This document shows, in pieces, positions 1-64,000 of a stretch of DNA of 64,000 nt. The translations under genes and the position numbers were made by a program. Origin of the DNA: Kordiimonas marina (GTDB lineage Bacteria; Pseudomonadota; Alphaproteobacteria; Sphingomonadales; Kordiimonadaceae); contig NZ_JAINDF010000004.1 of the NCBI RefSeq assembly GCF_023006325.1, positions 248,001 through 312,000 of the forward strand. Reading direction: 5' to 3'. Numbering within the stretch: the first letter of the stretch is position 1; every line of letters begins with the position of its first letter. The notes below the pieces were generated by a model. It was given only the letters and a program-made list of their open reading frames with translations. It made no database searches and was not told where the DNA came from.

Positions 1-147
1 CTTTCACAATTGGCTAACTTTTTGGGTCACGCCATATCTGGCTTTCACCCTTGTCCGACGTTCTAGCCTTGTATGGAGAGACCTGCTTCCGGCGAAAATG
101 CCATACGCAGCGGCGCGGGGATCAGCCCGCGTTAATGGGGCCGGAGC

Positions 148-354
148 CTAAAGAAGCTTGAGCGCCGTGGCTGCCTGACGGCCGCGGCGGTCCTCCGCCA
201 GTTGGTAGGACACCGGCTGGTCTTCCTGAAGGTCGGCGATCCCGGCTTCCTTGAGCGCCGTGATATGGACGAACACATCATTACCGCCCTCATCGGGTGC
301 AATGAAGCCGAAGCCTTTCTGTGCGTTAAACCATTTCACTTTACCGGTCGCCAC
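148..354 (-). CDS. Cold-shock domain protein (CspA family)
   Basis: This is a 68-residue single cold-shock domain protein, a single-stranded RNA/DNA-binding chaperone acting in the cytoplasm. RNP1 (KGFGFI) and RNP2 (DVFVHI) are both intact and the length is normal for the family. I chose the GTG start at 354 because the protein then begins ATGKVKWFN as in other Csp proteins, and GGGGG lies six bases upstream. A longer in-frame start at 396 would add a Cys-rich N-terminus unlike the family. It is divergent from the Hsp20 gene. Which Csp paralogue it is cannot be told. Confidence 0.93.
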   Translation of the reverse strand: MATGKVKWFNAQKGFGFIAPDEGGNDVFVHITALKEAGIADLQEDQPVSYQLAEDRRGRQAATALKLL

Positions 355-474
355 GGAGTTCCCCCATCGGTGATTGCAGGTGCCACATTCACACACCGAA
401 GCGGCGCTGCCGTCAACCGCCTTGTAGGCACGTTTTCTGATGAAAATGCAGTTTTTTGAACTTTCTGCCCTTCA

Positions 475-490
475 CTTGATCACGGTCAAG
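475..490. promoter_or_regulatory. Inverted repeat CTTGA-N6-TCAAG between csp and hsp20
   Basis: A 5-bp inverted repeat (CTTGA, six bases, TCAAG) lies in the roughly 205-bp spacer between the divergent cold-shock and Hsp20 genes. CTTGA also resembles a sigma-32 -35 element, but I see no matching -10 at the right distance. It could be an operator or chance. Confidence 0.25.
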
Positions 491-559
491 TAATGACCTG
501 CCGGTTCATTATAGAAAGACACTGTCTTCAACGGCAAAGGTGCTACAGGGAGCCAGGCA

Positions 560-994
560 ATGAAAGGCCAAACCAAATCTTCCTTTTCCACTGGTCTTGA
601 ACCTGTCTGGAATCACTTGTGGTCACCTGTCCGGCATTTTGCTTCAGCAGTCGCAGATTATTTCTCCCCAGCCGCTGATGCAAGGGACGCCGATAATGCC
701 TATGTCCTGTCACTCGAGCTTCCCGGAGTGCAGGAAAAGGATATCGATGTTTCGCTTAGCGGCGATACGCTCACTGTCCGGGGCGAAAAGCGAGAAGAAA
801 AATCTGAGAGCCACGAGGGTTATTTCTTCTCCGAACGTCGCTACGGCCACTTCGAACGCAGCTTTGAGCTGCCGTCCGATGTGGACCGGGATGCCATTGA
901 AGCCAGCTTCAAGGACGGTGTCTTGTCTCTTTCTCTCCCCCGCACCGAGACCAAGGCACCGTCCGCGAAGAAGATTGCGGTAAAGCCGCATTAG
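560..994 (+). CDS. Hsp20 family small heat-shock protein
   Basis: This 144-residue protein is an ATP-independent holdase that keeps unfolding proteins soluble. The alpha-crystallin domain spans about residues 45-135. It contains LELPGV near its start and the diagnostic end motif FKDGVLSLSLP, followed by a short Lys-rich tail. The N-terminal 40 residues are aromatic-rich, as is usual for oligomerising sHSPs. A strong terminator follows at 1025-1054, so it is monocistronic. It is divergent from the cold-shock gene. Confidence 0.95.
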   Translation: MKGQTKSSFSTGLEPVWNHLWSPVRHFASAVADYFSPAADARDADNAYVLSLELPGVQEKDIDVSLSGDTLTVRGEKREEKSESHEGYFFSERRYGHFERSFELPSDVDRDAIEASFKDGVLSLSLPRTETKAPSAKKIAVKPH

Positions 995-1024
995 TTCTGT
1001 TTTCTGAATTCCCTGACCCACGCT

Positions 1025-1054
1025 GAAGGGCTACCGCCGACCCGGTAGCCCTTC
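1025..1054 (+). terminator. Rho-independent terminator after hsp20
   Basis: A perfect 11-bp stem (GAAGGGCTACC and GGTAGCCCTTC) with an 8-base loop is followed directly by TCTTTTTTGCTTTTT. Confidence 0.93.
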
Positions 1055-1151
1055 TCTTTTTTGCTTTTTCCGATCTATACCGATACGGGACATTTTTCCC
1101 CTGTTGCGATACACTGGCATCCTGCAGACGCAGACAAAGAGGGGGAGCGAA

Positions 1152-1817
1152 ATGACGAGCGTCTATTTCCCGGCAGCCGGTATACGGTTCCTTCAGGACC
1201 TAGCGGACAATAACAGCCGGGACTGGTTCGAAGCCAATCGGGCCCGCTATGAGGCAGATGTCAAAGCCCCGGCCACTTTCCTGGCCGAAGCTGTCGCCAT
1301 CCGCTTTGGCGACCGGCTTGGCACCCCCTTGAGCCACAAAATTTTCCGCGTGCCCCGCGACCTGCGTTTCACCAAAGACAAAACGCCCTATAACACGCAC
1401 CTGCGCTTCGCCTTCTGGCCCAAGGGCAAGGATAGCGCGCAGCCAGCAGGCGGCCCCGCGCTCTATATGTCCATCGAAGGCGACAGGCATGTGTGCGGCG
1501 CCGGCGCCATCCTGTTCCCTGATGACAAGCTGGCCACCTACCGCACCCATATCAGCGACCGGGACAATGCCCGCAAACTGGCGGGGCTCATCAGCGGGCT
1601 CGCCCAATCCGGCTTCCGCTTCGACGAACCAGAACTGAAGCGCCCGCCCGCAGGCATGGTGACCTCCCCGGAGAATGCCACGCTCGTCCGCCGCAAGGGG
1701 CTGGTTGCCTGGCACGAAACCCCACACGCCGACACGCCGAAAGACATCAGCCTCACGGACTGCCTGCGCCGGTTCGAGCTGGCGCTGCCCCTCTATAATT
1801 GGGTGAAAGCGCTTTAA
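1152..1817 (+). CDS. DUF2461 domain-containing protein
   Basis: This 221-residue cytoplasmic protein matches the DUF2461/TIGR02453 family of unknown biochemical function. Typical features are FLQDLADNNSRDWFEANR near the N-terminus, the segment KIFRVPRDLRFTKDKTPY around residue 85, and YMSIEGD further on. I chose ATG 1152 because GGGGGAG lies just upstream; an upstream GTG/TTG-type extension would add 16 atypical residues. It is convergent with the LysR gene that follows. Family assignment is firm, function is not known. Confidence 0.88.
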   Translation: MTSVYFPAAGIRFLQDLADNNSRDWFEANRARYEADVKAPATFLAEAVAIRFGDRLGTPLSHKIFRVPRDLRFTKDKTPYNTHLRFAFWPKGKDSAQPAGGPALYMSIEGDRHVCGAGAILFPDDKLATYRTHISDRDNARKLAGLISGLAQSGFRFDEPELKRPPAGMVTSPENATLVRRKGLVAWHETPHADTPKDISLTDCLRRFELALPLYNWVKAL

Positions 1818-1824
1818 TCCAGCG

Positions 1825-2748
1825 TCAATCCCTGGCCAACAGCGCCTTCTGCATATGTTCCTGCACCAGCGTGCGGAACCAGCGGTGCGCCAGATTGTCC
1901 TGGTAAAGCGGATGCCAGACCAGATGGTAGGTCACTGGCATATGCGGGAACGGCAGGTCCTTCCAGATAAGGCCGAACTGCTCGGCAAAGCGCCGGACCT
2001 GGTTGCAGGCCGCGGTGATCAGGAAATCAGAGCCGCGCATCATCTCGAGCGCCGCCAGACTGTTCGGCAGGAAAAGCGCCGCGCGCCGGCGCCGCCCCAC
2101 CTGTGCCAGGGCTTCATCCACCTTGGTGCTGGGCCCGCCGCCCATGGACACAACGCACTGTGGGTACGCGAGATAATCATCCAGCGTCAGCTCCTTGTCC
2201 GCGAGCGGATGATCGGCCGACATGATACAGACGAACCGGTCCTCCCCCAGCTTGCGCCGGATATAGGTTTCGGGCTGGATGATATCCGGCCCCGCGATGG
2301 CCAGATCACAGGACGGGCTGACCTCCATCTCCAGGTCATGCACCTTCAGGTCCTCGATCACGAGGCTGGCGTTAGGTGCCTGACGGCGGAAACTGCGCAC
2401 GATCTCCGGCAGGTAGGTCTGCATCGCATAATGGGTGGCGCGGATACTGAATTTCCGCGTGCTTTGGGCAGCATCAAAGCCACCGGCATCGAACAGGCGC
2501 TGGGCCTGGTCGAGGAACATCTGCACCTCGGGCGCCAGCGCTTCGGCGCGTTCCGTCAGCATCATGCCGCTGCGGCCCCTGACCAGAAGCGGATCGCCGA
2601 ACAGCTCGCGCAACCGGGCCAGCGCCCTGCTCATGCCTGGCTGGCTGAGGTCCAGCTTGTCGGCCGCGCGGCTGACATGCTTTTCGCGCAAGAGCATATC
2701 GAGCGCGATCAGGAGGCTGAGGTCGAGTTTTTTCAGGCTTTCATACAT
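1825..2748 (-). CDS. LysR family transcriptional regulator
   Basis: A 307-residue LysR-type regulator. The N-terminal winged HTH (about residues 8-65, including SRAADKLDLSQPGMSRAL) is followed by a LysR substrate-binding domain from about residue 95. It is divergent from an EamA-type exporter with a 90-100-bp spacer holding an inverted repeat, TTGC-N6-GCAA, so it probably controls that transporter. The inducer is not evident. The family resembles NodD/NahR-like regulators in its N-terminus (LNLL..LDMLLREKHVSRAA type) but this is only a general impression. Confidence 0.93.
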   Translation of the reverse strand: MYESLKKLDLSLLIALDMLLREKHVSRAADKLDLSQPGMSRALARLRELFGDPLLVRGRSGMMLTERAEALAPEVQMFLDQAQRLFDAGGFDAAQSTRKFSIRATHYAMQTYLPEIVRSFRRQAPNASLVIEDLKVHDLEMEVSPSCDLAIAGPDIIQPETYIRRKLGEDRFVCIMSADHPLADKELTLDDYLAYPQCVVSMGGGPSTKVDEALAQVGRRRRAALFLPNSLAALEMMRGSDFLITAACNQVRRFAEQFGLIWKDLPFPHMPVTYHLVWHPLYQDNLAHRWFRTLVQEHMQKALLARD

Positions 2749-2768
2749 GGCGAACCACTATTACCCAT

Positions 2769-2782
2769 TTGCATATAGGCAA
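2769..2782. promoter_or_regulatory. Candidate LysR operator TTGC-N6-GCAA
   Basis: A perfect inverted repeat TTGC-ATATAG-GCAA lies between the divergent LysR and transporter genes. It fits the T-N11-A architecture that LysR regulators recognise. Assignment to this regulator is inferred from position. Confidence 0.45.
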
Positions 2783-2841
2783 TCCACTTTATCTTGTTTC
2801 CCGCATATAAAAAGCGCGTCATATAAAGGCTGTTCTTATGT

Positions 2842-3822
2842 GTGAGTGCGCCCATGACCGCCCAGCCCGCCAATGCCTTCACGCGAGGCCTGATCCTGAT
2901 TTCCATCACCGTGCTCTTTTGGGGCATGTTATCCATCGCGCTCTCCTTCGCGCTTAAAGTCCAGGACGGCGTTACCATCACTTGGTTCCGCTTCCTGGTG
3001 GCGGCGATCGTCTGCTTCATCTATCAGATGGCGCGCGGCAGGCTGCGCGAATACAGGACGCTCAAGCCCAGGGAATGGGCCATTATGTTCGTGGCCGGTG
3101 TCCTCTTGATCACCGACTATGTCGGCTTCGTCGTGGCGCTCAATTATATTTCCCCCGCCACCAACCAGATTTTTAACCAGGCGACCCCGCTTTTCATGGC
3201 TCTCGGCGGGATCATCTTCTTCCGCGAACGGCTGACCTTCATACAGGTCCTGTGTTTCGCCGGGCTGATTGCCGGGCTGATGATGTTCTCAAACGCCGCC
3301 CTGTCGGAGATGACAGCGGAAGCTGCCCTCTCGGGTGACCGGCAGAACTTTATCATCGGGGCATCGATCGCCGTCTTCTGCTCCTTCACCTGGGCCTGCT
3401 ATGCCATGCTTCAAAAAGGGCTGGGCAGCCGGCTGTCCTCGACCAATATTTTCCTATTCATCTACGTGCTCGCCATTGTCCTGCTGCTGCCGATCGTTGA
3501 CCTCGCCAGCTTCGGCGACGTCAAGGGCGCAGGTTGGGGCATTCTCGCCTTCTGCGCCTTCAATACGCTGATCGCCTATGGTGCGTTCGGTGAAAGCCTG
3601 CGCTACTGGCCCGCAACCCACATCAGTTCAGTGGTGGCAGCCACGCCGCTCGTCACCATCTTCTGCAGCTATTTCGCCCACCGCCTGTGGCCGGAGACCA
3701 TCCCCTTCCCCACCGTCAACACGCTGGGCTGGTTCGGGGTTGCGCTGACGCTCATCTGCATGGTGCTTTTCAACATGCGCCCCAAGGCAAAAGCGGCAAA
3801 AGAGACTACCGAAGCGGCATAA
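2842..3822 (+). CDS. EamA/DMT family transporter
   Basis: A roughly 322-326-residue inner-membrane protein with two repeated EamA units and about ten hydrophobic helices. The first unit starts with LILISITVLFWGMLSIAL. The substrate cannot be read from sequence; relatives export amino acids and other metabolites. The start is uncertain: GTG 2842 or ATG 2854, neither with a strong ribosome-binding site. A divergent LysR regulator probably controls it. The C-terminus is a short basic cytoplasmic tail. Confidence 0.9.
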   Translation: MSAPMTAQPANAFTRGLILISITVLFWGMLSIALSFALKVQDGVTITWFRFLVAAIVCFIYQMARGRLREYRTLKPREWAIMFVAGVLLITDYVGFVVALNYISPATNQIFNQATPLFMALGGIIFFRERLTFIQVLCFAGLIAGLMMFSNAALSEMTAEAALSGDRQNFIIGASIAVFCSFTWACYAMLQKGLGSRLSSTNIFLFIYVLAIVLLLPIVDLASFGDVKGAGWGILAFCAFNTLIAYGAFGESLRYWPATHISSVVAATPLVTIFCSYFAHRLWPETIPFPTVNTLGWFGVALTLICMVLFNMRPKAKAAKETTEAA

Positions 3823-3824
3823 AA

Positions 3825-3839
3825 TTCAATATAGTGAAC
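3825..3839. promoter_or_regulatory. Candidate autoregulatory operator of the XRE-cupin gene
   Basis: TTCAATATAGTGAAC is an imperfect palindrome (TTCA...TGAA) 24 bases before the XRE-cupin start. Its core CAATATA-K-TGAAC recurs upstream of kbl at 4474-4486, so both promoters may bind the same regulator. Confidence 0.5.
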
Positions 3840-3862
3840 AGCGAAACACAGAAAGGCTGTTC

Positions 3863-4441
3863 ATGACCCGCAATTCCCCGCCTGACGTCGGCCAGAAAAT
3901 CAAGGCCCTGAGGGCCGAGCGCAAGCTGACGCTCGACGGCCTCGCAAAGGCGTCCGGCGTGTCCAAATCCATGCTGTCGCAGATCGAACGGGGACTGACG
4001 AACCCGACGCTTGCCACGCTCTGGAGCCTGACCCAATCCCTGGGGATCGATATCTCCAGCCTACTCAGCGAAGCCAACGCGGAAGAGGCCGATAACGGGC
4101 CTGTGGTCACGGTCACCAAATCCTACCAGACGCCGGAGATACAAAGCGCGGACGGCAAGTGTACCCTGCGTATTCTCAGCCCCATCGACATGGTGTCCAA
4201 GACCGAATGGTATGACATGCGGCTGATGGGCGGCGGCATCCTCGAATCAGAAGGTCACGGCGACGGCACCATGGAACATCTGACCGTTCTTGAGGGCAAT
4301 TTGCGCGTCCGCACCGGCCATGATGAACAGATAGTGGAAGCGGGCGACACCGCGCGCTATGAAGCCGACATCCCGCACTTTATTGAAAATAAAGGCGATG
4401 CCGAAGCGCGGGCGCTGATGGTGGTCATCACGCCGCAATAA
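3863..4441 (+). CDS. XRE family regulator with C-terminal cupin domain
   Basis: A 192-residue transcription factor. Residues about 9-65 form a Cro/C1-type HTH (SGVSKSMLSQIERG is the recognition region) and residues about 105-190 a cupin barrel of the PuuR/SutR type, which usually senses a small metabolite. It lies directly upstream of kbl-tdh in the same orientation. A shared near-palindrome occurs before both this gene and kbl, so I infer it autoregulates and controls threonine catabolism. The ligand is unknown. Confidence 0.92.
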   Translation: MTRNSPPDVGQKIKALRAERKLTLDGLAKASGVSKSMLSQIERGLTNPTLATLWSLTQSLGIDISSLLSEANAEEADNGPVVTVTKSYQTPEIQSADGKCTLRILSPIDMVSKTEWYDMRLMGGGILESEGHGDGTMEHLTVLEGNLRVRTGHDEQIVEAGDTARYEADIPHFIENKGDAEARALMVVITPQ

Positions 4442-4456
4442 CGTCCGCTATGACGC

Positions 4457-4486
4457 ATATATTGGCTATTGACCAATATATTGAAC
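4457..4486. promoter_or_regulatory. Inverted repeat upstream of kbl (candidate XRE-cupin operator)
   Basis: A perfect 9-bp inverted repeat, ATATATTGG-N7-CCAATATAT, runs from 4457 to 4481. Its right arm merges into CAATATATTGAAC, which matches the repeat before the XRE gene. The sequence GAACTTA recurs 20 bp downstream (4483 and 4503). Confidence 0.55.
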
Positions 4487-4582
4487 TTAGTATTTAAGAT
4501 ATCGAACTTAAGAGCCTTCGAACGCGGTGGGACGCGGCCGGGGCTCTGAGTTCAGGGTTTTGGGCACAGAAAGGAATTGGGC

Positions 4583-5779
4583 ATGACGGATCGGTACACG
4601 GAATATCTGCGCGAACAGATCGCGGAAGTAAAAGAAGCTGGCCTTTACAAGAAAGAGCGCGTGATTACCACGCCGCAGCAGGCCGCCGTCCATGTGGCGG
4701 GCTCGGGCGATACCGACTTCATCAACTTCTGCGCCAACAACTATCTTGGCCTGTCGAACGAGCATATCCTCGTTGAAACCGCCAAGGCAGCCTTGGACAA
4801 ATACGGTTACGGCATGTCGTCCGTCCGCTTCATCTGCGGTACGCAGGATGTGCACAAGGAGCTTGAGGGCAAGCTGGCCAAATTCCTCAAGAAGGAAGAC
4901 GTCATCCTTTACCCGAGCTGCTTCGACGCCAACGCCGGCCTGTTTGAAACGATCCTCGGCCCGGAAGACGCCATTATCTCCGACGCGCTGAACCACGCCA
5001 GCATCATCGACGGCGTGCGGCTTTGTAAAGCCAAGCGCTTCCGCTACGCCAACAACAATATGGCCGAGCTCGAGAAATGCCTGCAGGACGCACAGGACGC
5101 CCGCTTCCGCCTGATCGCCACCGACGGCGTCTTCTCCATGGACGGCATCCTCGCCAACCTGCCCGCCATCTGTGACCTCGCGGAAAAATATGACGCCATG
5201 GTCATGGTGGACGACAGCCACGCGGTCGGCTTCATCGGCGAAACCGGCGCGGGCACGCCCGAGCATTTCGGCGTGCAGGACCGGGTGCATATCATCACCG
5301 GTACGCTTGGCAAGGCTTTGGGCGGTGCGTCGGGCGGCTATACCGCAGCTTCGGCTGAGGTCGTCGACTGGCTGCGCCAGCGCTCGCGCCCGTACCTCTT
5401 CTCCAACACGCTGGCGCCCGTTATCGCCGCGACGTCGATCAAGGTGCTGGAACTTCTGGAAGCCGGCAGCGAGCTTCGTGACCGCGTTCACGCCAACAGC
5501 CGCCGCTTCCGCGAAGGCATGGAAAAGCTCGGCTTCACGCTCGCCGGTGCCGGCCACCCGATCATCCCTGTGATGCTGGGTGACGCGCGGCTGGCCAGTG
5601 AAATGGCAGACAAGCTTCTGGCGGAAGGCATCTTCGTGATCGGCTTCTCCTTCCCGGTGGTGCCCAAGGGCCAGGCGCGTATCCGCACGCAAATGTCCGC
5701 CGCACACACCCCGGAACAGATCGACCGCGCCATCGAGGCCTTCGGCCGTATCGGGCGTGAACTCGGCGTTATCAATTAA
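4583..5779 (+). CDS. kbl: Glycine C-acetyltransferase (2-amino-3-ketobutyrate CoA ligase)
   Basis: A 398-residue PLP enzyme of the alpha-oxoamine synthase family. It cleaves 2-amino-3-oxobutyrate with CoA to glycine and acetyl-CoA, the second step of threonine breakdown. NNYLGLS sits near residue 50, DDSHAVGF binds PLP, and GTLGKALGG holds the Schiff-base lysine. I chose ATG 4583 because AAAGG lies eight bases upstream; a TTG six bases earlier is less likely. tdh follows 47 bp downstream, which fixes the pathway and separates it from serine palmitoyltransferase and ALA synthase relatives. Confidence 0.96.
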
Positions 5780-5826
5780 AAAGACTGCGGCAGCCAAATA
5801 AGGCGCCGCCCTATGGGACAAAAACA

Positions 5827-6855
5827 ATGAAAGCGCTTGTCAAAGCAAAAGCCCAAGAAGGCATCTGGATGGACGATGTGCCGCTTCCCGAAGTCGGCCA
5901 CAATGACGTTCTGGTGAAGGTGAAGAAGACCGCCATCTGCGGCACCGATATCCATATCTACAACTGGGACCAGTGGGCGCAGCAGACCATCCCCGTGGGG
6001 ATGCATGTCGGCCATGAATTCGCCGGTGAGATTGTTGAGCTCGGCAGCGAAGTTGTCGGCCTCAAGGTCGGCCAGCGGGTGTCGGCTGAAGGCCATATCA
6101 CCTGTGGGCACTGCCGCAACTGCCGGGCGGGCCAGCGCCACCTGTGCCGCAACACACAGGGCATCGGCGTCAACCGCCCCGGTGCCTTCGCTGAATATAT
6201 CTCCGTGCCCGCCGTCAATATCTGTCCGCTGCCGGACGCGGTTACCGACGAACTCGCCGCCATCCTCGACCCGTTCGGGAACGCGGCGCACACCGCCCTC
6301 AGCTTCGACCTCGTCGGCGAAGACGTGCTGATCACCGGCGCGGGGCCCATCGGCATCATGGCCGTGGCAATCGCCCGCCGCGTTGGGGCCCGCCATGTGG
6401 TCATCACCGACGTGAACGATTACCGGCTTGAGCTCGCCGTAAAGATGGGCGCAAGCCGGGCGGTGAATGTGACGCGGGAGAAACTCTCGGACGTGATGGC
6501 TGACCTCCACATGACTGAAGGCTTCGACGTCGGGCTGGAGATGTCCGGCGTGCCGCAGGCCTTCTCCACCATGCTGGAGACCATCAACCACGGCGGCAAG
6601 GTTGCCATGCTGGGGCTGATGCCCGAAGGCACCGGCATCAACTGGAACCATGTCATCTTCAAGGGGCTCGATATCCGCGGTATCTATGGTCGCCGCATGT
6701 TCGAGACCTGGTACAAGACCATCGCGATGATTGAGGGCGGGCTCGACCTCAGCCCGATCCTGACCCACCGCTTCGATGTCGACGACTTCCAGAAGGGCTT
6801 CGACATCATGCGCTCGGGCCTGTCCGGCAAGGTCATCCTCGACTGGGCGGCCTGA
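5827..6855 (+). CDS. tdh: L-threonine 3-dehydrogenase
   Basis: A 342-residue zinc-dependent medium-chain dehydrogenase that oxidises L-threonine to 2-amino-3-oxobutyrate with NAD+, feeding Kbl. The catalytic zinc motif [13 protein letters not shown] and the four-Cys structural zinc loop ([15 protein letters not shown]) are intact. The Rossmann motif is GAGPIG. Length equals the family norm. It is cotranscribed with kbl and ends in a clear terminator, so kbl-tdh is a two-gene unit. Confidence 0.97.
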
Positions 6856-6865
6856 TAAAATGTGT

Positions 6866-6904
6866 GTAGCGTTCGCCTATTAAGCGGACGCTACCTTATT
6901 TTTA
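6866..6904 (+). terminator. Rho-independent terminator after kbl-tdh
   Basis: An 11-bp stem with one G-T pair (GTAGCGTTCGC and GCGGACGCTAC) and a 7-base loop is followed by CTTATTTTTA. Confidence 0.88.
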
Positions 6905-6913
6905 GGGATGGGC

Positions 6914-7567
6914 ATGGAAATTGAAGACCTGAACCTGCCGGATCATGGCGCAGAACTTTGGTCCGGCGTTCTCCCTGAAAATATTTTGGAACCCTTGCGG
7001 GCAGAATTAGGGGCCAGCAGCCTCGAACCGGACCGCGGCGGCCTTAGGGGGGCGGACCTTCAGTTTCCCGGTGTTGCAGCATTGGCAAGAAACCAACACC
7101 TGCTTGCCCGGGTTGGCGCACACCTCCCAACTCCGCCCCGCCTGATCCGCGCGATCCTGTTCGACAAAAGCCCCACCCGCAACTGGCTGGTTGCCTGGCA
7201 TCAGGACAAGACCGTTGCCTGCGCTGAAAAACATGACCTGCCGGGTTGGAGCAATTGGACCTTCAAAGATGGCCTCCATCATGCCCAACCGCCGCGCTCG
7301 GTTCTGGACGCCATGCTTACAGTACGAGTTCACCTGGATGGCGCCGACGAAAACAATGGATGCCTCAAGATCATTTCCGGCTCCCACCGGCTAGGCATCC
7401 TTGCCCAGGCCGATGTATCCCGACATACGGAGGGGGCTGAGGCTGTCCTTTGCCGGGCACAGGCTGGCGACATTCTCGCCATGCGCCCTCTTCTACTGCA
7501 TGCCTCATCTAAGGCTTTATCGCACCAGCCCCGGCGTATTCTTCACCTGGAATTCGGCGCCGCCTAA
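6914..7567 (+). CDS. Phytanoyl-CoA dioxygenase (PhyH) family protein
   Basis: A 217-residue non-heme Fe(II)/2-oxoglutarate-dependent oxygenase. The metal motif H-x-D is seen as WHQDKT (H96, D98), and a distal His in LLLHASS plus the 2-oxoglutarate-binding Arg in RRILHLEF complete the usual set. ISGSHRLG is typical of the family. ATG 6914 is preferred over 6908 because AGGG then has proper spacing. The substrate is not known. It converges with trmB and the two stop codons overlap. Confidence 0.85.
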   Translation: MEIEDLNLPDHGAELWSGVLPENILEPLRAELGASSLEPDRGGLRGADLQFPGVAALARNQHLLARVGAHLPTPPRLIRAILFDKSPTRNWLVAWHQDKTVACAEKHDLPGWSNWTFKDGLHHAQPPRSVLDAMLTVRVHLDGADENNGCLKIISGSHRLGILAQADVSRHTEGAEAVLCRAQAGDILAMRPLLLHASSKALSHQPRRILHLEFGAA

Positions 7568-8220
7568 GCCAGCTCCGCCGTCAGGCGCCACAGGGTGTGG
7601 CCGCTGTCACGGTATTTTCGTTCGAACGGCGTGATGGGGTCTGTGGCCTCGAAGGGTTCCAACGTGCTTTCATAGCCTGCGATCCGCAGGGCCGCGGCGA
7701 ATTCTTCCAGATAGATTTTCCAGTTGGACCGAAGCTCCAGGCGGCCGCTCAGGCCAATCAGGCTGGGAAAGACCGGCGCGCCGTGCCAGCGGCGCTTCAG
7801 GTGACCCGGTTTCGGCCAAGGGTTCGGATACAGGATATAATGCCGCTCGGGCCGCCATCCGGCATCCTCCGCCAGGCGGTAGAAGTCATTCAGGTCGGCA
7901 CGGATGAGGATCAGGTTTTCCGGGTTATCGCCCACGCGTTCCCGGCTCAGCCGGTCCTCGGACTTGTCGACCCCCACCACCCAGCGGTCCGGGTTCTGGG
8001 CCGCGAGCACCCGGCTGCTGTCCCCCACCCCGCAACAGGCATCCAGAATGAGCGGGCGATCGGCTGTAGCCAGCTTTTCCTCGACAGCTTCAAACGCTGC
8101 CCGGGTATGATCAGCCACCGGCCGCAGGAACGGCGCGGACAGATGCCGCCTGACGGTTTCTTCCAACTTCTCATGCACCCCTTCCTGGGGGCTCAAGACT
8201 GGCCGGGATGGGGCCTGCAT
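7564..8220 (-). CDS. tRNA (guanine-N7)-methyltransferase-like protein
   Basis: A 218-residue SAM-dependent methyltransferase of the TrmB family, which makes m7G46 in tRNA. The SAM loop is LDACCGVGDSS. The TrmB hallmarks are the PNPWPKPGHLKRRWHG segment and a late TPFERKYRDSGH segment, matching the tRNA-binding motifs. AAGGAG lies seven bases before the ATG. Some positions (PNPWPK rather than the PDPWPKK form) differ from classic TrmB, so it may be a divergent or second copy; I leave the symbol blank. Confidence 0.82.
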   Translation of the reverse strand: MQAPSRPVLSPQEGVHEKLEETVRRHLSAPFLRPVADHTRAAFEAVEEKLATADRPLILDACCGVGDSSRVLAAQNPDRWVVGVDKSEDRLSRERVGDNPENLILIRADLNDFYRLAEDAGWRPERHYILYPNPWPKPGHLKRRWHGAPVFPSLIGLSGRLELRSNWKIYLEEFAAALRIAGYESTLEPFEATDPITPFERKYRDSGHTLWRLTAELA

Positions 8221-8748
8221 TTGACGCTCCTTGCTTCAGGTTCCTATCGGAGCCCTTCCTCTATGGCACTTTTCGAATCAGGTCCAGCACGACCTGGAGT
8301 GGAACGCCCCCATAGGTCAAAAACAGCAAATTTTAGACAAAATTCAAGTAAAATCCCGAGCTTTTGGGCAATCAGCCTTCGATAAACCTAGAACAAAAAT
8401 AATATATACTTCAAATAAATCAATAACTTATAAATATTAAAGTAAATAAATATTACATCAAATAAATGTAAAATACTTATTCAATTAATACATCTGTTTA
8501 CCCAATTTCTAGCTTTAATATTTTGTTAAGCGCCCCCGACCAAATGTCACGAAAACCTTGGTGCTCGATTCGCCTGAACAGGCAAAACCCCGGAAAACCG
8601 GGCTGGCGAACGAAAGAGGATGAGGCAGATACATAGCCCTCCCTAAGAAGCACCTCCCCCTCAGGCAAAACACGGGACTTCCTTTTAGGAACGTCCACGA
8701 GGAACGACTGGAATGCCCCCAGTGGGGCCGAATGAGGGGTCGATGTAA
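8221..8748. other. 528-bp non-coding stretch: AT-rich island and possible structured leader
   Basis: No convincing gene is present. About 8330-8530 is strikingly AT-rich compared with the surrounding GC-rich DNA and has three AAATAAAT copies. From about 8566 the sequence is again GC-rich and can fold (see the separate leader feature) ahead of the BTLCP gene. The promoter of that gene most likely lies in the AT-rich part. Confidence 0.6.
8566..8612 (+). ncRNA. Possible structured 5' leader of the BTLCP gene
   Basis: A closing stem TTCGCC (8569-8574) with GGCGAA (8605-8610), extendable by CG/CG around one bulged A, encloses a perfect inner hairpin CCCGG-AAAA-CCGGG (8589-8602). The sequence CAGGCAAAACMCGG occurs here and again near 8663. 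This could be a regulatory RNA leader. It does not match the c-di-GMP-I riboswitch consensus well. Confidence 0.3.
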
Positions 8749-9555
8749 ATGCGTAAGATGAGCAAAACTGTACTGTTGATGATTTCGCTGTTGAACCTGA
8801 GCGCCTGTATGGGCGTGATGGACCAGAGTTCCCATGCGCTGGCACCTTCGGGGCTTACACCCACCGCCCCAGGAACCGCAACAGAAGGCAGCAAGGAGGA
8901 TACCGCGCAGGGGACGATGCCCCACGGCACGACCGTACCCGCGCCGCAGCAATTCGAGATTTATTGCGAGAAAAATCCTGCCGATTGCGCCATCCCCAGC
9001 ACGCCAGCCATCAACAAGGCCATCGCGCGGGCTGACCGCGATGTTCATAAAATGATCAAGCCCACGGAAGAAAAGGTCGATGTCTGGACCGCCCTCTCCA
9101 AGGCCGGGGCAGGAGACTGCGAAGACTTCGCCCTGACGCTGAGGAAGCGGCTGCGCGAGAATTTCCCGGCCTATGCAGGCGCCTTCCGCATCGCGACTGC
9201 CTATACCGAGACGGGGGAATATCACGCTGTCCTGTCTATCGAGACCAGCGGCGGCACCATTGTGTGCGATATCCGCTACCAGTCGTGCGCCCCGTGGCAG
9301 AATTTTCCGTACCAGTGGCGCCTCAGGGAAATCCCCGGCAGCCGTAAGTGGCAGGAAATGGGCCCTTACCGCATGACGCCGGAAGAGAAGGCCGCCAAAG
9401 CCAAACTGATGAATACGGCGGACATCAAGCCCCGCAAGCCGATCATTCCGCCGACACGGGAAGCAGCCGATGCACAGGTGGCAACCGAGACCGCTGCCGC
9501 CACAGCAGCCGATGCAGAACAGCATGATGAGCCCATGCTCGTCCCGACCCTCTAG
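8749..9555 (+). CDS. Transglutaminase-like cysteine peptidase (BTLCP family), putative lipoprotein
   Basis: A 268-residue exported protein of the bacterial transglutaminase-like cysteine proteinase family (PF06035, which includes LapG). The N-terminus ends in a lipobox-like LLNLSAC near residue 20, so it may be a lipoprotein. The catalytic Cys lies in GDCEDFAL and the His in EYHAVL; a following Asp is in VCDIR. The C-terminal 50 residues are a low-complexity Ala/Thr-rich tail. LapG relatives cleave surface adhesins under c-di-GMP control, but no LapD or adhesin partner is nearby, so that role is only a possibility. Confidence 0.87.
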   Translation: MRKMSKTVLLMISLLNLSACMGVMDQSSHALAPSGLTPTAPGTATEGSKEDTAQGTMPHGTTVPAPQQFEIYCEKNPADCAIPSTPAINKAIARADRDVHKMIKPTEEKVDVWTALSKAGAGDCEDFALTLRKRLRENFPAYAGAFRIATAYTETGEYHAVLSIETSGGTIVCDIRYQSCAPWQNFPYQWRLREIPGSRKWQEMGPYRMTPEEKAAKAKLMNTADIKPRKPIIPPTREAADAQVATETAAATAADAEQHDEPMLVPTL

Positions 9556-9667
9556 AATCCAGGCTCCATCACTATCGGGTCACACGATCAGGTCAGACTA
9601 TCAGGCCACTGGCCCCCGCGCCCTTCTGGCAGGAAGGTGTCTGCGGGGGCAGATGTTAAAGCCCCCG

Positions 9668-10138
9668 TCAATGCGGGCGGGAAATATCGGCATGGGAAGC
9701 CCGTGCCATCAGGCGTTCGAAATCCGGCTTTTTGACATGGATCAGGGTCTCATGGTCGCCCGCTTCGAAATAGACATCATCGAGCGTGCCTAACCGGTCA
9801 TCGACGATCACCCGCATACCATAGGCATGCCCCGGCGCCGGGATGGCACCCCGGTCGCAATCGACAAACATGGTCTCCGCCTCGGCTTCGCTGGCGAGCC
9901 CAAGCCGTTCATCAAGCCGGTGGCTGATCCGGGACAGATCGACCCGGCGGGATGCAGGCACGACGGCCAGCAGGTAGCCGTGATCCGTGGTCAAAAGCAC
10001 GCTTTTGGCCATGGCCTTGCCGGGGATATGCGCGGCCTCGGCGATGCGCGTGGCGGTCACTTCCCGCCGGTGCGGCATCACATCGTACGGAATGCCGCGA
10101 TCGTCCAAATAGTGCTGAAGCGTACGAGCAACAGTCAT
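9668..10138 (-). CDS. YbaK/ProX-type aminoacyl-tRNA deacylase family protein
   Basis: A 156-residue protein of the YbaK/EbsC fold. Such proteins hydrolyse mischarged tRNAs (for example Cys-tRNAPro or Ala-tRNAPro) in trans. The catalytic lysine is seen as K45 in MAKSVLL, and a GAIPAPG loop follows around residue 98. A GAGGAGG ribosome-binding site precedes the ATG. Substrate specificity cannot be assigned. It stands alone between the BTLCP gene and a hemolysin III-type gene. Confidence 0.87.
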   Translation of the reverse strand: MTVARTLQHYLDDRGIPYDVMPHRREVTATRIAEAAHIPGKAMAKSVLLTTDHGYLLAVVPASRRVDLSRISHRLDERLGLASEAEAETMFVDCDRGAIPAPGHAYGMRVIVDDRLGTLDDVYFEAGDHETLIHVKKPDFERLMARASHADISRPH

Positions 10139-10271
10139 GACAGCCTCCTCTCGTCCTCAAGGGTTGAAAAGCGTCATGTCTCGCGTCGTATAAGGCGTGA
10201 GGCAAGGCGGGGATTATAGCATTTCCCCGCGCCCCGGGAAAGCACTGGGAAGCATCAGAGCCGGGAGCGGT

Positions 10272-10928
10272 TCAGATCACATAGACGTAGATGGCGATGA
10301 AATGGCAGGCACTGCCGGCGAGGACGAACAGGTGCCAGACCGCATGGGTATAGGGGATGCGCTTAAGGGCATAGAAGACCGCGCCGACAGTGTAGCACAG
10401 GCCACCGGCGATAACCCACCAGATGGCGGCCCCCGGCAGGCGGTCCATCAGTTCCCCCAGCATCAACACCCCGGCCCAGCCCATGGCGAGATAGAGCCCA
10501 AGCGACAGCGGGCTGAATTTCTTGGCCGCCTGACGCACGAACGCGCGCGCCTTGAGGGCGGCGCCCAGAATGGCAGCGCCCCAGGCGCCGATCATCACCC
10601 ACACGCCCACCGTGGTCGGCAGCGTGATCAGCGCAAACGGCGTATAGGTGCCCGCAATCTTGAAATAGATGGCCGAATGGTCCAGCAGCTTGAAAAAGCC
10701 GCGCGCGTTGGTTTTGAACAGGCTGTGGTACAGCGTTGAGGCCAGATACATCACGATGGTGAAGCCGGCATACAGGCTGACCGCCACGATCTCCTGCGCG
10801 CCGCCGGTGTCCGCGGCCTTGACAACCAGAAGGACGAGCGCAGCCACAGCAAGCAAAGCCCCGACACCGTGGGTGACGGCGTGGGTTACTTCTTCAGCGA
10901 GCGAATAATCGCGGGTGGTGGCAGCCAT
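10272..10928 (-). CDS. Hemolysin III family (PAQR) membrane protein
   Basis: A 218-residue integral membrane protein with seven predicted helices. Family motifs are visible: EEVTHAVTHGVGALL at the N-terminus, STLYHS in the second helix region, HSAIYFKIAGTYTPF, and the late HAVWHLFVLAGSACHF. These histidines probably bind zinc, as in other PAQR proteins. Despite the name, a haemolytic role is not established for most members. A GAAAGGA ribosome-binding site precedes the ATG. Confidence 0.93.
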   Translation of the reverse strand: MAATTRDYSLAEEVTHAVTHGVGALLAVAALVLLVVKAADTGGAQEIVAVSLYAGFTIVMYLASTLYHSLFKTNARGFFKLLDHSAIYFKIAGTYTPFALITLPTTVGVWVMIGAWGAAILGAALKARAFVRQAAKKFSPLSLGLYLAMGWAGVLMLGELMDRLPGAAIWWVIAGGLCYTVGAVFYALKRIPYTHAVWHLFVLAGSACHFIAIYVYVI

Positions 10929-11026
10929 GAGGGTCCTTTCAAGTAGCGCCTATCATAAGAACAGACCTTTCAGGCGATAAAAAGGCGGTCAGACCACTAT
11001 ATAGGATTACGCGCCCGCGATCCAAC

Positions 11027-12175
11027 CTATTGACCCGTTAAATGATGCGGGCCGATCTCCGCCACCTTGTCGGCACCGACGAGCGCCATGGTGCGCCGGA
11101 CCTCAGCCTTCATCAGCTTCAGCACCCTATCGACCCCGGCTTCACCGCCTGCCGCCAGGCCAAACAGGTAGGGCCTGCCGAACGACACAGCATTTGCGCC
11201 CGCCGCCAGCGCCCGTACAACATGGTTGCCGCGCCTGACCCCACCATCGACGATCAGCTCCAGCTCATTCCCGACCGCATCCCGCATCAGCGCCACACAG
11301 TCGATCGGTGCGGGTGCTCCATCGAGCTGCCTGCCGCCGTGGTTCGAGATCATCACCGCGCTCGCGCCGGCATCGAGCGACCGGCGAGCATCATCCGCCG
11401 CCATGATGCCCTTGATGGCGAAAGGTCCGCCCCAATGTTCGATCACCGCGGCGACATCGTCCCAGGTGACAGTATTGTCGAACTGGCTGTTCACATAGGC
11501 GATGACCCCCATCGCGCTTTCCCCCAAGGCATCCTGCCGGTGCGCGACATTGGCGAGGCGGAAGTCCGCATCCCGAAGCAGGTTGAGGGACCAGCCCGGC
11601 CGCGCGGCAAAACTGAAAAAGCTTGCGGGCGTAAAGCGCGGCGGCATGATGAAGCCGGTGCGGATGTCGCGTTCCCGGTTGCCCGCCACCGGCATATCGA
11701 CCGTCAGGCACAGGGCGTCATAGCCCGCCGCGCGGGCGCGGTCGACGAACTCCAGCGTGAGCCCGCGGTCCTTGTGCACATAAATCTGGAACATCTTCGG
11801 CCCCGGCTTTACCGCCGCGACATCTTCGATGCTGCTGGTCCCTAAGGTGGACAGGCTGTACATCAGCCCGTGTTTTTCCGCCGCCCGCGCCACCGCCAGT
11901 TCCTTTTCATGATGGAACAGCCGGTTCATCCCCGTGGGCGACAGGATGATCGGTGCCGCCAGGTCCGCCCCCAAAACGCGCGTGCGCGTGTCGATGGAGG
12001 ACATATCCTTCAGATAGCGCGGCAGCAGTTCATATTTTCCGAAGGCATCGGTGTTTTGGCTGAGGGTCCATTCATCATCAGCCCCGCCGTCGATATAATG
12101 AAACATCGGCGCAGGCAGCGCCTTCCGGGCCGCATCACGGAAATCCGCATAAGTTAAAAGCCGCTTGAGCGCCAT
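11027..12175 (-). CDS. FMN-dependent alpha-hydroxy-acid dehydrogenase (L-lactate dehydrogenase-like)
   Basis: A 382-residue TIM-barrel flavoenzyme of the LldD/glycolate oxidase family that oxidises L-2-hydroxy acids to 2-oxo acids. FMN and substrate residues are visible: SPTGMNRLFH, the SLSTLGTSSIED segment, and the active-site SNHGGRQLDG with the catalytic His. VDGGVRRGNHV is the phosphate-binding end. I chose ATG 12175 because GAAGGGGAT precedes it; a TTG 18 bases upstream is weaker. L-lactate is the likeliest substrate but mandelate- or glycolate-type activity is possible. Confidence 0.88.
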   Translation of the reverse strand: MALKRLLTYADFRDAARKALPAPMFHYIDGGADDEWTLSQNTDAFGKYELLPRYLKDMSSIDTRTRVLGADLAAPIILSPTGMNRLFHHEKELAVARAAEKHGLMYSLSTLGTSSIEDVAAVKPGPKMFQIYVHKDRGLTLEFVDRARAAGYDALCLTVDMPVAGNRERDIRTGFIMPPRFTPASFFSFAARPGWSLNLLRDADFRLANVAHRQDALGESAMGVIAYVNSQFDNTVTWDDVAAVIEHWGGPFAIKGIMAADDARRSLDAGASAVMISNHGGRQLDGAPAPIDCVALMRDAVGNELELIVDGGVRRGNHVVRALAAGANAVSFGRPYLFGLAAGGEAGVDRVLKLMKAEVRRTMALVGADKVAEIGPHHLTGQ

Positions 12176-12247
12176 CCCATATCCCCTTCGCAAGCCCCAC
12201 TGGCCCTTCCGTTATAACCGGGGCCAATCCTATGCGGCAAGCAGACA

Positions 12248-12283
12248 AAGGCCGCCTGCCAATGGAGGTAAGCAGACGGCCTT
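12248..12283 (-). terminator. Stem-loop downstream of the TPR protein gene
   Basis: Arms AAGGCCGCCTGC and GCAGACGGCCTT pair over 12 bp with one mismatch. On the minus strand it follows the TPR gene, but only a weak T-run is present, so termination is uncertain. Confidence 0.5.
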
Positions 12284-12304
12284 CGCGGGGGTTGCCCCCC
12301 CTTA

Positions 12305-12748
12305 TCAGGCCGGGCACTGATGCACGAACGGCCCTTTAACTTTGCGGGGTTCCAGCGCATGGGCGGCGCAGTAATCAGCGAGCGCGGCTTCCTTGTCCCC
12401 CAGGGCACGCTGGGCGTTGCCGCGGTTCACATAAGCCTTCCAGTAGCCACGATCCGCCTTGATCGCCGCCGTGCAGGCCTTCTTCGCCGCGCCGTAATGG
12501 CCGAGGCTGAATTCGGCGGCACACAGCGAATTGTGGGCCGAGACACGCTCAGCATCCGTCAGGTTTTTCCCGAGCGCCTGGCGGAAATAGCGGGCAGCAG
12601 CCGCCATGTCGCCTTTCATAAGGGCCTTGTCGCCATGAACGAGGTAATAATCCCTGGAAACCTGCAGGGTCATGCTTTGGGCGTGGGCTGCTCCTGTCAT
12701 CAGAGCGAGCGCCACCGTAAGCGCGAGAGGGCGCGCCATCTTCATCAT
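12305..12748 (-). CDS. Secreted tetratricopeptide-repeat protein
   Basis: A 147-residue protein with a Sec signal peptide (cleavage likely after AAHA near residue 23) and about three TPR units covering residues 40-140; the clearest is AYVNRGNAQRALGDKEAALADY. It should act in the periplasm as a protein-interaction module. Two Cys residues (in HNSLCAAE and KKACTAA) and a third in VHQCPA could form disulfides. AAGGAGATAAC precedes the ATG. No partner gene is evident; the neighbour is a divergent LysR regulator. Confidence 0.82.
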   Translation of the reverse strand: MMKMARPLALTVALALMTGAAHAQSMTLQVSRDYYLVHGDKALMKGDMAAAARYFRQALGKNLTDAERVSAHNSLCAAEFSLGHYGAAKKACTAAIKADRGYWKAYVNRGNAQRALGDKEAALADYCAAHALEPRKVKGPFVHQCPA

Positions 12749-12936
12749 CGGTTATCTCCTTATCCTCGCCACCTCTGGGGTTATGGGCCGCGTACCGGCT
12801 GAAGCCGTTATTCATGAAGAAATCTTCATAGGAGGAGAACGCAGCATTTACTCATTGCGGTGACATGGCTATAATTTCTGCCGAATATAGGCCGGAGACA
12901 AGCCACAATTTTCTCTTTAATACATGAGTAATATTC

Positions 12937-13869
12937 ATGAATGATAAGATAATGAAGCTGATACAGGCCAGCCCGTTCCTCGCGGCGCTTTATACCGAGC
13001 GCACCTTCACAGGGGCAGCCAAGAAGCTGCATGTGCACCAGACAGCCGTTAGCCACCGCATCCGCGCGCTTGAGGATATTCTAGGGGTTACTATCTGCGA
13101 ACGGACGACCCGCAGCATCCAATTCACCCGCGCGGGCGAGCTTCTGTGCGAGGCCGCCTACAAAAGCATTGAGGACCTGACAGCCACCTTAAGCACCATC
13201 ATCACCAGCCGCCGCACCCCGGCGATCCGGCTCTCCACCTCCCCATCCATGGCGATGAAATGGCTGGTGCCCCTGCTGGCGGACGCCAAAAGCTCCGGGC
13301 TGGACCTGACGGTGCAGGCACAAACCCTGCCGGTCGACCTGATCCGGGGCGAGGCTGATGTCGCCCTCCGCTTCGGGCCGGGGCCTTACCCCGGCCTGCG
13401 CGCCATCCGGTTGAGCCACCCCTATATGGTGGCGCTTGCGAGCCCCGCCTATATCGCCCGCAAGGGCATCGACCCGAAGGACCCCTGGCGGCAGGAACTG
13501 GACATTCTTATGGATGTCAGGGCCGAAACGGAAATGTCCGGCTTTGGCTGGTCCGTGATGGCGGAGCATGACCCGCGCTTCACGCAGTCCCTGGACAGCG
13601 TCACCACATTCGACCGCACGGACCTTGCTATGCTGGCAGCCATCAACGGCCTTGGCGTCACACTGGGGCGCACCTTCCTGATGGAAGATGACATCAACAA
13701 CGGCTTCCTGGTGCCGCTGGGGCTTCCGGTTCCCTTGAATGCAAGCGACTGGCTGCTGGCATCGTACGAATTTGCCGCGACGGAAAAGTTCAAGGCGCTT
13801 GCCGCCTGGGTACAGGCCCAAACGGCCCGGACCCTGGCGATGAGCCCAGTGACGGAGACCCCCGCATGA
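12937..13869 (+). CDS. LysR family transcriptional regulator (GcvA-like)
   Basis: A 310-residue LysR-type regulator. The HTH (FTGAAKKLHVHQTAVSHRI) occupies about residues 23-45, and the effector domain starts near residue 95 with IRLSTSPSMAMKWLVPLL, a GcvA-like pattern. It overlaps the following PheC-like gene by four bases (ATGA), so the two are translationally coupled and the regulator may control that gene and itself. The effector is unknown. Confidence 0.92.
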   Translation: MNDKIMKLIQASPFLAALYTERTFTGAAKKLHVHQTAVSHRIRALEDILGVTICERTTRSIQFTRAGELLCEAAYKSIEDLTATLSTIITSRRTPAIRLSTSPSMAMKWLVPLLADAKSSGLDLTVQAQTLPVDLIRGEADVALRFGPGPYPGLRAIRLSHPYMVALASPAYIARKGIDPKDPWRQELDILMDVRAETEMSGFGWSVMAEHDPRFTQSLDSVTTFDRTDLAMLAAINGLGVTLGRTFLMEDDINNGFLVPLGLPVPLNASDWLLASYEFAATEKFKALAAWVQAQTARTLAMSPVTETPA

Positions 13870-14576
13870 CACCCTTGAAATATATCGCCTTCCTACTGCT
13901 TCTTGTCATAGCTGTCCCGGCCTCGGCCGAGACCGTTCTGACAGTCGGCACCACGGGCGACTACCGGCCCGTGACCTGGCTCAACAAGGATACCGGCCGC
14001 TATGAGGGCACGGACATCGCGCTCATCACCGCCTTCGCGAGAGACGAAGGCTACAGCCTGCGCTTTGTACCCACCACCTGGCCGACCCTGATGGCGGACC
14101 TGAAGGCCGGGCATTTCATGATGGCCGTCGGCGGCATATCCAAAACCGAGGCGCGGACGAAGGCCGCCCTGATGTCGGTCCCGCTCGCCATCACCGGCAA
14201 GGTGGCGCTGGTCCGCTGCGGGGAGGAAAGCCAGTACGACAGCCTTGAAGCCATCGACCGCGCCGGCGTGCGTGTGGTTGAAAACCCCGGCGGCACCAAC
14301 GAGCGTTTCGCCCGCGCCCATATCCGCACCGCCACGCTCACTGTCACCAAGGACAATCACGCGCCTTTCGCGCTTCTGAAGGCCCACAAGGCCGATGTCA
14401 TGTTCACCGACAGCCTGGAGGCTGAATACAGGCAAAGGCGGCGGGAAGGCCTGTGCGCCGTCCGTCCTGATGCCCCCTACACGCGGGTTGAGAAAGTGTT
14501 CCTGTTCAGGAAAGACCAAAAGGCCCTCAGGGACCGCTTCAACGCCTGGGTCAAAGGGCCCGCGCCAAACCGCTAA
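13866..14576 (+). CDS. Periplasmic PheC-like protein (cyclohexadienyl dehydratase / solute-binding fold)
   Basis: A 236-residue exported protein with a signal peptide cleaved near PASA (residue 21) and a family 3 solute-binding fold. It shows strong similarity to PheC, the periplasmic cyclohexadienyl (arogenate/prephenate) dehydratase: VGTTGDYRPVTWL near the N-terminus, VPTTWPTLMADLKAG, and NPGGTNERFARAH. Cys in LVRCGEE and GLCAVRP fit a disulfide. It could be a true dehydratase making phenylalanine or phenylpyruvate, or an amino-acid-binding relative. Coupled to the upstream LysR gene. Confidence 0.82.
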   Translation: MTPLKYIAFLLLLVIAVPASAETVLTVGTTGDYRPVTWLNKDTGRYEGTDIALITAFARDEGYSLRFVPTTWPTLMADLKAGHFMMAVGGISKTEARTKAALMSVPLAITGKVALVRCGEESQYDSLEAIDRAGVRVVENPGGTNERFARAHIRTATLTVTKDNHAPFALLKAHKADVMFTDSLEAEYRQRRREGLCAVRPDAPYTRVEKVFLFRKDQKALRDRFNAWVKGPAPNR

Positions 14577-14582
14577 CTTGCC

Positions 14583-15875
14583 TCAGGCGCCGGAGGACTG
14601 CGCCTTGTCCTCGGCGTCCTCGTCTTCCGGCTGTTCTTCCGAGCGCGGGTCCATCTCATAAATCATGGCGGAGGTGTTCGGCATCGGCGCCATGGCGGGC
14701 ACGGTCTCCGCCTCTGGCGACACCGGCACTTCACGCCGCCGCGTCATACGGTACAGCGTGAACAGGCCGATCCCGAGCGCGGAGACGCCCATATAGAAGA
14801 ACAGCCCGTAAGGCCCCATGAAATTCATCACCACCGTGGCCGCAAGCGGGCCGATCGCCGCGCCGATACCGTAGCTCAAAAGCAGCGAGGCGCTCGCCGG
14901 GACAAAATCCTGCGGCTCCAGAAAGTCATTGGCGTGGGCAATGGCGATACCGTACAGCGGCAGGATCAAGCCACCCAAAAGCGCCGCGAGCACATAAAAC
15001 TGCACGCCGCCGTCCTCACCCCCAAAGGTGAATAGCGCGGCAATCAGGGTGATCCCGAACGTGGTGCCTGCGATGACATAACGCCTGTCTATCCCGTCGG
15101 AAAGCTTGCCAAGCGGCCACTGGGTTGCCACGCCGCCGCAGATCACCAGCGTCATGAAAAGCGCGATCTCCGGCGTTGTCATGCCGACATGTTGGCCATA
15201 AACAGCCCCCACACCCCAGAAGGAGCCTGCGATCAGCCCTGCCCCCAGGCTGCCGATAAGCCCGACGGGAGACACGTTGAAAAGCGCCTTCAAGGGCATC
15301 CGTTCCTGCGGGGTCAGCTCCGGCATCGGCGAGGAGGTCAGCGCCACCGGCACCAGCGCCACCGAGATCACGACCGAGACCAGCACGAACAGCTGGTAGC
15401 CCGACGGCGGCGCCGCCATCAGGAGCACCTGCCCAAGCGCGGTGGCGCCGAGGGTGACGACAAAATAGGTGGAGATAATGGTACCGCGGTTCAGGTTGCT
15501 CGCGCGTTCATTCAGCCAGCTTTCGGTCACCAGCGACAAGACGGCGACACAGAACCCGGTCACGGCACGGAAGCCGAGCCAGGCCCAGGGATTGACGAAA
15601 ACCGCATGAAGCAGCACCGCCGCCGACGTCAGCGACGCGAAGGCGGAAAACGTCCGGATATGCCCGACCCGGTTGACAAGCTTGGCGGCATTGAGGCTGC
15701 CAACCACAAACCCGGCATAATAGCTGGACATGATGAGACCGATCAGCACGGTCGGAAAAGATTCCATGCCCGCGCGCACACCCAGAAGCGACGCCTGCAA
15801 CCCCATCCCGAGGTTGAGGGCCCCGGCACCGAGCAGGAGGGCGAAAATACTGATAAGGGTCGCGCGTAAGGTCAT
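14583..15875 (-). CDS. MFS transporter (YcaD-like)
   Basis: A roughly 430-residue inner-membrane protein with twelve predicted helices, resembling the YcaD group of the major facilitator superfamily (LGMGLQASLLGVR early, then SYYAGFVVGS). The C-terminal 40 residues are acidic and cytoplasmic. I prefer ATG 15875, where the family N-terminus begins; a GTG at 15902 is possible. The substrate cannot be inferred. It converges on the PheC-like gene with a 6-bp gap. Confidence 0.88.
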   Translation of the reverse strand: MTLRATLISIFALLLGAGALNLGMGLQASLLGVRAGMESFPTVLIGLIMSSYYAGFVVGSLNAAKLVNRVGHIRTFSAFASLTSAAVLLHAVFVNPWAWLGFRAVTGFCVAVLSLVTESWLNERASNLNRGTIISTYFVVTLGATALGQVLLMAAPPSGYQLFVLVSVVISVALVPVALTSSPMPELTPQERMPLKALFNVSPVGLIGSLGAGLIAGSFWGVGAVYGQHVGMTTPEIALFMTLVICGGVATQWPLGKLSDGIDRRYVIAGTTFGITLIAALFTFGGEDGGVQFYVLAALLGGLILPLYGIAIAHANDFLEPQDFVPASASLLLSYGIGAAIGPLAATVVMNFMGPYGLFFYMGVSALGIGLFTLYRMTRRREVPVSPEAETVPAMAPMPNTSAMIYEMDPRSEEQPEDEDAEDKAQSSGA

Positions 15876-16021
15876 AAGGCCATCATAAATGTTGCGGGCC
15901 ACCCCGCGGACGTCCGGCGCGCTACCCTTCTCCTAGCTGGATACAGGAAGTGCGGGCCCGGCACAACCGAACCGGAAAAATCTACGGAAAAGTTAGAGCC
16001 CCCCTTTAGGGCAATCGGGCC

Positions 16022-16378
16022 TTAGCCGATATCGGCATGCGCCAGATAATGGTGCACGGCATCCTGCACATGGCGGAAGCGGTCGCCGCCCAGATGCTTG
16101 CCGCCGTACCAGCGGGTGACCACGATGATATGGCCCCTGACATCCTCCCGCTCCAGCATGCGGACGATGATCATACCCGCGCCGCTTTCGCCGTCGTCAT
16201 TCTTGACCGCCCCCTCATCCGACAGGAACGCCCAGGTGTTATGGGTCGCCTTGGCGAACTTCTTCCTGCGGGTGAGCTCCTTGATGAAGGCCTTGGCCTC
16301 ATCCGGCGTGGCGCACGGCCCGCCGGACACCGCATATTTGGACCCACGGTCGGTGATGATACCTTCGAATATCTGCAT
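16022..16378 (-). CDS. IMPACT/YigZ family protein, single-domain form
   Basis: A 118-residue protein matching the UPF0029 N-terminal domain of YigZ/IMPACT proteins: KKFAKATHNTWAF, DDGESGAGM and VVTRWYGGKHLGGDRF are all typical. Classic YigZ is about 200 residues with a second DUF1949 domain, which is absent here. ATG 16378 is chosen because the family begins close to this point; longer starts run into an unrelated leader. The role is unclear; some relatives influence translation. Confidence 0.87.
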   Translation of the reverse strand: MQIFEGIITDRGSKYAVSGGPCATPDEAKAFIKELTRRKKFAKATHNTWAFLSDEGAVKNDDGESGAGMIIVRMLEREDVRGHIIVVTRWYGGKHLGGDRFRHVQDAVHHYLAHADIG

Positions 16379-16488
16379 GGCGTTTCTATAGAGGGAGCGC
16401 AGGGCCCAAGTCAAACAGGGCGCCAGAAAAAGCAAATGCCGGTGGTCTCGACCTGATACAGGGAGGCACACCGGCATTTGTGGTTTGT

Positions 16489-16565
16489 TGGTAGCCGAGG
16501 AGGGATTTGAACCCCCGACACGCGGATTATGATTCCGCTGCTCTAACCAACTGAGCTACTCGGCC
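16489..16565 (-). tRNA. tRNA-Met (CAT), elongator type
   Basis: A 77-nt cloverleaf on the minus strand including encoded CCA. The anticodon loop ATCATAA gives CAT within the stem GCGGA/TCCGC. The D-arm AGCTCAGTTGGTTAGAGC and T-arm GGGGGTTCAAATCCC are canonical. The acceptor stem pairs over seven positions with a G-T pair at 1-72. The body closely resembles alphaproteobacterial elongator tRNA-Met; a tRNA-Ile2 (lysidine) reading is less likely. Confidence 0.95.
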
Positions 16566-16838
16566 ACATTTTAAGGCCTTCGACGCGTTTGCGGTACACA
16601 CTCAAAACAGCCACACAGCCGCCGAAAGCTGCGCCGGTATAAAAGACCCGCTCCCGTCCGTCAAGCCGATTTTTGACACAAAAATGTATGTATGCGGAAC
16701 CGGGCCGTGGTTCGCCCGCACACCCCGGCGGGATGCCGCGCTGCCGGTCCGGTCAAAATTGCCAAATTGGTACTGGTGGGGCCTATGCCCCCGGCCCTAT
16801 GATGGCACCACCCCCTTTTGACGCGAGGACCAAGACCC

Positions 16839-17312
16839 ATGAGCAAGCTGCACCAGTATCACACCCGCACCAGCTGGACCGGCGCGGGCGAAACCGGCAC
16901 CACCGGCTATAAGGATTACAGCCGCGACTATACTCTGAGTATGGAAGGCCGCCCGCCGATCCTCGCCTCCTCCGACCCGGCCTTCCTGGGGGACCCCACG
17001 CGCCACAACCCGGAGGACCTGCTGGTGGCCTCGGCCTCGGCCTGCCACATGCTGTGGTACCTGCATTATTGCGCGGTCGGCGGCGTGGTGGTGAAAAGCT
17101 ACCTCGATGACGCTGAGGGCGTGATGGACGAAGGCGGACCCGGCCGTGGTGGCAGGTTCACCAAGATCACCCTGCGCCCGCGCATCACCATCACCGCGGA
17201 AAGCGATATCGCCAAGGCCGAGGCGCTGCACGAAAAGGCGCACGCCGCCTGCTTCATCGCCAACAGCCTGAACTGCCCGGTGGAGATTGAGCCGACGATC
17301 GAGTGGGACTGA
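16839..17312 (+). CDS. OsmC family protein
   Basis: A 157-residue OsmC/Ohr-type protein. Relatives are thiol-dependent peroxidases or stress proteins. The first Cys lies in SASACHMLWYL and the second in AHAACFIANSLNCPVE, matching the conserved two-cysteine active site plus one extra Cys. HNPEDLLVASAS is typical of the family. GCGAGGAC precedes ATG 16839. The gene ends four bases from the stop of the convergent TetR gene. Which substrate it reduces is not known. Confidence 0.9.
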   Translation: MSKLHQYHTRTSWTGAGETGTTGYKDYSRDYTLSMEGRPPILASSDPAFLGDPTRHNPEDLLVASASACHMLWYLHYCAVGGVVVKSYLDDAEGVMDEGGPGRGGRFTKITLRPRITITAESDIAKAEALHEKAHAACFIANSLNCPVEIEPTIEWD

Positions 17313-17316
17313 GCGG

Positions 17317-17913
17317 TTACTTGTCGCCGCCGTAGGCGAGCACGACATCGATGGTGTGGCGGGTGAAACGGTCCACCCGCTCCTTGTCTTCCCCGTCCAG
17401 CTTCATGACGCTGAGCATCTGTGATGCCGCCAGGAGAATACGGGCATCGTCACGCGCGTTGGCATAGCCAGGCTCATGCGCGGTGGCGAGAATGTCGGAA
17501 AGCTTGTCGAGCGCGATCTTCTGGTAGCCGCGGAACTTGGCCCGGAGCGCGGGCGCGAACAGCGCCGACCAGCTGATCCAGACCTTGGCGGACGCGGGCC
17601 TGCTGTCCACCATCGCCGTCATATAATCCGCCAGCGCGTTCAGAAGCTCGGACGGCGTCAGCCCCGAGGCATCCACCTCATCGAAAACGCTGAGGTTGGC
17701 TTCGGCCACGTCATCGAGCACGGCATCGATGAGCGCTTCCCGTGTCGGGAAATAGACAAAGGTGGTCGCCACCGAAACCCCGGCCGCGCGCGCGACGTCC
17801 GCATGCTTGGCTTCGCCGATGCCCTGACGCGCGAAAAGATCGACCGCGGCTTCAAGAAGTTGGCTCCGGCGCTCTTCCGGACTGAGACGTACTCGTTTCT
17901 TGGCAACACCCAA
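17317..17913 (-). CDS. TetR family transcriptional regulator
   Basis: A 198-residue TetR repressor with an N-terminal HTH (residues about 13-60, including ADVARAAGVSVATTFVYFPTR) and a ligand-binding helical core. The start is TTG at 17913, with AGGGGG about ten bases upstream. It is divergent from alkB, and a perfect 14-bp palindrome lies in the shared 140-bp spacer. I infer control of alkB, possibly in response to alkanes or fatty-acyl products. Confidence 0.9.
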   Translation of the reverse strand: MGVAKKRVRLSPEERRSQLLEAAVDLFARQGIGEAKHADVARAAGVSVATTFVYFPTREALIDAVLDDVAEANLSVFDEVDASGLTPSELLNALADYMTAMVDSRPASAKVWISWSALFAPALRAKFRGYQKIALDKLSDILATAHEPGYANARDDARILLAASQMLSVMKLDGEDKERVDRFTRHTIDVVLAYGGDK

Positions 17914-17989
17914 AACTGCTATCCCCCTAACCCTCCAAGGAATTTCCCATCATACACAGCCGTGCCCAGCCTGACCAGAAAATCATTAT

Positions 17990-18003
17990 TGATAATATTA
18001 TCA
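17990..18003. promoter_or_regulatory. Perfect palindrome TGATAATATTATCA between tetR and alkB
   Basis: A 14-bp exact palindrome sits 50 bp before alkB and 77 bp before the TetR start. Position and symmetry fit a TetR operator controlling both genes. Confidence 0.55.
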
Positions 18004-18053
18004 TTAAATGCTAGTTTGAAGATGGGAAGGACTGAAAACCTGGGAGGAATGTC

Positions 18054-19232
18054 ATGACCCACGCCGCTGCCCTGCACGGTTATCGTGATACCAAACGCTA
18101 TTTGTGGCCGCTTGCCACCGTCCTCGGCGGCTTGCCGCTTCTGGCCATGTGGCTTTATACGCGAACCGGTTATGAAAGCGTCCTGTGGCTTTCGCCGGTT
18201 TTCTTCTATGTCTTCATTCCGCTGATCGAGGGCCTTTGGGGCACGGACAGGTCGAACCCGCCGAAGGAGGCGATCCCGGCCCTCAGGGATGACCCCTATT
18301 ACCGCTGGGCCGCCTTCTCCGCCCTGCCGGTCTGCTATTTCATCTGGATCACCGGTGCCTGGTTTGTCGCCACCCAGCCGCTCAGCCTCAATGGCTATAT
18401 CGCCATTACCGTGGCGAACGGACTGATGGGCTCGGGCGCCCTCAACACCGCGCACGAAGTCGGCCACCGGCGCGACAAGACGGCGATCAACGTTGCCCGG
18501 TTCCTCCTGTGCCTGTGCGGCATGGGCCACTTCCGGGTCGAACACAACATGGGCCACCATGTTCAGGTCGCCACGCCTGAGGACAGCGCCACCGCCATGA
18601 TGGGCGAAAGCTTCTACGCCTTCGTGCTGCATGAGCTGCCGGGCGGCTTCAAACGCGCCTGGAATATCGAGAAGACGCGCCTTGCCCGCAAAGGCAAGTC
18701 GGCCTTCAGCCTCGGGAACGAGGTGCTGCTGAACTCGCTGATCACCATTACCTTCTATACGGCGCTGACCGTCACCTTCGGGCTCATTGTGCTGCCGTAC
18801 CTGATCATCGGCGCGCTCTTGTCGAACCTGATGCTGTCGTCCGCCAACTATATCGAGCATTATGGCCTGATGCGCCAGAAGCGCCCGGACGGGTCTTATG
18901 AGCGCGTGCAGCCGCACCACAGCTGGAACGCCAACCATGTTCTGTCGAACGTGCTGCTGTTCCACCTGCAGCGCCACAGCGACCACCATGCCCATGCCGA
19001 GCGGCCGTACCAGTGCCTCCGGCACTTCGACACCTCGCCGCAGCTTCCGGCTGGCTATTTCACCATGTTCGTCGCGGCCTGGAACCCGCCGATCTGGTTC
19101 AGGATCATGGACCCGCTGGTCGCCAGGCAGATGGGCGGCGATATGACCAAGGCCTATATCAAGCCCTCCAAGCGCGACAAGATCATGGCCAAATACCACC
19201 ACCCCGAAGCCACGCTTCAGGCGGCGGAATAA
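18054..19232 (+). CDS. alkB: Alkane 1-monooxygenase
   Basis: A 392-residue integral-membrane diiron hydroxylase that converts n-alkanes to 1-alkanols using rubredoxin-delivered electrons. About six membrane helices are seen. All histidine motifs are intact: HEVGH (134-138), HNMGHH (164-169), LQRHSDHH (H308, H311, H312), plus NYIEHYG. GGGAGGAA precedes ATG 18054. No rubredoxin or reductase gene is adjacent and no rubredoxin domain is fused, so the electron donors must be elsewhere. It ends in a strong terminator. Confidence 0.96.
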   Translation: MTHAAALHGYRDTKRYLWPLATVLGGLPLLAMWLYTRTGYESVLWLSPVFFYVFIPLIEGLWGTDRSNPPKEAIPALRDDPYYRWAAFSALPVCYFIWITGAWFVATQPLSLNGYIAITVANGLMGSGALNTAHEVGHRRDKTAINVARFLLCLCGMGHFRVEHNMGHHVQVATPEDSATAMMGESFYAFVLHELPGGFKRAWNIEKTRLARKGKSAFSLGNEVLLNSLITITFYTALTVTFGLIVLPYLIIGALLSNLMLSSANYIEHYGLMRQKRPDGSYERVQPHHSWNANHVLSNVLLFHLQRHSDHHAHAERPYQCLRHFDTSPQLPAGYFTMFVAAWNPPIWFRIMDPLVARQMGGDMTKAYIKPSKRDKIMAKYHHPEATLQAAE

Positions 19233-19250
19233 AGCCACCACAACCCATCA

Positions 19251-19289
19251 AAAAGGCCCCGGAAATTCCGGGGCCTTTTCTTTTTCTCG
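19251..19289 (+). terminator. Rho-independent terminator after alkB
   Basis: A long GC-rich stem (AAAAGGCCCCGGAA and TTCCGGGGCCTTTT) is followed by CTTTTTCTC. The A-run on the other side lets it act in both directions, also closing the convergent DUF3857 gene. Confidence 0.93.
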
Positions 19290-19299
19290 TGCCTGCGCC

Positions 19300-21393
19300 T
19301 CAGCGCCGCTCACGCGAGGTGATAACCAGCGTGAAGCCTGCGGCGATCGCGACAATCAGCCACGGAAGCCAGCTTCTGGGGCTCCCCAAGCTCCCGGTAT
19401 CGTCTTTGTTGCTCACAAGCTTGGTCGCGCCCGACACCGGTGTACTGAGGCTCACGCTCGCAGCATCCCACATTTTATCCAGGTCCTTGTGGCTTTTGGC
19501 GATATCCGAGACGGGGATGGACCCCTTGTCCCGGCGGAAGACATAGATCTGCTTGTAGATATTCTTCTGGAAGCTTTCCTTCTTACTGAAGCTGAAGGCC
19601 GTATCCTTGATATCGGTATTTTTGGGATGCATGTTCCACTTGCCACTAAGCTTGAACACCAGTTCGTGGCGGACGGCGTGGGGGTACCCGATCGCGCGGG
19701 GGCTTGTCCTGTTATTGCCCTTCACATCCGGCATGGCCGCCCGCACTTCCGTGGGCCAGGCCGTAAAGGACTTATTCTTTTTGGTGTCATCCAGGTCCCA
19801 ACCGTCCGGAATGCTATAGTGTTCCTCGACCGTTACGATCCCCTTTTCGACATCCTTCTTCACCGTCATCGGCGCCGCCACTTTGATGGACGAATGGTCC
19901 TTGGCGTAATAATTCATATAGCCCTTCTGGATTTCGGCGGCACCCTTGCGTTTGAGGCGGCTGAGGAAAGTATCCGCTGAATCCCCCCACATAACGGTCT
20001 TGACGCTGAGACCGACAGTTTTCGGGTCGCTCGCCAGATCAAAGGTTTCGGTCACATCTGAATTCAGCCTGCCGTCCGCCAGCTGCAGCGGGATGGTTTC
20101 CATGCGGCTGGCTTTGCCGTCGATTACCAGCCCGGCCTCGAACGGCGCCTGCTCCAGATTATCCAGGTTGCCGATCTGGTCATCCTTGGTGGCATCGAGC
20201 CAATAGACCTTGCCGCCCAGTTCCATGCGGGTGATCACATGATCGAACGCGTATGCCGACGGCAGCCTGTCCCGTACATGCTTGCGGATGCGTGAATCCA
20301 CCAAGGCCGGCAGGGCCTTGATGCCCAACCGCTCAAGGATGGTGACCAGAAGCATGGTCTTGTCCTTACAGTCGCCGAAGCGCTGGTCCAAAACCTGGGA
20401 CGGGTCCCGCGGGGCATAGGCGCCCTCGCCATTTTCCATGCCGAGATAGCGGATGGAGGCCTGCACGAATCTGAGCGCCGCCCGCGCCTGCCCCACCGGG
20501 GTTTTGTGGTCCGTCCTGATGCTGTCAATCACCTGCTGAAGCGCGGGGGAGATTTTCTCCGGCGCATGATAGTAGCGGGTATAATGGTCCCCAAGGGACG
20601 GCCAATCCCGGAAATCGCTGATTTCATAGCCAGCGTAGCTTTCATACCAGACGGGCTCATCGTCGTCGGCGCTGTGGGTCGGCACATCATGCAAATCCCA
20701 CGTCAGCACATGCTGCCCGCCTTCAACCGTCACTTTGGGCTCAGCCGCACCGGCATAGGCCCGCGTGCGAATGGGCCTGTCATTGGGCATCATAATCCGG
20801 ACATACCGGTGAGCGATCGGCACGCTGTAGCGCAGGCCGACATCGGTGCCGATATGACCGAAATAAACCGGGTTCTTGCCGTGGATGGTGTACGCGTAAT
20901 CGATGATATCGCCGGGGCGGATATCCTTGAGGATATAGGAGGCCGTCACCTCGCCATTATACATCAGGCGGTCGGCATCGGTTTCATTCTGCAGAACCTT
21001 CAGCCTGTCGGCCTTGTAGCGGTCCTGCACCTCATCGCCGCGACGGACCCGGATATAGTGGATCGCCAGCCATTGATAGGATGGGTCGAACGTCAGCGAA
21101 ATCTGGGAGGCGTCTTCAGCATCCGAAACATCGTCCACCCGCATGACACGGTGGCCATAATAGGCGCTATCCTTATCCTCAAGCCGCCGTTGGTTGCTGA
21201 GAAGCAGATACGCAGGCCCACCCGTGGGCTGCCCCTTCAGGTCATTCGGGTCATAAGACTGGACGACGACCCAGTCCGGCGTCGGCATCACCTTCACCTG
21301 TGGCGTGTCGGCCATCGCCGTGTGTGAAAACAAAAAGGTCAGAAGCAGAATAACGCCTCCGGCCATATGGCGCCCTAAGCTCCGTGCGCTCAT
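19300..21393 (-). CDS. DUF3857 and transglutaminase-like domain protein, exported
   Basis: A 697-residue exported protein with a signal peptide (cleavage near TAMADTP, about residue 29) and a C-terminal membrane helix (SWLPWLIVAIAAGFTLVI), so most of it should face the periplasm. A DUF3857 domain occupies about residues 60-230. A transglutaminase core follows, with the triad in FGDCKDKTMLL (Cys), AFDHVITRM (His) and YWLDATKDD (Asp). ATG 21393 is chosen because GGGGGGAAG precedes it. The biochemical activity is not known for this family; the intact triad suggests an active enzyme. Confidence 0.88.
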   Translation of the reverse strand: MSARSLGRHMAGGVILLLTFLFSHTAMADTPQVKVMPTPDWVVVQSYDPNDLKGQPTGGPAYLLLSNQRRLEDKDSAYYGHRVMRVDDVSDAEDASQISLTFDPSYQWLAIHYIRVRRGDEVQDRYKADRLKVLQNETDADRLMYNGEVTASYILKDIRPGDIIDYAYTIHGKNPVYFGHIGTDVGLRYSVPIAHRYVRIMMPNDRPIRTRAYAGAAEPKVTVEGGQHVLTWDLHDVPTHSADDDEPVWYESYAGYEISDFRDWPSLGDHYTRYYHAPEKISPALQQVIDSIRTDHKTPVGQARAALRFVQASIRYLGMENGEGAYAPRDPSQVLDQRFGDCKDKTMLLVTILERLGIKALPALVDSRIRKHVRDRLPSAYAFDHVITRMELGGKVYWLDATKDDQIGNLDNLEQAPFEAGLVIDGKASRMETIPLQLADGRLNSDVTETFDLASDPKTVGLSVKTVMWGDSADTFLSRLKRKGAAEIQKGYMNYYAKDHSSIKVAAPMTVKKDVEKGIVTVEEHYSIPDGWDLDDTKKNKSFTAWPTEVRAAMPDVKGNNRTSPRAIGYPHAVRHELVFKLSGKWNMHPKNTDIKDTAFSFSKKESFQKNIYKQIYVFRRDKGSIPVSDIAKSHKDLDKMWDAASVSLSTPVSGATKLVSNKDDTGSLGSPRSWLPWLIVAIAAGFTLVITSRERR

Positions 21394-21613
21394 CTTCCCC
21401 CCATGAAATTCTAATATAGTACGTCTAAAATACCCCCCCAACTATACACTCGGAAGGCGTTTTGGCTACAGCTTTAAGGGAGATTCTTAGTCTTATGCCG
21501 ATAAAGGTATGGTGGAAAAATCGGGCAGCCCATGTCGATTTATCATTGAGCGACAAATCCAATATGCCCATACCTACACAACCAGAAATATTGAAAAAGA
21601 AAGGGGAAATGCC

Positions 21614-22051
21614 ATGCGACTGACAGCAGGAGGCGTACTGACACTGAGCTTTGTAGTGGTGGCGTTCATTTTGGGCCTAATGTTCGGATTACCAGTCTAC
21701 AAGGTCTGGCAACAGGGTTTGACGGGCAAGGCCGAGCTGGCGCGCGCAGGCCAGAACCGGCAGATTCTGATCAATGAAGCCCAGGCGAAGGAAGAAGCCG
21801 CCAAATATCTGGCGCAGGCTGAAGTCGAACGCGCCAAGGGCGTCGCTGCCGCCAACAAGATCATCGCCGACGGTCTCGGTGGCCCTGAGGGCTACCTACG
21901 CTATCTCTATATCCAGGGCCTTCAGGAAGCGGAAGCCAAAGGTGCTCAGGTCATCTATGTGCCGACGGAGGCTGGCCTGCCCATTCTGGAAGCCGGTCGA
22001 CTGACGGCGCCGCACCCCATGCCCACACCAAAAAAGTCCTACGCGCACTAG
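21614..22051 (+). CDS. Small membrane protein resembling the tail of SPFH/stomatin-type proteins
   Basis: A 145-residue protein with one N-terminal membrane helix (residues 8-30) and an Ala/Glu-rich coiled-coil (residues 40-85) followed by KIIADGLGGPEGYLRYLYI. The coiled coil and the QAEVERAKGVAAANKI segment resemble the C-terminal part of stomatin/HflK-type SPFH proteins, but the SPFH domain itself is absent. AAGGGGAAA precedes ATG 21614. It is monocistronic and ends in a terminator. The function is unknown. Confidence 0.72.
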   Translation: MRLTAGGVLTLSFVVVAFILGLMFGLPVYKVWQQGLTGKAELARAGQNRQILINEAQAKEEAAKYLAQAEVERAKGVAAANKIIADGLGGPEGYLRYLYIQGLQEAEAKGAQVIYVPTEAGLPILEAGRLTAPHPMPTPKKSYAH

Positions 22052-22063
22052 GCGCAGGATATT

Positions 22064-22096
22064 CCTGAGCTGGCCACGCCCGGCTCAGGTTGTTTT
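22064..22096 (+). terminator. Terminator between the SPFH-tail-like gene and mnmA
   Basis: Arms CCTGAGC and GCTCAGG around a GC-rich loop are followed by TTGTTTT. The two flanking genes are convergent. Confidence 0.7.
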
Positions 22097-22120
22097 CCCA
22101 AAAATTGTTAACGAAACAGC

Positions 22121-23263
22121 TCAGGCCGCGAGGCGCGGGTCGGCGCTGACGGCGCGGTCGATCCAGCCGCCGCCGAGGACACGGTCACCGTTATAAAAAA
22201 CAGCGGCCTGCCCGGGCGAAACACCGGCTTCGGCATCCTGAAGCACAAGGCGCGCACGGCCGTCTTCCAGATAAAGCCGCGCGGGCACACCGGGGCGGGT
22301 GGAGCGGATTTTCACCGTCACATCCAGGCCGTCCGCAGGCACGTCGCCCGCCACCCAGTTCACGTCCTTCACGCCGATCTCGCTGGTCGTCAGGGCTTCT
22401 TTAGGCCCAACGATCACCTGCTTTTTGGCCGGGTCGAGCTTGACGACGTAAAGGGGCTCCTCCGTGCCGCCGACACCGAGGCCGCGGCGCTGGCCGACCG
22501 TATATTTGATGATGCCTTCGTGCATGCCGAGAACATTGCCGTCGATATCGACGATCTCACCCGGCTCCAATGCGCCGGGGCGCAGGCGCTCGATCACGTC
22601 GACATAGCGGCCTTCGGGCACGAAACAGATATCCTGGCTGTCCGGCTTGTCAGCGACGGAAAGGCCGAAGCGCTCCGCGTGCTTCCGCGTGGTGTCCTTG
22701 TCCATATGGCCGAGGGGGAAGCGCAGGAAGTCGATCTGCTCGCGCGTGGTGGCGAACAGGAAATAGCTTTGGTCCTTGCCCATATCGAGCCCGCGTGACA
22801 GGTAAGCCTGCCCGTCGTCCGCGACTACCCGCTGGACATAATGGCCGGTCGCCATGCAGTCGGCGCCCAGGTCGCGCGCGGTCGACAGCAAATCCTTGAA
22901 CTTGACGGTCTGGTTGCAGCGCACGCACGGGATCGGGGTTTCGCCCTTGATATAGCTGTCGGCGAACTCTTCCATCACCTGCTCTTTGAAGCGGCTTTCA
23001 TAGTCGAGCACATAATGCGGGATGCCGAGCGCTTCGGCGACACGGCGGGCATCATGGATGTCCTGGCCCGCGCAGCAGCTGCCCTTCTTCTGGACCGCGA
23101 CGCCGTGGTCATAAAGCTGGAGCGTGATGCCGACGACGTCATAGCCCTCTTCCTTCAGGAGCGCCGCCGTCACCGAACTGTCAACGCCGCCGGACATGGC
23201 GACGACCACCCGCGTTTCGGCGGGCGGGCGGTTAAATCCGAGGCTGTTAAGGCTATCCGTCAT
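22121..23263 (-). CDS. mnmA: tRNA-specific 2-thiouridylase
   Basis: A 380-residue PP-loop ATPase that thiolates U34 of tRNAs for Lys, Glu and Gln. The ATP motif SGGVDSS is at residues 25-31. The two catalytic cysteines are seen in IPCVRCNQ and [11 protein letters not shown]; further MnmA landmarks are ATGHY and VGQRRGLG. Length is normal. The ATG at 23263 is supported by the family N-terminus. It is divergent from the fliK operon. Confidence 0.96.
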
Positions 23264-23606
23264 TTCATACTGCTTTCGTCAGCTTTAGGCATCTCTCGCC
23301 GCCGATATAAGCATTCGGGGCCGCGCGCGCAAGCGTTTCCGGGCCATTTTTCCGGCTCAGACCCCGGCGCATACCCGGGGGTTTTACGCCCCCTCGGCCC
23401 ATTTTGCCACACCGGGTTTATTTTTACCCGGCAAGAATCGTCAAAGGACGGTTCACGCCCCCCTGCGCCTTCGCTGTGACTCATCGGGCAGGCCATGGAG
23501 GATTCAGGACTTTTTCAAAAAATCCAAAAACTGGCCCGCCCCTTGCTTCTATGGGTTCGAGTGAAAAACCTGCCCGTGGACCGGGCGCAAAACTTTGGTA
23601 GGGAAC
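23264..23606. other. 343-bp spacer between mnmA and fliK
   Basis: No gene is seen in this stretch. It holds the sigma-54 promoter described separately at 23532-23547 and a GC-rich segment with no other clear signal. Confidence 0.6.
23532..23547 (+). promoter_or_regulatory. Sigma-54 promoter of fliK-flgD-flgE
   Basis: TGGCCCGCCCCTTGCT matches the sigma-54 -24/-12 consensus TGGCACR-N4-TTGCW, with the required GG-N10-GC spacing. It lies 60 bp before the fliK ATG. The likely activator is FlbD, encoded 9.7 kb downstream. Confidence 0.82.
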
Positions 23607-25709
23607 ATGAACCCCATCGATTATAAGACACACACTGATATCTCAGGCCCAGCGCAGGGTTTGGCCGGCCTCGCCGGTCCCGCATCTGCTCCTGATCGCC
23701 GGGATGACTCTCGTGTGGATGGGAAAGATCGGTCGGGCAGTTTTGCCGATGCGGTAAATGATGCCGCCGTCGCCAAGCGTGCCCAAAAGGCCGAAGACGC
23801 CCGCCGCGCAGACGCCCGCAGGGCCGACGATGCTGCCGCCACCAAAGAAGCACAGGTTAAGGACAAGAAAGACGCCGACGCGGAGGATGAGAAGAAGGCC
23901 GCTGAAAAGGCCACTGATAAAGCGGACCGCAAAGCCGCCGATCAATCAGGCACCGCAGCCACCGCTTCGGAAGGCACCACTTCTCAGGATTATGTCGACG
24001 CCTACGGCGCGCTGGTTCCCGCGGACAGCGCCAAGCAATCGAAAAATGCTGATGCGCTGAGCGCAAGCGCCGACGTCAAGCCCGAGCATGAAGTCTCCGA
24101 GACCCTGACGAAAGATGGCGCGAACCTGTCCGCAGCCGCAATTACCGTTCAGTTGGGTCAAAGCGACGTCACGTTCGACAAGAAGACGACCGCGGCATCA
24201 GATGGTACGGTCATCGCGACAGCACCGGCCAAACCTGGCAAGGGACACCTGCTGCCCATCGACGAATTGAAAGCGCTGATCGACGGCAAAACGCCGGCGC
24301 AACAGACCACGGACACAACTGTTGCCGATGCAACAGTTGCCGGGGCCGACGGCAAAGCCGTGAAAGAAGCCGCACAGGCGCTCGCCGACGCGCAGAAACA
24401 AGCGGGCCAGGCCACCGCCGATGCCGCCAAAACCGCCGCCGCCCAACATACGGATAAAGCCGACAAGACCGACGCGAAAACCGCGGCGGCCGATACGGCG
24501 GCCACCGTTCAGGCTGGCGCTCAGGCTGGCGCTCAGGACGCCGAGACTGAGGCCACCGACATTCTGACCGCCGCCACGGAAGGCGCAACCGCCGGTCAGG
24601 CCGATGGCGCCACCGGTGACGCGGCCAGCGCGGACACTGCTACGGCAGCGACCGCCGCCGCAACCGACGGTGCCAAGCTTGCCAAAACTGACGAAACCGA
24701 CGCGCTGACAACCAAACAGCCGCTCGCCCTTGCCGACGACAAGGCGCTGAGTGCTGAAGCCAAGGCGCAGGCCGCAGCGGCCCATGCCGCCCAGCAGGCC
24801 GCCAGCCAACATGTTTCCCACGCCGCTGTCGCCCACGCCGCCAAGCAGGCCACGGAAGGCCATACGGCCGCGACCACGGCTGCCCAACAGCAACCGGCCG
24901 CCCAGGCTGTCGCCCAAGCCGCCACGAAAGCCGTTGGCGCCGACGCCACCGACGGCAAGCAGGCCGATGCAGCCGACTTCAAGGCGCTTCTGCAACCCGC
25001 GAACACCCAGGCCGTCGGCCAGCAATTTACCGCCCGCGCCATTGACCCGACCGCAGGCCTCGGCCAGCAAATGGCGGGGAGTGCGGGGCGTGACCCGTCC
25101 CTTGCGCTGACCCCGGAACAATTGGTCGGACAATCCGCGGGCAGTAGCCACGATGCCGTGGCCGCCGGGCTCAATAACCTGCGCGGTCAGTCCAGCTTCC
25201 TCGACAGCATGGGCCTGATGGGCGGTCGCCCGTCGGCAACGCTGTCCGCCAATGTCGCCCAGCAGTTCAACCTGCAGGTCAGCAAGGCGGTCCTGAAGGG
25301 CGAACAGCAATTCACCATGCGGCTTGACCCCGCCGAGCTTGGCCGGGTCGAAGTGAAACTGCATTTCACCAAAGACGGCGAAATCCGCGCCAAAGTGGCA
25401 GCGGAACGGCCGGAGACCCTGCACCTGCTGCAGCGCGACGCCAAGGGCCTTGAAAAAGCCCTGACCTCCCACGGCCAGCGCGTCGAACAGGGCGGCATCA
25501 GCTTCAGCCTGGACAATGGCGGCGAACAAAGCGCCGGCCGGGCCTTCGCCGAAGCCGTTCAACAGGAAAAAATGCGCGCCGACCTGGCTGCCCGCTCGGC
25601 AGCCCCCATCGGCGCAGACTTTACGACGGACACCGCAGAACAGCAGGTCCCGCTTGAGAATATCCTGCCGCACGTAAGTGCAGAAACCGGCGTAGACATC
25701 AGCGTCTGA
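23607..25709 (+). CDS. fliK: Flagellar hook-length control protein
   Basis: A 700-residue protein that measures hook length during export and switches the export gate to filament substrates. The N-terminal 480 residues are low-complexity Ala/Asp/Lys/Gln-rich, as expected for an extended ruler, and include a 12-bp tandem repeat near 24510. The C-terminal Flg_hook domain (about residues 560-660) contains MRLDPAELGRVEVKL and HLLQRDAKGLEKAL. ATG 23607 follows TAGGGAAC. It is first in a unit with flgD and flgE. Confidence 0.93.
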   Translation: MNPIDYKTHTDISGPAQGLAGLAGPASAPDRRDDSRVDGKDRSGSFADAVNDAAVAKRAQKAEDARRADARRADDAAATKEAQVKDKKDADAEDEKKAAEKATDKADRKAADQSGTAATASEGTTSQDYVDAYGALVPADSAKQSKNADALSASADVKPEHEVSETLTKDGANLSAAAITVQLGQSDVTFDKKTTAASDGTVIATAPAKPGKGHLLPIDELKALIDGKTPAQQTTDTTVADATVAGADGKAVKEAAQALADAQKQAGQATADAAKTAAAQHTDKADKTDAKTAAADTAATVQAGAQAGAQDAETEATDILTAATEGATAGQADGATGDAASADTATAATAAATDGAKLAKTDETDALTTKQPLALADDKALSAEAKAQAAAAHAAQQAASQHVSHAAVAHAAKQATEGHTAATTAAQQQPAAQAVAQAATKAVGADATDGKQADAADFKALLQPANTQAVGQQFTARAIDPTAGLGQQMAGSAGRDPSLALTPEQLVGQSAGSSHDAVAAGLNNLRGQSSFLDSMGLMGGRPSATLSANVAQQFNLQVSKAVLKGEQQFTMRLDPAELGRVEVKLHFTKDGEIRAKVAAERPETLHLLQRDAKGLEKALTSHGQRVEQGGISFSLDNGGEQSAGRAFAEAVQQEKMRADLAARSAAPIGADFTTDTAEQQVPLENILPHVSAETGVDISV

Positions 25710-25744
25710 TGGCAGTGTGAGAAGGACCTAGGAAAGACAGGATC

Positions 25745-26419
25745 ATGGTAGATATTACAGGCGTATCCTCATCGGCAACTACGGCAACTGGCTCGGCCAG
25801 CAAGTCCGGCGCGACGCTTGCCAACAATTTCAGCGACTTCCTGACGCTCCTGACCACGCAGTTGCAGCACCAGGATCCGACGTCGCCGATGGATAGCAAC
25901 CAGTTTACCCAACAGCTTGTGTCCTTCGCGGGTGTTGAACAGCAGATCAACTCCAACAAGAACCTCGAGAAATTGAACTCGCTGATGCAGGTCAACAACG
26001 TCGCCAATTCGTCCAACTATCTTGGCAACCAGGCGCTGATCAACGGCAACAAGGGCGATACGGACGGCACCGGCGGTATCAAGTGGAAGTACCAGAACAC
26101 CGCAGCCGCCGCCGACCTGACGCTCGAAGTCCGGGATGCCAGCGGCAACCTCGTCTATTCAGAAGCCGGTAAGACCGGCGTCGGCCTCCATGACTTCAAC
26201 TGGAGCGGCCTCGAGAACGACGGCACCATGGCGCCGGCGGGCAATTACACCCTGGACATCAAGGCCAAGGACAGTAACGACACCGCCCTGAGCCCGGCCA
26301 TCGCCGTTCAGGATACCATCAAAGCGGTCGATATGACGGACCAATCAAAGCCGGTCTTCACCGTCGGCCCGAATGACGTTACCCAGGATAAGATCTTCCA
26401 GCTTATCTACGGACAGTAA
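25745..26419 (+). CDS. flgD: Flagellar hook assembly (capping) protein
   Basis: A 224-residue scaffold protein that caps the growing hook and guides FlgE polymerisation. The N-terminal FlgD domain shows FLTLLTTQLQHQDPTSPMD and FTQQLVSFAGVEQQ (residues about 33-66). A FLG-type Ig/Tudor-like region with FNWSGLENDGTMAPAG follows. Length is normal for alphaproteobacteria. It lies between fliK and flgE in the sigma-54 unit. Confidence 0.96.
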   Translation: MVDITGVSSSATTATGSASKSGATLANNFSDFLTLLTTQLQHQDPTSPMDSNQFTQQLVSFAGVEQQINSNKNLEKLNSLMQVNNVANSSNYLGNQALINGNKGDTDGTGGIKWKYQNTAAAADLTLEVRDASGNLVYSEAGKTGVGLHDFNWSGLENDGTMAPAGNYTLDIKAKDSNDTALSPAIAVQDTIKAVDMTDQSKPVFTVGPNDVTQDKIFQLIYGQ

Positions 26420-26430
26420 AGACAGAGTAA

Positions 26431-26472
26431 GGCGGAACTGAAGTGTTCCGCCGGTCCGGCGACTGCCGGGCC
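26431..26472 (+). other. Two tandem GC hairpins between flgD and flgE
   Basis: GGCGGAAC-TGAAGT-GTTCCGCC forms a perfect 8-bp hairpin (26431-26452), followed at once by GGTCCGGC-GACT-GCCGGGCC (26453-26472, one G-T pair). There is no T-run. They may stabilise or process the mRNA so that flgE is made in larger amounts. Confidence 0.55.
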
Positions 26473-26525
26473 AGTGCAGAAAGCCCAAAGTACGTGAAAA
26501 GGCAAAAGAGTGTAGGAGATTTAAA

Positions 26526-27905
26526 ATGGCATTCACTGCTCTGGCAGCAGGCGTATCGGGGCTCCAGTCCTTCACAGAAGGCGTGGGCGTCATCGCCGAT
26601 AACATCACCAACGTAAACACCGTCGGCTACAAGGAGACGCGTTCGCGCTTCTCGACCCTTGTAACCGAAACCGCAGCGCTTTCGTCCTATTCCCCGGGCG
26701 GCGTGCGCGCCTACTCGGATACGCTTGTATCCAAGCAGGGTCTGTTGCAGCCCTCGAGCTCGGCGACCGACCTGTCGATCGACGGCGCAGGCTTCTTCGT
26801 GGTCCGGAATGGCTCCAGCGCCACGGATACCTCAGGCGAGCTTCTCTATACCCGTGCGGGTTCCTTCAGCCAGGACGCTGATGGTTACTATGTCAACACC
26901 GCCGGGAACTACCTGCTCGGCTGGCCGACGGATACCTCCGGCAATATCACTGGTAACCAGAACGACACCAGTGCGCTTCAGCCGATCAACATCAACAACC
27001 TGAACGGTATCGGTGACGCTACCAGCACGGCACAGCTTCGTGTCAACCTGAACAGCGACACCCCGCTCAATACGACCTACAACACCACGACCCCAGGTGA
27101 CATGGCTGCTGCAAACGCCGCCGGTACCACCAGCCCGGCTGACTTCGAGACCAATATCACGGTCTATGACAGCCAGGGGCGGGACCATGTGCTGAACATT
27201 GGCGCCACGAAAACCGGCACCAACACCTGGAACTACGAAATGTATTTCGATGACCCCACCGCAGTGACCGCCACCAACGGCATGGTTGCTTATGGTCAGT
27301 TGAAATTCAATACCGACGGTTCGATCAATCTTGATGGTACCGCGACCGGCTCCACCATGTTTGACTCCACGGGGGCGCCCGTGACCTTCCCGGGCGGCAC
27401 GCTCAACTTCAACTATTCCTCGGCTGGCGGCACTGCCGTTGACCCGGGCGCGATCGCCTTCAACTTCGGGACCAACGGCGGCAACGGCACCGGCTTTGTC
27501 CAGTCGGCCACCAGCTCGGCGCTTCTGTCCTCGAACGCCGACGGCGCCGCCTTCGGCAGCGTGAACGGTGTGTCGATCGGCAACGACGGTGTCGTGACCG
27601 CGCTGTTCAGCAACGGCCTGACCCTGCCGGTTTACAAACTGCCGGTTGCCGTGTTCCAGAACCCGGACGGCCTTGGCCGCCGCCAGGGCAACGCCTTCGG
27701 AGCCTCCGACCTTTCGGGCCCGGTAAGCCTGCAAAAAGCCGGTGACGCCGGTGCAGGTAAGATTTCGCCGAACTCGCTCGAACAGTCCACCGTGGACCTC
27801 GCCAGCGAATTCGCGGAACTCATCAAGGTACAGCGTGCCTTCTCGGCCTCGAGCCGGATCATCACCACCTCGGACCAGATCCTTCAGGAACTGACCCGTA
27901 TCTAA
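26526..27905 (+). CDS. flgE: Flagellar hook protein
   Basis: A 459-residue hook subunit, the exported building block of the universal joint. The N-terminal rod/hook motif (ALAAGVSGLQSF then VIADNITNVNTVGYKETRS) and the C-terminal motif (AEFAELIKVQRAFSASSRII) are typical. The centre is Gly/Thr/Asn-rich, with domains FlgE_D2-like around residues 170-300. TAGGAGAT precedes the ATG. A terminator follows at 27934. Confidence 0.96.
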   Translation: MAFTALAAGVSGLQSFTEGVGVIADNITNVNTVGYKETRSRFSTLVTETAALSSYSPGGVRAYSDTLVSKQGLLQPSSSATDLSIDGAGFFVVRNGSSATDTSGELLYTRAGSFSQDADGYYVNTAGNYLLGWPTDTSGNITGNQNDTSALQPININNLNGIGDATSTAQLRVNLNSDTPLNTTYNTTTPGDMAAANAAGTTSPADFETNITVYDSQGRDHVLNIGATKTGTNTWNYEMYFDDPTAVTATNGMVAYGQLKFNTDGSINLDGTATGSTMFDSTGAPVTFPGGTLNFNYSSAGGTAVDPGAIAFNFGTNGGNGTGFVQSATSSALLSSNADGAAFGSVNGVSIGNDGVVTALFSNGLTLPVYKLPVAVFQNPDGLGRRQGNAFGASDLSGPVSLQKAGDAGAGKISPNSLEQSTVDLASEFAELIKVQRAFSASSRIITTSDQILQELTRI

Positions 27906-27933
27906 GGGTGACGACCCATCTCTTTTGCCTATA

Positions 27934-27960
27934 CCGGGCGGCCGCAAGGCTGCCCGGTTG
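27934..27960 (+). terminator. Stem-loop after flgE
   Basis: CCGGGCGGCC-GCAA-GGCTGCCCGG forms a 10-bp stem with one weak pair and is followed by TTGCCTTTCT. Confidence 0.75.
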
Positions 27961-27980
27961 CCTTTCTCCGGCGGCAATCT

Positions 27981-27997
27981 TTAATGGTTTATTAACC
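27981..27997. promoter_or_regulatory. CtrA box upstream of sciP
   Basis: TTAA-TGGTTTA-TTAACC is an exact match to the CtrA full-site consensus TTAA-N7-TTAAC. It lies about 80 bp before sciP, whose Caulobacter counterpart is CtrA-activated. Confidence 0.82.
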
Positions 27998-28076
27998 CTG
28001 CCCATTAGGCATTTTTTAAAAGCCTTCCGCCTATAGTCGACTTCCTTCAGATCTTCATCGTAAGTGGTTGAGTTGG

Positions 28077-28358
28077 ATGAGCAGACATAAGGATGAAAAT
28101 CAGGTAATCGGCCCCACTGGTCGGCCGTTGACCGTGGCAGACCTGCCCGCCGCCAATACCACACGCTGGGTTATCCGCCGTAAAGCCGAAGTGGTTGCTG
28201 CCGTTCAGGGCGGCCTTCTCAGCCTCGAAGAAGCCTGTGAACGCTATTCCCTTTCCGTGGAAGAATTTCTGTCGTGGCAACAGGCAATTAACAAAAACGG
28301 CCTCGCCGGTTTGAGGGCGACTCGCATCCAGAAATACCGCGCTACACACTCCGCCTGA
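28077..28358 (+). CDS. sciP: CtrA inhibitor SciP
   Basis: A 93-residue DUF1153 helix-turn-helix protein. In Caulobacter SciP binds CtrA and blocks transcription of CtrA targets in late S/G1 phase. The hallmark segments IGPTGRPLTVADLP, RWVIRRKAEVVAAV, GGLLSLEEACERYSL and SVEEFLSWQ are all present. I chose ATG 28077 over the TTG nine bases earlier because the family starts MSRHKDEN. A perfect CtrA box lies upstream and flagellar genes flank it on both sides. Confidence 0.95.
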   Translation: MSRHKDENQVIGPTGRPLTVADLPAANTTRWVIRRKAEVVAAVQGGLLSLEEACERYSLSVEEFLSWQQAINKNGLAGLRATRIQKYRATHSA

Positions 28359-28440
28359 CGGACCTTGCCCCAGGCCCACGCCCGCAACTCCCCCATCCGA
28401 TAAAAATCCCTTTACATTTATAGGCAATTTTTGCCTAGAT

Positions 28441-28456
28441 TTAACACTCTGTTTAC
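28441..28456. promoter_or_regulatory. CtrA-like box upstream of fliF
   Basis: TTAA-CACTCTG-TTTAC matches TTAA-N7-TTAAC with one mismatch and lies 73 bp before fliF. In Caulobacter early flagellar operons including fliF are CtrA targets. Confidence 0.6.
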
Positions 28457-28528
28457 CGGGGAAGATTAGGGTATGCAGTATCGGCACTGGGCGCCTGCCC
28501 GGAGCCATGGCAAAATCCGAGGTGGGCT

Positions 28529-30235
28529 TTGGACGGTTTTCTGCAGTTTCTCAACAATCTGGGTAAGGGACGGCTAATAGCGTTGCTTGCTGTTGGCGTG
28601 TTGCTGATTGGTTTCTTCATCATGATCATCGGTCGCTGGCAAAGCTCGCCGATGACCCCGCTTTTCACCGATCTTGACCCGGCGGACGCTGGCAAGATCG
28701 TCCAGAAGCTGGAAAGCGAAAATATTCCTTATAAAACCGAGGCCGGCGGCCGCATCGTTGAGGTGCCGCAGGACCAGGTGGACCGGCTGCGCCTGTCGCT
28801 GGCCGGTGAAGGCCTGTCGGGCGGCGTTGTCGGTAACGAGATTTTCGACAAGGAATCCAGTTTCGGTCGCACCAACTTCGAACTGAATGTGGACAAGATC
28901 CGCGCCATCGAAGGCGAACTTGTCAGGACGATCAAATACCTGAAGGCGGTCAGCGACGCCCGGGTCCATGTTGTCATGCCGGAACGGCGCCCGTTTGAAC
29001 GCCAGGCGACCGAGCCATCTGCCTCGATCCTGGTCAAGACCCGCGGCGGCGGACTGAGCCACACCGAAGCCATGGCGATTCAGGCCCTGGTGGCGTCGGC
29101 TGTCCCTGGCCTTTCCGCAGACAGGGTCACCATTTCCGATACGACCGGCCGCCTGCTTGCCAACGGCTCCAAGGACGGAAAGTTTTCAGGCTTCAACACG
29201 CTTGAAGACGCGCGGCTTGCCAAGGAACAGCTGTACCGCAACAAGATCGAGCAACTGCTGGACCGCCGTGTTGGCGCAGGCCATGTCCGGGCGGAAGTCT
29301 CGCTCAAGATGGATATGAGCCGGACGACGACGAATGAAACGGTTTACGACCCGGACAAACAGGTGGTTGTTTCCCAGCAGTCGACTGAGGAAAAATCGCG
29401 GGATGCGCAGAAAAACGGCGGCCAGGTAACCATGGCCAACAGCCTGCCGGATGCCCAAAACCAGCAGGCCGACAACGCAAGCACATCGCAAAAGTCCAAC
29501 GAGGTCACCAACTACGAGAACTCGAAAACCCAGACGACGGTGGTCAAGGAGCCCGGTGAGGTTACCCAGATCAGAGTCGCCGTTCTGGTGGACTATATCC
29601 GCAAATTCGACGCTGAAGGTAATCCGCAGCCCGCTGTTGCCCGCAGCCCGGAAGAACTGCAGCAATTGCGCGACCTTGTCCTGAGCGCGATCCCCTATAA
29701 TGAGGACCGCGGCGATGAAGTGACCGTGAAGCAGCTTGAGTTTGCCGACGCCGGCACCTTCCAGAAAGAAACGCCGAAGTTCAATTTCCTCGGTCTCGAC
29801 AAGGAAGACCTGATGGCATTGCTGACCAAGGGCGGCACCATCCTGATGGGCGTTCTGGTCCTGTTGCTGGTTGTCCGGCCGCTGGTCGTCCGTGTGATCG
29901 AGGCTATTCCGGATGCGCCGACGCCCCAGCCGCAAACCGGCCAGCTTGAAGACCACAGCGTCGGTACGCCTGCGATTACCGGCCCGGGAGCGCCCCTGAC
30001 CCCAGAGGTCATGGCGCTGGCGGCCCAAGGGGATGAACAGGCCGCCGCGATGGTGCTCGCAGCCAAACAGTCCGGCTCCCTCTCTGTTGATACCATGCGC
30101 GCAGACGCCAAGATCGACGTCGCCCAGGTGGAAGGCCGCATTCAGGAATCGGCAATCAAGAAGGTCGCAGACATCATTCGCGCCAACCCCGATGAATCGG
30201 TGGCGATTGTCCGCACATGGCTTTATGCGGACTAA
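28529..30235 (+). CDS. fliF: Flagellar M-ring protein
   Basis: A 568-residue inner-membrane protein that forms the MS-ring of the basal body. A first membrane helix is at residues about 14-36 (LIALLAVGVLLIGFFIMII), a YscJ/FliF ring-building domain follows to about residue 230, and a second helix is at about 430-455. The C-terminus (DIIRANPDESVAIVRTWL) binds FliG. The start is TTG 28529; no in-frame ATG is near, and AGGTGG lies close upstream. It opens the fliF-to-flhG operon. Confidence 0.95.
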   Translation: MDGFLQFLNNLGKGRLIALLAVGVLLIGFFIMIIGRWQSSPMTPLFTDLDPADAGKIVQKLESENIPYKTEAGGRIVEVPQDQVDRLRLSLAGEGLSGGVVGNEIFDKESSFGRTNFELNVDKIRAIEGELVRTIKYLKAVSDARVHVVMPERRPFERQATEPSASILVKTRGGGLSHTEAMAIQALVASAVPGLSADRVTISDTTGRLLANGSKDGKFSGFNTLEDARLAKEQLYRNKIEQLLDRRVGAGHVRAEVSLKMDMSRTTTNETVYDPDKQVVVSQQSTEEKSRDAQKNGGQVTMANSLPDAQNQQADNASTSQKSNEVTNYENSKTQTTVVKEPGEVTQIRVAVLVDYIRKFDAEGNPQPAVARSPEELQQLRDLVLSAIPYNEDRGDEVTVKQLEFADAGTFQKETPKFNFLGLDKEDLMALLTKGGTILMGVLVLLLVVRPLVVRVIEAIPDAPTPQPQTGQLEDHSVGTPAITGPGAPLTPEVMALAAQGDEQAAAMVLAAKQSGSLSVDTMRADAKIDVAQVEGRIQESAIKKVADIIRANPDESVAIVRTWLYAD

Positions 30236-30263
30236 CGGCTGAAACGTAAGGAAGGACGAACAA

Positions 30264-31271
30264 TTGGTTGACGTCAATAAAATGTCCGGCTCCCAAAAGG
30301 CCGCCGCTTTCATGCTGGCAATCGGCGAGGAAAGCGGCCGTCCGATCTGGGAGTCCCTCTCCGAGGACGAGATCAAGGAACTGTCCCAGCATATGTCGAA
30401 CCTCGGCACCGTCACGGCGAGTGCGGTGGAGGACCTGTTCGTCGACTTTGCCTCGAAAGTTTCGACTGTTGGCAACCTCAACGGTAGCTTCGAAAGCACG
30501 GAGCGGCTTCTGAAGAAGATGCTGCCGGGTGACCGCGTTCAGGTCATCATGGATGAAATCCGTGGCCCTGCCGGCCGGACCATGTGGGACAAGCTTGGCA
30601 ACGTCAACGAAGTGGTGCTGGCAAGCTATCTCAAGAACGAATATCCGCAGACCGTTGCCGTGGTGCTGCAGAAGATCAAGGCGGAACACGCCGCCCGCGT
30701 CCTTTCCGTGCTGCCTGAGGACTTCTCGATGGAAGTCATCATGCGGATGCTGAGAATGGAATCGGTCCAGAAAGATATTCTGGACAAAGTGGAGCAGACA
30801 CTCCGGGTCGAGTTCATGAACAACCTCGCGCGGACCAGCCGGCGCGACAGCCACGAAACCATCGCCGAGATTTTCAACTATCTCGACCGGTCGGCCGAGG
30901 CCCGATTCCTTGCCTCGCTTGAGGACAGGAACCGTGACAGCGCCGAGCGTATCCGCGCGCTGATGTTCACCTTCGAAGACCTGGCGAACCTGGACCCGTC
31001 CGGCGTTCAGACCCTGCTCCGGAATGTGGACAAGGACCGTCTTGCACTCGCCATGAAAGGCGCCTCCGACACGCTCCGCGACCTGTTCTTCTCCAACATG
31101 TCCGAACGCGCGGCCAAAATCCTGCGCGAGGATATGGAAGCCATGGGCCCCGTGCGCCTGCGCGATGTCGATGAAGCCCAAATGGACATGGTCAACAAAG
31201 CCAAAGACCTGGCCGAAGCCGGTGAAATCCTGCTGTCGGACAATAAGGGCGAAGACGAGCTGATTTATTAA
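30264..31271 (+). CDS. fliG: Flagellar motor switch protein
   Basis: A 335-residue C-ring component that couples to the stator and reverses rotation. The N-terminus binds FliF, a middle armadillo-like domain contains the EHPQT-like [14 protein letters not shown] motif, and the C-terminal charged motor domain has the [18 protein letters not shown] and MSERAAKIL segments. The start is TTG 30264, with AAGGAAGGA eight bases upstream. It is the second gene of the operon. Confidence 0.96.
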
Positions 31272-31285
31272 GGTGCAATGACCTC

Positions 31286-31954
31286 ATGACCGAGCCGGTA
31301 AAATTCACGTTCGACCAAGCCTTCGACGGCGGCGCCCGCAGCCGCTATGACGTCGAGCTTGAACGTGTGCGCGCCCAAGCCGAGCAGGCAACGAGTGATG
31401 CGTTTGGCGAAGGGGTTGAAACCGGGCGGCAGCAAACACTTGGCGAAATTGAGGAAGCCACCCGCATCCTCACCGGTGAAGTGGGGCAGGCTGTAGCGGC
31501 CCTCTTTGATCAGCGCGCCCAGCTTGAAAGCCACATCAAGACGGAAATGGTGCAGCTTGCCTACACCATCGCCGCCAAACTGGCCCCTGCCCTTATCCGG
31601 GCCCAGCCGATGGCGGAGCTGGAAGCCCTGATCCAGGACTGCATGGCCACCGCGGCCGTGGAGCCCAGGCTTGTGGTCCGGGTATCGGAGGACATGCTGG
31701 ATGCAATCAACGACCGGGTCGAAGACATGAAGGCCACGACCAATTTTCAGGGAGACATCGTCCTGGTGGCAGAGCCGTCCTTCGGGCAGCAGGACTGCCG
31801 GGTAGAATGGCCGGATGGCGGCACCGAACGCCGCATGTCCGATATCCAACATCAGATTGAGGATGCCGTCCAACGCTTCGTCATGTCGGACGGCGAACCC
31901 GCAATGCCCATTTCGGCCGCACCCCAAGGCGACCCCGCCGATGGCGTGCAATAA
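31286..31954 (+). CDS. fliH: Flagellar assembly protein FliH (FlbE-like)
   Basis: A 222-residue cytoplasmic regulator of the export ATPase FliI. It has an acidic Glu/Gln-rich helical N-terminal half (residues about 20-85), and the C-terminal FliH/YscL domain has LVVRVSEDMLDAIN and GDIVLVAEPSFGQQDCRVEW. Alphaproteobacterial counterparts are called FlbE. It starts 15 bp after fliG and precedes fliN. FliI is encoded separately, near 45 kb. Confidence 0.88.
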   Translation: MTEPVKFTFDQAFDGGARSRYDVELERVRAQAEQATSDAFGEGVETGRQQTLGEIEEATRILTGEVGQAVAALFDQRAQLESHIKTEMVQLAYTIAAKLAPALIRAQPMAELEALIQDCMATAAVEPRLVVRVSEDMLDAINDRVEDMKATTNFQGDIVLVAEPSFGQQDCRVEWPDGGTERRMSDIQHQIEDAVQRFVMSDGEPAMPISAAPQGDPADGVQ

Positions 31955-31978
31955 CGACCGGGAATAAAGGAACCTTAT

Positions 31979-32338
31979 ATGGCCAATGAAAACGATACAT
32001 CAGGCGACGTAGGCTACGAGGAGCTGTCGGATGACGCGACCCGCGCCCCGGAACTGGCCCAGAAGGAAGACGGCCAGATCCGCACCGCGCAGGAGCTGGA
32101 GCCGGTCTTCGATGTCCCGGTCCGCGTTCAGGCTGTGCTTGGCAAATCGACCCTTGAGGTCAGCCAGCTCCTGAAACTGGCGCCCGGGGCCGTTGTCGAG
32201 TTGGACCGCAAGGTCGGCGAAGCCATCGATATTTATGTCAACAACCGGCTGGTCGCCCGCGGCGAAGTTGTGCTGGTCGAAGATCATCTCGGCGTCACCA
32301 TGACAGAGATCATCAAGCTGGATGGCGGCGGCGCCTGA
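31979..32338 (+). CDS. fliN: Flagellar motor switch protein
   Basis: A 119-residue C-ring protein with a C-terminal SpoA domain (residues about 40-115). Visible landmarks are FDVPVRVQAVLGKSTLEVS, LAPGAVVELDRKVGEAIDI and VNNRLVARGEVVLVEDHLG. The N-terminal 35 residues are acidic. It follows fliH by 24 bp. Together with FliG it forms the switch; fliM is not in this window. Confidence 0.96.
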   Translation: MANENDTSGDVGYEELSDDATRAPELAQKEDGQIRTAQELEPVFDVPVRVQAVLGKSTLEVSQLLKLAPGAVVELDRKVGEAIDIYVNNRLVARGEVVLVEDHLGVTMTEIIKLDGGGA

Positions 32339-32368
32339 ACGGCAGCTGCTTGAGGGGGAAAGGCGCTT

Positions 32369-33133
32369 ATGAGTACAGTCTTCGGCATGTTGACAGCGTT
32401 TCTGCTGGTCCTTGGGGCAATCTTGCTCGGCGGATCGCCACGCGCATTTGTCAACCTGCAGGGCATCCTGATCGTGGTGCTCGGCACGTTCGCTGTAACG
32501 GCGATCAGTTTCCGCATGCGGGAAATGATCACCCTGCCCGCCAACATCTGGGCGCTCTTAAGCCACAGCCAGAGGGACCCGAGCGAAGAAGCGATCAAGC
32601 TGATGAAAATCGCGGTCGAGGCGCGCAAACATAACGATGTGCTGCTGCTGGAACGCTTGATCCCCAAGCTGAAGGACACACCGTTCCTGATGCAAGCGAT
32701 CCAGCTTGTCGCGGACAGCGCCCAGCCGGAGGAGATCGAGCAGATCATGCGCCGGGAAGCCTCAACCGCTGCGTCCCGCCATATGCGCGCGGTCGACTTT
32801 CTGCGCCGCGCCGGGGATGTGGCGCCCGCGATGGGCCTGATCGGCACGCTGATCGGCCTTGTACGGATGCTCGGCACACTGAATGACCCGGCCTCGATCG
32901 GCCCGGCGATGGCCGTAGCGCTTTTGACCACTTTTTACGGTGCCGTGATGGCGCATCTGGTGTTCATCCCGCTTGCGGCCAAGACAGAACACTGCACGAG
33001 CGAAGAGGCGCTTGTGAACAACCTATATACCATGGCGGCCACCTCGATCCGTCGCCAGGAAAACCCGCGTCGGCTGGAAATGCTGCTCAACACAGTATTG
33101 CCGCCGGCCAAAAGAATTACCTTTTTCAAATGA
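32369..33133 (+). CDS. motA: Stator protein MotA (MotA/PomA type)
   Basis: A 254-residue inner-membrane protein with four helices. Residues 8-50 hold the first two helices, and PAMGLIGTLIGLVRML with LTTFYGAVMAHLVFIPLA are helices three and four that line the ion channel. A large cytoplasmic loop carries charged residues that touch FliG. GGGGGAAAGG precedes the ATG. No motB is adjacent, so the partner is elsewhere. H+ versus Na+ use cannot be decided. Confidence 0.9.
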   Translation: MSTVFGMLTAFLLVLGAILLGGSPRAFVNLQGILIVVLGTFAVTAISFRMREMITLPANIWALLSHSQRDPSEEAIKLMKIAVEARKHNDVLLLERLIPKLKDTPFLMQAIQLVADSAQPEEIEQIMRREASTAASRHMRAVDFLRRAGDVAPAMGLIGTLIGLVRMLGTLNDPASIGPAMAVALLTTFYGAVMAHLVFIPLAAKTEHCTSEEALVNNLYTMAATSIRRQENPRRLEMLLNTVLPPAKRITFFK

Positions 33134-33212
33134 GACGGTTGAACATGACCAAAGCTCAGGCACCAGGATTTAATCCGCTCAGCACGCGGCACGATAAAAC
33201 GGAGACAAGACC

Positions 33213-34595
33213 ATGCGATTGCTGATTGTGGGCACACTCGACGGCCAATTAGGCGCCGCGAGCCAAATAGCGATGGAACGCGGCGCGAAAGTGACCCACG
33301 CGCCCGACATCGAAACGGCATTCAACATCCTGCGTACGCGTGGCTCCGACCTCATCATGGTCGAAATCAGCCTCGATATTCCGTCGATGATCCCCCGGCT
33401 GCGCGCCGAGCATTTCTCGCTCCCCGTGGTTGCTTGCGGGATTGGGACAGACCCGAAGATTGCCGCAGCCGCCATCCGCGGCGGGGCCAAGGAATATATC
33501 CCCCTGCCGCCGGACGCCGAGCTCATCGCCGCTGTCCTCGAAGCTGTGGCGGAGGACAGCCAGTCCTTCATCTACCGTGACGCGGTGATGAAGAACGTCG
33601 CAAAGCTGGCTGAGCAGGTCGCGCCCTCGGAGGCCAGCATCCTGATCACCGGCGAAAGCGGGACCGGTAAGGAAGTGATGGCGCATTTCGTCCATCAGAA
33701 AAGCCGCCGTGCCAGCAAGCCCTTCGTCGCCGTCAACTGTGCCGCAATCCCGGAAAACCTCCTGGAATCCGAACTGTTCGGCCACGAAAAAGGCGCCTTC
33801 ACCGGGGCCGTCGCCCGCCGGATCGGCAAGTTTGAGGAAGCCGACGGCGGCACCCTGCTCCTCGACGAGATTTCCGAGATGGATGTCCGCCTGCAGGCCA
33901 AGCTTCTGCGGGCGATCCAGGAACGCCAGATCGACCGCGTCGGCGGCAACAAACCTGTGAATATCGACATCCGCATCATCGCCACCTCGAACCGCAACCT
34001 GCAGGAAGAGGTGAAGGCCGGCAATTTCCGGGAAGACTTGTTCTTCCGCCTGAACGTCGTCAACCTGCGCGTTCCACCCCTGCGGGACCGCCCGGCCGAC
34101 ATTCAGGCCCTCGCCGACTATTTCGCCGAGAAATATGCCAATGTGAACCATGTCCCCGAACGGCCGATCTCCAATGACGCCATGCGGATGCTCAAGGCGC
34201 ACACCTGGCCCGGCAACGTGCGCGAGCTTGAAAACACCATGCACCGGTCGGTGCTTCTGGCCACTGGCGATGAAATCAGCCCCAGCGCCATCCTGCTGCC
34301 GGACGGCAGCGGCCACCTGACCGGCTACAGCGTCGGCAGCGAAAGCGACATGGCCGATGGCACCATGGCTTCGGAACTTGATGGCGAGGCCGGCGGTGCC
34401 ACGCTCGTCGGCAAGACCGTGGCTGAAGTGGAACGCGACCTGATCATCGACACTCTAAAACATTGCCTCGGCAACCGGACCCATGCCGCCAATATCCTCG
34501 GCATTTCGATCCGGACGCTCAGGAACAAGCTGAACCAGTATAATTCCGAAGGCGTCAGCGTGCCTCAGCCGGGAGACGGCCAGCGCGCAATCTAA
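33213..34595 (+). CDS. flbD: Sigma-54-dependent flagellar activator FlbD
   Basis: A 460-residue NtrC-type activator. The receiver-like N-terminus (1-115) is degenerate: Glu (E51) replaces the phospho-acceptor Asp and Leu replaces the conserved Lys. The AAA+ domain (about 140-360) has Walker A GESGTGKE, GAFTGA for sigma-54 contact and Walker B LLLDEI. A Fis-type HTH (GNRTHAANILGISIRTLRNKL) ends the protein. In Caulobacter FlbD switches on class III genes with FliX; it probably drives the fliK promoter here. fliX is not visible. Confidence 0.93.
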   Translation: MRLLIVGTLDGQLGAASQIAMERGAKVTHAPDIETAFNILRTRGSDLIMVEISLDIPSMIPRLRAEHFSLPVVACGIGTDPKIAAAAIRGGAKEYIPLPPDAELIAAVLEAVAEDSQSFIYRDAVMKNVAKLAEQVAPSEASILITGESGTGKEVMAHFVHQKSRRASKPFVAVNCAAIPENLLESELFGHEKGAFTGAVARRIGKFEEADGGTLLLDEISEMDVRLQAKLLRAIQERQIDRVGGNKPVNIDIRIIATSNRNLQEEVKAGNFREDLFFRLNVVNLRVPPLRDRPADIQALADYFAEKYANVNHVPERPISNDAMRMLKAHTWPGNVRELENTMHRSVLLATGDEISPSAILLPDGSGHLTGYSVGSESDMADGTMASELDGEAGGATLVGKTVAEVERDLIIDTLKHCLGNRTHAANILGISIRTLRNKLNQYNSEGVSVPQPGDGQRAI

Positions 34596-34653
34596 TTCGG
34601 CGGGGAGGCCCGCCGGGTCTCCTTCGGCCCTTTAACCTGTTTCGGGTAAGTGC

Positions 34654-36765
34654 ATGAGCGACCAAACTACGGAAAAGTCAGCAGGCGGCGGCAACACGAA
34701 CGTGAGTGCCATGATCGCCGGGCTCAAGAGCACGGATGTTGCTTTCGCGCTTGGTATGGTCGCCATCCTCCTGATGCTGATCATGCCGATGCCGAAATGG
34801 CTTCTGGATGTGATGCTGGCGGCGTCCATCACCTTCTCGGTGCTGGTGCTGATGACAGCTCTTTTCATCCAGAAACCGCTGCAATTCAGCAGTTTTCCGA
34901 CCGTCCTCCTGATCGCGACCATGCTCAGGCTATCGCTGAACCTGGCATCAACACGCCTTATCCTGTCACAGGGACACACCGGCACCGATGCCGCGGGCGA
35001 GGTTATCAAAGCGTTCGGTGAGTTCCTCATGGGCGGCCAGGTGGTTATCGGAATCATTGTGTTCGCGATCCTGGTGATCGTGAACTTCGTAGTCATCACC
35101 AAGGGTTCAGGCCGGATCGCCGAGGTTGCCGCCCGCTTCAACCTTGATGCCATGCCCGGCAAACAGATGGCGATCGACGCCGACATGTCGGCAGGCCTGA
35201 TTGATGAAAACCAGGCCCGGGCAAGACGGCAGGAGCTTGAAGACGAAAGCACCTTCTTCGGCTCGATGGACGGTGCCGCCAAATTCGTACGCGGCGATGC
35301 CATTGCTGGCCTGCTTATCACCTTCATCAATGCCATCGGTGGCATCATCATCGGGGTCGCCATCAACGGCATCAGCTTCAAGGAAGCGGTGGACCATTAC
35401 ACCATCCTGACGGTGGGCGATGGCCTTGTATCCCAGATCCCGGCGCTTGTGGTCTCCACCGCAGCTGGCCTCCTTGTCACCAAGGCAGGCCTGAGCGGCC
35501 GGACCGATGAAGCCCTGTTCGGCCAGATGAGCCGCTACCCGCGGGCGCTGGGCGTCACCTCCGGCCTTCTCTTCGCCATGGGCTTGATGCCGGGGATTCC
35601 CTTTGTGCCCTTCGCACTGATGGGCAGCATTTTAGGCTACACCGCCTTTACGCTTAGCCGCCGCAACCAGAATGAAGAAGCCGAAGCCGTACAAGCCCAA
35701 GAGGCAAGCGAGGCCAAAGCGACCCCAGTCGAAGAGCCGATTTCCTCGGCGCTTGCGATCGACCAGCTTCGGCTGGAGCTCGGCTATGGCCTCCTGGCCC
35801 TGATCAGCGACGACAGCGGCTTCCGCCTGACCGACCAGATCAAGGCACTCCGCCGTCAGCTCGCCAGCGAAATGGGCTTCGTGATGCCGTCCGTGCGTAT
35901 CCTCGACAATATGCAGCTGCCGGCTAACAGCTATGTGCTGAGGGTCAAGGAAACCGAGGTCGGCCGCGGCGATATCCGCCCAGGCATGCTGCTGGTCATG
36001 GACCCGCAAGGCCACCCGGTCGAACTGCCGGGCGAAGCGACGACAGAACCCGCCTTCGGCCTGCCCGCCACCTGGGTGGATACATCTGCCCGTGAGGAAG
36101 CCAGCTTCCGCGGTTATACCGTGGTCGATGCCGCCACCGTCATCACCACGCACCTGACCGAAGTGATCAAGGACAACATGTCCGAGCTGCTGAGCTACGC
36201 CGAGACCCAGAAGCTGATCACCGACCTCTCGAGCGAGCACCAAAAGCTGATCGCCGATATCGTGCCGAACCAGATAACCGTGTCCGGCATTCAGCGCGTG
36301 CTGCAGTCGCTCTTGACCGAACGCGTGTCGATCCGCGACCTGCCGACCATTCTGGAAGGTATCGCCGAAGCCACCGGCTTTACCCAGAATATCGTCTCGA
36401 TCACCGAGCATGTGCGCTCCCGGCTGGCCCGGCAGCTTTGCTCCGTCAATGCCAACGCTGAAGGATTGGTGCCGCTTATCACCCTGTCCCCCGAATGGGA
36501 GCAGGCCTTCGCCGAAAGCCTTATCGGCCAGGGCGAGGAAAGGCAGCTTGCCATGGCGCCGACCCAGCTTCAGGAATTTATCAATAGCGTACGGATCGTC
36601 TATGACCAGCAGGCCGAACACGGCGAATCCCCCGTACTGCTGACCAGCCCGCTCGTCCGGCCTTATGTACGGTCGATCATCGAACGCTTCCGGCCTTCGA
36701 CCGTGGTGATGAGCCAGAACGAAATTCATCCGCAAGCAAAAATCAGGACCCTGGGACAGATATGA
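34654..36765 (+). CDS. flhA: Flagellar export gate protein
   Basis: A 703-residue inner-membrane core of the flagellar type III export apparatus. The N-terminal half holds about eight membrane helices and the FHIPEP signature region, seen here as ITVSGIQRVLQSLL in the cytoplasmic half and TRLILSQGHTG in the membrane half. The C-terminal domain (about residues 360-703) docks substrates and chaperones. Length equals the family norm. ATG 34654 has only a weak ribosome-binding site. Confidence 0.97.
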   Translation: MSDQTTEKSAGGGNTNVSAMIAGLKSTDVAFALGMVAILLMLIMPMPKWLLDVMLAASITFSVLVLMTALFIQKPLQFSSFPTVLLIATMLRLSLNLASTRLILSQGHTGTDAAGEVIKAFGEFLMGGQVVIGIIVFAILVIVNFVVITKGSGRIAEVAARFNLDAMPGKQMAIDADMSAGLIDENQARARRQELEDESTFFGSMDGAAKFVRGDAIAGLLITFINAIGGIIIGVAINGISFKEAVDHYTILTVGDGLVSQIPALVVSTAAGLLVTKAGLSGRTDEALFGQMSRYPRALGVTSGLLFAMGLMPGIPFVPFALMGSILGYTAFTLSRRNQNEEAEAVQAQEASEAKATPVEEPISSALAIDQLRLELGYGLLALISDDSGFRLTDQIKALRRQLASEMGFVMPSVRILDNMQLPANSYVLRVKETEVGRGDIRPGMLLVMDPQGHPVELPGEATTEPAFGLPATWVDTSAREEASFRGYTVVDAATVITTHLTEVIKDNMSELLSYAETQKLITDLSSEHQKLIADIVPNQITVSGIQRVLQSLLTERVSIRDLPTILEGIAEATGFTQNIVSITEHVRSRLARQLCSVNANAEGLVPLITLSPEWEQAFAESLIGQGEERQLAMAPTQLQEFINSVRIVYDQQAEHGESPVLLTSPLVRPYVRSIIERFRPSTVVMSQNEIHPQAKIRTLGQI

Positions 36766-36815
36766 CGGCGAACACCCCCAATAATAACCGGTCGATGGGA
36801 ACCTAGGCACAGGCT

Positions 36816-37835
36816 ATGCGTTTAAAGACCTTTCATGCCAAATCGATGGCGGCAGTCATGGATATGGTCCGGTCCGAGTTGGGGCCGGATGCCATCATCA
36901 TTCAGACCGATGAGAGCAAGGGCGGCGTCCGCGTCACCGCGGCGCTTGAGGCCGGGGCAACCCCGCAGCCGCCTAAAAAGGCGCCGAAGCCGGACCAAAC
37001 CCCGCTGGCTTTCGAGATTGAGCATCCCATCCCGCCCTCGCGCGAGTATGACAATGCGGACATCAATGCCGTCCTGAGCCATCACGGTATTCCGTTCGAT
37101 ACCGCGTCCAGGCTCAGCGAAGCCGTGCGCGCGATCGAGGCATCCAGTCTGTCGGAAGCTTTTTCGGCCGCCCTTGAAACCGCGATCCGCTTCAGCCCCA
37201 TCACCGATGCCCACAGACGTCCGATCATGCTTGTTGGGCCGCCCGGTGCCGGCAAAACCATCTGTGCCGCCAAGCTGACCGCAGACGCGCTGTTGCATAA
37301 CCGCCCGGTGCACCTGATCTCGACCGATACAGTCAAAGCCGCAGGTATCCAGCAGCTCGACCATTTTGCGCAGCTGATGAAACAAACAGTCTCCACAGCC
37401 GACACACCGGACGAACTCGCGGCGCTTATCCGCGCGAAGAATATGGATGACGGGCTGACCATCATCGACACACCCGGCACCAACCCGTTCGACATGCACG
37501 AGCTGGAGACCTTGTTGACATTCATCCAGAAGGTGGATGCCGAACCGGTCCTGGTGTTGCCTGCCGGGCTCGACCCGCTCGATGCCCAGGAAATCGCCAG
37601 CATTTTCGCGCGCATGGGCTGCCAGCGGTTCATCGCCACCCGGCTGGATGCCGCCAGGCGCTACGCCGGCCTCATCATGGCCGCGCGCCCTGGCCATCTG
37701 GCCATTGCGGGCCTCAGCCGCAGTCCCTATATCGCGGAAGGGCTGGAAACGGCCTCCCCCCTCAGTCTCGCCCGGCTTCTGACCGCCTTGCCGGGCCGCA
37801 AGAAAAACGACAACCCCATGGAAAACAGACGATGA
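36816..37835 (+). CDS. flhF: Flagellar biosynthesis GTPase FlhF
   Basis: A 339-residue SRP-type GTPase that positions the flagellum at the cell pole. The N-terminus is the short variable FlhF region (RLKTFHAKSMAAVMDMVRSELG). The G domain has P-loop GPPGAGKT, STDTVKAAG and the G3 motif IIDTPGTNP. It is somewhat shorter than in Vibrio or Pseudomonas. The stop overlaps the flhG start by four bases (ATGA), so the two are coupled, as in other polar flagellates. Confidence 0.9.
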   Translation: MRLKTFHAKSMAAVMDMVRSELGPDAIIIQTDESKGGVRVTAALEAGATPQPPKKAPKPDQTPLAFEIEHPIPPSREYDNADINAVLSHHGIPFDTASRLSEAVRAIEASSLSEAFSAALETAIRFSPITDAHRRPIMLVGPPGAGKTICAAKLTADALLHNRPVHLISTDTVKAAGIQQLDHFAQLMKQTVSTADTPDELAALIRAKNMDDGLTIIDTPGTNPFDMHELETLLTFIQKVDAEPVLVLPAGLDPLDAQEIASIFARMGCQRFIATRLDAARRYAGLIMAARPGHLAIAGLSRSPYIAEGLETASPLSLARLLTALPGRKKNDNPMENRR

Positions 37836-38620
37836 CAGACGCGACCAAGACCACGGACCAGGAGGTCCAGGAACGCCGGCTCATTACCATTGCTTCAGGC
37901 AAGGGGGGCGTCGGCAAGACGTGGCTGTCGGTCACGCTGGCCCATGCTTTGTCCCATGCGGGGCGTAAGGTCCTGCTGTTCGATGGTGACCTGGGGCTCG
38001 CCAACGTCGATATCCAGCTCGGCTTCATGCCGGAGCGCGACCTGGGGCAGATTATCTCCGGCGAATGCAGCGTTCGTGAAGTTGCCGTCCCCTATCAGGA
38101 CAATGACGGCACCAGCTTTGACGTCCTGCCGGGCAAGTCCGGCTCCGGTGCCTTGGGGGCGCTTTCGAAAGATACCCTGCAGCGCGTGCGCGCGAGCCTT
38201 ATTGATGCCGCCGCCGATTACGACTATGTGCTCCTGGATCTCGCCGCCGGGATCGACCCGTCGGTCACCACGCTGAGCTTCCACCGCGGTAAGATCCTTG
38301 TGGTGATGACTGCCGACCCCACGTCGCTGACCGATGCCTATGCTTTCATCAAGGTGACCCACATGCGCAACCCGCAGGCCGACATTTCCATTGTGGTCAA
38401 TAATGTCGCCAGCAAGCGTGAAGGCGAGCGGGCCTATGAAGCCATCAAGCGCGCCTGCGAAGGATTTTTGAAGATTTCACCGCCACTTGCCGGTATTATC
38501 AAAAATGACGCCAAGGTTGTTGATGCCATACGGAATCAGGTTCCGATCCTGACACGGCACCCGCAGTCCGAGGCGGCAAAGGATGTGCGCGCGCTGGCAG
38601 CAACGATCGTCGGGCGCTGA
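37832..38620 (+). CDS. flhG: MinD-like ATPase FlhG (FleN)
   Basis: A 262-residue ParA/MinD-family ATPase that limits flagellar number together with FlhF. The deviant Walker A motif GKGGVGKTW is near residue 25 and FDGDLGLANVDIQLG is typical of the MinD/FleN group. The ATPase Asp lies in VLLDLAAGID. Coupled to flhF by a 4-bp overlap. The C-terminus shows no obvious MinD-type amphipathic membrane helix. Confidence 0.93.
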   Translation: MTDATKTTDQEVQERRLITIASGKGGVGKTWLSVTLAHALSHAGRKVLLFDGDLGLANVDIQLGFMPERDLGQIISGECSVREVAVPYQDNDGTSFDVLPGKSGSGALGALSKDTLQRVRASLIDAAADYDYVLLDLAAGIDPSVTTLSFHRGKILVVMTADPTSLTDAYAFIKVTHMRNPQADISIVVNNVASKREGERAYEAIKRACEGFLKISPPLAGIIKNDAKVVDAIRNQVPILTRHPQSEAAKDVRALAATIVGR

Positions 38621-38687
38621 GGACACCCCTCAGCCCTTCATGCCAATGCGTGCGGCAGATGGCACCACGGCATGGTGGGAACCCTGA

Positions 38688-40871
38688 ATGAGCGATATTT
38701 TCGGTCCGCCGACCCCAGGGAAATTCGGGCCGCTTAGCGGTACAAACCGGGCTTCCGCGGTTTCCAAGGACCCGCAGCATACCCCGACCCAAGGCGGGGA
38801 TGAAAAAGGCGATACCCGGTCTCGCACACAGGAGGGCGAGGCGGTTCAGGCGCGTGACCCTGCCGTGTCCATATCGGCCAGTGCCGCCCATGTGCAGGTA
38901 GGCGACAAGCTCCACCAGAATGTCGACAAGATAGACACGACCGGGCGGCCGATCATCGTCACCAACAAAGCCACTTTTGCGCTCAGGCCCGACGCCGGGC
39001 TGAAACCGGGCGACGATGTCATCCTCCAGATCACCGAAGCCGGAAAAACGGTCAGCGCCGAGCTTCTGGCCCGCAACGGTCATGTGCTCCAGCCGCCGGA
39101 AAAACTGACGCTCACCGTTATTTCCATTCATACGCCTGAGGGCTCGGCTGGGGGTCAGGAGCAAGCGGTGCCTGCTGCCCCGCAAAACAGTGGCTATCAG
39201 CGTGGAGCCCTGCCGCCTACGACCGCAGAGACCACCTCGGAAACACTGGCCTCGCTTCTGGGCCGCAATACCCTGCCCCCATCCGGCCAACAGGCGGTAC
39301 AGCAGGTCACCGACCCGCTGGTGCAGCGCGCAAGCAGCAGCGACCTCGCCGCGCTTATCAGCGCACAGCAGCAAGGCCGTGCACCGCAAGGTCTTTATAA
39401 AACCTCCGCCCTGGTTCCGCCCGGCGCGCCGCAGACGCCCGAGGCCATCGCCGGAAATGCGACAGCCGCGCCTGGACACCTGCTCCCCGCCTCGCCGCTG
39501 ACGGAAGTGCCAGCACTCGCAGAAACGGCGGAAGCAGGCCTGGGCGCCACGCTGCCCGCCTTCACGCCCAACGGCGCCCAGATACAGGTCCAACAGCTTG
39601 ATGCCAGCGTGAGCCGCGTGCCACCGCAGCAGGTTGCCGAAGTCCTTCAGGTCCGCGCGCTGGCGCCTGAAGAAGCCCGCACGCTCAACCTGCCTGTCAG
39701 CGCTTTCGCAGGCGGTGCCCTCGCCCATGTGGAGACGAGCAAAGGCCCGATCATCATGAGCTATGACGCGGCGGCGCCGCTCGCGGGGGAACTGGTCAAG
39801 ATCAGCGAAACAGCCGCCAGCACGGCCCAGGCCACGCCCCAGCCCACGACGCTCTATAATGCCCGCTTTACCCCGCCCGGTGGTGAACAGCGCGCGGTTC
39901 AGGTCGCGCTCCGGGAACAGCAGGCAGCGCAAGTGGCAGACGCGGGTGCCGCCCGGATCAAGGCCGTCCACACCGTGCGCGCCTTCCTCACGCCCGAAGG
40001 CCCCAAGACGGATTTCCGGCTCGAAACCACAAGCGGCATCATCAGCCTGACCTTGCCCAACGGTGTCCGGCCGACCACCGGCGACCTGCTCGACATCCTG
40101 CCCGTTCCCGGCAAGGCCCCAATGGCGGCGCAGCCCGAAGCAGCCCTCGCTGCCGCAGCAGCAAGCGGTGCGACCGCGGCCGCGCAAGGCAGCTTGCAGG
40201 CGCTTTCGACCGGCTGGCCCGCACTTGAAGCGGCCCAGACGCTGGTTGCCAGTACGGCAGGTCCCGCGGCGTCCGCGACCTTCAGCAATCGCGGCGCCGA
40301 TGGCGGCGCGAAGCTGACCAACAGCCTGCTCTTTTTCCTCAAGGCCGCCGGTGCCGGGCCGGAATCCTGGCTTGGGGAAGCGGCCACCCGGGTGCTCGCG
40401 GAAAAAGACGCGCCGCTCCTTGAGGTGCTCAAACGTGACATCAGCCATATGGCAAGCCTCGCCAGCCATACGGGCAGCCAATGGCGCGCGGCGATCATGC
40501 CGTTGGATATGCGCCATCCTGACATGCCGCTCGTCGCGGTTCTGTTCCCTGGGCCGGAACAACAAGGCACGAACCCGGATGGCCATGGCGGCCAGGGCGG
40601 CCTTACGGACGCAGAAAAGGAACAGCGCTTTTTGGTCGAGGTCCGCTTCAGCCTGCTCGGCGCCATTCAAATGGACGGCACCATCCGCGACCGGCAATTC
40701 GACCTGACCTTGAGAAGCGAAAAACAGCTGTCTCCCGCGCTCAAGACAGACGCCTTCAAGCTGTTTGACGCCGCCCTTGGCGCCAATGGCTTCACCGGCC
40801 GCCTGAGCGTGAACGACGGCGAGGCTTTCCCGCTTCAGGTTGATGCCCTGCTCGCATCCAGCGAAGGCTGA
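38688..40871 (+). CDS. FliK-like protein of unknown function (second FliK-type gene)
   Basis: A 727-residue protein with no recognised name. About residues 60-150 form a compact, conserved-looking region (VGDKLHQNVDKIDTTGRPII), the middle is Pro/Gln/Ala-rich and of low complexity, and residues about 560-727 form a folded C-terminal domain with RFLVEVRFSLLGAIQMDG. That segment and the following LSPALKTDAFKLFDAALG resemble the Flg_hook/FliK C-terminal fold. It follows flhG by 67 bp in the same orientation, so it may belong to the flagellar operon. The role (hook length, or an adjacent checkpoint) is inference. Confidence 0.6.
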   Translation: MSDIFGPPTPGKFGPLSGTNRASAVSKDPQHTPTQGGDEKGDTRSRTQEGEAVQARDPAVSISASAAHVQVGDKLHQNVDKIDTTGRPIIVTNKATFALRPDAGLKPGDDVILQITEAGKTVSAELLARNGHVLQPPEKLTLTVISIHTPEGSAGGQEQAVPAAPQNSGYQRGALPPTTAETTSETLASLLGRNTLPPSGQQAVQQVTDPLVQRASSSDLAALISAQQQGRAPQGLYKTSALVPPGAPQTPEAIAGNATAAPGHLLPASPLTEVPALAETAEAGLGATLPAFTPNGAQIQVQQLDASVSRVPPQQVAEVLQVRALAPEEARTLNLPVSAFAGGALAHVETSKGPIIMSYDAAAPLAGELVKISETAASTAQATPQPTTLYNARFTPPGGEQRAVQVALREQQAAQVADAGAARIKAVHTVRAFLTPEGPKTDFRLETTSGIISLTLPNGVRPTTGDLLDILPVPGKAPMAAQPEAALAAAAASGATAAAQGSLQALSTGWPALEAAQTLVASTAGPAASATFSNRGADGGAKLTNSLLFFLKAAGAGPESWLGEAATRVLAEKDAPLLEVLKRDISHMASLASHTGSQWRAAIMPLDMRHPDMPLVAVLFPGPEQQGTNPDGHGGQGGLTDAEKEQRFLVEVRFSLLGAIQMDGTIRDRQFDLTLRSEKQLSPALKTDAFKLFDAALGANGFTGRLSVNDGEAFPLQVDALLASSEG

Positions 40872-40952
40872 ATTCAGCCGCAACAAACGGCTTGACCAAA
40901 CGCCCTTACCTGATATGCCGGTTGTCCTGTAACGCTGGTAAAGGATAGATGT

Positions 40953-41864
40953 ATGGGCGTGGTTTTTGCCTTCTTGGGCTGTGTGCTGATCTGGGGTTCC
41001 ACCTGGTACGCCATTGAGCTGCAGCTTGGCGTCGTGCCCAAGGAATGGTCGCTCGCCTTCCGCTTCGGCATCGCTTCCATCATCCTGTTTGCCTGGTGCC
41101 TGGCGCGCGGCAAGCGCCTGCGGTTCAGCGCGCGCGACCACGGCTGGATGCTCACCACCGGCTTTTTCCTGTTTTCCGCCAATTATCTCATGATCTATTG
41201 GGGTACGGAGTATCTGACCTCCGGCCTGGTGGCTGTGGCTTTCTCCACCCTGTCTTTCATGAATATCGTCAATGGGCGGATCTTCCTGAAGGCGCCGGTG
41301 CAGCCGTCGGTTCTATTGTCCGCACTGATTGGCGTCATCGGCCTGATGCTGATTTTCAAGCCGGAGATCAGCCATTTCTCCCTGGCGGATGACAGCGTCC
41401 GCGGCCTCGTCTTCTGCCTTATCGGCACGCTCCTGGCATCCTGGGGCAACACGCTTGTCGGCACCAAGTCGGTCAAGAGCATCCCTTTGTTGCCGTTCAA
41501 TGCCTGGGGAATGCTGTATGGCGCCCTGTTCGATATCGTCTTCGCGGCCTTTTCCGGCAAAGCCCCGGTCCTGGACCCGCGCCCGGAATATTGGGGCTCG
41601 CTTCTGTACCTGTCCATCCTGGGGACGGTGGTCGCCTTCTCGCTCTATCTTTGGCTTCTGGGGCAAGTGGGGGTCGGCCGCGCGGCCTATATGGCGGTGA
41701 TGACGCCGGTCGTGGCGCTCACGGTCTCCACCTTCATGGAAGGCTTTCACTGGACGACACCGGCCATCACCGGCCTTGCCCTCGTCATCGTCGGCAATGT
41801 GGTGATGATCAACCGCAAAACCACGGTCAGCCCGGCACCTGCCAAAGCAGAGGAAGCCGCCTGA
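40953..41864 (+). CDS. EamA/DMT family transporter
   Basis: A 303-residue inner-membrane protein with two EamA repeats and about ten helices. FLGCVLIWGSTWYAIELQLG at the N-terminus and MAVMTPVVALTVSTFMEGF near the end are typical of the family. AAGGAT precedes the ATG. It is unrelated in sequence context to the first EamA gene at 2.8 kb. The substrate cannot be inferred, and its place between flagellar genes looks incidental. Confidence 0.91.
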   Translation: MGVVFAFLGCVLIWGSTWYAIELQLGVVPKEWSLAFRFGIASIILFAWCLARGKRLRFSARDHGWMLTTGFFLFSANYLMIYWGTEYLTSGLVAVAFSTLSFMNIVNGRIFLKAPVQPSVLLSALIGVIGLMLIFKPEISHFSLADDSVRGLVFCLIGTLLASWGNTLVGTKSVKSIPLLPFNAWGMLYGALFDIVFAAFSGKAPVLDPRPEYWGSLLYLSILGTVVAFSLYLWLLGQVGVGRAAYMAVMTPVVALTVSTFMEGFHWTTPAITGLALVIVGNVVMINRKTTVSPAPAKAEEAA

Positions 41865-41886
41865 GAACAGGCGGCCCCATCACCCC

Positions 41887-43287
41887 TTACGGCCAGACGC
41901 CCTGCTGTTTCATCAGCTTCAGGGTATCGTCGAGCGCGTCATAAAGCGCGCTCACGAGATAATCGACCTCACCGCGCTTGATGATGAAGGGCGGGCACAG
42001 CACAAGCGCATTCCCCGCGGGCCGCGCGATCACACCACGGATCATCGCCGCGTGCCCGACATGGCCGCCGAGGTTGAATTCTTCCGGATACTGTTCCCGC
42101 GTTTCCTTGTTGCGGGTCAGCTCGATCCCCGCGATCAGGCCGGCCACCCGTACCTCACCCACCAGCGGGTGTTTCTCAAGCTCGATCAGCTTGGTGGCGA
42201 AATAAGGCCCGATGTCATTGGAGACACGGTCGATCAACTTGTCTTTTTCCAGGACATCAAGGTTCCTGAGCGCCACGGCACAGGCCACAGGGTGCGCCGA
42301 GGTGGTGAAGCCATGCTGCATGATTTCCTGCCTGTCGGTGATGACCTCGGCGATCTCATCGCTGACCACCGCGGCGGAAATCGGGTAATAGCCGGACGAC
42401 AAGCCCTTGGCGAGCGTCATCATGTCGGCCTTGAAACCGTATGTGGACTGGGCAAACCAGGCGCCGGTCCGGCCAAGGCCGGTGACGACTTCGTCAGCCA
42501 CCAGAAGCACATCGTGGCGGCGGCAGATACGCTCCACCTCCGGCCAGTAGCTGTCCGGCGGGATGATCGCGCCCATGGTGCCCTGGATCGGCTCCGCGAA
42601 CACGGCGGCAACCTTGTCCGCGCCCAGTTCGACGATTTTCTCCTCAATCGCACGCGCGGCATGAAGACCGAAGGCTTCCGGGTTCATTTTGCCGCCATGA
42701 CGGTACCAGAAAGGTGCCATCACCCGCGCCACTTCGCCATGCGCGTCCAGGCCGAACTCCTCCTGCATGGCCGTATTGCCATTGAGGAGCGAGGTGGCGA
42801 TGGTGCTGCCGTGGTAACTATAATCCCGCGTGATGATCACGCGCTTCTTCGGCTGGCCTTTCCGGCGCCAGTATAGAAGCGCGAGCTTGATCAGCGTCTC
42901 ATTGGCTTCCGAGCCCGAGTTGGCGAAAAATACCTTGTTGAGACCTTCCGGCGCCAAGGACGCCAGCTTGCCTGCAAGCGCCGCCGCCGTCGGGTTCGAG
43001 ACCGCCGCGAAGCTGTGATAATAGCTCAGGACCTCCATGGCCGAAGCGGCGGTTTCCACCATTTCCTTGCGGCCATACCCGATGTTGACGCAGCCGAGAC
43101 CGGCCATGGCATCCAGAAGCCTGATGCCCTGCCCCGAAACATAGCAGCCTTCCGCCGTTTCCATCATGAAAGGCGGCGCCTGCACCAAAGCCTGGGGGTC
43201 GGTAAAGGAATGCAGATGATACCGGCGGTCCAGCGATTGAAGCCGCTCGAGCGTCTTGGCGCCGTCATCCTTGGAAGGTTGGGTCAT
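41887..43287 (-). CDS. Class III aminotransferase (omega-amino acid/polyamine--pyruvate type)
   Basis: A 466-residue PLP-dependent aminotransferase. Landmarks include FFANSGSEANETLIKLA, YSYHGSTIATSLL, VADEVVTGLGRTG and the PLP lysine in TLAKGLSSGYYP. The pattern fits the SpuC/omega-amino acid:pyruvate group, which moves amino groups from putrescine, spermidine or beta-alanine to pyruvate. ATG 43287 is chosen because GGAGAGG precedes it, dropping 14 extra residues. The exact amine donor cannot be told. Confidence 0.9.
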   Translation of the reverse strand: MTQPSKDDGAKTLERLQSLDRRYHLHSFTDPQALVQAPPFMMETAEGCYVSGQGIRLLDAMAGLGCVNIGYGRKEMVETAASAMEVLSYYHSFAAVSNPTAAALAGKLASLAPEGLNKVFFANSGSEANETLIKLALLYWRRKGQPKKRVIITRDYSYHGSTIATSLLNGNTAMQEEFGLDAHGEVARVMAPFWYRHGGKMNPEAFGLHAARAIEEKIVELGADKVAAVFAEPIQGTMGAIIPPDSYWPEVERICRRHDVLLVADEVVTGLGRTGAWFAQSTYGFKADMMTLAKGLSSGYYPISAAVVSDEIAEVITDRQEIMQHGFTTSAHPVACAVALRNLDVLEKDKLIDRVSNDIGPYFATKLIELEKHPLVGEVRVAGLIAGIELTRNKETREQYPEEFNLGGHVGHAAMIRGVIARPAGNALVLCPPFIIKRGEVDYLVSALYDALDDTLKLMKQQGVWP

Positions 43288-43380
43288 GGAAGCCTCTCCT
43301 GTAAGCCGCGAAAAACTTAACAGGATCAAGGCGCTTTTGAAAAGAAATTAGAAGGGGATGTGGACAGCTACCTGCAGGAC

Positions 43381-43812
43381 CTAGCTCAGGCCGAAGGCAT
43401 CCTCACGCATATGGGCCTGAATGCCCAGTTCATCGAACGCAGCCTGTTCCTCCCGCGCTTCCTTGAGCGCGATACGCTTCATTTCCTGCTCACGGGCGAT
43501 CTCAAAAGTTTTCAGCTCCCGGAAGGCCTCGGCGACAATGTCCTGCTGCTCGGCAACCTTTTCGGCCTGAGCCTCAAGCTCGGCCTCCAGCATGTCGGCC
43601 CGAACGCGGGCACCTTCCAGGTAAATGCCAAGTGTGGTGGGGGAAACTTCAAGCTGTCCGCCGCTCTGCGACTGTACCGCCACTTCCTGCTCAAGCGCAT
43701 CAAGACGGGCGATAATGGCATCTTCCTCCGCCTGAAGCGTTGCCAGAACCCGGCGTTTTTCGTCGAGTTCCCACTTCCTCAGGCGAATGATATTGTCGAG
43801 CCTGCTTGCCAC
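43381..43812 (-). CDS. fliJ: Flagellar export protein FliJ
   Basis: A 143-residue, almost entirely alpha-helical coiled-coil protein that sits in the FliI ring and helps open the export gate. The pattern RLDNIIRLRKWELDEKRR at the N-terminus and continuous heptads to about residue 125 support FliJ. Sequence conservation in this family is low, so the call leans on context: it begins ten bases after fliI on the same strand. Confidence 0.82.
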   Translation of the reverse strand: MASRLDNIIRLRKWELDEKRRVLATLQAEEDAIIARLDALEQEVAVQSQSGGQLEVSPTTLGIYLEGARVRADMLEAELEAQAEKVAEQQDIVAEAFRELKTFEIAREQEMKRIALKEAREEQAAFDELGIQAHMREDAFGLS

Positions 43813-43822
43813 TTAATGTCCC

Positions 43823-45184
43823 TTATGCCGCGCCGGAAAGCTGGATTTCGGATAGAATTTCAGCCGCCGGTCCCATCATCATGATTTCGCGCAGGCGTTC
43901 ATAACCCTGGTCCATCGTGGTGACGTCATCCTTCCATTGGCCGAGGAATTCTTCCAGATACGGGTTATAGGCGATGGCGGCATCCACTTCCGGGTTGCTG
44001 CCCTGCCGGTAGGCGCCGAGACGGATCATTTCCTCCATGTCGGAGTACACCGACATATAGCGCTTGGCTTCACGCACCAGGATATTCTGATCGTCACTGT
44101 TGCAGCGCGGCATAGTCCGCGAAATGGATTTGAGGATATTGATAGCCGGGTAGCGGCCACGTTCAGCAATCGCCCGTTCCATGACGATGTGGCCGTCCAA
44201 AATACCACGCACGGCATCGGCGACCGGTTCGTTATGGTCATCGCCTTCCACAAGCACGGTGAAGAGCCCGGTGATATTGCCCGCCCCCCGCGGCCCCGGC
44301 CCCGCGCGCTCCAGAAGCCGCGGCAGTTCGGTGAAGACGGTGGGCGTATAGCCTTTGCTGGTCGGCGGCTCGCCACCGGCGAGGCCGATCTCACGCTGCG
44401 CCATGGCAAAACGGGTCACGCTGTCCATCAGGCACATGACCTCGGAGCCCGCATCGCGGAAATATTCGGCCAGCGTGAGCGTGAGGTGCGCGGCCTGACG
44501 ACGCATCAGTGCCGATTCGTCCGAAGTTGCCACCACAACGACCGACCGGGCGAGGCCTTCCTCGCCCAAATCGTCCTCAATAAATTCCTGGACCTCGCGG
44601 CCCCGTTCGCCGATCAGGCCGATAACGCTGACGTCCGAATCGGAATAGCGCGCGACCATGGACAAGAGCACGGACTTACCAACACCGGAGCCCGCGAAGA
44701 TACCCATCCGCTGACCGCGGCAACAACTTGTGAACGCATTGAGCGCCCGCACGCCAAGGTCGATCTTGCCACCGACGCGCTGACGGTCATGCGCAGGCGG
44801 CGGGCCGGAGCGCAGAAGCCGTGGGCGCGTGCCGTGGCTGATCGGGCCTTTGCCGTCAATCGGTTCACCCAGCGCGTTCACCACGCGGCCGAGCCAGGCA
44901 GAGCTTGGAAAAACAACAGGTTCGCTGTGGGTCAGCACGGCCTTGCAGCCAACACCGACACCTTCAAGCATGTCATAGGGCATGCAAAGCGCGGTCTGCT
45001 GCCGGAAGCCAACGACTTCCACAGCGACACGGCGCCAATCCCGCGTCTCAACTTCCATGCGAGACCCGATCGACACATGTTGGCCGATGCCTGCCACTTC
45101 AACGAGCAACCCGCGGACGCCGGTGACCCGGCCGTAACGGCGCTCCGTGTGGACCCGCTCGATTTCCTGGATGAGACTTTGCAC
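43823..45184 (-). CDS. fliI: Flagellum-specific export ATPase
   Basis: A 453-residue F1-beta-like ATPase that unfolds and feeds substrates to the flagellar export gate. Walker A is [16 protein letters not shown], Walker B lies in [14 protein letters not shown], and the family signature [20 protein letters not shown] follows. The start is GTG 45184, with GAGAGGGG just upstream. It is divergent from ctrA, an arrangement seen in other alphaproteobacteria. Confidence 0.96.
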
Positions 45185-45304
45185 GGTACCCCTCTCGTGA
45201 CCTTGACGGTCATCATGCCCTATCGGTTTTAATGATTGGTAAAAGCCAGGTCAAATTCCATATCCCCTCTCAGGACGGCGGCATGGTTTTTAGTAGACAA
45301 TCTG

Positions 45305-45328
45305 TTAACCTTCGTTAACATTAACCAT
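45305..45328. promoter_or_regulatory. TTAA half-site cluster between fliI and ctrA (candidate CtrA binding)
   Basis: Three TTAA cores at 45305, 45315 and 45321 occur in 24 bp. The last is TTAACCAT, an exact CtrA half-site seen in Caulobacter. The first two are spaced by six rather than seven bases. The cluster lies in the 229-bp divergent spacer and may control ctrA and fliI together. Confidence 0.55.
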
Positions 45329-45413
45329 GGAAGTGTGTCAGATAGGGTCACTTTTTATTGTTAAAGCCTGACAGGCATCCGGGCTGATTGATCAGACTGA
45401 TAGGGGAATGAAC

Positions 45414-46115
45414 ATGCGTGTTCTTCTAATTGAAGACGATCCGACGATGACCCGCAGCATCGAACTGATGCTGAACGCTGAAGGTTTCAATGTGTACAGC
45501 ACAGACCTTGGCGAAGAAGGGCTCGATCTCGGTAAGCTCTATGACTATGACATTATCCTCCTGGACCTGAACCTCCCGGACATGCATGGCTATGACGTGC
45601 TCAAGAAGCTGCGTACGGCCAAGGTCAATACGCCGATCCTGATCCTGTCCGGCCTCACGGAAATGGAAAACAAGGTCAAGGGCCTTGGCTTCGGCGCGGA
45701 TGATTACCTGACCAAACCTTTCCACAAGGAAGAACTGGTCGCCCGCATCCATGCCATTGTCCGCCGCTCCAAGGGCCATAGCCAGTCGATCATCAAGACC
45801 GGCAAGCTTTCGGTTAACCTGGACACCAAGACCGTTGAAGTCGCGGGCCAGCGCGTACACCTGACCGGCAAGGAATATGCGATGCTGGAGCTGCTTTCGC
45901 TTCGCAAGGGCAGCACGCTGACCAAGGAAATGTTCCTCAACCATCTTTATGGCGGCATCGACGAGCCGGAGTTGAAGATCATCGACGTCTTCATCTGCAA
46001 GCTCAGGAAGAAGCTGGCAGCCGCATCCGAGGGCGACAATTACATCGAAACCGTCTGGGGCCGAGGCTATGTGCTGAGGAACCCGTCAGAGGAAAGCGAT
46101 GAAGCCGTCGCCTGA
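45414..46115 (+). CDS. ctrA: Cell-cycle response regulator CtrA
   Basis: A 233-residue OmpR-type response regulator, the master cell-cycle regulator of alphaproteobacteria. The receiver has the acidic pocket EDDP, phospho-acceptor D51 in LLDLNLPD and Lys in [10 protein letters not shown]. The winged-helix DNA-binding domain (about 125-230) contains [17 protein letters not shown] and [12 protein letters not shown]-like segments. ATG 45414 is chosen because AGGGGA then sits six bases upstream; ATG 45408 is too close. ChpT, its phosphodonor, is encoded in the same window. Confidence 0.97.
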
Positions 46116-46140
46116 TCCGGGCATATAGTTTCAAGACAGG

Positions 46141-46174
46141 AAAAAAGCAGGCTTTCCGGCCTGCTTTTTTTCTT
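46141..46174 (+). terminator. Rho-independent terminator after ctrA
   Basis: AAAAAAGCAGGC and GCCTGCTTTTTTT pair around TTTCCG, followed by CTTGGG. The A-run and T-run on both sides make it usable in either direction, closing ctrA and the convergent membrane-protein gene. Confidence 0.92.
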
Positions 46175-46194
46175 GGGTTCCATACCCGGAAACG

Positions 46195-46851
46195 TTACGC
46201 CGCCTCAACCGGGTGCCGGTGCCTGTCCGCCCAGTAGGCCCACAGGACAATCAGCCACTGTGCCTGCCCCACCCACGCAATTGCGGTTGCGCTCGGCGGC
46301 GGCGCCCCGAACAGATTGCCTGCGTAAATGAGGAGCAGGAAAAGGATAAGGCCCATGAAGGCGAAACGGCCAGTCTTGTCGGTCGGCCGGGTGGCACGGA
46401 TATAGACCAGCGCCCCAACCATAAACAGGCCCAGCTCGACCACCACGGACATCGGTTTGGAAGCCCAAAGGTCAAACCCCAGCTTCGGCCCGCCCGGATA
46501 AAGGGGCAGGTCCGGCCGGTGGACGACAAGGTCCAGAAACCAGTGACTAACCACCAGGCAGCCCATGACCACGGCATCGCGCACACGCCGGCTGAACAGG
46601 TAGGTCAGGCCCCCGATAAGGATAGCCCAGCCAACACCGCTTACCAGGCTGTGGGAGATGGGATAATGGACGAAATCAAGCGGCGTGACCGCCGTGGCGG
46701 TCGGGTCGATCCGCACCGTTTCAAGCCCCAGGAGCAAAAGGGTCGGCCACAGAAGGTCGACAAATTGTGCTGCCAGGAACAGGCTGCCGAGCGAGGCCTT
46801 GGGGGCAACGCGCTTGGCTGCCATCCCAACGGCAAAGTGTCCGATAAACAT
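46195..46851 (-). CDS. Predicted membrane protein, 6 helices
   Basis: A 218-residue integral membrane protein. It starts MFIGHFAVGMAAKR and carries HYPISHSLVSG (residue about 62) and SHWFLDLVVHRPDLPL (about 102), a set of His/Asp residues reminiscent of the YdjM-type membrane hydrolase (DUF457) family. About six helices are visible. GGGGGACCT precedes the ATG. The function is unknown; it lies between ctrA and the chemotaxis operon but need not be part of either. Confidence 0.75.
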   Translation of the reverse strand: MFIGHFAVGMAAKRVAPKASLGSLFLAAQFVDLLWPTLLLLGLETVRIDPTATAVTPLDFVHYPISHSLVSGVGWAILIGGLTYLFSRRVRDAVVMGCLVVSHWFLDLVVHRPDLPLYPGGPKLGFDLWASKPMSVVVELGLFMVGALVYIRATRPTDKTGRFAFMGLILFLLLIYAGNLFGAPPPSATAIAWVGQAQWLIVLWAYWADRHRHPVEAA

Positions 46852-46937
46852 AGGTCCCCCAACGTATGCTGTGGATAGGGATGGATGATCTACTCGGAAC
46901 GCTGCCCGGCATCAGCGGGCTGTGAAGGGGGGGCTTG

Positions 46938-47780
46938 TCAGCCCAGCCCCATCAGTTTCTCAGCGGCGCCATCGGTCGGCACATACATGCCGCGATGACC
47001 ACGAACAGGGCGGAAGGCGTCCGTGATACCGAGCACGGTTTCCGCCGCCCCCAGGAACAGCGTTCCATCATCAGCAAGACATTTGCGCATCCGTTCCAGA
47101 ACGCCCTTCTTGGTGGTCTGGTCGAAATAGATCAGCACGTTGCGGCAATAGATAACGTCGAACGTGCCCATGCCGATAAAGTTGCTCAACAGGTTAAAGG
47201 GCCTGAAGGTGACCATGTTGCGGATATCGTCGCTGATGCGCCACTGGTCGCCTTCCTGACGGAAATATTTGATCAGCATCTGGATCGGCAAACCGCGCTG
47301 GACCTCAAACTGGCTGTAGGTGCCAGCCTTGGCTTTCTCCAGCACCTGGGTGCAGATGTCGGTGCCGACAATCTCAATATTCCAGTTCTGCCACTTCATC
47401 CAGTTTTCACGCAGCAGGATGGCCAGCGAATAGGGTTCCTGGCCGGTCGAAGCCGCCGCGCACCAGATGCGCAGGCGTTTCTGCGTCCCGCGGGCCTTGT
47501 CCATCGCCGGCAGCACATGATCCTTGAACAGCTCGAACGGCGTATTATCCCGGAAAAAGAAGGACTCGTTAGTCGTCATCGCTTCGGTGACATCCTTGAT
47601 CAGGCCCTCATCCCGGCTCATCCGCAGCTTCTGGACAAGCGCGTCGAGCGTATCGAGCCCGCGCTTGCGCGCCAAAGGCGTCAGCCGGCTTTCCAGCAGA
47701 TACACCTTGTCAGGCGTCAGCATCAGACCAGACCGTTCCTTGAGCATACCGGAAAGGAATTCAAAATCTTCCGTCTTCAT
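46938..47780 (-). CDS. cheR: Chemotaxis protein methyltransferase CheR
   Basis: A 280-residue SAM-dependent enzyme that methylates glutamates on chemoreceptors. The N-terminal all-helical CheR domain covers about residues 1-80. The SAM-binding part has IWCAAASTGQEPYSLAI, and later DVIYCRNVLIYFD is a family signature. It overlaps the cheB stop by four bases (ATGA) and is the last gene of the minus-strand chemotaxis operon. Confidence 0.96.
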   Translation of the reverse strand: MKTEDFEFLSGMLKERSGLMLTPDKVYLLESRLTPLARKRGLDTLDALVQKLRMSRDEGLIKDVTEAMTTNESFFFRDNTPFELFKDHVLPAMDKARGTQKRLRIWCAAASTGQEPYSLAILLRENWMKWQNWNIEIVGTDICTQVLEKAKAGTYSQFEVQRGLPIQMLIKYFRQEGDQWRISDDIRNMVTFRPFNLLSNFIGMGTFDVIYCRNVLIYFDQTTKKGVLERMRKCLADDGTLFLGAAETVLGITDAFRPVRGHRGMYVPTDGAAEKLMGLG

Positions 47781-49069
47781 CCAATTCCTCCCTGTATCCG
47801 CTTGGCGGTAGCTTGACCCAGCTCCTCAACCGGTAACACTTCGGTACATAAGCCTGCCGTGGCAACAGCGCCAGGCATCCCCCAAACAACACTGGAGGCT
47901 TCATCCTGCGCCAGCACGGTGCCACCGGCCCGCGTCAGTTCACGCGCGCCTTTGAGGCCATCATGGCCCATACCGGTCAGCACCACTGCCAGGGCACGTT
48001 CGCCAAACGTGGCAGCAAGGCTCCGGAACAAGGGGTCCACTGCCGGACGGCAAAAATTCTCGGGCGGTTCATCGGTCAGATGGAGATGAACGCCTTTATC
48101 GTCTTCCGCCACTTCCATGTGACGGCCGCCAGGGGCGACATAAATCTTGCCCGCTTCCGGTACGATACCGTCACGCGCTTCCTGTGCCGGCCAACCGGTC
48201 GCCTGCCCCAGATGCTCCGCCAGGATCGCCGTGAAGGTCGCCGGCATATGCTGGGTGATCAGGATCGGCACATTCGGGGCCTTGCCGAAAGCCTTGAAAA
48301 ACTTCATCAGCGCCTGCGGCCCCCCGGTGGATGAGCCCACCGCCAGGATTTTCGGACGCTTGAAAGACCCAGTCCGCAGTTTGATCTCGCGGCCCAACAT
48401 GGCGCTGATCGGAAGCGGCTGGTCCTCTTTGTCCGCGACTTGCGGCCTGACCGCTGCTGCAGCCGGGCGCGCACTGGCCACGGTTACAGGCCGGGCCACA
48501 GGACGGCGCGCGGTGACAAACCCACCCGCAGACTGCGCAGGGCGCAGGCCCGGACGCGCAGGCGTCAGCCCCGGCATATCCTCGCCCGTGGTCGGCAACG
48601 CTTCACCGCGTTTTTTGCGGCGGCGGCCAGCCCAGGCCTTGACCTTGTCAACCAACTCGCGCCGGAAATCGATGCTGGCGTTCACAGACCGGGCCGTCTC
48701 CGGCTTCGGCACATAGTCGACCGCGCCCATCTGCAGGCTGCGCAAGCTGATTTCCGCGTTCTTGCGGGTCAGCGTCGATGCCATGACCACCTGGATATCA
48801 GGCTTCATGTCGATCATCTTCGGCAGCGCGGTCAGCCCATCCATCTCCGGCATTTCAATGTCGAGAACAACGACTTCTATGTCATTCAACCCAAGCTGAC
48901 GCAGCGCCACAGCGCCATTGTTGGCGGTGGTCACAACCTCAATATCGGGATCTTCAGACAGATACCGGCTCAAAAAACCGCGAATGATGGCGCTATCGTC
49001 AACGACCATTACCCGATACGGGCCTCCGTCCTTGACCGCCACATTCGTATTGGACACGCCTGATGTCAC
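47777..49069 (-). CDS. cheB: Chemotaxis methylesterase CheB
   Basis: A 430-residue response regulator that demethylates chemoreceptors when phosphorylated. The receiver (about 17-130) has DDSAI and the phospho-Asp in VVLDIEMPEMDG. A long 100-residue Pro/Ala/Arg linker precedes the esterase domain, which has catalytic Ser in VGSSTGGPQAL, His in QHMPATF and Asp in TGMGHDGLKG. It is longer than the usual 350 residues because of the linker. The start is GTG 49069 without a strong ribosome-binding site. Confidence 0.95.
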   Translation of the reverse strand: MTSGVSNTNVAVKDGGPYRVMVVDDSAIIRGFLSRYLSEDPDIEVVTTANNGAVALRQLGLNDIEVVVLDIEMPEMDGLTALPKMIDMKPDIQVVMASTLTRKNAEISLRSLQMGAVDYVPKPETARSVNASIDFRRELVDKVKAWAGRRRKKRGEALPTTGEDMPGLTPARPGLRPAQSAGGFVTARRPVARPVTVASARPAAAAVRPQVADKEDQPLPISAMLGREIKLRTGSFKRPKILAVGSSTGGPQALMKFFKAFGKAPNVPILITQHMPATFTAILAEHLGQATGWPAQEARDGIVPEAGKIYVAPGGRHMEVAEDDKGVHLHLTDEPPENFCRPAVDPLFRSLAATFGERALAVVLTGMGHDGLKGARELTRAGGTVLAQDEASSVVWGMPGAVATAGLCTEVLPVEELGQATAKRIQGGIG

Positions 49070-49085
49070 TGATTGTTAATCCTGC

Positions 49086-49451
49086 CTACAGCAGCCCGAC
49101 CTGGGAGAATTTCGCTTCGATAATCTCGCGGTCGAACGGTTTCATAATATATTCGTTAGCACCGGCCTCGATCGCGGTACGGATGTGGGCCATATCGTTT
49201 TCTGTGGTGCAGAAGACCACGACCGGCTGTTCAACCCCTTCGCGGGAGCGCAAGGCCTTGAGGAAATCCAACCCGTCCATCACGGGCATGTTCCAGTCCA
49301 AGAGCACCACATCGGGCATATTCCGGTCGCACACATCGAGAGCATCCTGGCCGTCAACGGCTTCTTCAATCTCGAAATTGAGTTCTTCGAGAATGCGCCG
49401 GGCGACCTTGCGGATCACTTTCGAGTCATCGACGACAAGACATAGTTTCAT
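49086..49451 (-). CDS. cheY: Chemotaxis response regulator CheY
   Basis: A 121-residue stand-alone receiver. The acidic pocket is VDDSK, phospho-Asp lies in DVVLLDWNMPVMDG, and the conserved Thr and Lys appear in FCTTEN and MKPFD. The pattern and operon place suggest the CheY that is phosphorylated by CheA to control the flagellar switch. It lies 16 bp before cheB and 63 bp after cheW. Confidence 0.93.
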   Translation of the reverse strand: MKLCLVVDDSKVIRKVARRILEELNFEIEEAVDGQDALDVCDRNMPDVVLLDWNMPVMDGLDFLKALRSREGVEQPVVVFCTTENDMAHIRTAIEAGANEYIMKPFDREIIEAKFSQVGLL

Positions 49452-49514
49452 TTCTCAGGAATCTCCTCATTCCACCCCGCCGGTGAAACCTGTTTGTTGC
49501 TGCATCGCCTTATC

Positions 49515-50003
49515 TTAGGCCGCTTTGTCCTTGCTTTCAAAGGCCAGAAGTTTGTCGACGTCCAAAATGGGCAAGAGCTCTTTTTCAAGCCGGTAAATAC
49601 CACGGCTGACTTCGCGCCAGCGCGGGTCCAGCGTGACCGGGTTTTTCTCGAACAGCTGGTTGTCGAGCGACAGCACTTCCCCAACGCTGTCGATCTGAAG
49701 GCTGTAGGGCTCTTCATTATGCTCAACCACCACCGACATGCTGACTTTCCCCTCTTCAAGCGGCGGGAAGCCGAGACGGCGGCGAAGGTCGATCGCGGTC
49801 ACGATCCGGCCACGCAGGTTGAGGACACCGGAGACCCACTCGGGCGCGAGCGGAATTCTGGTGATCTGCTGGGCATTCAAGACATCATGCACCCCGAGAA
49901 CCGGGATGCCGAGGGTCTGCCCCGCGAGGCGGACGGTCACATAATCCTGCGACCCAGTGGTGACGACATTCAGGTCCTTGCGGACGACCATATCGCTACT
50001 CAT
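49515..50003 (-). CDS. cheW: Chemotaxis coupling protein CheW
   Basis: A 162-residue adaptor that links chemoreceptors to CheA. The CheW fold spans about residues 18-150, with VRLAGQTLGIPVLGVHDVL and WVSGVLNLRGRIVTAIDLR. Its start overlaps the cheA stop by four bases, so the two are translationally coupled. Confidence 0.95.
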   Translation of the reverse strand: MSSDMVVRKDLNVVTTGSQDYVTVRLAGQTLGIPVLGVHDVLNAQQITRIPLAPEWVSGVLNLRGRIVTAIDLRRRLGFPPLEEGKVSMSVVVEHNEEPYSLQIDSVGEVLSLDNQLFEKNPVTLDPRWREVSRGIYRLEKELLPILDVDKLLAFESKDKAA

Positions 50004-53000
50004 GCCGCGTCTCCTTTGATCTTCAGTTGCTGCGACAGGCTTCTGAGCAGCGTTTCCTTATCGAATTTGGCGACATAATCGTCGAAGCCAGCTTCATGGC
50101 CGCGCGCAATGTCACGTTCGGTCGCCAACGCCGACAGCGCGATCAGCGGCAGCTCGGCCCAGCGGCTGCCGTCCCGGATTTCACGGGCGAAATCAAAGCC
50201 GTTCATATCCGGCATTTCGATGTCGGAGATGACCATATCGAACATGTAGCCTTCTTCCATCAGCCTGAGCGCAACAGCAGCGCTCGAGACCGCCTTGACC
50301 TCATAGCCCGCCACCGTCAGCACCGGCTTCAGCATGTTGCGGAAGAAGTCGCTGTCGTCGATGAGCAGCAGGCTCACGCCTCTTGAGGGCGCGACATCGT
50401 CGGCCATGTCCCGGCTCTTGAGCCAGTCTGCGAAAGCGAGGCTCAGGAAATGGGCAACATCGATGACTTCCGATGCCTTGCCGGCGATCACCGCCGAGCC
50501 GACAACACCCGGCCGATCCGAGGCCAGCTTGATATCGAGCTTATCTTCGACGATATCGAGGATTTCATCGACGGCGAGGCCCATGGTGTATTCGCGGTCG
50601 GTAAAGACAAGCACGGGCTGACGGCCGTCTTCCTTCAGCGCCATATTGTCGTCTGCGAGGATGAGCGGCATCAGGGCACCCCGATACTGAACCATCAGGC
50701 GGCCATCCGATTGCTCGACGCTGGAGATATCGATTTCCTCAAGCCGCGCAACGAGGCCAAGCGGAACGGCCCGCGGGTTGGTCCCGCCAGCCCGGAACAG
50801 AAGCATGCTTTCCTTCTCGTCCTGTACCGTGCGTTTCTTGGCTTCCTCGTGGGCTTTTTCTTCTTCGTGCTCGTGATCGCCCGCGCTCGAATTCGCAAGC
50901 GCTGCGATGCCGTTCGGATCGAGGATCATGATCACGCTACCGTCGCCCAGAATGGTGTTCCCCGAATAAATTTCCAGGTCCTTCAGGATCGGCGCCACCG
51001 GCTTGACCACGATTTCCTCGGTGTCGAACACCTGGTCGACGACGATGCCGAAGGTAAAGGTGCCAACCTGCGCCACAACGATAAAGTCGTCCTTGTTGTC
51101 GCGGGCATCGATTTCCTCCCGCGTCATAAAACCAAGGATTTCATTGAGATAGACGAGCGGCAGAAGCCTGTTCCGGAGCCTGAGCACCGGCGTGTTCTTG
51201 ATCGTCTCGATCTTATGCTCGCTGTTCTGTGCTGCCCGGACAAGTTCAAGAACGCTGATCTGTGGGATAGCGTAACGTTCATCCTGTGCCTTGACGATGA
51301 GACCCGCGACGATAGCCAGCGTCAGCGGGATCTTGATCGCGAAGCGCGAGCCCTTGCCTTCGACCGACTGCATATCGATGGTGCCGCCGATCTTTTCGAT
51401 GTTCGAGCGCACCACGTCCATGCCGACACCACGGCCCGACACGCTGGTGATCTGCTCGGCGGTCGAGAAGCCCGGATGGAAAATGAATTTCTGGATCTGG
51501 GCGTCGGACATTTCGGCGAGTTCCGCCTCGGTGGCGAGCCGCTTCTCCAGAATTTTCTTCGACAGTTTCGAGACGGAAATCCCGCGCCCGTCGTCCTTGA
51601 TCTCGATGATGATGTGACCGCCTTCATGATAGGCGTTCAGGGTAATGGTACCGCCCTCATCCTTGCCAAGGGCAATCCGCTCGGCCGGGGTTTCAATGCC
51701 GTGGTCAGCAGAGTTCCGGACCATATGGGTGAGCGGATCCTTGATAAGCTCAAGAACCTGACGGTCGAGCTCCGTATCGGCGCCGAGCATTTCAAGCTCG
51801 ATCTTCTTGTCGAGTTCGACGGTAAGGTCACGCACGATCCGCGGCAGTTTCGCCCAGGCGTTGCCGATCGGCTGCATCCGCGTCTTCATCACGCTTTCCT
51901 GCAGCTCGGTAGTGCACTGGCTCAGCCGCTGGAGTGGGACGCCCAGCTCGGAATTTTCAACATTGCGGGTAATCTGCAGAAGCTGGTTCCGGGTCAGCAC
52001 CAGCTCGGACACCAGGTTCATCAGTTCTTCGAGAAGATCGACGTTCACCCGGATAGACTGGCTGACGCGCTTGCCGCTTTCGCCCCCGGCTGCGGCCTGC
52101 TCGCCGCTTTTTGCTTCACGGCCGGCCTTGTTGGTTTCGGCCTTGGTGATGGCTTTCGAGGCACTCAGGACAGCCTCACGCACCAGCTCGAAGCTCATGA
52201 CGGCTTCGTCAGCCGTGTCGCCATCCACCTGGCATTCAACCAGGACATCCTTGACCAGCCCAATAAGCGTATTGAAATTCTGTTCGGAAAAACCGGAAAC
52301 GGTAACGAGTTGGCGGCCGACATTGTCGGCGGCGTCCAGGTCATCCTTATAAAGCGCCAGCATCAGGCCCATAAAGCGGCCCTTGCGCTGTTCTGCGTCA
52401 ACACTTGCGAAGAACTTGCCCAGTTCCTGGTGCTTTTCCAGCCGCTGGGCCAAAAGGTGCGCGGCCACTGCAAGCGTGTCCTCACCCCCGACACGCTCGA
52501 ACAGACTTTTCTGCGCGCCGCTTGTCCCAGCCGCACTCGGTGCGGGGGCGGCCTCGTCTGCCTCATCCGGCCCCGGGGCATTGGCAAAGGCGGCTTCCAG
52601 TTCCGCAAGCGAAACTTCGCCTGGCTTGAGCACACGGCCAAGGCCCGGGTCGATAATCTCACCCTCAATCGTATCGGGTTCAGGCGCGGGGGCGGCATCC
52701 TTGCCTTCCGCGATGGCATCCAGCCGGGCGATCAGGTCGGTGTCGTCGCCTTCCGGCTCCTCCTCCGTCGCCTCAAGCCCTGCCAGGATTTCCTTGATCC
52801 GGTCCAGGCTTTCCAGGATCACCGTCACCGAATGCTCGGAGACCTGAAGCTCGCCATCCCGGAATTTGCCAAGAACGTTTTCAGACGCGTGCGCCACCGA
52901 TTCCAGCCGCGGCAACCCCAGGAAGCCGCATGTCCCCTTGATGGTGTGGACCAGGCGGAAAATGTTATCCAGCACTTCCTTGTTGTTGGGGTCCTGCTCC

Positions 53001-53077
53001 AGCTTCACCAGCTCGACGTCGACAACATCGATGCTTTCCCCGGTTTCGGTAAGGAATTCGTTTAACAGATCGTCCAT
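50000..53077 (-). CDS. cheA: Hybrid chemotaxis histidine kinase CheA
   Basis: A 1025-residue CheA. In order: Hpt (1-105, phospho-His44 in RLVHTIKGTCGFL); an acidic linker; a globin-like region (about 190-312, beginning SLFERVGG) without a heme-ligand His; the dimerisation helices (about 340-405); the HATPase (about 410-620, with RNSADHGIE, DDGRGI and GRGVGMDVV); a first CheW-like domain (to about 770); a Glu/His-rich linker; a second CheW-like domain (about 790-905); and a C-terminal receiver with LLLIDDSDFFR and phospho-Asp in VISDIEMPDMNG. ATG 53077 matches the Hpt start. The classical P2 domain is not recognised. Confidence 0.93.
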   Translation of the reverse strand: MDDLLNEFLTETGESIDVVDVELVKLEQDPNNKEVLDNIFRLVHTIKGTCGFLGLPRLESVAHASENVLGKFRDGELQVSEHSVTVILESLDRIKEILAGLEATEEEPEGDDTDLIARLDAIAEGKDAAPAPEPDTIEGEIIDPGLGRVLKPGEVSLAELEAAFANAPGPDEADEAAPAPSAAGTSGAQKSLFERVGGEDTLAVAAHLLAQRLEKHQELGKFFASVDAEQRKGRFMGLMLALYKDDLDAADNVGRQLVTVSGFSEQNFNTLIGLVKDVLVECQVDGDTADEAVMSFELVREAVLSASKAITKAETNKAGREAKSGEQAAAGGESGKRVSQSIRVNVDLLEELMNLVSELVLTRNQLLQITRNVENSELGVPLQRLSQCTTELQESVMKTRMQPIGNAWAKLPRIVRDLTVELDKKIELEMLGADTELDRQVLELIKDPLTHMVRNSADHGIETPAERIALGKDEGGTITLNAYHEGGHIIIEIKDDGRGISVSKLSKKILEKRLATEAELAEMSDAQIQKFIFHPGFSTAEQITSVSGRGVGMDVVRSNIEKIGGTIDMQSVEGKGSRFAIKIPLTLAIVAGLIVKAQDERYAIPQISVLELVRAAQNSEHKIETIKNTPVLRLRNRLLPLVYLNEILGFMTREEIDARDNKDDFIVVAQVGTFTFGIVVDQVFDTEEIVVKPVAPILKDLEIYSGNTILGDGSVIMILDPNGIAALANSSAGDHEHEEEKAHEEAKKRTVQDEKESMLLFRAGGTNPRAVPLGLVARLEEIDISSVEQSDGRLMVQYRGALMPLILADDNMALKEDGRQPVLVFTDREYTMGLAVDEILDIVEDKLDIKLASDRPGVVGSAVIAGKASEVIDVAHFLSLAFADWLKSRDMADDVAPSRGVSLLLIDDSDFFRNMLKPVLTVAGYEVKAVSSAAVALRLMEEGYMFDMVISDIEMPDMNGFDFAREIRDGSRWAELPLIALSALATERDIARGHEAGFDDYVAKFDKETLLRSLSQQLKIKGDAA

Positions 53078-53119
53078 AGGTCTTGGTCCCTGAGGGTTCT
53101 TTTGGCGCTTGTTATTCGA

Positions 53120-53137
53120 GTGTGCCCCCACGCACAC
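53120..53137 (-). other. Small hairpin in the cheA leader
   Basis: GTGTGC-CCCCAC-GCACAC forms a perfect 6-bp stem between chpT and cheA. It may affect cheA translation or be incidental. Confidence 0.3.
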
Positions 53138-53205
53138 AAATACACAACTCGCACCTTGGCTAAAAAGAGTTAAGAACGTGTAAAACTTATTGGTCTGGTG
53201 CCAGA

Positions 53206-53859
53206 TTAGCCGCCTGTTTGCATCTCGGCCATCTCCAAGCTTGCGGTAACCCGAACCGACGTTTCGGTCACAGCCTCGATGGAAACACGGCCGCCATGAT
53301 CCCTTGCGACCGAGGCCGCCAGATAGGCCGGTGCCGTTCTTGGCTCCAGCTCCTCATCTGTCGGCGCGCCCGTCATCACTGCCTGCACGGCAGGAGACAG
53401 GATGACACGGTCACCCGAGCCTTCGATGTTTATTGCAGCTTTTCCGTCCATCATCTTCATGCTTACGGTCAGCGCACCGCCCCGGATCAGCGATTCCGAC
53501 ACAACCAGGGCCAAATTCAGAAGAAGCTTCACAAGGCCCTTCGGCGCATTCGGTACGTCGACCTGCCATTCAAGCGCAACCCGGCTGCCATCCAGAAACG
53601 CCCTGAGCGCGCGCTCGGCCTCCCGCATGTCGAGCTGGGCCGAAAAGCCGCCCGCAGCCCCGAAGGCAAGACGGAAAAATTGCAATTTATTGCTGGTTTG
53701 GCGGGTGGACTTTTCGATGAGGTCGATCACGGCCTCCCGCATCGAGGCATCATGTTCTTCCTGCAGGATTTCCAGGCCGTTGTTGATCGCCCCCACCGGG
53801 CTGACCAAATCATGACACAGGCGCGAACACAAAAGTGCCGCGAAATCCATATTCTTCAT
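53206..53859 (-). CDS. chpT: Histidine phosphotransferase ChpT
   Basis: A 217-residue phosphotransferase that in alphaproteobacteria passes phosphate from CckA to CtrA and CpdR. The N-terminal four-helix region carries LCSRLCHDLVSPVGAINNG with the phospho-His, and KLQFFRLAFGAAGG follows; the C-terminal part resembles a degenerate HATPase. ATG 53859 is chosen because GGGGAGAAG precedes it. It is upstream of cheA on the same strand with a 128-bp gap. Co-transcription with cheA is likely but not certain. Confidence 0.94.
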   Translation of the reverse strand: MKNMDFAALLCSRLCHDLVSPVGAINNGLEILQEEHDASMREAVIDLIEKSTRQTSNKLQFFRLAFGAAGGFSAQLDMREAERALRAFLDGSRVALEWQVDVPNAPKGLVKLLLNLALVVSESLIRGGALTVSMKMMDGKAAINIEGSGDRVILSPAVQAVMTGAPTDEELEPRTAPAYLAASVARDHGGRVSIEAVTETSVRVTASLEMAEMQTGG

Positions 53860-54067
53860 CAGGGCTTCTCCCCACATTTACTGCCAAGGCCGCTGGCTGG
53901 AAGGCGCCCGCTCCGCGCCTGTTTCCCGCCCCCTTTTGCTGCCGTCAGACCGGCCGCTGGGGACATTTTTCCTTGCCATTTATGACCTCTGTGTCAGAAC
54001 CATAGCGGGCGAAAGCCACCGGGCCAAGTGACGAAACGATTTCAGACCATTTTTACACGAGGAAACT

Positions 54068-54883
54068 ATGACCAAAGCTTTGGAAACACTGGTAGATCCG
54101 ATCATTGAGACCATGCTGGCCGCAGGCCGCGTGGTGATGGAGGTCTACCATTCCGATTTCGAAGTTTTTGGTAAGGCCGATGCCTCCCCGGTAACCGAAG
54201 CCGACCGCCGCGGCGAGGAAGTCATCCAGGCCGCCCTCGAAAAGATTGCTCCTGAAATTCCCATGGTCGGCGAAGAAGCCAAGTCCGAAGGCAAATGCCC
54301 GGACATTTCTGGCGGCACTTTCTGGCTTGTCGACCCGCTGGACGGCACCAAGGAATTCATCAAGAAAGGCCAGGACTTCACCGTCAATATCGGCCTCATC
54401 AAGGATGGCAAACCCATTATGGGCTTCGTGCTCGCCCCCGCCATGGGCAAGCTTTACTGGGGTATCGTCGGCCAAGGCGCCTGGATTGCGGACGCCCACG
54501 GCGACCATATCTCCGGCAAACGCGCGATCACGACCCGCAAAGCCGACCCGGACAACCTGGTTATCGTCGCCTCGAAATCGCACCGCTCGCCCGACCTTGA
54601 AGCCTGGCTCAACCATTTCCCGGCCGCCGAGCATGTCTCCATCGGCTCCAGCCTGAAATTCTGCCTGCTGGCAACCGGCGAGGCCGACCTCTACCCGCGC
54701 CTCGGCCCCACGTGTGAGTGGGACACCGCCGCCGCCCATGCCGTGCTGCTGGCCGCGGGCGGTGAAGTGGACGCCCCGGACGGCACACCGCTCAGCTACG
54801 GCAAGGACCTCAGGACCTTCCTGAACCCCTGGTTCCTGTGCCGGGCCGACACCAGCTTCAGCGTGCCGCCGCTCGAAGGCTAA
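54068..54883 (+). CDS. cysQ: 3'(2'),5'-bisphosphate nucleotidase CysQ
   Basis: A 271-residue Mg2+-dependent, Li+-sensitive phosphatase that turns PAP into AMP and so recycles the by-product of sulfate assimilation. Metal-binding motifs are VGEEAKSEG, LVDPLDGTKEFI and the C-terminal CEWDTAAAHAVLLAAGG. Length is normal. It is divergent from the chpT-cheA operon; no sulfur genes are adjacent. Confidence 0.95.
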   Translation: MTKALETLVDPIIETMLAAGRVVMEVYHSDFEVFGKADASPVTEADRRGEEVIQAALEKIAPEIPMVGEEAKSEGKCPDISGGTFWLVDPLDGTKEFIKKGQDFTVNIGLIKDGKPIMGFVLAPAMGKLYWGIVGQGAWIADAHGDHISGKRAITTRKADPDNLVIVASKSHRSPDLEAWLNHFPAAEHVSIGSSLKFCLLATGEADLYPRLGPTCEWDTAAAHAVLLAAGGEVDAPDGTPLSYGKDLRTFLNPWFLCRADTSFSVPPLEG

Positions 54884-54973
54884 GGCTCCAGCCTGAATAG
54901 GGAACTTCTCCCCAAGGCCAAAGTAGGGTAGGCTTCCCCTCATCCAAATGGCTGGCATAAGGGGAGGACTGCC

Positions 54974-55543
54974 ATGACGACCTTGTATCTGGGCCTTGCG
55001 CTCTTTTTCTTCGCGCATTTCATTCCGCTTTTCGCGCGTCCTGTGCGCAACAGGGCGGCCGGTGTAATCGGGGAAATGCCGTATAAGGGCCTGTTCGCGC
55101 TCGTTATCCTGAGTTCGCTTTACCTTATCATCACCGGCTGGAAGGCCGCCGCGGGTGCGGGCATGTGTTACACGCCACCCGCCTGGGGCATCCATGTCAC
55201 GCCCTTGTTCGTGCTTGTTGCCTTCATCCTGTTCGTTGCCACGCGCGCGCCCACGAACATCAAGCGCTTCATCCGCAATCCGCAGCTGACGGCGGTCGCC
55301 CTTTGGGGTATCGGCCACCTGTTCTCGAATGGGGAAACCCGCTCGACGGCCCTGTTCGGCGGCTTTGCGGCCTGGGCGCTTATCGCCATTTGGGGAAGCA
55401 ACCGGCGCGACGGCGAATGGAAGAAGCCTGAGAAGAAACCTGTGATCAAGGATATCATTGTCCTTGTCATCGCAATCGCGCTTTATGTAGGCTTCATCTC
55501 AATCCATGAATGGCTGTTTGGTGTATCGCCACTGCCGAAATGA
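54974..55543 (+). CDS. NnrU family membrane protein
   Basis: A 189-residue integral membrane protein with about five helices, matching the NnrU family named from denitrifying rhizobia (related to the haem/isoprenoid O-methyltransferase fold group). FAHFIPLFARPVRNRAAG and ATRAPTNIKRFIRNPQ are family-like. No denitrification genes are nearby, so a nitrite role is not supported here. GGGGAGGA precedes the ATG. The next gene starts near its stop. Confidence 0.88.
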   Translation: MTTLYLGLALFFFAHFIPLFARPVRNRAAGVIGEMPYKGLFALVILSSLYLIITGWKAAAGAGMCYTPPAWGIHVTPLFVLVAFILFVATRAPTNIKRFIRNPQLTAVALWGIGHLFSNGETRSTALFGGFAAWALIAIWGSNRRDGEWKKPEKKPVIKDIIVLVIAIALYVGFISIHEWLFGVSPLPK

Positions 55544-55554
55544 CGGGAGCGCTT

Positions 55555-56373
55555 GTGCGTAGCAAAGCAAAAAACACCGGGGCGGCAAAATCTTTTGGCG
55601 CCCTTTTTGCTGCCTTGGGCCTTCTCACACTTGGGCTTCTGCCCGCCCAGGTGCAGGCGGCATCGACGCCAAACAAGGTGTCCGGCCCCGCCCCGTTCCT
55701 GACATTGCTGACCGCGAACAACCCGCCTTTCGCCTTCAAGGGCAAAAAGGACGGGACCGCCACCGGTGCCGCGGTCGATCTGGTCCGCAGCCTCATGGAC
55801 AAGGCCGAAGCCAACTACAGCATGACGCTTATGCCCTGGAACCGGGCCTATGAGCTGGCCCTTCTGAACGCCAATACCTGCGTCTTCGTCACCAACCGGT
55901 TGAAAGAGCGTGAGACGCTTTTCACCTGGGTCGGCCCCCTGTTCAAGGGCGGCTGGGCGCTGTACCGCCGTGCAGGGAGCGATATCAACATCAGCTCCAT
56001 CAAGGACCTGAAAGGCCTGGCGATTTCCGGCACCTTCACGCCCAGCCAGGCCGCCCATGTGACGAATGTCTATCACGCCGTGCCCCTTCAGGTGGCGGAT
56101 GACCTTGCCGCCGCGCGTCTCCTTTACAAAGGCCGGGCGGACCTGTGGCTTTCGGGCCTTCTACGCCATAGCGCTATTGTCAAAGAGTTGGGGGAAGAAC
56201 CGGTTGAGCAGGCTTTGGTGCTGGCCCGCGCGGACCTATACATGGCCTGTAATGCCAAGATGGACGAAAGCCTCATTGCCCATCTCAATCACCTGAATAC
56301 AAACCTCGGCGAGGCACGGGAAGCCAGCCTCGCCCGGTATGACTTTTTGCCCGCCCAACGCGCATCCCAATAG
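55555..56373 (+). CDS. Periplasmic solute-binding-fold protein (SBP_bac_3 type), copy 1
   Basis: A roughly 272-residue exported protein with a signal peptide ending near VQAAS. It has a family 3 solute-binding fold, seen in the repeated PPFAFKGKK and GGWALYRR segments. The start is probably GTG 55555, with GGGAG six bases upstream; ATG 55540, which overlaps the nnrU stop by four bases, is the alternative. The next gene is a clear paralogue. No ABC permease or ATPase is nearby, so it may sense or deliver a ligand to another protein. The conserved Cys pair NTC...MAC may form a disulfide. Confidence 0.78.
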   Translation: MRSKAKNTGAAKSFGALFAALGLLTLGLLPAQVQAASTPNKVSGPAPFLTLLTANNPPFAFKGKKDGTATGAAVDLVRSLMDKAEANYSMTLMPWNRAYELALLNANTCVFVTNRLKERETLFTWVGPLFKGGWALYRRAGSDINISSIKDLKGLAISGTFTPSQAAHVTNVYHAVPLQVADDLAAARLLYKGRADLWLSGLLRHSAIVKELGEEPVEQALVLARADLYMACNAKMDESLIAHLNHLNTNLGEAREASLARYDFLPAQRASQ

Positions 56374-56485
56374 TCCCGGCGCCAGATAAGAGGTGTTTTA
56401 CCCGCCCTTATGCGCTATTGTTACAAGGTAGCTATGAGTTGTTACGCTGTCTGAATGATCGATTTCAATTAGCGGAGCGCCTCAC

Positions 56486-57247
56486 TTGATCAGTCCTCGG
56501 TACCTCGTCATCTGCAGCCTCTCTTTTCTGGCCATTGCCGGAACGGCACGGGTGAGCGCAGGTGAAACCAACCCCCACCTGAGCCTGCTGACCGAACAAA
56601 ACCCACCCTACAATTTCCGGGACCCCAAGAGCGACCAAATCGAGGGCAGCGCCGTGGAGATCGTCAAGGAACTGATGCGCCGCGCCAATGTGGACTATAG
56701 CCTGACCTTGATGCCCACGGCCCGCGCCTACCGCGCCGCCAAGGAAACCCCCAACACCTGCGCCTTCGTCATCAACAGGACCAAGACCCGCGAAGCCACC
56801 TTCAAGTGGGTCGGGCCATTGATTGAAGGTGGCTGGGCGCTTTATCGCCGCCCCGGCAGTTCGATCGTGATCCATGACCTCGATGACCTCAAACCCTATG
56901 TCGTTGCCGGGAAGCTGGGCAGCGCCTCGGTCAAGTCGCTAGAACGGAGCGCCCATATCAAAGTATTGGCCACCATAAATGACGACCTCGCCGCCAAGAT
57001 GCTCTATCACGGCCGGGCAGACCTGTGGATATCCGGGGTCTCCAACGCCCCCGCCGCCGCGCGGGATATCGGCGTGCCGCCGCCCGAGCTGGCGCTTTTA
57101 TGGAAAAAGGCGGACCTGAGCCTGGCCTGCAGCCGCAAGACCGACCCTGCCCTCATTGCCGATTTGAACCGTATCAACCAGACCCTGGACGACCTGCGCA
57201 AGAAGGCGCTTGCCGCCTACAGCCAAGGCCTGCCCCCGACGCCCTAG
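56486..57247 (+). CDS. Periplasmic solute-binding-fold protein (SBP_bac_3 type), copy 2
   Basis: A 253-residue exported protein, signal peptide cleaved near VSAGE, and paralogous to the gene just upstream: LSLLTEQNPPYNF, GGWALYRRPGS and YHGRADLWISG all have counterparts. The same Cys pair (NTC and LAC) is kept. The start is TTG 56486, with CGGAG eight bases upstream. The 110-bp gap may hold its own promoter. Ligand and function are unknown. Confidence 0.78.
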   Translation: MISPRYLVICSLSFLAIAGTARVSAGETNPHLSLLTEQNPPYNFRDPKSDQIEGSAVEIVKELMRRANVDYSLTLMPTARAYRAAKETPNTCAFVINRTKTREATFKWVGPLIEGGWALYRRPGSSIVIHDLDDLKPYVVAGKLGSASVKSLERSAHIKVLATINDDLAAKMLYHGRADLWISGVSNAPAAARDIGVPPPELALLWKKADLSLACSRKTDPALIADLNRINQTLDDLRKKALAAYSQGLPPTP

Positions 57248-57282
57248 GGAAATCCCCGCAAGGTCCTGAAACTCCCGAAGGC

Positions 57283-58590
57283 TCAGCCCTCGTCTTCCTC
57301 CGGCTTAGTAAGGACGGACTTACGGATACCCCGGATCATCATGAAGGCCCCGAAAATGACGAAAGGCGCAGCGACCCCGGTGGCCAGCGCCGGGTCGATA
57401 TGCACCCCGAACGGCGACACCGTCTTCAGCGCCTTGAAAGCAATCTTCACCAGCCCCAGCGCATAATAGCTGATCGCGACGACAGATAGACCTTCAACCG
57501 TCTCCTGAAGCCTCAGCTGAAGCTGGCTTCTGCGGTTCATCGCAGCCAGAAGCGCGCCGTTCTGGCGCTGCATCCCCAGCTCCACCTGCGTACGCAAAAG
57601 CCCGGCTGCCCGGTCCACCCTGAGCGCGAGGTCGGAAAGCCGGTTCGATGCCGCCTCACATGTGCGCATCGCGGGCGCCAGATGACGGTCGAAAAAGTTG
57701 GAAAGACGCTGGTGCGCGGGCATCCGGTCCTCGCGGATTTCCTCAAACCGCCTGAGGACGAGCGCGTTATAGGCCTTGGCCGCCGAAAAGCGGAAGCGTG
57801 AGCCCGCCGCCAGATGCTCGGTCCGCGCGGCAAGCTCAAGGAGCGTGTCGAGATGCGTCTCCGCATCTTCCCCCGCTTCGCTGGCCGCCAGATGCGCGAC
57901 TGTGTCTTCAAGCTCAGCCTCGATGGTGGCGGACTGGGCCATGACCCGGCGCGCGAGCGGCAGCGCCATCAGCGCCATGTGGCCATAGGTAAAAATCTCG
58001 ATCAGCCGCTGGACAAGCCGCCCGGCACGGCCTTCCGTCAGGTCGTCATTCAGGACAGCGACCCGCAGGCAGCCGTCGTCATCGATATGGAAGTCCGACC
58101 AGGCGCTCGACCGCCCGCCGGAGACCAGGCTGCCCGCCATATCCCGGTTGCGGAACCCGGCGAAGCAGGCCTCCTTGTCGGGGACATTGTCGGCATCCAC
58201 CAGCTCAATCTTGAGCGCGAGCAAAAGCCGGCCCGGGCTGTCGGTCATCCAATCTGCAGGCAGTACATCCGCGGCCATGGCTTCAAAGGGCGCGGCCTGC
58301 CCCCTCGGCGTGACAACGGTGTAGGTGGTGAATTCGGTGTGGCGTTCCCACTTGAGCGCGAACGCGCCAAAATCTGCCTTGAAATGACGACCGCCATCCG
58401 CTGGCGGCTCGACGTCAAAAGCCTTACAGAGGGCCTCCAGGTGCGCCCGGTCGCGCGCACCGCCATCCTCCCCCGAAAGATAGGCAAAATGGCTGACGCG
58501 CACCGGCGCCTTCAAGGCGAAGGCCGGACGGCCGTGCAATTCCTTGTTCAGCTCGAACCATTGCGGATCGGTCAGACGCGAAAAATCCAA
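57283..58590 (-). CDS. DUF3422 family protein
   Basis: A 435-residue protein of the DUF3422 family, usually described as a membrane-associated protein of unknown function. WFELNKELHGRPAF near the N-terminus and ERHTEFTTYTVVTP are typical. Two membrane helices lie near the C-terminus, and a long helical region precedes them. I chose TTG 58590 because GAGGGGGG precedes it; a more distal start adds 26 atypical residues. The role is unknown. Confidence 0.86.
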   Translation of the reverse strand: MDFSRLTDPQWFELNKELHGRPAFALKAPVRVSHFAYLSGEDGGARDRAHLEALCKAFDVEPPADGGRHFKADFGAFALKWERHTEFTTYTVVTPRGQAAPFEAMAADVLPADWMTDSPGRLLLALKIELVDADNVPDKEACFAGFRNRDMAGSLVSGGRSSAWSDFHIDDDGCLRVAVLNDDLTEGRAGRLVQRLIEIFTYGHMALMALPLARRVMAQSATIEAELEDTVAHLAASEAGEDAETHLDTLLELAARTEHLAAGSRFRFSAAKAYNALVLRRFEEIREDRMPAHQRLSNFFDRHLAPAMRTCEAASNRLSDLALRVDRAAGLLRTQVELGMQRQNGALLAAMNRRSQLQLRLQETVEGLSVVAISYYALGLVKIAFKALKTVSPFGVHIDPALATGVAAPFVIFGAFMMIRGIRKSVLTKPEEDEG

Positions 58591-58736
58591 AATACCCCCC
58601 TCAAAAATAATATTTGAGAAGCCCAGTCCCCATATGTTTCCAGCCGCAGCCAGCCTAGCCGGAAACACCCCGGGAGGGTACGCGAAAAGCCACCATGCCG
58701 CACGGCATTTTCTTGTGGAACCAGTAAGGTGCGCTG

Positions 58737-59852
58737 TCAGGTCGCAGGGGCGGAAAGCTGCGCGACCACATAATCCGCCAGCGCAAGCGAGGACGTGAGC
58801 CCCGGCGATTCAATGCCGAAAAGCTGGATAAGCCCCGGCAGCCCATGCACCTTCTCGGTCTGGATCATGAAATCCGCCCCCGGCCTGCCCGGCCCCGCGA
58901 TCTTGGGCCTTACCCCGGCGAAATCCGGGGTGAGCGACCGGTCCCTGATGCCGGGGTAATAACCCTCGATCGCATCCCGGAACGCGGCTTCCTGGCTTGG
59001 GTCGACCGAATAGTCGACCGTATCGGTCCAAACCACATTGGGGCCGAACCGCGCGCCGCCTTCCATATCGAGCGTCAGGTGAATGCCAAGCCCGCCCGGC
59101 ACCGGAACAGGGTAGATAAGGTGGGAGAAGGGCGATGGGCCGGTCAGTCGGAAATAGCAGCCCTTGGCGTAAAAGCGCGGCGGGACCGCCCCGTCCCTGA
59201 GGCCGGCAATCGTCTGCGCCACATCCCAGGCCGACAGGCCGGCGGCGTTGACCACCCGCCGGGCCCCGATCTCATACGGGCCGTCTTCGCCCATGACGCC
59301 GACCGTGAAGCCGCCATCATCTGGCGTGATCGCCGTCACCCGGTTCTTGAGCGCCAGCATGGCGCCGTGCGCCTCAGCGTCCATCAGCAGCGCATCCATA
59401 TAGGCATGAACATCGATGATGCCGGTCGACGGCGAAAAAAGTCCGGCGATACCGGCCAGCGCCCCTTCCCGCCGGTTGAGGTCTTCTGCTGAAAGCCGCT
59501 CCAGGTCATACACGCCGGCATCATGTGCTGCCGTCAGGATATGGTCCAGCATCGCCCTTTCCGCATCGTTGCGCGCGACAATCAGCTTGCCGAGGAACTT
59601 ATGCGGAATGGCCTTTTCGGCGGCATAGGCATAAAGCTGGTTCCGTCCGCGCACGCACAGCCGCGCCTTCAGGCTGCCTTTGGGATAATAAAGACCCGCG
59701 TGGATCACCTCGCTATTGCGTGACGAGGTCATACTGCCGATCCGGCCCTCGGCCTCCAGGATCGCGACATCATGGCCCTTAAGGGCACACGCCCGGGCGA
59801 TGGCGAGGCCGACGACCCCGGCACCAATGATGAGTGTATCAATCCTATCCAT
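58737..59852 (-). CDS. L-2-hydroxyglutarate oxidase-like FAD enzyme (DAO family)
   Basis: A 371-residue flavoprotein with the N-terminal Rossmann motif LIIGAGVVGLAIARA and SRNSEVIHAGLYYP, typical of the L2HGDH/LhgO group. It probably oxidises L-2-hydroxyglutarate to 2-oxoglutarate, though glycerol-3-phosphate- or amino-acid-oxidase-type activities of the family cannot be excluded. It follows tolB by 24 bp on the same strand, where pal is usually found, so it may be cotranscribed with the tol genes. Confidence 0.83.
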   Translation of the reverse strand: MDRIDTLIIGAGVVGLAIARACALKGHDVAILEAEGRIGSMTSSRNSEVIHAGLYYPKGSLKARLCVRGRNQLYAYAAEKAIPHKFLGKLIVARNDAERAMLDHILTAAHDAGVYDLERLSAEDLNRREGALAGIAGLFSPSTGIIDVHAYMDALLMDAEAHGAMLALKNRVTAITPDDGGFTVGVMGEDGPYEIGARRVVNAAGLSAWDVAQTIAGLRDGAVPPRFYAKGCYFRLTGPSPFSHLIYPVPVPGGLGIHLTLDMEGGARFGPNVVWTDTVDYSVDPSQEAAFRDAIEGYYPGIRDRSLTPDFAGVRPKIAGPGRPGADFMIQTEKVHGLPGLIQLFGIESPGLTSSLALADYVVAQLSAPAT

Positions 59853-59876
59853 CGGACCGGCAGCCTTGACCGCAGC

Positions 59877-61247
59877 TTATTTCTTTGTGACCGGCAAGGG
59901 CGGCGACCAAGCAGGGTCGGACGCGTCATACGGGGTCGGTACCTGGCGTTCGTTATAACCGGTCAGGTCCACCGACCACAGGCGCGGATGACCCCCACCG
60001 CCCTTGTTGTCATATTTGGTGGTGCGGAAGAACATCAACACACGGCCGTTCGGCGACCATGTCGGGCCTTCGTCCTGATAGGCGTTGGTGAGCAGGCGTT
60101 CGCCCTTGCCATCCGGCCGCATGACACCGATCCGGAACTTGCGTTCGCCGATCTTGGTGAAGGCGATCAGGTCACCCCGCGGCGACCAGACCGGCGTAGC
60201 ATAGCGCCCACGACCGAAGCTGATGCGGTGCACGTTCGAGCCGTCGGCATCCATCACATAAAGCTGCTGGCTGCCGCCGCGGTCCGAGTTGAAGACGATA
60301 TGCTTGCCGTCCGGCGAATAGGACGGCGAGGTATCAATGCCCGGATCGTTGGTCAGGCGCGTCACCTTCCGGGTCGGCAGGTCCATCACGTAAATGTCCG
60401 AGTTGCCGTTTTCAGCCAAGCTCATGATCACCTTGTTGCCGTCCGGTGAGAACCTGGGCGCGAAGGTCATGTTCGGGAAGTCCCCCAGCACCTCAAACCG
60501 GTTCGAGAGGATATTGAACAGGTAAACCCGCGGCTTGTTCTTGAAATAGCTCAGGAACGTAATTTCCTGCCGGTTGGGCGAGAAACGCGGCGTCAGCACC
60601 AGATAGCTGCCGTCGGTCAGGAACTGCTGGTTGGCGCCGTCCTGGTCCATCACCGCCAGTCGTTTGATGCGGTGGAGCGGGTCCCCGGTTTCAGCGATAT
60701 AGACGATGCGCGTGTCGAAATAGCCTTCTTCACCGGTAAGGCGGCTATAGATACGGTCGGATATCACATGGGCGATGCGGCGCCAGTTGGGCACCGGGGT
60801 CGTGTACCCCACACCCTCCATCTGCACCTCGGCAACCACATCCCACAGGCGGAATTCAACCCGCAGGCTGCCACTGGGCAGCAGTTCCAGGCGGCCTGTC
60901 ACCAGCGCTTGCGCGGCAAGCGGTCGCCAGGCGGCAAAGTTCGGGCGCGTGGGCGCAGCCGTCACCTTCTCGATGAAGGCCGCCGGGTCAACCGCCCGGA
61001 AAAGCCCGGTGGAAACGAGGTTCGAAGTAATCACCTGCGAGATGCTCGCGCCGATGTCAGACAGTTTACCCGCAGGCGTTTCGATATCCTTCACCGGGGC
61101 AAAGTCCGGGATGGCGATCGGCACCGGGTCGATGGTGCCGCGGGTGACGTCCACCTTGAGCTGGGCCTGTGCCGCGCTCGCAAATACGAACACCGCCAGA
61201 AGGGCTGTCATCGTGGCAACGATAGTGTGTTTAATCCGCGTAACCAT
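59877..61247 (-). CDS. tolB: Tol-Pal system beta-propeller protein
   Basis: A 456-residue periplasmic protein with a signal peptide (cleavage near AQAQ), an N-terminal alpha/beta domain (to about residue 190) and a six-bladed beta-propeller (PD40 repeats such as [13 protein letters not shown] and [15 protein letters not shown]). It links TolA to Pal for outer-membrane invagination during division. ATG 61247 fits the family. It is the last tol gene of the cluster; no pal gene follows. Confidence 0.96.
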
Positions 61248-61269
61248 GGTTACTCATCCCCGCTTTTGG

Positions 61270-62124
61270 TCAGTCACCGGCAAATTCAGCGCCGGAGAAA
61301 TTAAAATCGATATAGCCTGTGCCCTTGGGCAGATATTGCATCGCTTCCTTATAGGGTTCGCACAGCTGCACGGCCCGGCGTGCGCTTTCAGCGAAGGTAC
61401 GATAGAAGCCCCGGCTGGGGTCGTTCAAGTCCCCGACGCCGACAAATTCCGGTATCCGCGCCAGCGTACCGTCCGGCCGCAGGTAAATTCGTACCGTCAC
61501 CTGCATATCCTCCACGCCCTTGGCGCCGCGCGGGAAGGTCCAGCATTTCGCCAACTTCTGGCTCAGCGCATCCCGAAGCGATGCTGCGGCGATCCGGCCA
61601 CGGATGCCGGCGAACGGATCAGGCTTGGCCTCTTCCTTCTTCTTCGCGACCTGCTTTTCTTCCTGCTTCTTGCCTTCCTTGGTGGCGATCTGCTCTTCCT
61701 TGAGCGCGCGGTCGATCACCGAGGAGATATTCTTGAGCTTCAACCGGCTCGGTGGCTTGGGCTTGGCGTGGACCCGCACGCTGTTCCTCAGTTTCTCGCG
61801 CTCCGAAACCTTGGGCTTCGGCGTCGGCTTTGGAATATCCTTCACCTTGGGCGCGGGCTTCGGCAGCGGCATCGCTTCCGTCGCGGTTTCCGGCACCGGC
61901 TCAGCTGCGGCCACCGAATGCTGCGGGGCCTGCTGCTCCTGCTGCTTCTCAGCCTTCGGGGCCGCCGCCGTCGTTTTGTCCGCAATCTTGACGAAGTCGA
62001 TGTCAATGGGCGGCGGCGGGGCCGGCCGCTCATGGTGGAGCGATGGCAGCCCGACAAGCGCAACGGTCGCCACACCAACATGCAGCACCGCAGACAAGAC
62101 CCAGCCTATGCGTTCTCCCTTCAC
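61270..62124 (-). CDS. tolA: Tol-Pal system protein TolA-like
   Basis: A 284-residue TolA/TonB-type protein. One N-terminal membrane helix (residues 7-28) is followed by a Pro/Lys/Ala-rich helical spacer (about 40-165), and a C-terminal domain (about 185-284) ends with GTGYIDFNFSGAEF. The C-terminal domain resembles the alphaproteobacterial TolA end. The start is GTG 62124 with GAGGTC upstream. It sits between tolR and tolB as expected. Confidence 0.87.
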   Translation of the reverse strand: MKGERIGWVLSAVLHVGVATVALVGLPSLHHERPAPPPPIDIDFVKIADKTTAAAPKAEKQQEQQAPQHSVAAAEPVPETATEAMPLPKPAPKVKDIPKPTPKPKVSEREKLRNSVRVHAKPKPPSRLKLKNISSVIDRALKEEQIATKEGKKQEEKQVAKKKEEAKPDPFAGIRGRIAAASLRDALSQKLAKCWTFPRGAKGVEDMQVTVRIYLRPDGTLARIPEFVGVGDLNDPSRGFYRTFAESARRAVQLCEPYKEAMQYLPKGTGYIDFNFSGAEFAGD

Positions 62125-62174
62125 CAGACGACCTCAGAACCTCTCGACCTCACGGATACCCTCACTTTGGCGGG

Positions 62175-62621
62175 CTACTTGTTTTTGTTTTCGGCGATCA
62201 GGGCCACCTTGGTGAACCCGGCGGCGTTGATGGTGCCGATCACCTGCATGACCCGGCCGTAATCCAACCGGCTGTCACCACGCACATAAATACGCGTGTC
62301 CTTGCTTTCGCCCGCGATTGCCTTCAGCCGGGGAACCAGCTGTTCCAGCTTCACCTCAGTGTTCACAAGGAATATGGCACCTTTTTGGTCGATGGTGATT
62401 TCAAGCGGCTTGTTATCCTGCGGCAGGGGCTTGGCCGCCGCCTTCGGCAGGTTCACCTGCACACCGGCTGTCAGCAAAGGCGCCGCCACCATGAAGATAA
62501 CCAGAAGCACCAGCATCACATCGACAAACGGCGTGACGTTGATTTCGGCCAGCGGCTTGTAGCGCCCGCGCCTGCGGCGCGCGCCTTCTACCTTGCCACC
62601 GCTTGTGACTGACGCGCCCAT
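62175..62621 (-). CDS. tolR: Tol-Pal system protein TolR
   Basis: A 148-residue ExbD/TolR protein. One membrane helix follows a short basic N-terminus, with NVTPFVDVMLVLLVIFM, where the Asp is the proton-relay residue. The periplasmic domain has GDSRLDYGRVMQVIGTINAAG, a family signature. It starts three bases before the end of tolQ's neighbour, directly after tolQ. Confidence 0.95.
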   Translation of the reverse strand: MGASVTSGGKVEGARRRRGRYKPLAEINVTPFVDVMLVLLVIFMVAAPLLTAGVQVNLPKAAAKPLPQDNKPLEITIDQKGAIFLVNTEVKLEQLVPRLKAIAGESKDTRIYVRGDSRLDYGRVMQVIGTINAAGFTKVALIAENKNK

Positions 62622-62623
62622 CC

Positions 62624-63349
62624 CTAGTGCCCCCGCTCGTCAAGCTGGCGGGACAGGATGGCCGCGAACTCGTCCGCGAAGCCTTCGACCCGGCTGGCGT
62701 AGCGGCCCAGATCGGTGGACAGCTTGTTATATCCGATCACCGCCGGGATGGCGGCGACAAGCCCGAACGCGGTGGCAAGAAGCGCCTCGGCGATCCCCGG
62801 CGCCACGGTGGCGAGCGACGTGTTGGAGGCCTGTGCGATCGAGGTAAAGCTGTTCATCACGCCCCAGACGGTACCGAAAAGGCCCACAAAGGGCGATGCC
62901 GAACCGATGGTGGCGAGGTAGCCGACCTGGCCTTCAAGCCGGTCCATCTCGCGGCCGGTGGTGACATGCATGACCTTGTAAATCCGGTCCTGCACCGTGA
63001 CCTTATCAAGCCCGCCGCCATTCTTGCCGCTCAAGGAGCGCTGCCATTCGCGCATCGCAGCGACGAACACCGCCGCGATCGGATGGTTGGGCGCGCCCTT
63101 GATGCGGTTATAAAGCTCATCAAGGCTGGCCCCGGACCAGAAAGTGTCCTCAAATTCGTTCGCCGCGGACTTGGCTGTCTTCACCCGGCTCCAGGTATTG
63201 AAGATGATCGACCAGCCCCACAGGCTTGCGACCAGGAGAAGCACCATCACGCCCTGCACGATGATGTCGGCGGACATGAACATGCCGACGATCGAATAAT
63301 CGGGCGCATTGCCCCCCAGCTGCACAGCTTCCACGGCTTGACCGATCAT
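62624..63349 (-). CDS. tolQ: Tol-Pal system protein TolQ
   Basis: A 241-residue MotA/TolQ/ExbB-family protein with three helices that powers TolA through the proton-motive force. The SPFVGLFGTVWGVMNSF and LLATAFGLVAAIPAVIGYN segments form the channel helices. It is preceded by ybgC and followed two bases on by tolR. Confidence 0.96.
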   Translation of the reverse strand: MIGQAVEAVQLGGNAPDYSIVGMFMSADIIVQGVMVLLLVASLWGWSIIFNTWSRVKTAKSAANEFEDTFWSGASLDELYNRIKGAPNHPIAAVFVAAMREWQRSLSGKNGGGLDKVTVQDRIYKVMHVTTGREMDRLEGQVGYLATIGSASPFVGLFGTVWGVMNSFTSIAQASNTSLATVAPGIAEALLATAFGLVAAIPAVIGYNKLSTDLGRYASRVEGFADEFAAILSRQLDERGH

Positions 63350-63368
63350 TATACTCTCCTCATACCCT

Positions 63369-63851
63369 CTATGCGCCGCGGGCGGCTGCCGCCTCGGCCT
63401 CTTTCATCCATGTGGTCCAGGCGTCGCGCGCGGCGGCGGGCCAGCGGCGCGGACGGCCGTCCGGCCCGATGACGGCAACCAGCACATCGGCTTCGGCCAC
63501 CATCACACCATCCCTAGTGATCCATTGTTTCGCTTCTATGGCAGCGGCGCGAACGCGCTTCACCATGCTGTGGCCCATCAGCACATCGCCGATCTTTGCT
63601 TGCTGGCGGAAACTGATGTTGAGGTTCGAGACCACATAGGTCAGCGGCCCACCCTCTTCTTCACTGAGGTCAAAGAGCGCGTTCACGTCCGCCGCGGTAT
63701 CGCGGATGCTTTCGGTGCGCACGCGCTCGAAATAGCTGACATAACGGCCGTGATAGACCATGCCGCCGACGTCCGTGTCCTCATAATAGACCCGGATCGG
63801 GAAGTGAAAAACGCCGTCCTTCCAGGCGCCGGTTGCGACCTGTGCGGTCAT
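63369..63851 (-). CDS. ybgC: Acyl-CoA thioesterase, YbgC family
   Basis: A 160-residue hot-dog-fold thioesterase. The motif [20 protein letters not shown] carries the catalytic Asp and His of the YbgC/4-hydroxybenzoyl-CoA thioesterase group. It is the standard first gene of tol-pal clusters and probably acts on acyl-CoA or acyl-ACP linked to phospholipid metabolism. The start overlaps the ruvB stop by four bases (ATGA). Confidence 0.95.
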
Positions 63852-64000
63852 TTCGATCCTCCAAGCATATCGAGCTGGCCCGCCTCGCGGCTTGGCGGCG
63901 GCGTGAGGCCAAGATGTTTCCAGCCGTCGGGCGACAGGATGCGGCCGCGCGGCGTGCGCTGCACCAGGCCGACCTGCATGAGATACGGCTCGATGATGTC
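63848..64000 (-). CDS. ruvB: Holliday junction helicase RuvB, C-terminal fragment
   Basis: The last 50 codons of a gene that runs off the window edge. [18 protein letters not shown] is the RuvB C-terminal winged-helix signature, followed by [12 protein letters not shown]. RuvB drives branch migration of Holliday junctions with RuvA. Its stop overlaps ybgC, consistent with the common ruv-ybgC-tol arrangement. Only the end is visible, so integrity of the rest is unknown. Confidence 0.93.

Follow-up and report, generated by a model that had tools for sequence, protein, structure and literature searches.

Group 1 truncated hemoglobins (PF01152; HbN, cyanoglobin, and THB1) share sequence ancestry, helix order, and a predicted 2-on-2 fold with the CheA domain described herein. 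Also common to both are the initial GG motif, the FF found in the CD region, and the G..xxF segment that precedes helix G. Multidomain truncated hemoglobins were reportedly reviewed by Hade and colleagues in 2017. The CheA globin differs from these proteins in that it is internal to a kinase and lacks the proximal His, TyrB10, the distal Gln, and the GGP..Y.G loop. Globin-coupled sensors (HemAT and DosC; PF11563) likewise place a globin within chemotaxis or signaling machinery. However, their globin serves as the input of a receptor or cyclase, whereas the domain examined here is a truncated group 1 globin inside CheA between P1 and P3. Similarly, the Bac_globin described for Corallococcus coralloides in the available text of PMC6194562 is part of a chemoreceptor rather than of CheA itself. 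The RsbR N-domain, pXO1-118, and the MabR N-domain likewise exhibit a globin fold without a heme ligand in a signaling protein, and the P2/CheY-binding domain occupies the same slot between P1 and P3, although the CheA globin is unrelated to P2 and all-helical.

In a survey of 13,673 CheAs (Berry et al. 2023, PMC10782961), the domains covered by the main text are P2, receiver, additional Hpt or CheW, and CheC/CheX. The words globin and heme are absent from that main text. The F5-class CheAs presented there resemble the protein examined here in core layout, which includes a receiver and a pair of CheW domains, and are likened to it by layout alone. The open-licence literature, searched mostly by title and the start of the abstract, yielded no account of a globin within CheA, and neither did a word search in the available text of PMC4720485, PMC7082302, PMC6194562, PMC13401364, PMC1457004, PMC3770913, PMC3245306, and PMC5907407. 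The domain we describe is one branch of a wider, apparently unreported CheA-globin architecture that includes heme-type members.

The window analyzed is a stretch of 64,000 nucleotides from Kordiimonas marina. Its CheA protein has the following parts.

50000..53077, minus strand: cheA, 1025 aa, ATG at 53077; P1 - globin - P3 - P4 - CheW - CheW - receiver
52790..53071, minus strand: P1 (Hpt) domain, residues 3-96; Pfam PF01627, E 8.7e-16 (whole protein)
52517..52762, minus strand: linker A, from P1 to the globin, residues 106-187
52586..52642, minus strand: linear motif LGRVLKPGEVSLAELEAAF (LGRxLKPGEVSLxELExAF) in linker A, residues 146-164, by eye
52148..52510, minus strand: group 1 truncated-globin domain without a heme ligand (predicted), residues 190-310
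52070..52147, minus strand: linker B, from the globin to P3, variable, residues 311-336
51881..52063, minus strand: P3 dimerization domain, residues 339-399; Pfam PF02895
51320..51739, minus strand: P4 ATPase domain, residues 447-586; Pfam PF02518
50903..51304, minus strand: P5, the first CheW domain, residues 592-725; Pfam PF01584
50042..50368, minus strand: C-terminal receiver domain, residues 904-1012; Pfam PF00072

P1, P3, P4, and P5 are all present as judged by Pfam, and His44 of P1 is assigned as the phospho-His from the sequence HTIKGT. At E<=10, the protein matches Hpt, H-kinase_dim, HATPase_c, two CheW stretches, Response_reg, and, weakly, HATPase_c_3. Residues 97-338 have no Pfam match at this threshold, and the Pfam P2 model is absent among the six families matched. 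Many P2 domains are missed by HMMER, according to the available text of PMC10782961.

The gene belongs to a chemotaxis cluster on the minus strand, in the order ChpT-like gene, cheA, cheW, cheY, cheB, and cheR, and a flagellar-type ATPase is found beyond the cluster.

53206..53877, minus strand: histidine phosphotransferase upstream of cheA, which we take to be ChpT-like; Pfam PF10090, E 8.7e-29
49515..50003, minus strand: cheW, the gene next after cheA
49086..49451, minus strand: cheY-like single receiver
47777..49069, minus strand: cheB
46938..47780, minus strand: cheR
45408-46115 of the window: receiver plus Trans_reg_C protein, presumably a CtrA-like regulator

The flanking of the che cluster by the CtrA-like regulator and the ChpT-like phosphotransferase suggests a possible link by phosphotransfer to the cell-cycle relay.

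A sequence-only reading had placed a group 1 truncated globin at about residues 190-312 of CheA. The corresponding coordinates, 52141..52510, are exact, and the segments cited for it (SLFERVGGED, ELGKFFASVDAEQ, GRFMGLMLALY, and FSEQNFNTLIGLVKDVL) are all found in CheA. When the single globin sequence from the window was compared with the PDB, all 11 matches at E<=10 were truncated globins, the best having an E of 0.002. A profile built from 18 heme-less relatives recovered 29 matches, of which 27 were globins (best E 8.8e-11) and two were not (E 0.55 and 1.6). The profile comparison scored the relationship with group 1 truncated hemoglobins of solved structure at 98.4%. The control comparison between the profile of the neighboring Hpt domain and the globin profile yielded a probability of 0.2%. 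The Hpt control and the PDB matches of both sequence and profile rule out a chance resemblance, and these matches bear out the proposed group 1 identity. The structure prediction likewise gives a 2-on-2 globin fold for the window domain, as had been anticipated.

The expected match to PF01152 did not materialize for the window CheA: its sequence alone gives no hit, and the window's genome as a whole has no match at E<=10. The model is matched by 19 of the 29 members of a set designated A1 at E<=10. Its cut-off is passed by seven of eight other insert-bearing CheAs tested, and each of these seven carries one or more heme-type globins. The eighth, a heme-less CheA of family f180, scores 20.4 of 21 bits. 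PF11563 (Protoglobin) has no match in the window CheA, whose globin is internal rather than N-terminal, and it scored in two of the 29 A1 members and in the heme-type CheAs L078 and L079. An assembly or frame error is ruled out by the identical architecture that stands open in many independent genomes. Judging from sequence comparison and the predicted fold, the domain between P1 and P3 of the window CheA is a real, conserved truncated globin that is predicted to be heme-free. The earlier proposal of an RsbR-type non-heme globin inserted between the phospho-His domain and the kinase core survives with respect to the globin without a heme ligand, whereas RsbR is probably not its nearest relation.

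The residues that would contact heme were located by alignment of the CheA globins to L046. Helix positions B7, B10, E, and F8 are given in globin numbering.

52457..52459, minus strand: His207, position B7
52448..52450, minus strand: Ala210, position B10; Tyr in heme-type globins
52373..52375, minus strand: Phe235, distal helix-E Gln position
52313..52315, minus strand: Arg255, position F8; proximal His in heme-type globins

The window globin thus lacks the proximal His at F8 as well as the distal TyrB10 and helix-E Gln, and the translation confirms the prior claim that no His lies between His217, itself not conserved, and residue 312. Based on these ligand positions, heme binding is predicted to be absent. 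Globins outside CheA (24 rows, 23 distinct, chosen as best matches to the profile rather than as a random sample) carry a His in the F8 window in 24 of 24 rows, TyrB10 in 24 of 24, and the distal Gln in 22 of 24. Among 72 CheA rows from the window's order (49 distinct), TyrB10 and the distal Gln each occur in none, and the only F8-window His (L145) is one place out of register. This represents a joint loss of all three residues in the order. The F8 column of these rows holds Arg (40), Phe (11), Ala (7), Lys (6), and others (8). The B10 column holds Ala (31), Ser (23), Gly (5), Cys (2), and His (11), and the distal position is occupied mostly by hydrophobic residues. B7, whose His207 the sequence-only reading had left unmentioned, is His in 71 of the 72, whereas most rows from elsewhere carry Asp or Glu at this position. 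The f180 CheAs (L134-L144) have His at both B7 and B10 and Phe at F8 in 11 of 11 rows, and this pocket is a remodeling different from that of Kordiimonadaceae.

Elsewhere in the class, 31 CheA rows (25 distinct) include 19 with an F8-window His and 16 with TyrB10. When defined by F8 His plus TyrB10, heme-type globins number ten, from nine CheAs in nine genomes and seven family codes: L046/L051, L066, L071/L081, L074/L083, L078, L079 (both), L082 (second), L084, for which the alignment is shifted at the heme-site positions, and L091. Three of these ten globins have another residue at the distal Gln position (Met in the first globin of L079, Leu in L084, and His in L091). L090, L092, and L093 (f38) have a His in the F8 window but also PheB10 and a shortened F region, and were not counted as heme-type. 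The residue count left out the CheA fragments L021, L024, L026, L045, L126, and L097 and the off-type globins L088 and L096. L066 and L094 come from one genome, G227, with 10% contamination.

Related CheAs in the family and in the wider order carry the same insert. In the window's family (f1), this CheA is present in 29 of 29 genomes. The globin and the kinase run together uninterrupted in 27 rows, and contig ends truncate the gene in G470 and G473. A contig scan identified the insert in 33 of 46 CheA loci (four of the 33 being fragments that show part of it), although one of the six scan patterns lies within the globin and thus biases the scan toward the insert. The globin profile matches 74 of 147 genomes of the order, and the architecture was read in families f1, f175, f178, f179, and f180. 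Across the class, the globin profile alone matches 69 of 385 genomes, stand-alone globins included, while a globin+P3+P4 profile matches 190 of 385. Among the best rows of the matches from these 190 genomes, at least 21 CheAs in 20 genomes and 12 family codes span globin and kinase. Among the matches listed for the latter profile in 398 phylum genomes, five reach the globin start, all alphaproteobacterial, and none from other classes starts before position 22. A tblastn search of plasmids with a heme-type CheA globin returned 36 records; the annotated ones among the matches listed are truncated hemoglobins, and none is named CheA.

The insert is not indispensable, because L028 and L029 lie inside the clade without a globin and because eight of the 29 family genomes carry a further CheA-type match without one. 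In addition, the CheA of L147 (G323) retains a strongly decayed globin remnant between P1 and P3 that was recognized by eye and is unreported by the globin profile.

The globin is patchily distributed in the class, and its presence requires nine changes on a tree of CheA cores with 91 rows, in which 40 of 88 inner branches are weak. L147 was labeled heme-free by eye in this tree. Tree labels follow the F8 His of the first globin, and L082, which has PheB10 there, was thus counted as heme. A smaller tree used 65 of 109 cores after near-copies above 95% identity were dropped; before that, fragments and cores of 300 residues or fewer, the latter including L046, L051, and L066, had been removed from 116 cores, with L051 and L066 restored for the 91-row tree. 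Heme-type and heme-free rows are intermixed within class groups of the CheA trees, which makes repeated loss of the heme site probable. A tree constrained to keep the CheA globins in a single group was not rejected (p-AU 0.607), a result that does not show one clade, and in the free globin tree, which has too few columns, some heme-type CheA globins mingle with stand-alone globins. One early insertion followed by many losses and several separate insertions both fit the CheA trees.

Conservation was examined with 21 Kordiimonadaceae-type CheAs (210 pairs). The globin has a median identity of 61%, 0% gaps, and a dN/dS of 0.177 (nine of 210 pairs usable, the rest saturated), which indicates that the domain is under purifying selection in the family. 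Its conservation is no higher than that of linker A or the receiver domain, and P1 is 96% identical in the same proteins. Linker A (61% identity, 6% gaps, dN/dS 0.215 from 11 of 210 pairs) is not especially variable within the family, whereas linker B is (23%, 14%, and 0.568 from 33 of 210 pairs). Across the globin CheAs examined, linker A ranges from 36 to 116 residues and linker B from 11 to 43. Given that the globin is gap-free with a low dN/dS while linker B varies, the fold is maintained on at least one variable tether.

We therefore modestly favor the possibility that a truncated-globin module has been kept heme-free and now acts as a tethered docking and regulatory domain, a role to which its position, linkers, and conservation point. 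The group 1 truncated hemoglobin domain occupies the slot held by P2 or a bare linker in other CheAs. Sequence comparison and structure prediction show that the proximal His and the distal Tyr and Gln are missing in several alphaproteobacterial lineages, including the clade around the window's family, with the fold retained. Hung like P2 between P1 and the dimerized kinase core, the globin could bind a partner such as P1, P4, CheY/CheB, or ChpT, and this binding would set the rate at which P1 meets the kinase or response regulators. Candidate contact residues are Asp200, His207, Arg212, Gly237, Asp245, and Glu297, which are conserved in the order and not so in stand-alone globins. This P2-like anatomy of globin plus tether argues for docking, or for control over phosphotransfer, more than for a rigid sensor lever. 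The LGRxLKPGEVSLxELExAF motif in linker A, possibly a docking peptide, occurs in the order clade and in several globin-free CheAs, is sometimes doubled (L036 and L033), and was not seen by eye in the linkers examined of other class globin CheAs.

Two CheAs, L079:2354-5953 (+) and L082:2-2620 (-), carry two globins, the first between P1 and P3 and the second nested between the halves of P5/CheW, through which CheA is coupled to CheW and to receptors. Both nested globins have F8 His, TyrB10, and the distal Gln. With heme-type globins placed in the P2 slot and in P5, control of the kinase by gases has to be considered seriously for these proteins, and in the heme-type relatives the encounter step of P1 could depend on O2 or NO. 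CheA, the switch at the center of bacterial navigation, may thus once have sensed gases directly. A broader scenario is conceivable, though we hold it with some doubt: some alphaproteobacterial CheAs would be receptor-independent O2 or NO sensors by way of a heme globin in the P2 slot (with a second in P5 in two genomes), and the window CheA would be a heme-free descendant whose input was rebuilt into another form of control.

Several other explanations for the heme-free domain can be weighed against docking. By analogy with known heme-free sensor globins (RsbR, pXO1-118, and MabR; available text of PMC11617747), a small molecule in the emptied globin pocket could alter kinase activity directly, in line with the direct input proposed in the sequence-only reading. 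The small residues at B10 (but His in 11 of 72 rows) and the mostly hydrophobic distal ones could leave a cavity, and the sixteen invariant columns in the 18 heme-less rows count in favor of such a sensor. Sensor domains are usually coupled to kinases by continuous helices. The linker from the globin to P3 is instead variable and carries indels, and we consider direct sensing unlikely. The same domain could be a relic of the former hemoglobin, or could serve only as a folded spacer that separates P1 from the kinase core, with neither ligand nor partner. Its absence in L028 and L029, its strong decay in L147 (by eye), and an evolutionary rate about as fast as that of linker A are consistent with this idea. 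However, the length and predicted fold are kept family-wide, dN/dS is 0.177, 16 columns are invariant in 18 rows, and the domain is retained in 29 of 29 family genomes, which makes a spacer quite improbable.

Alternatively, heme might still be bound through another ligand, either His207 at B7 or the f180 His at B10, for use in gas or redox sensing. His occupies B7 in 71 of the 72 order rows and B10 in 11, all from f180, and a globin with swapped sites is known (available text of PMC4476040). Because CheAs of the order lack F8 His as well as TyrB10 and the distal Gln, and because His217 is not conserved, we regard heme retention as highly doubtful. That the segment merely resembles a globin and is instead a plain helical linker, or a P2 that has diverged, is scarcely credible, even with PF01152 out of reach for the window sequence alone, given the globin matches of the profile and the PF01152-positive homologs at the same place in CheA.

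Whichever role the domain serves, a folded globin fills a stretch that, in P2-less CheAs, has been described as extended and unstructured. With heme-type and heme-free forms of a hemoglobin-derived CheA domain, receptor-free signal input to the kinase becomes directly testable. Moreover, one slot of one protein family here holds a natural progression from a gas-binding globin to a module without heme, which is good material on the re-use of sensor domains.

Three further proteins deserve mention, and two of them (L152 and L153) are additional globin fusions. In L150 (+), the CheA frame at 2936 has an insertion of about 65 residues that interrupts its first CheW domain. This insertion lies approximately where L079 and L082 have their nested globins, and no globin was detected in it. 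In L152 (+), the frame at 6982 encodes a heme-type truncated globin followed by two PAS-like repeats (by eye). Finally, the frame at 2960 in L153 (-) joins a segment that resembles receptor-signaling regions (by eye) to a C-terminal part that matches globins weakly.
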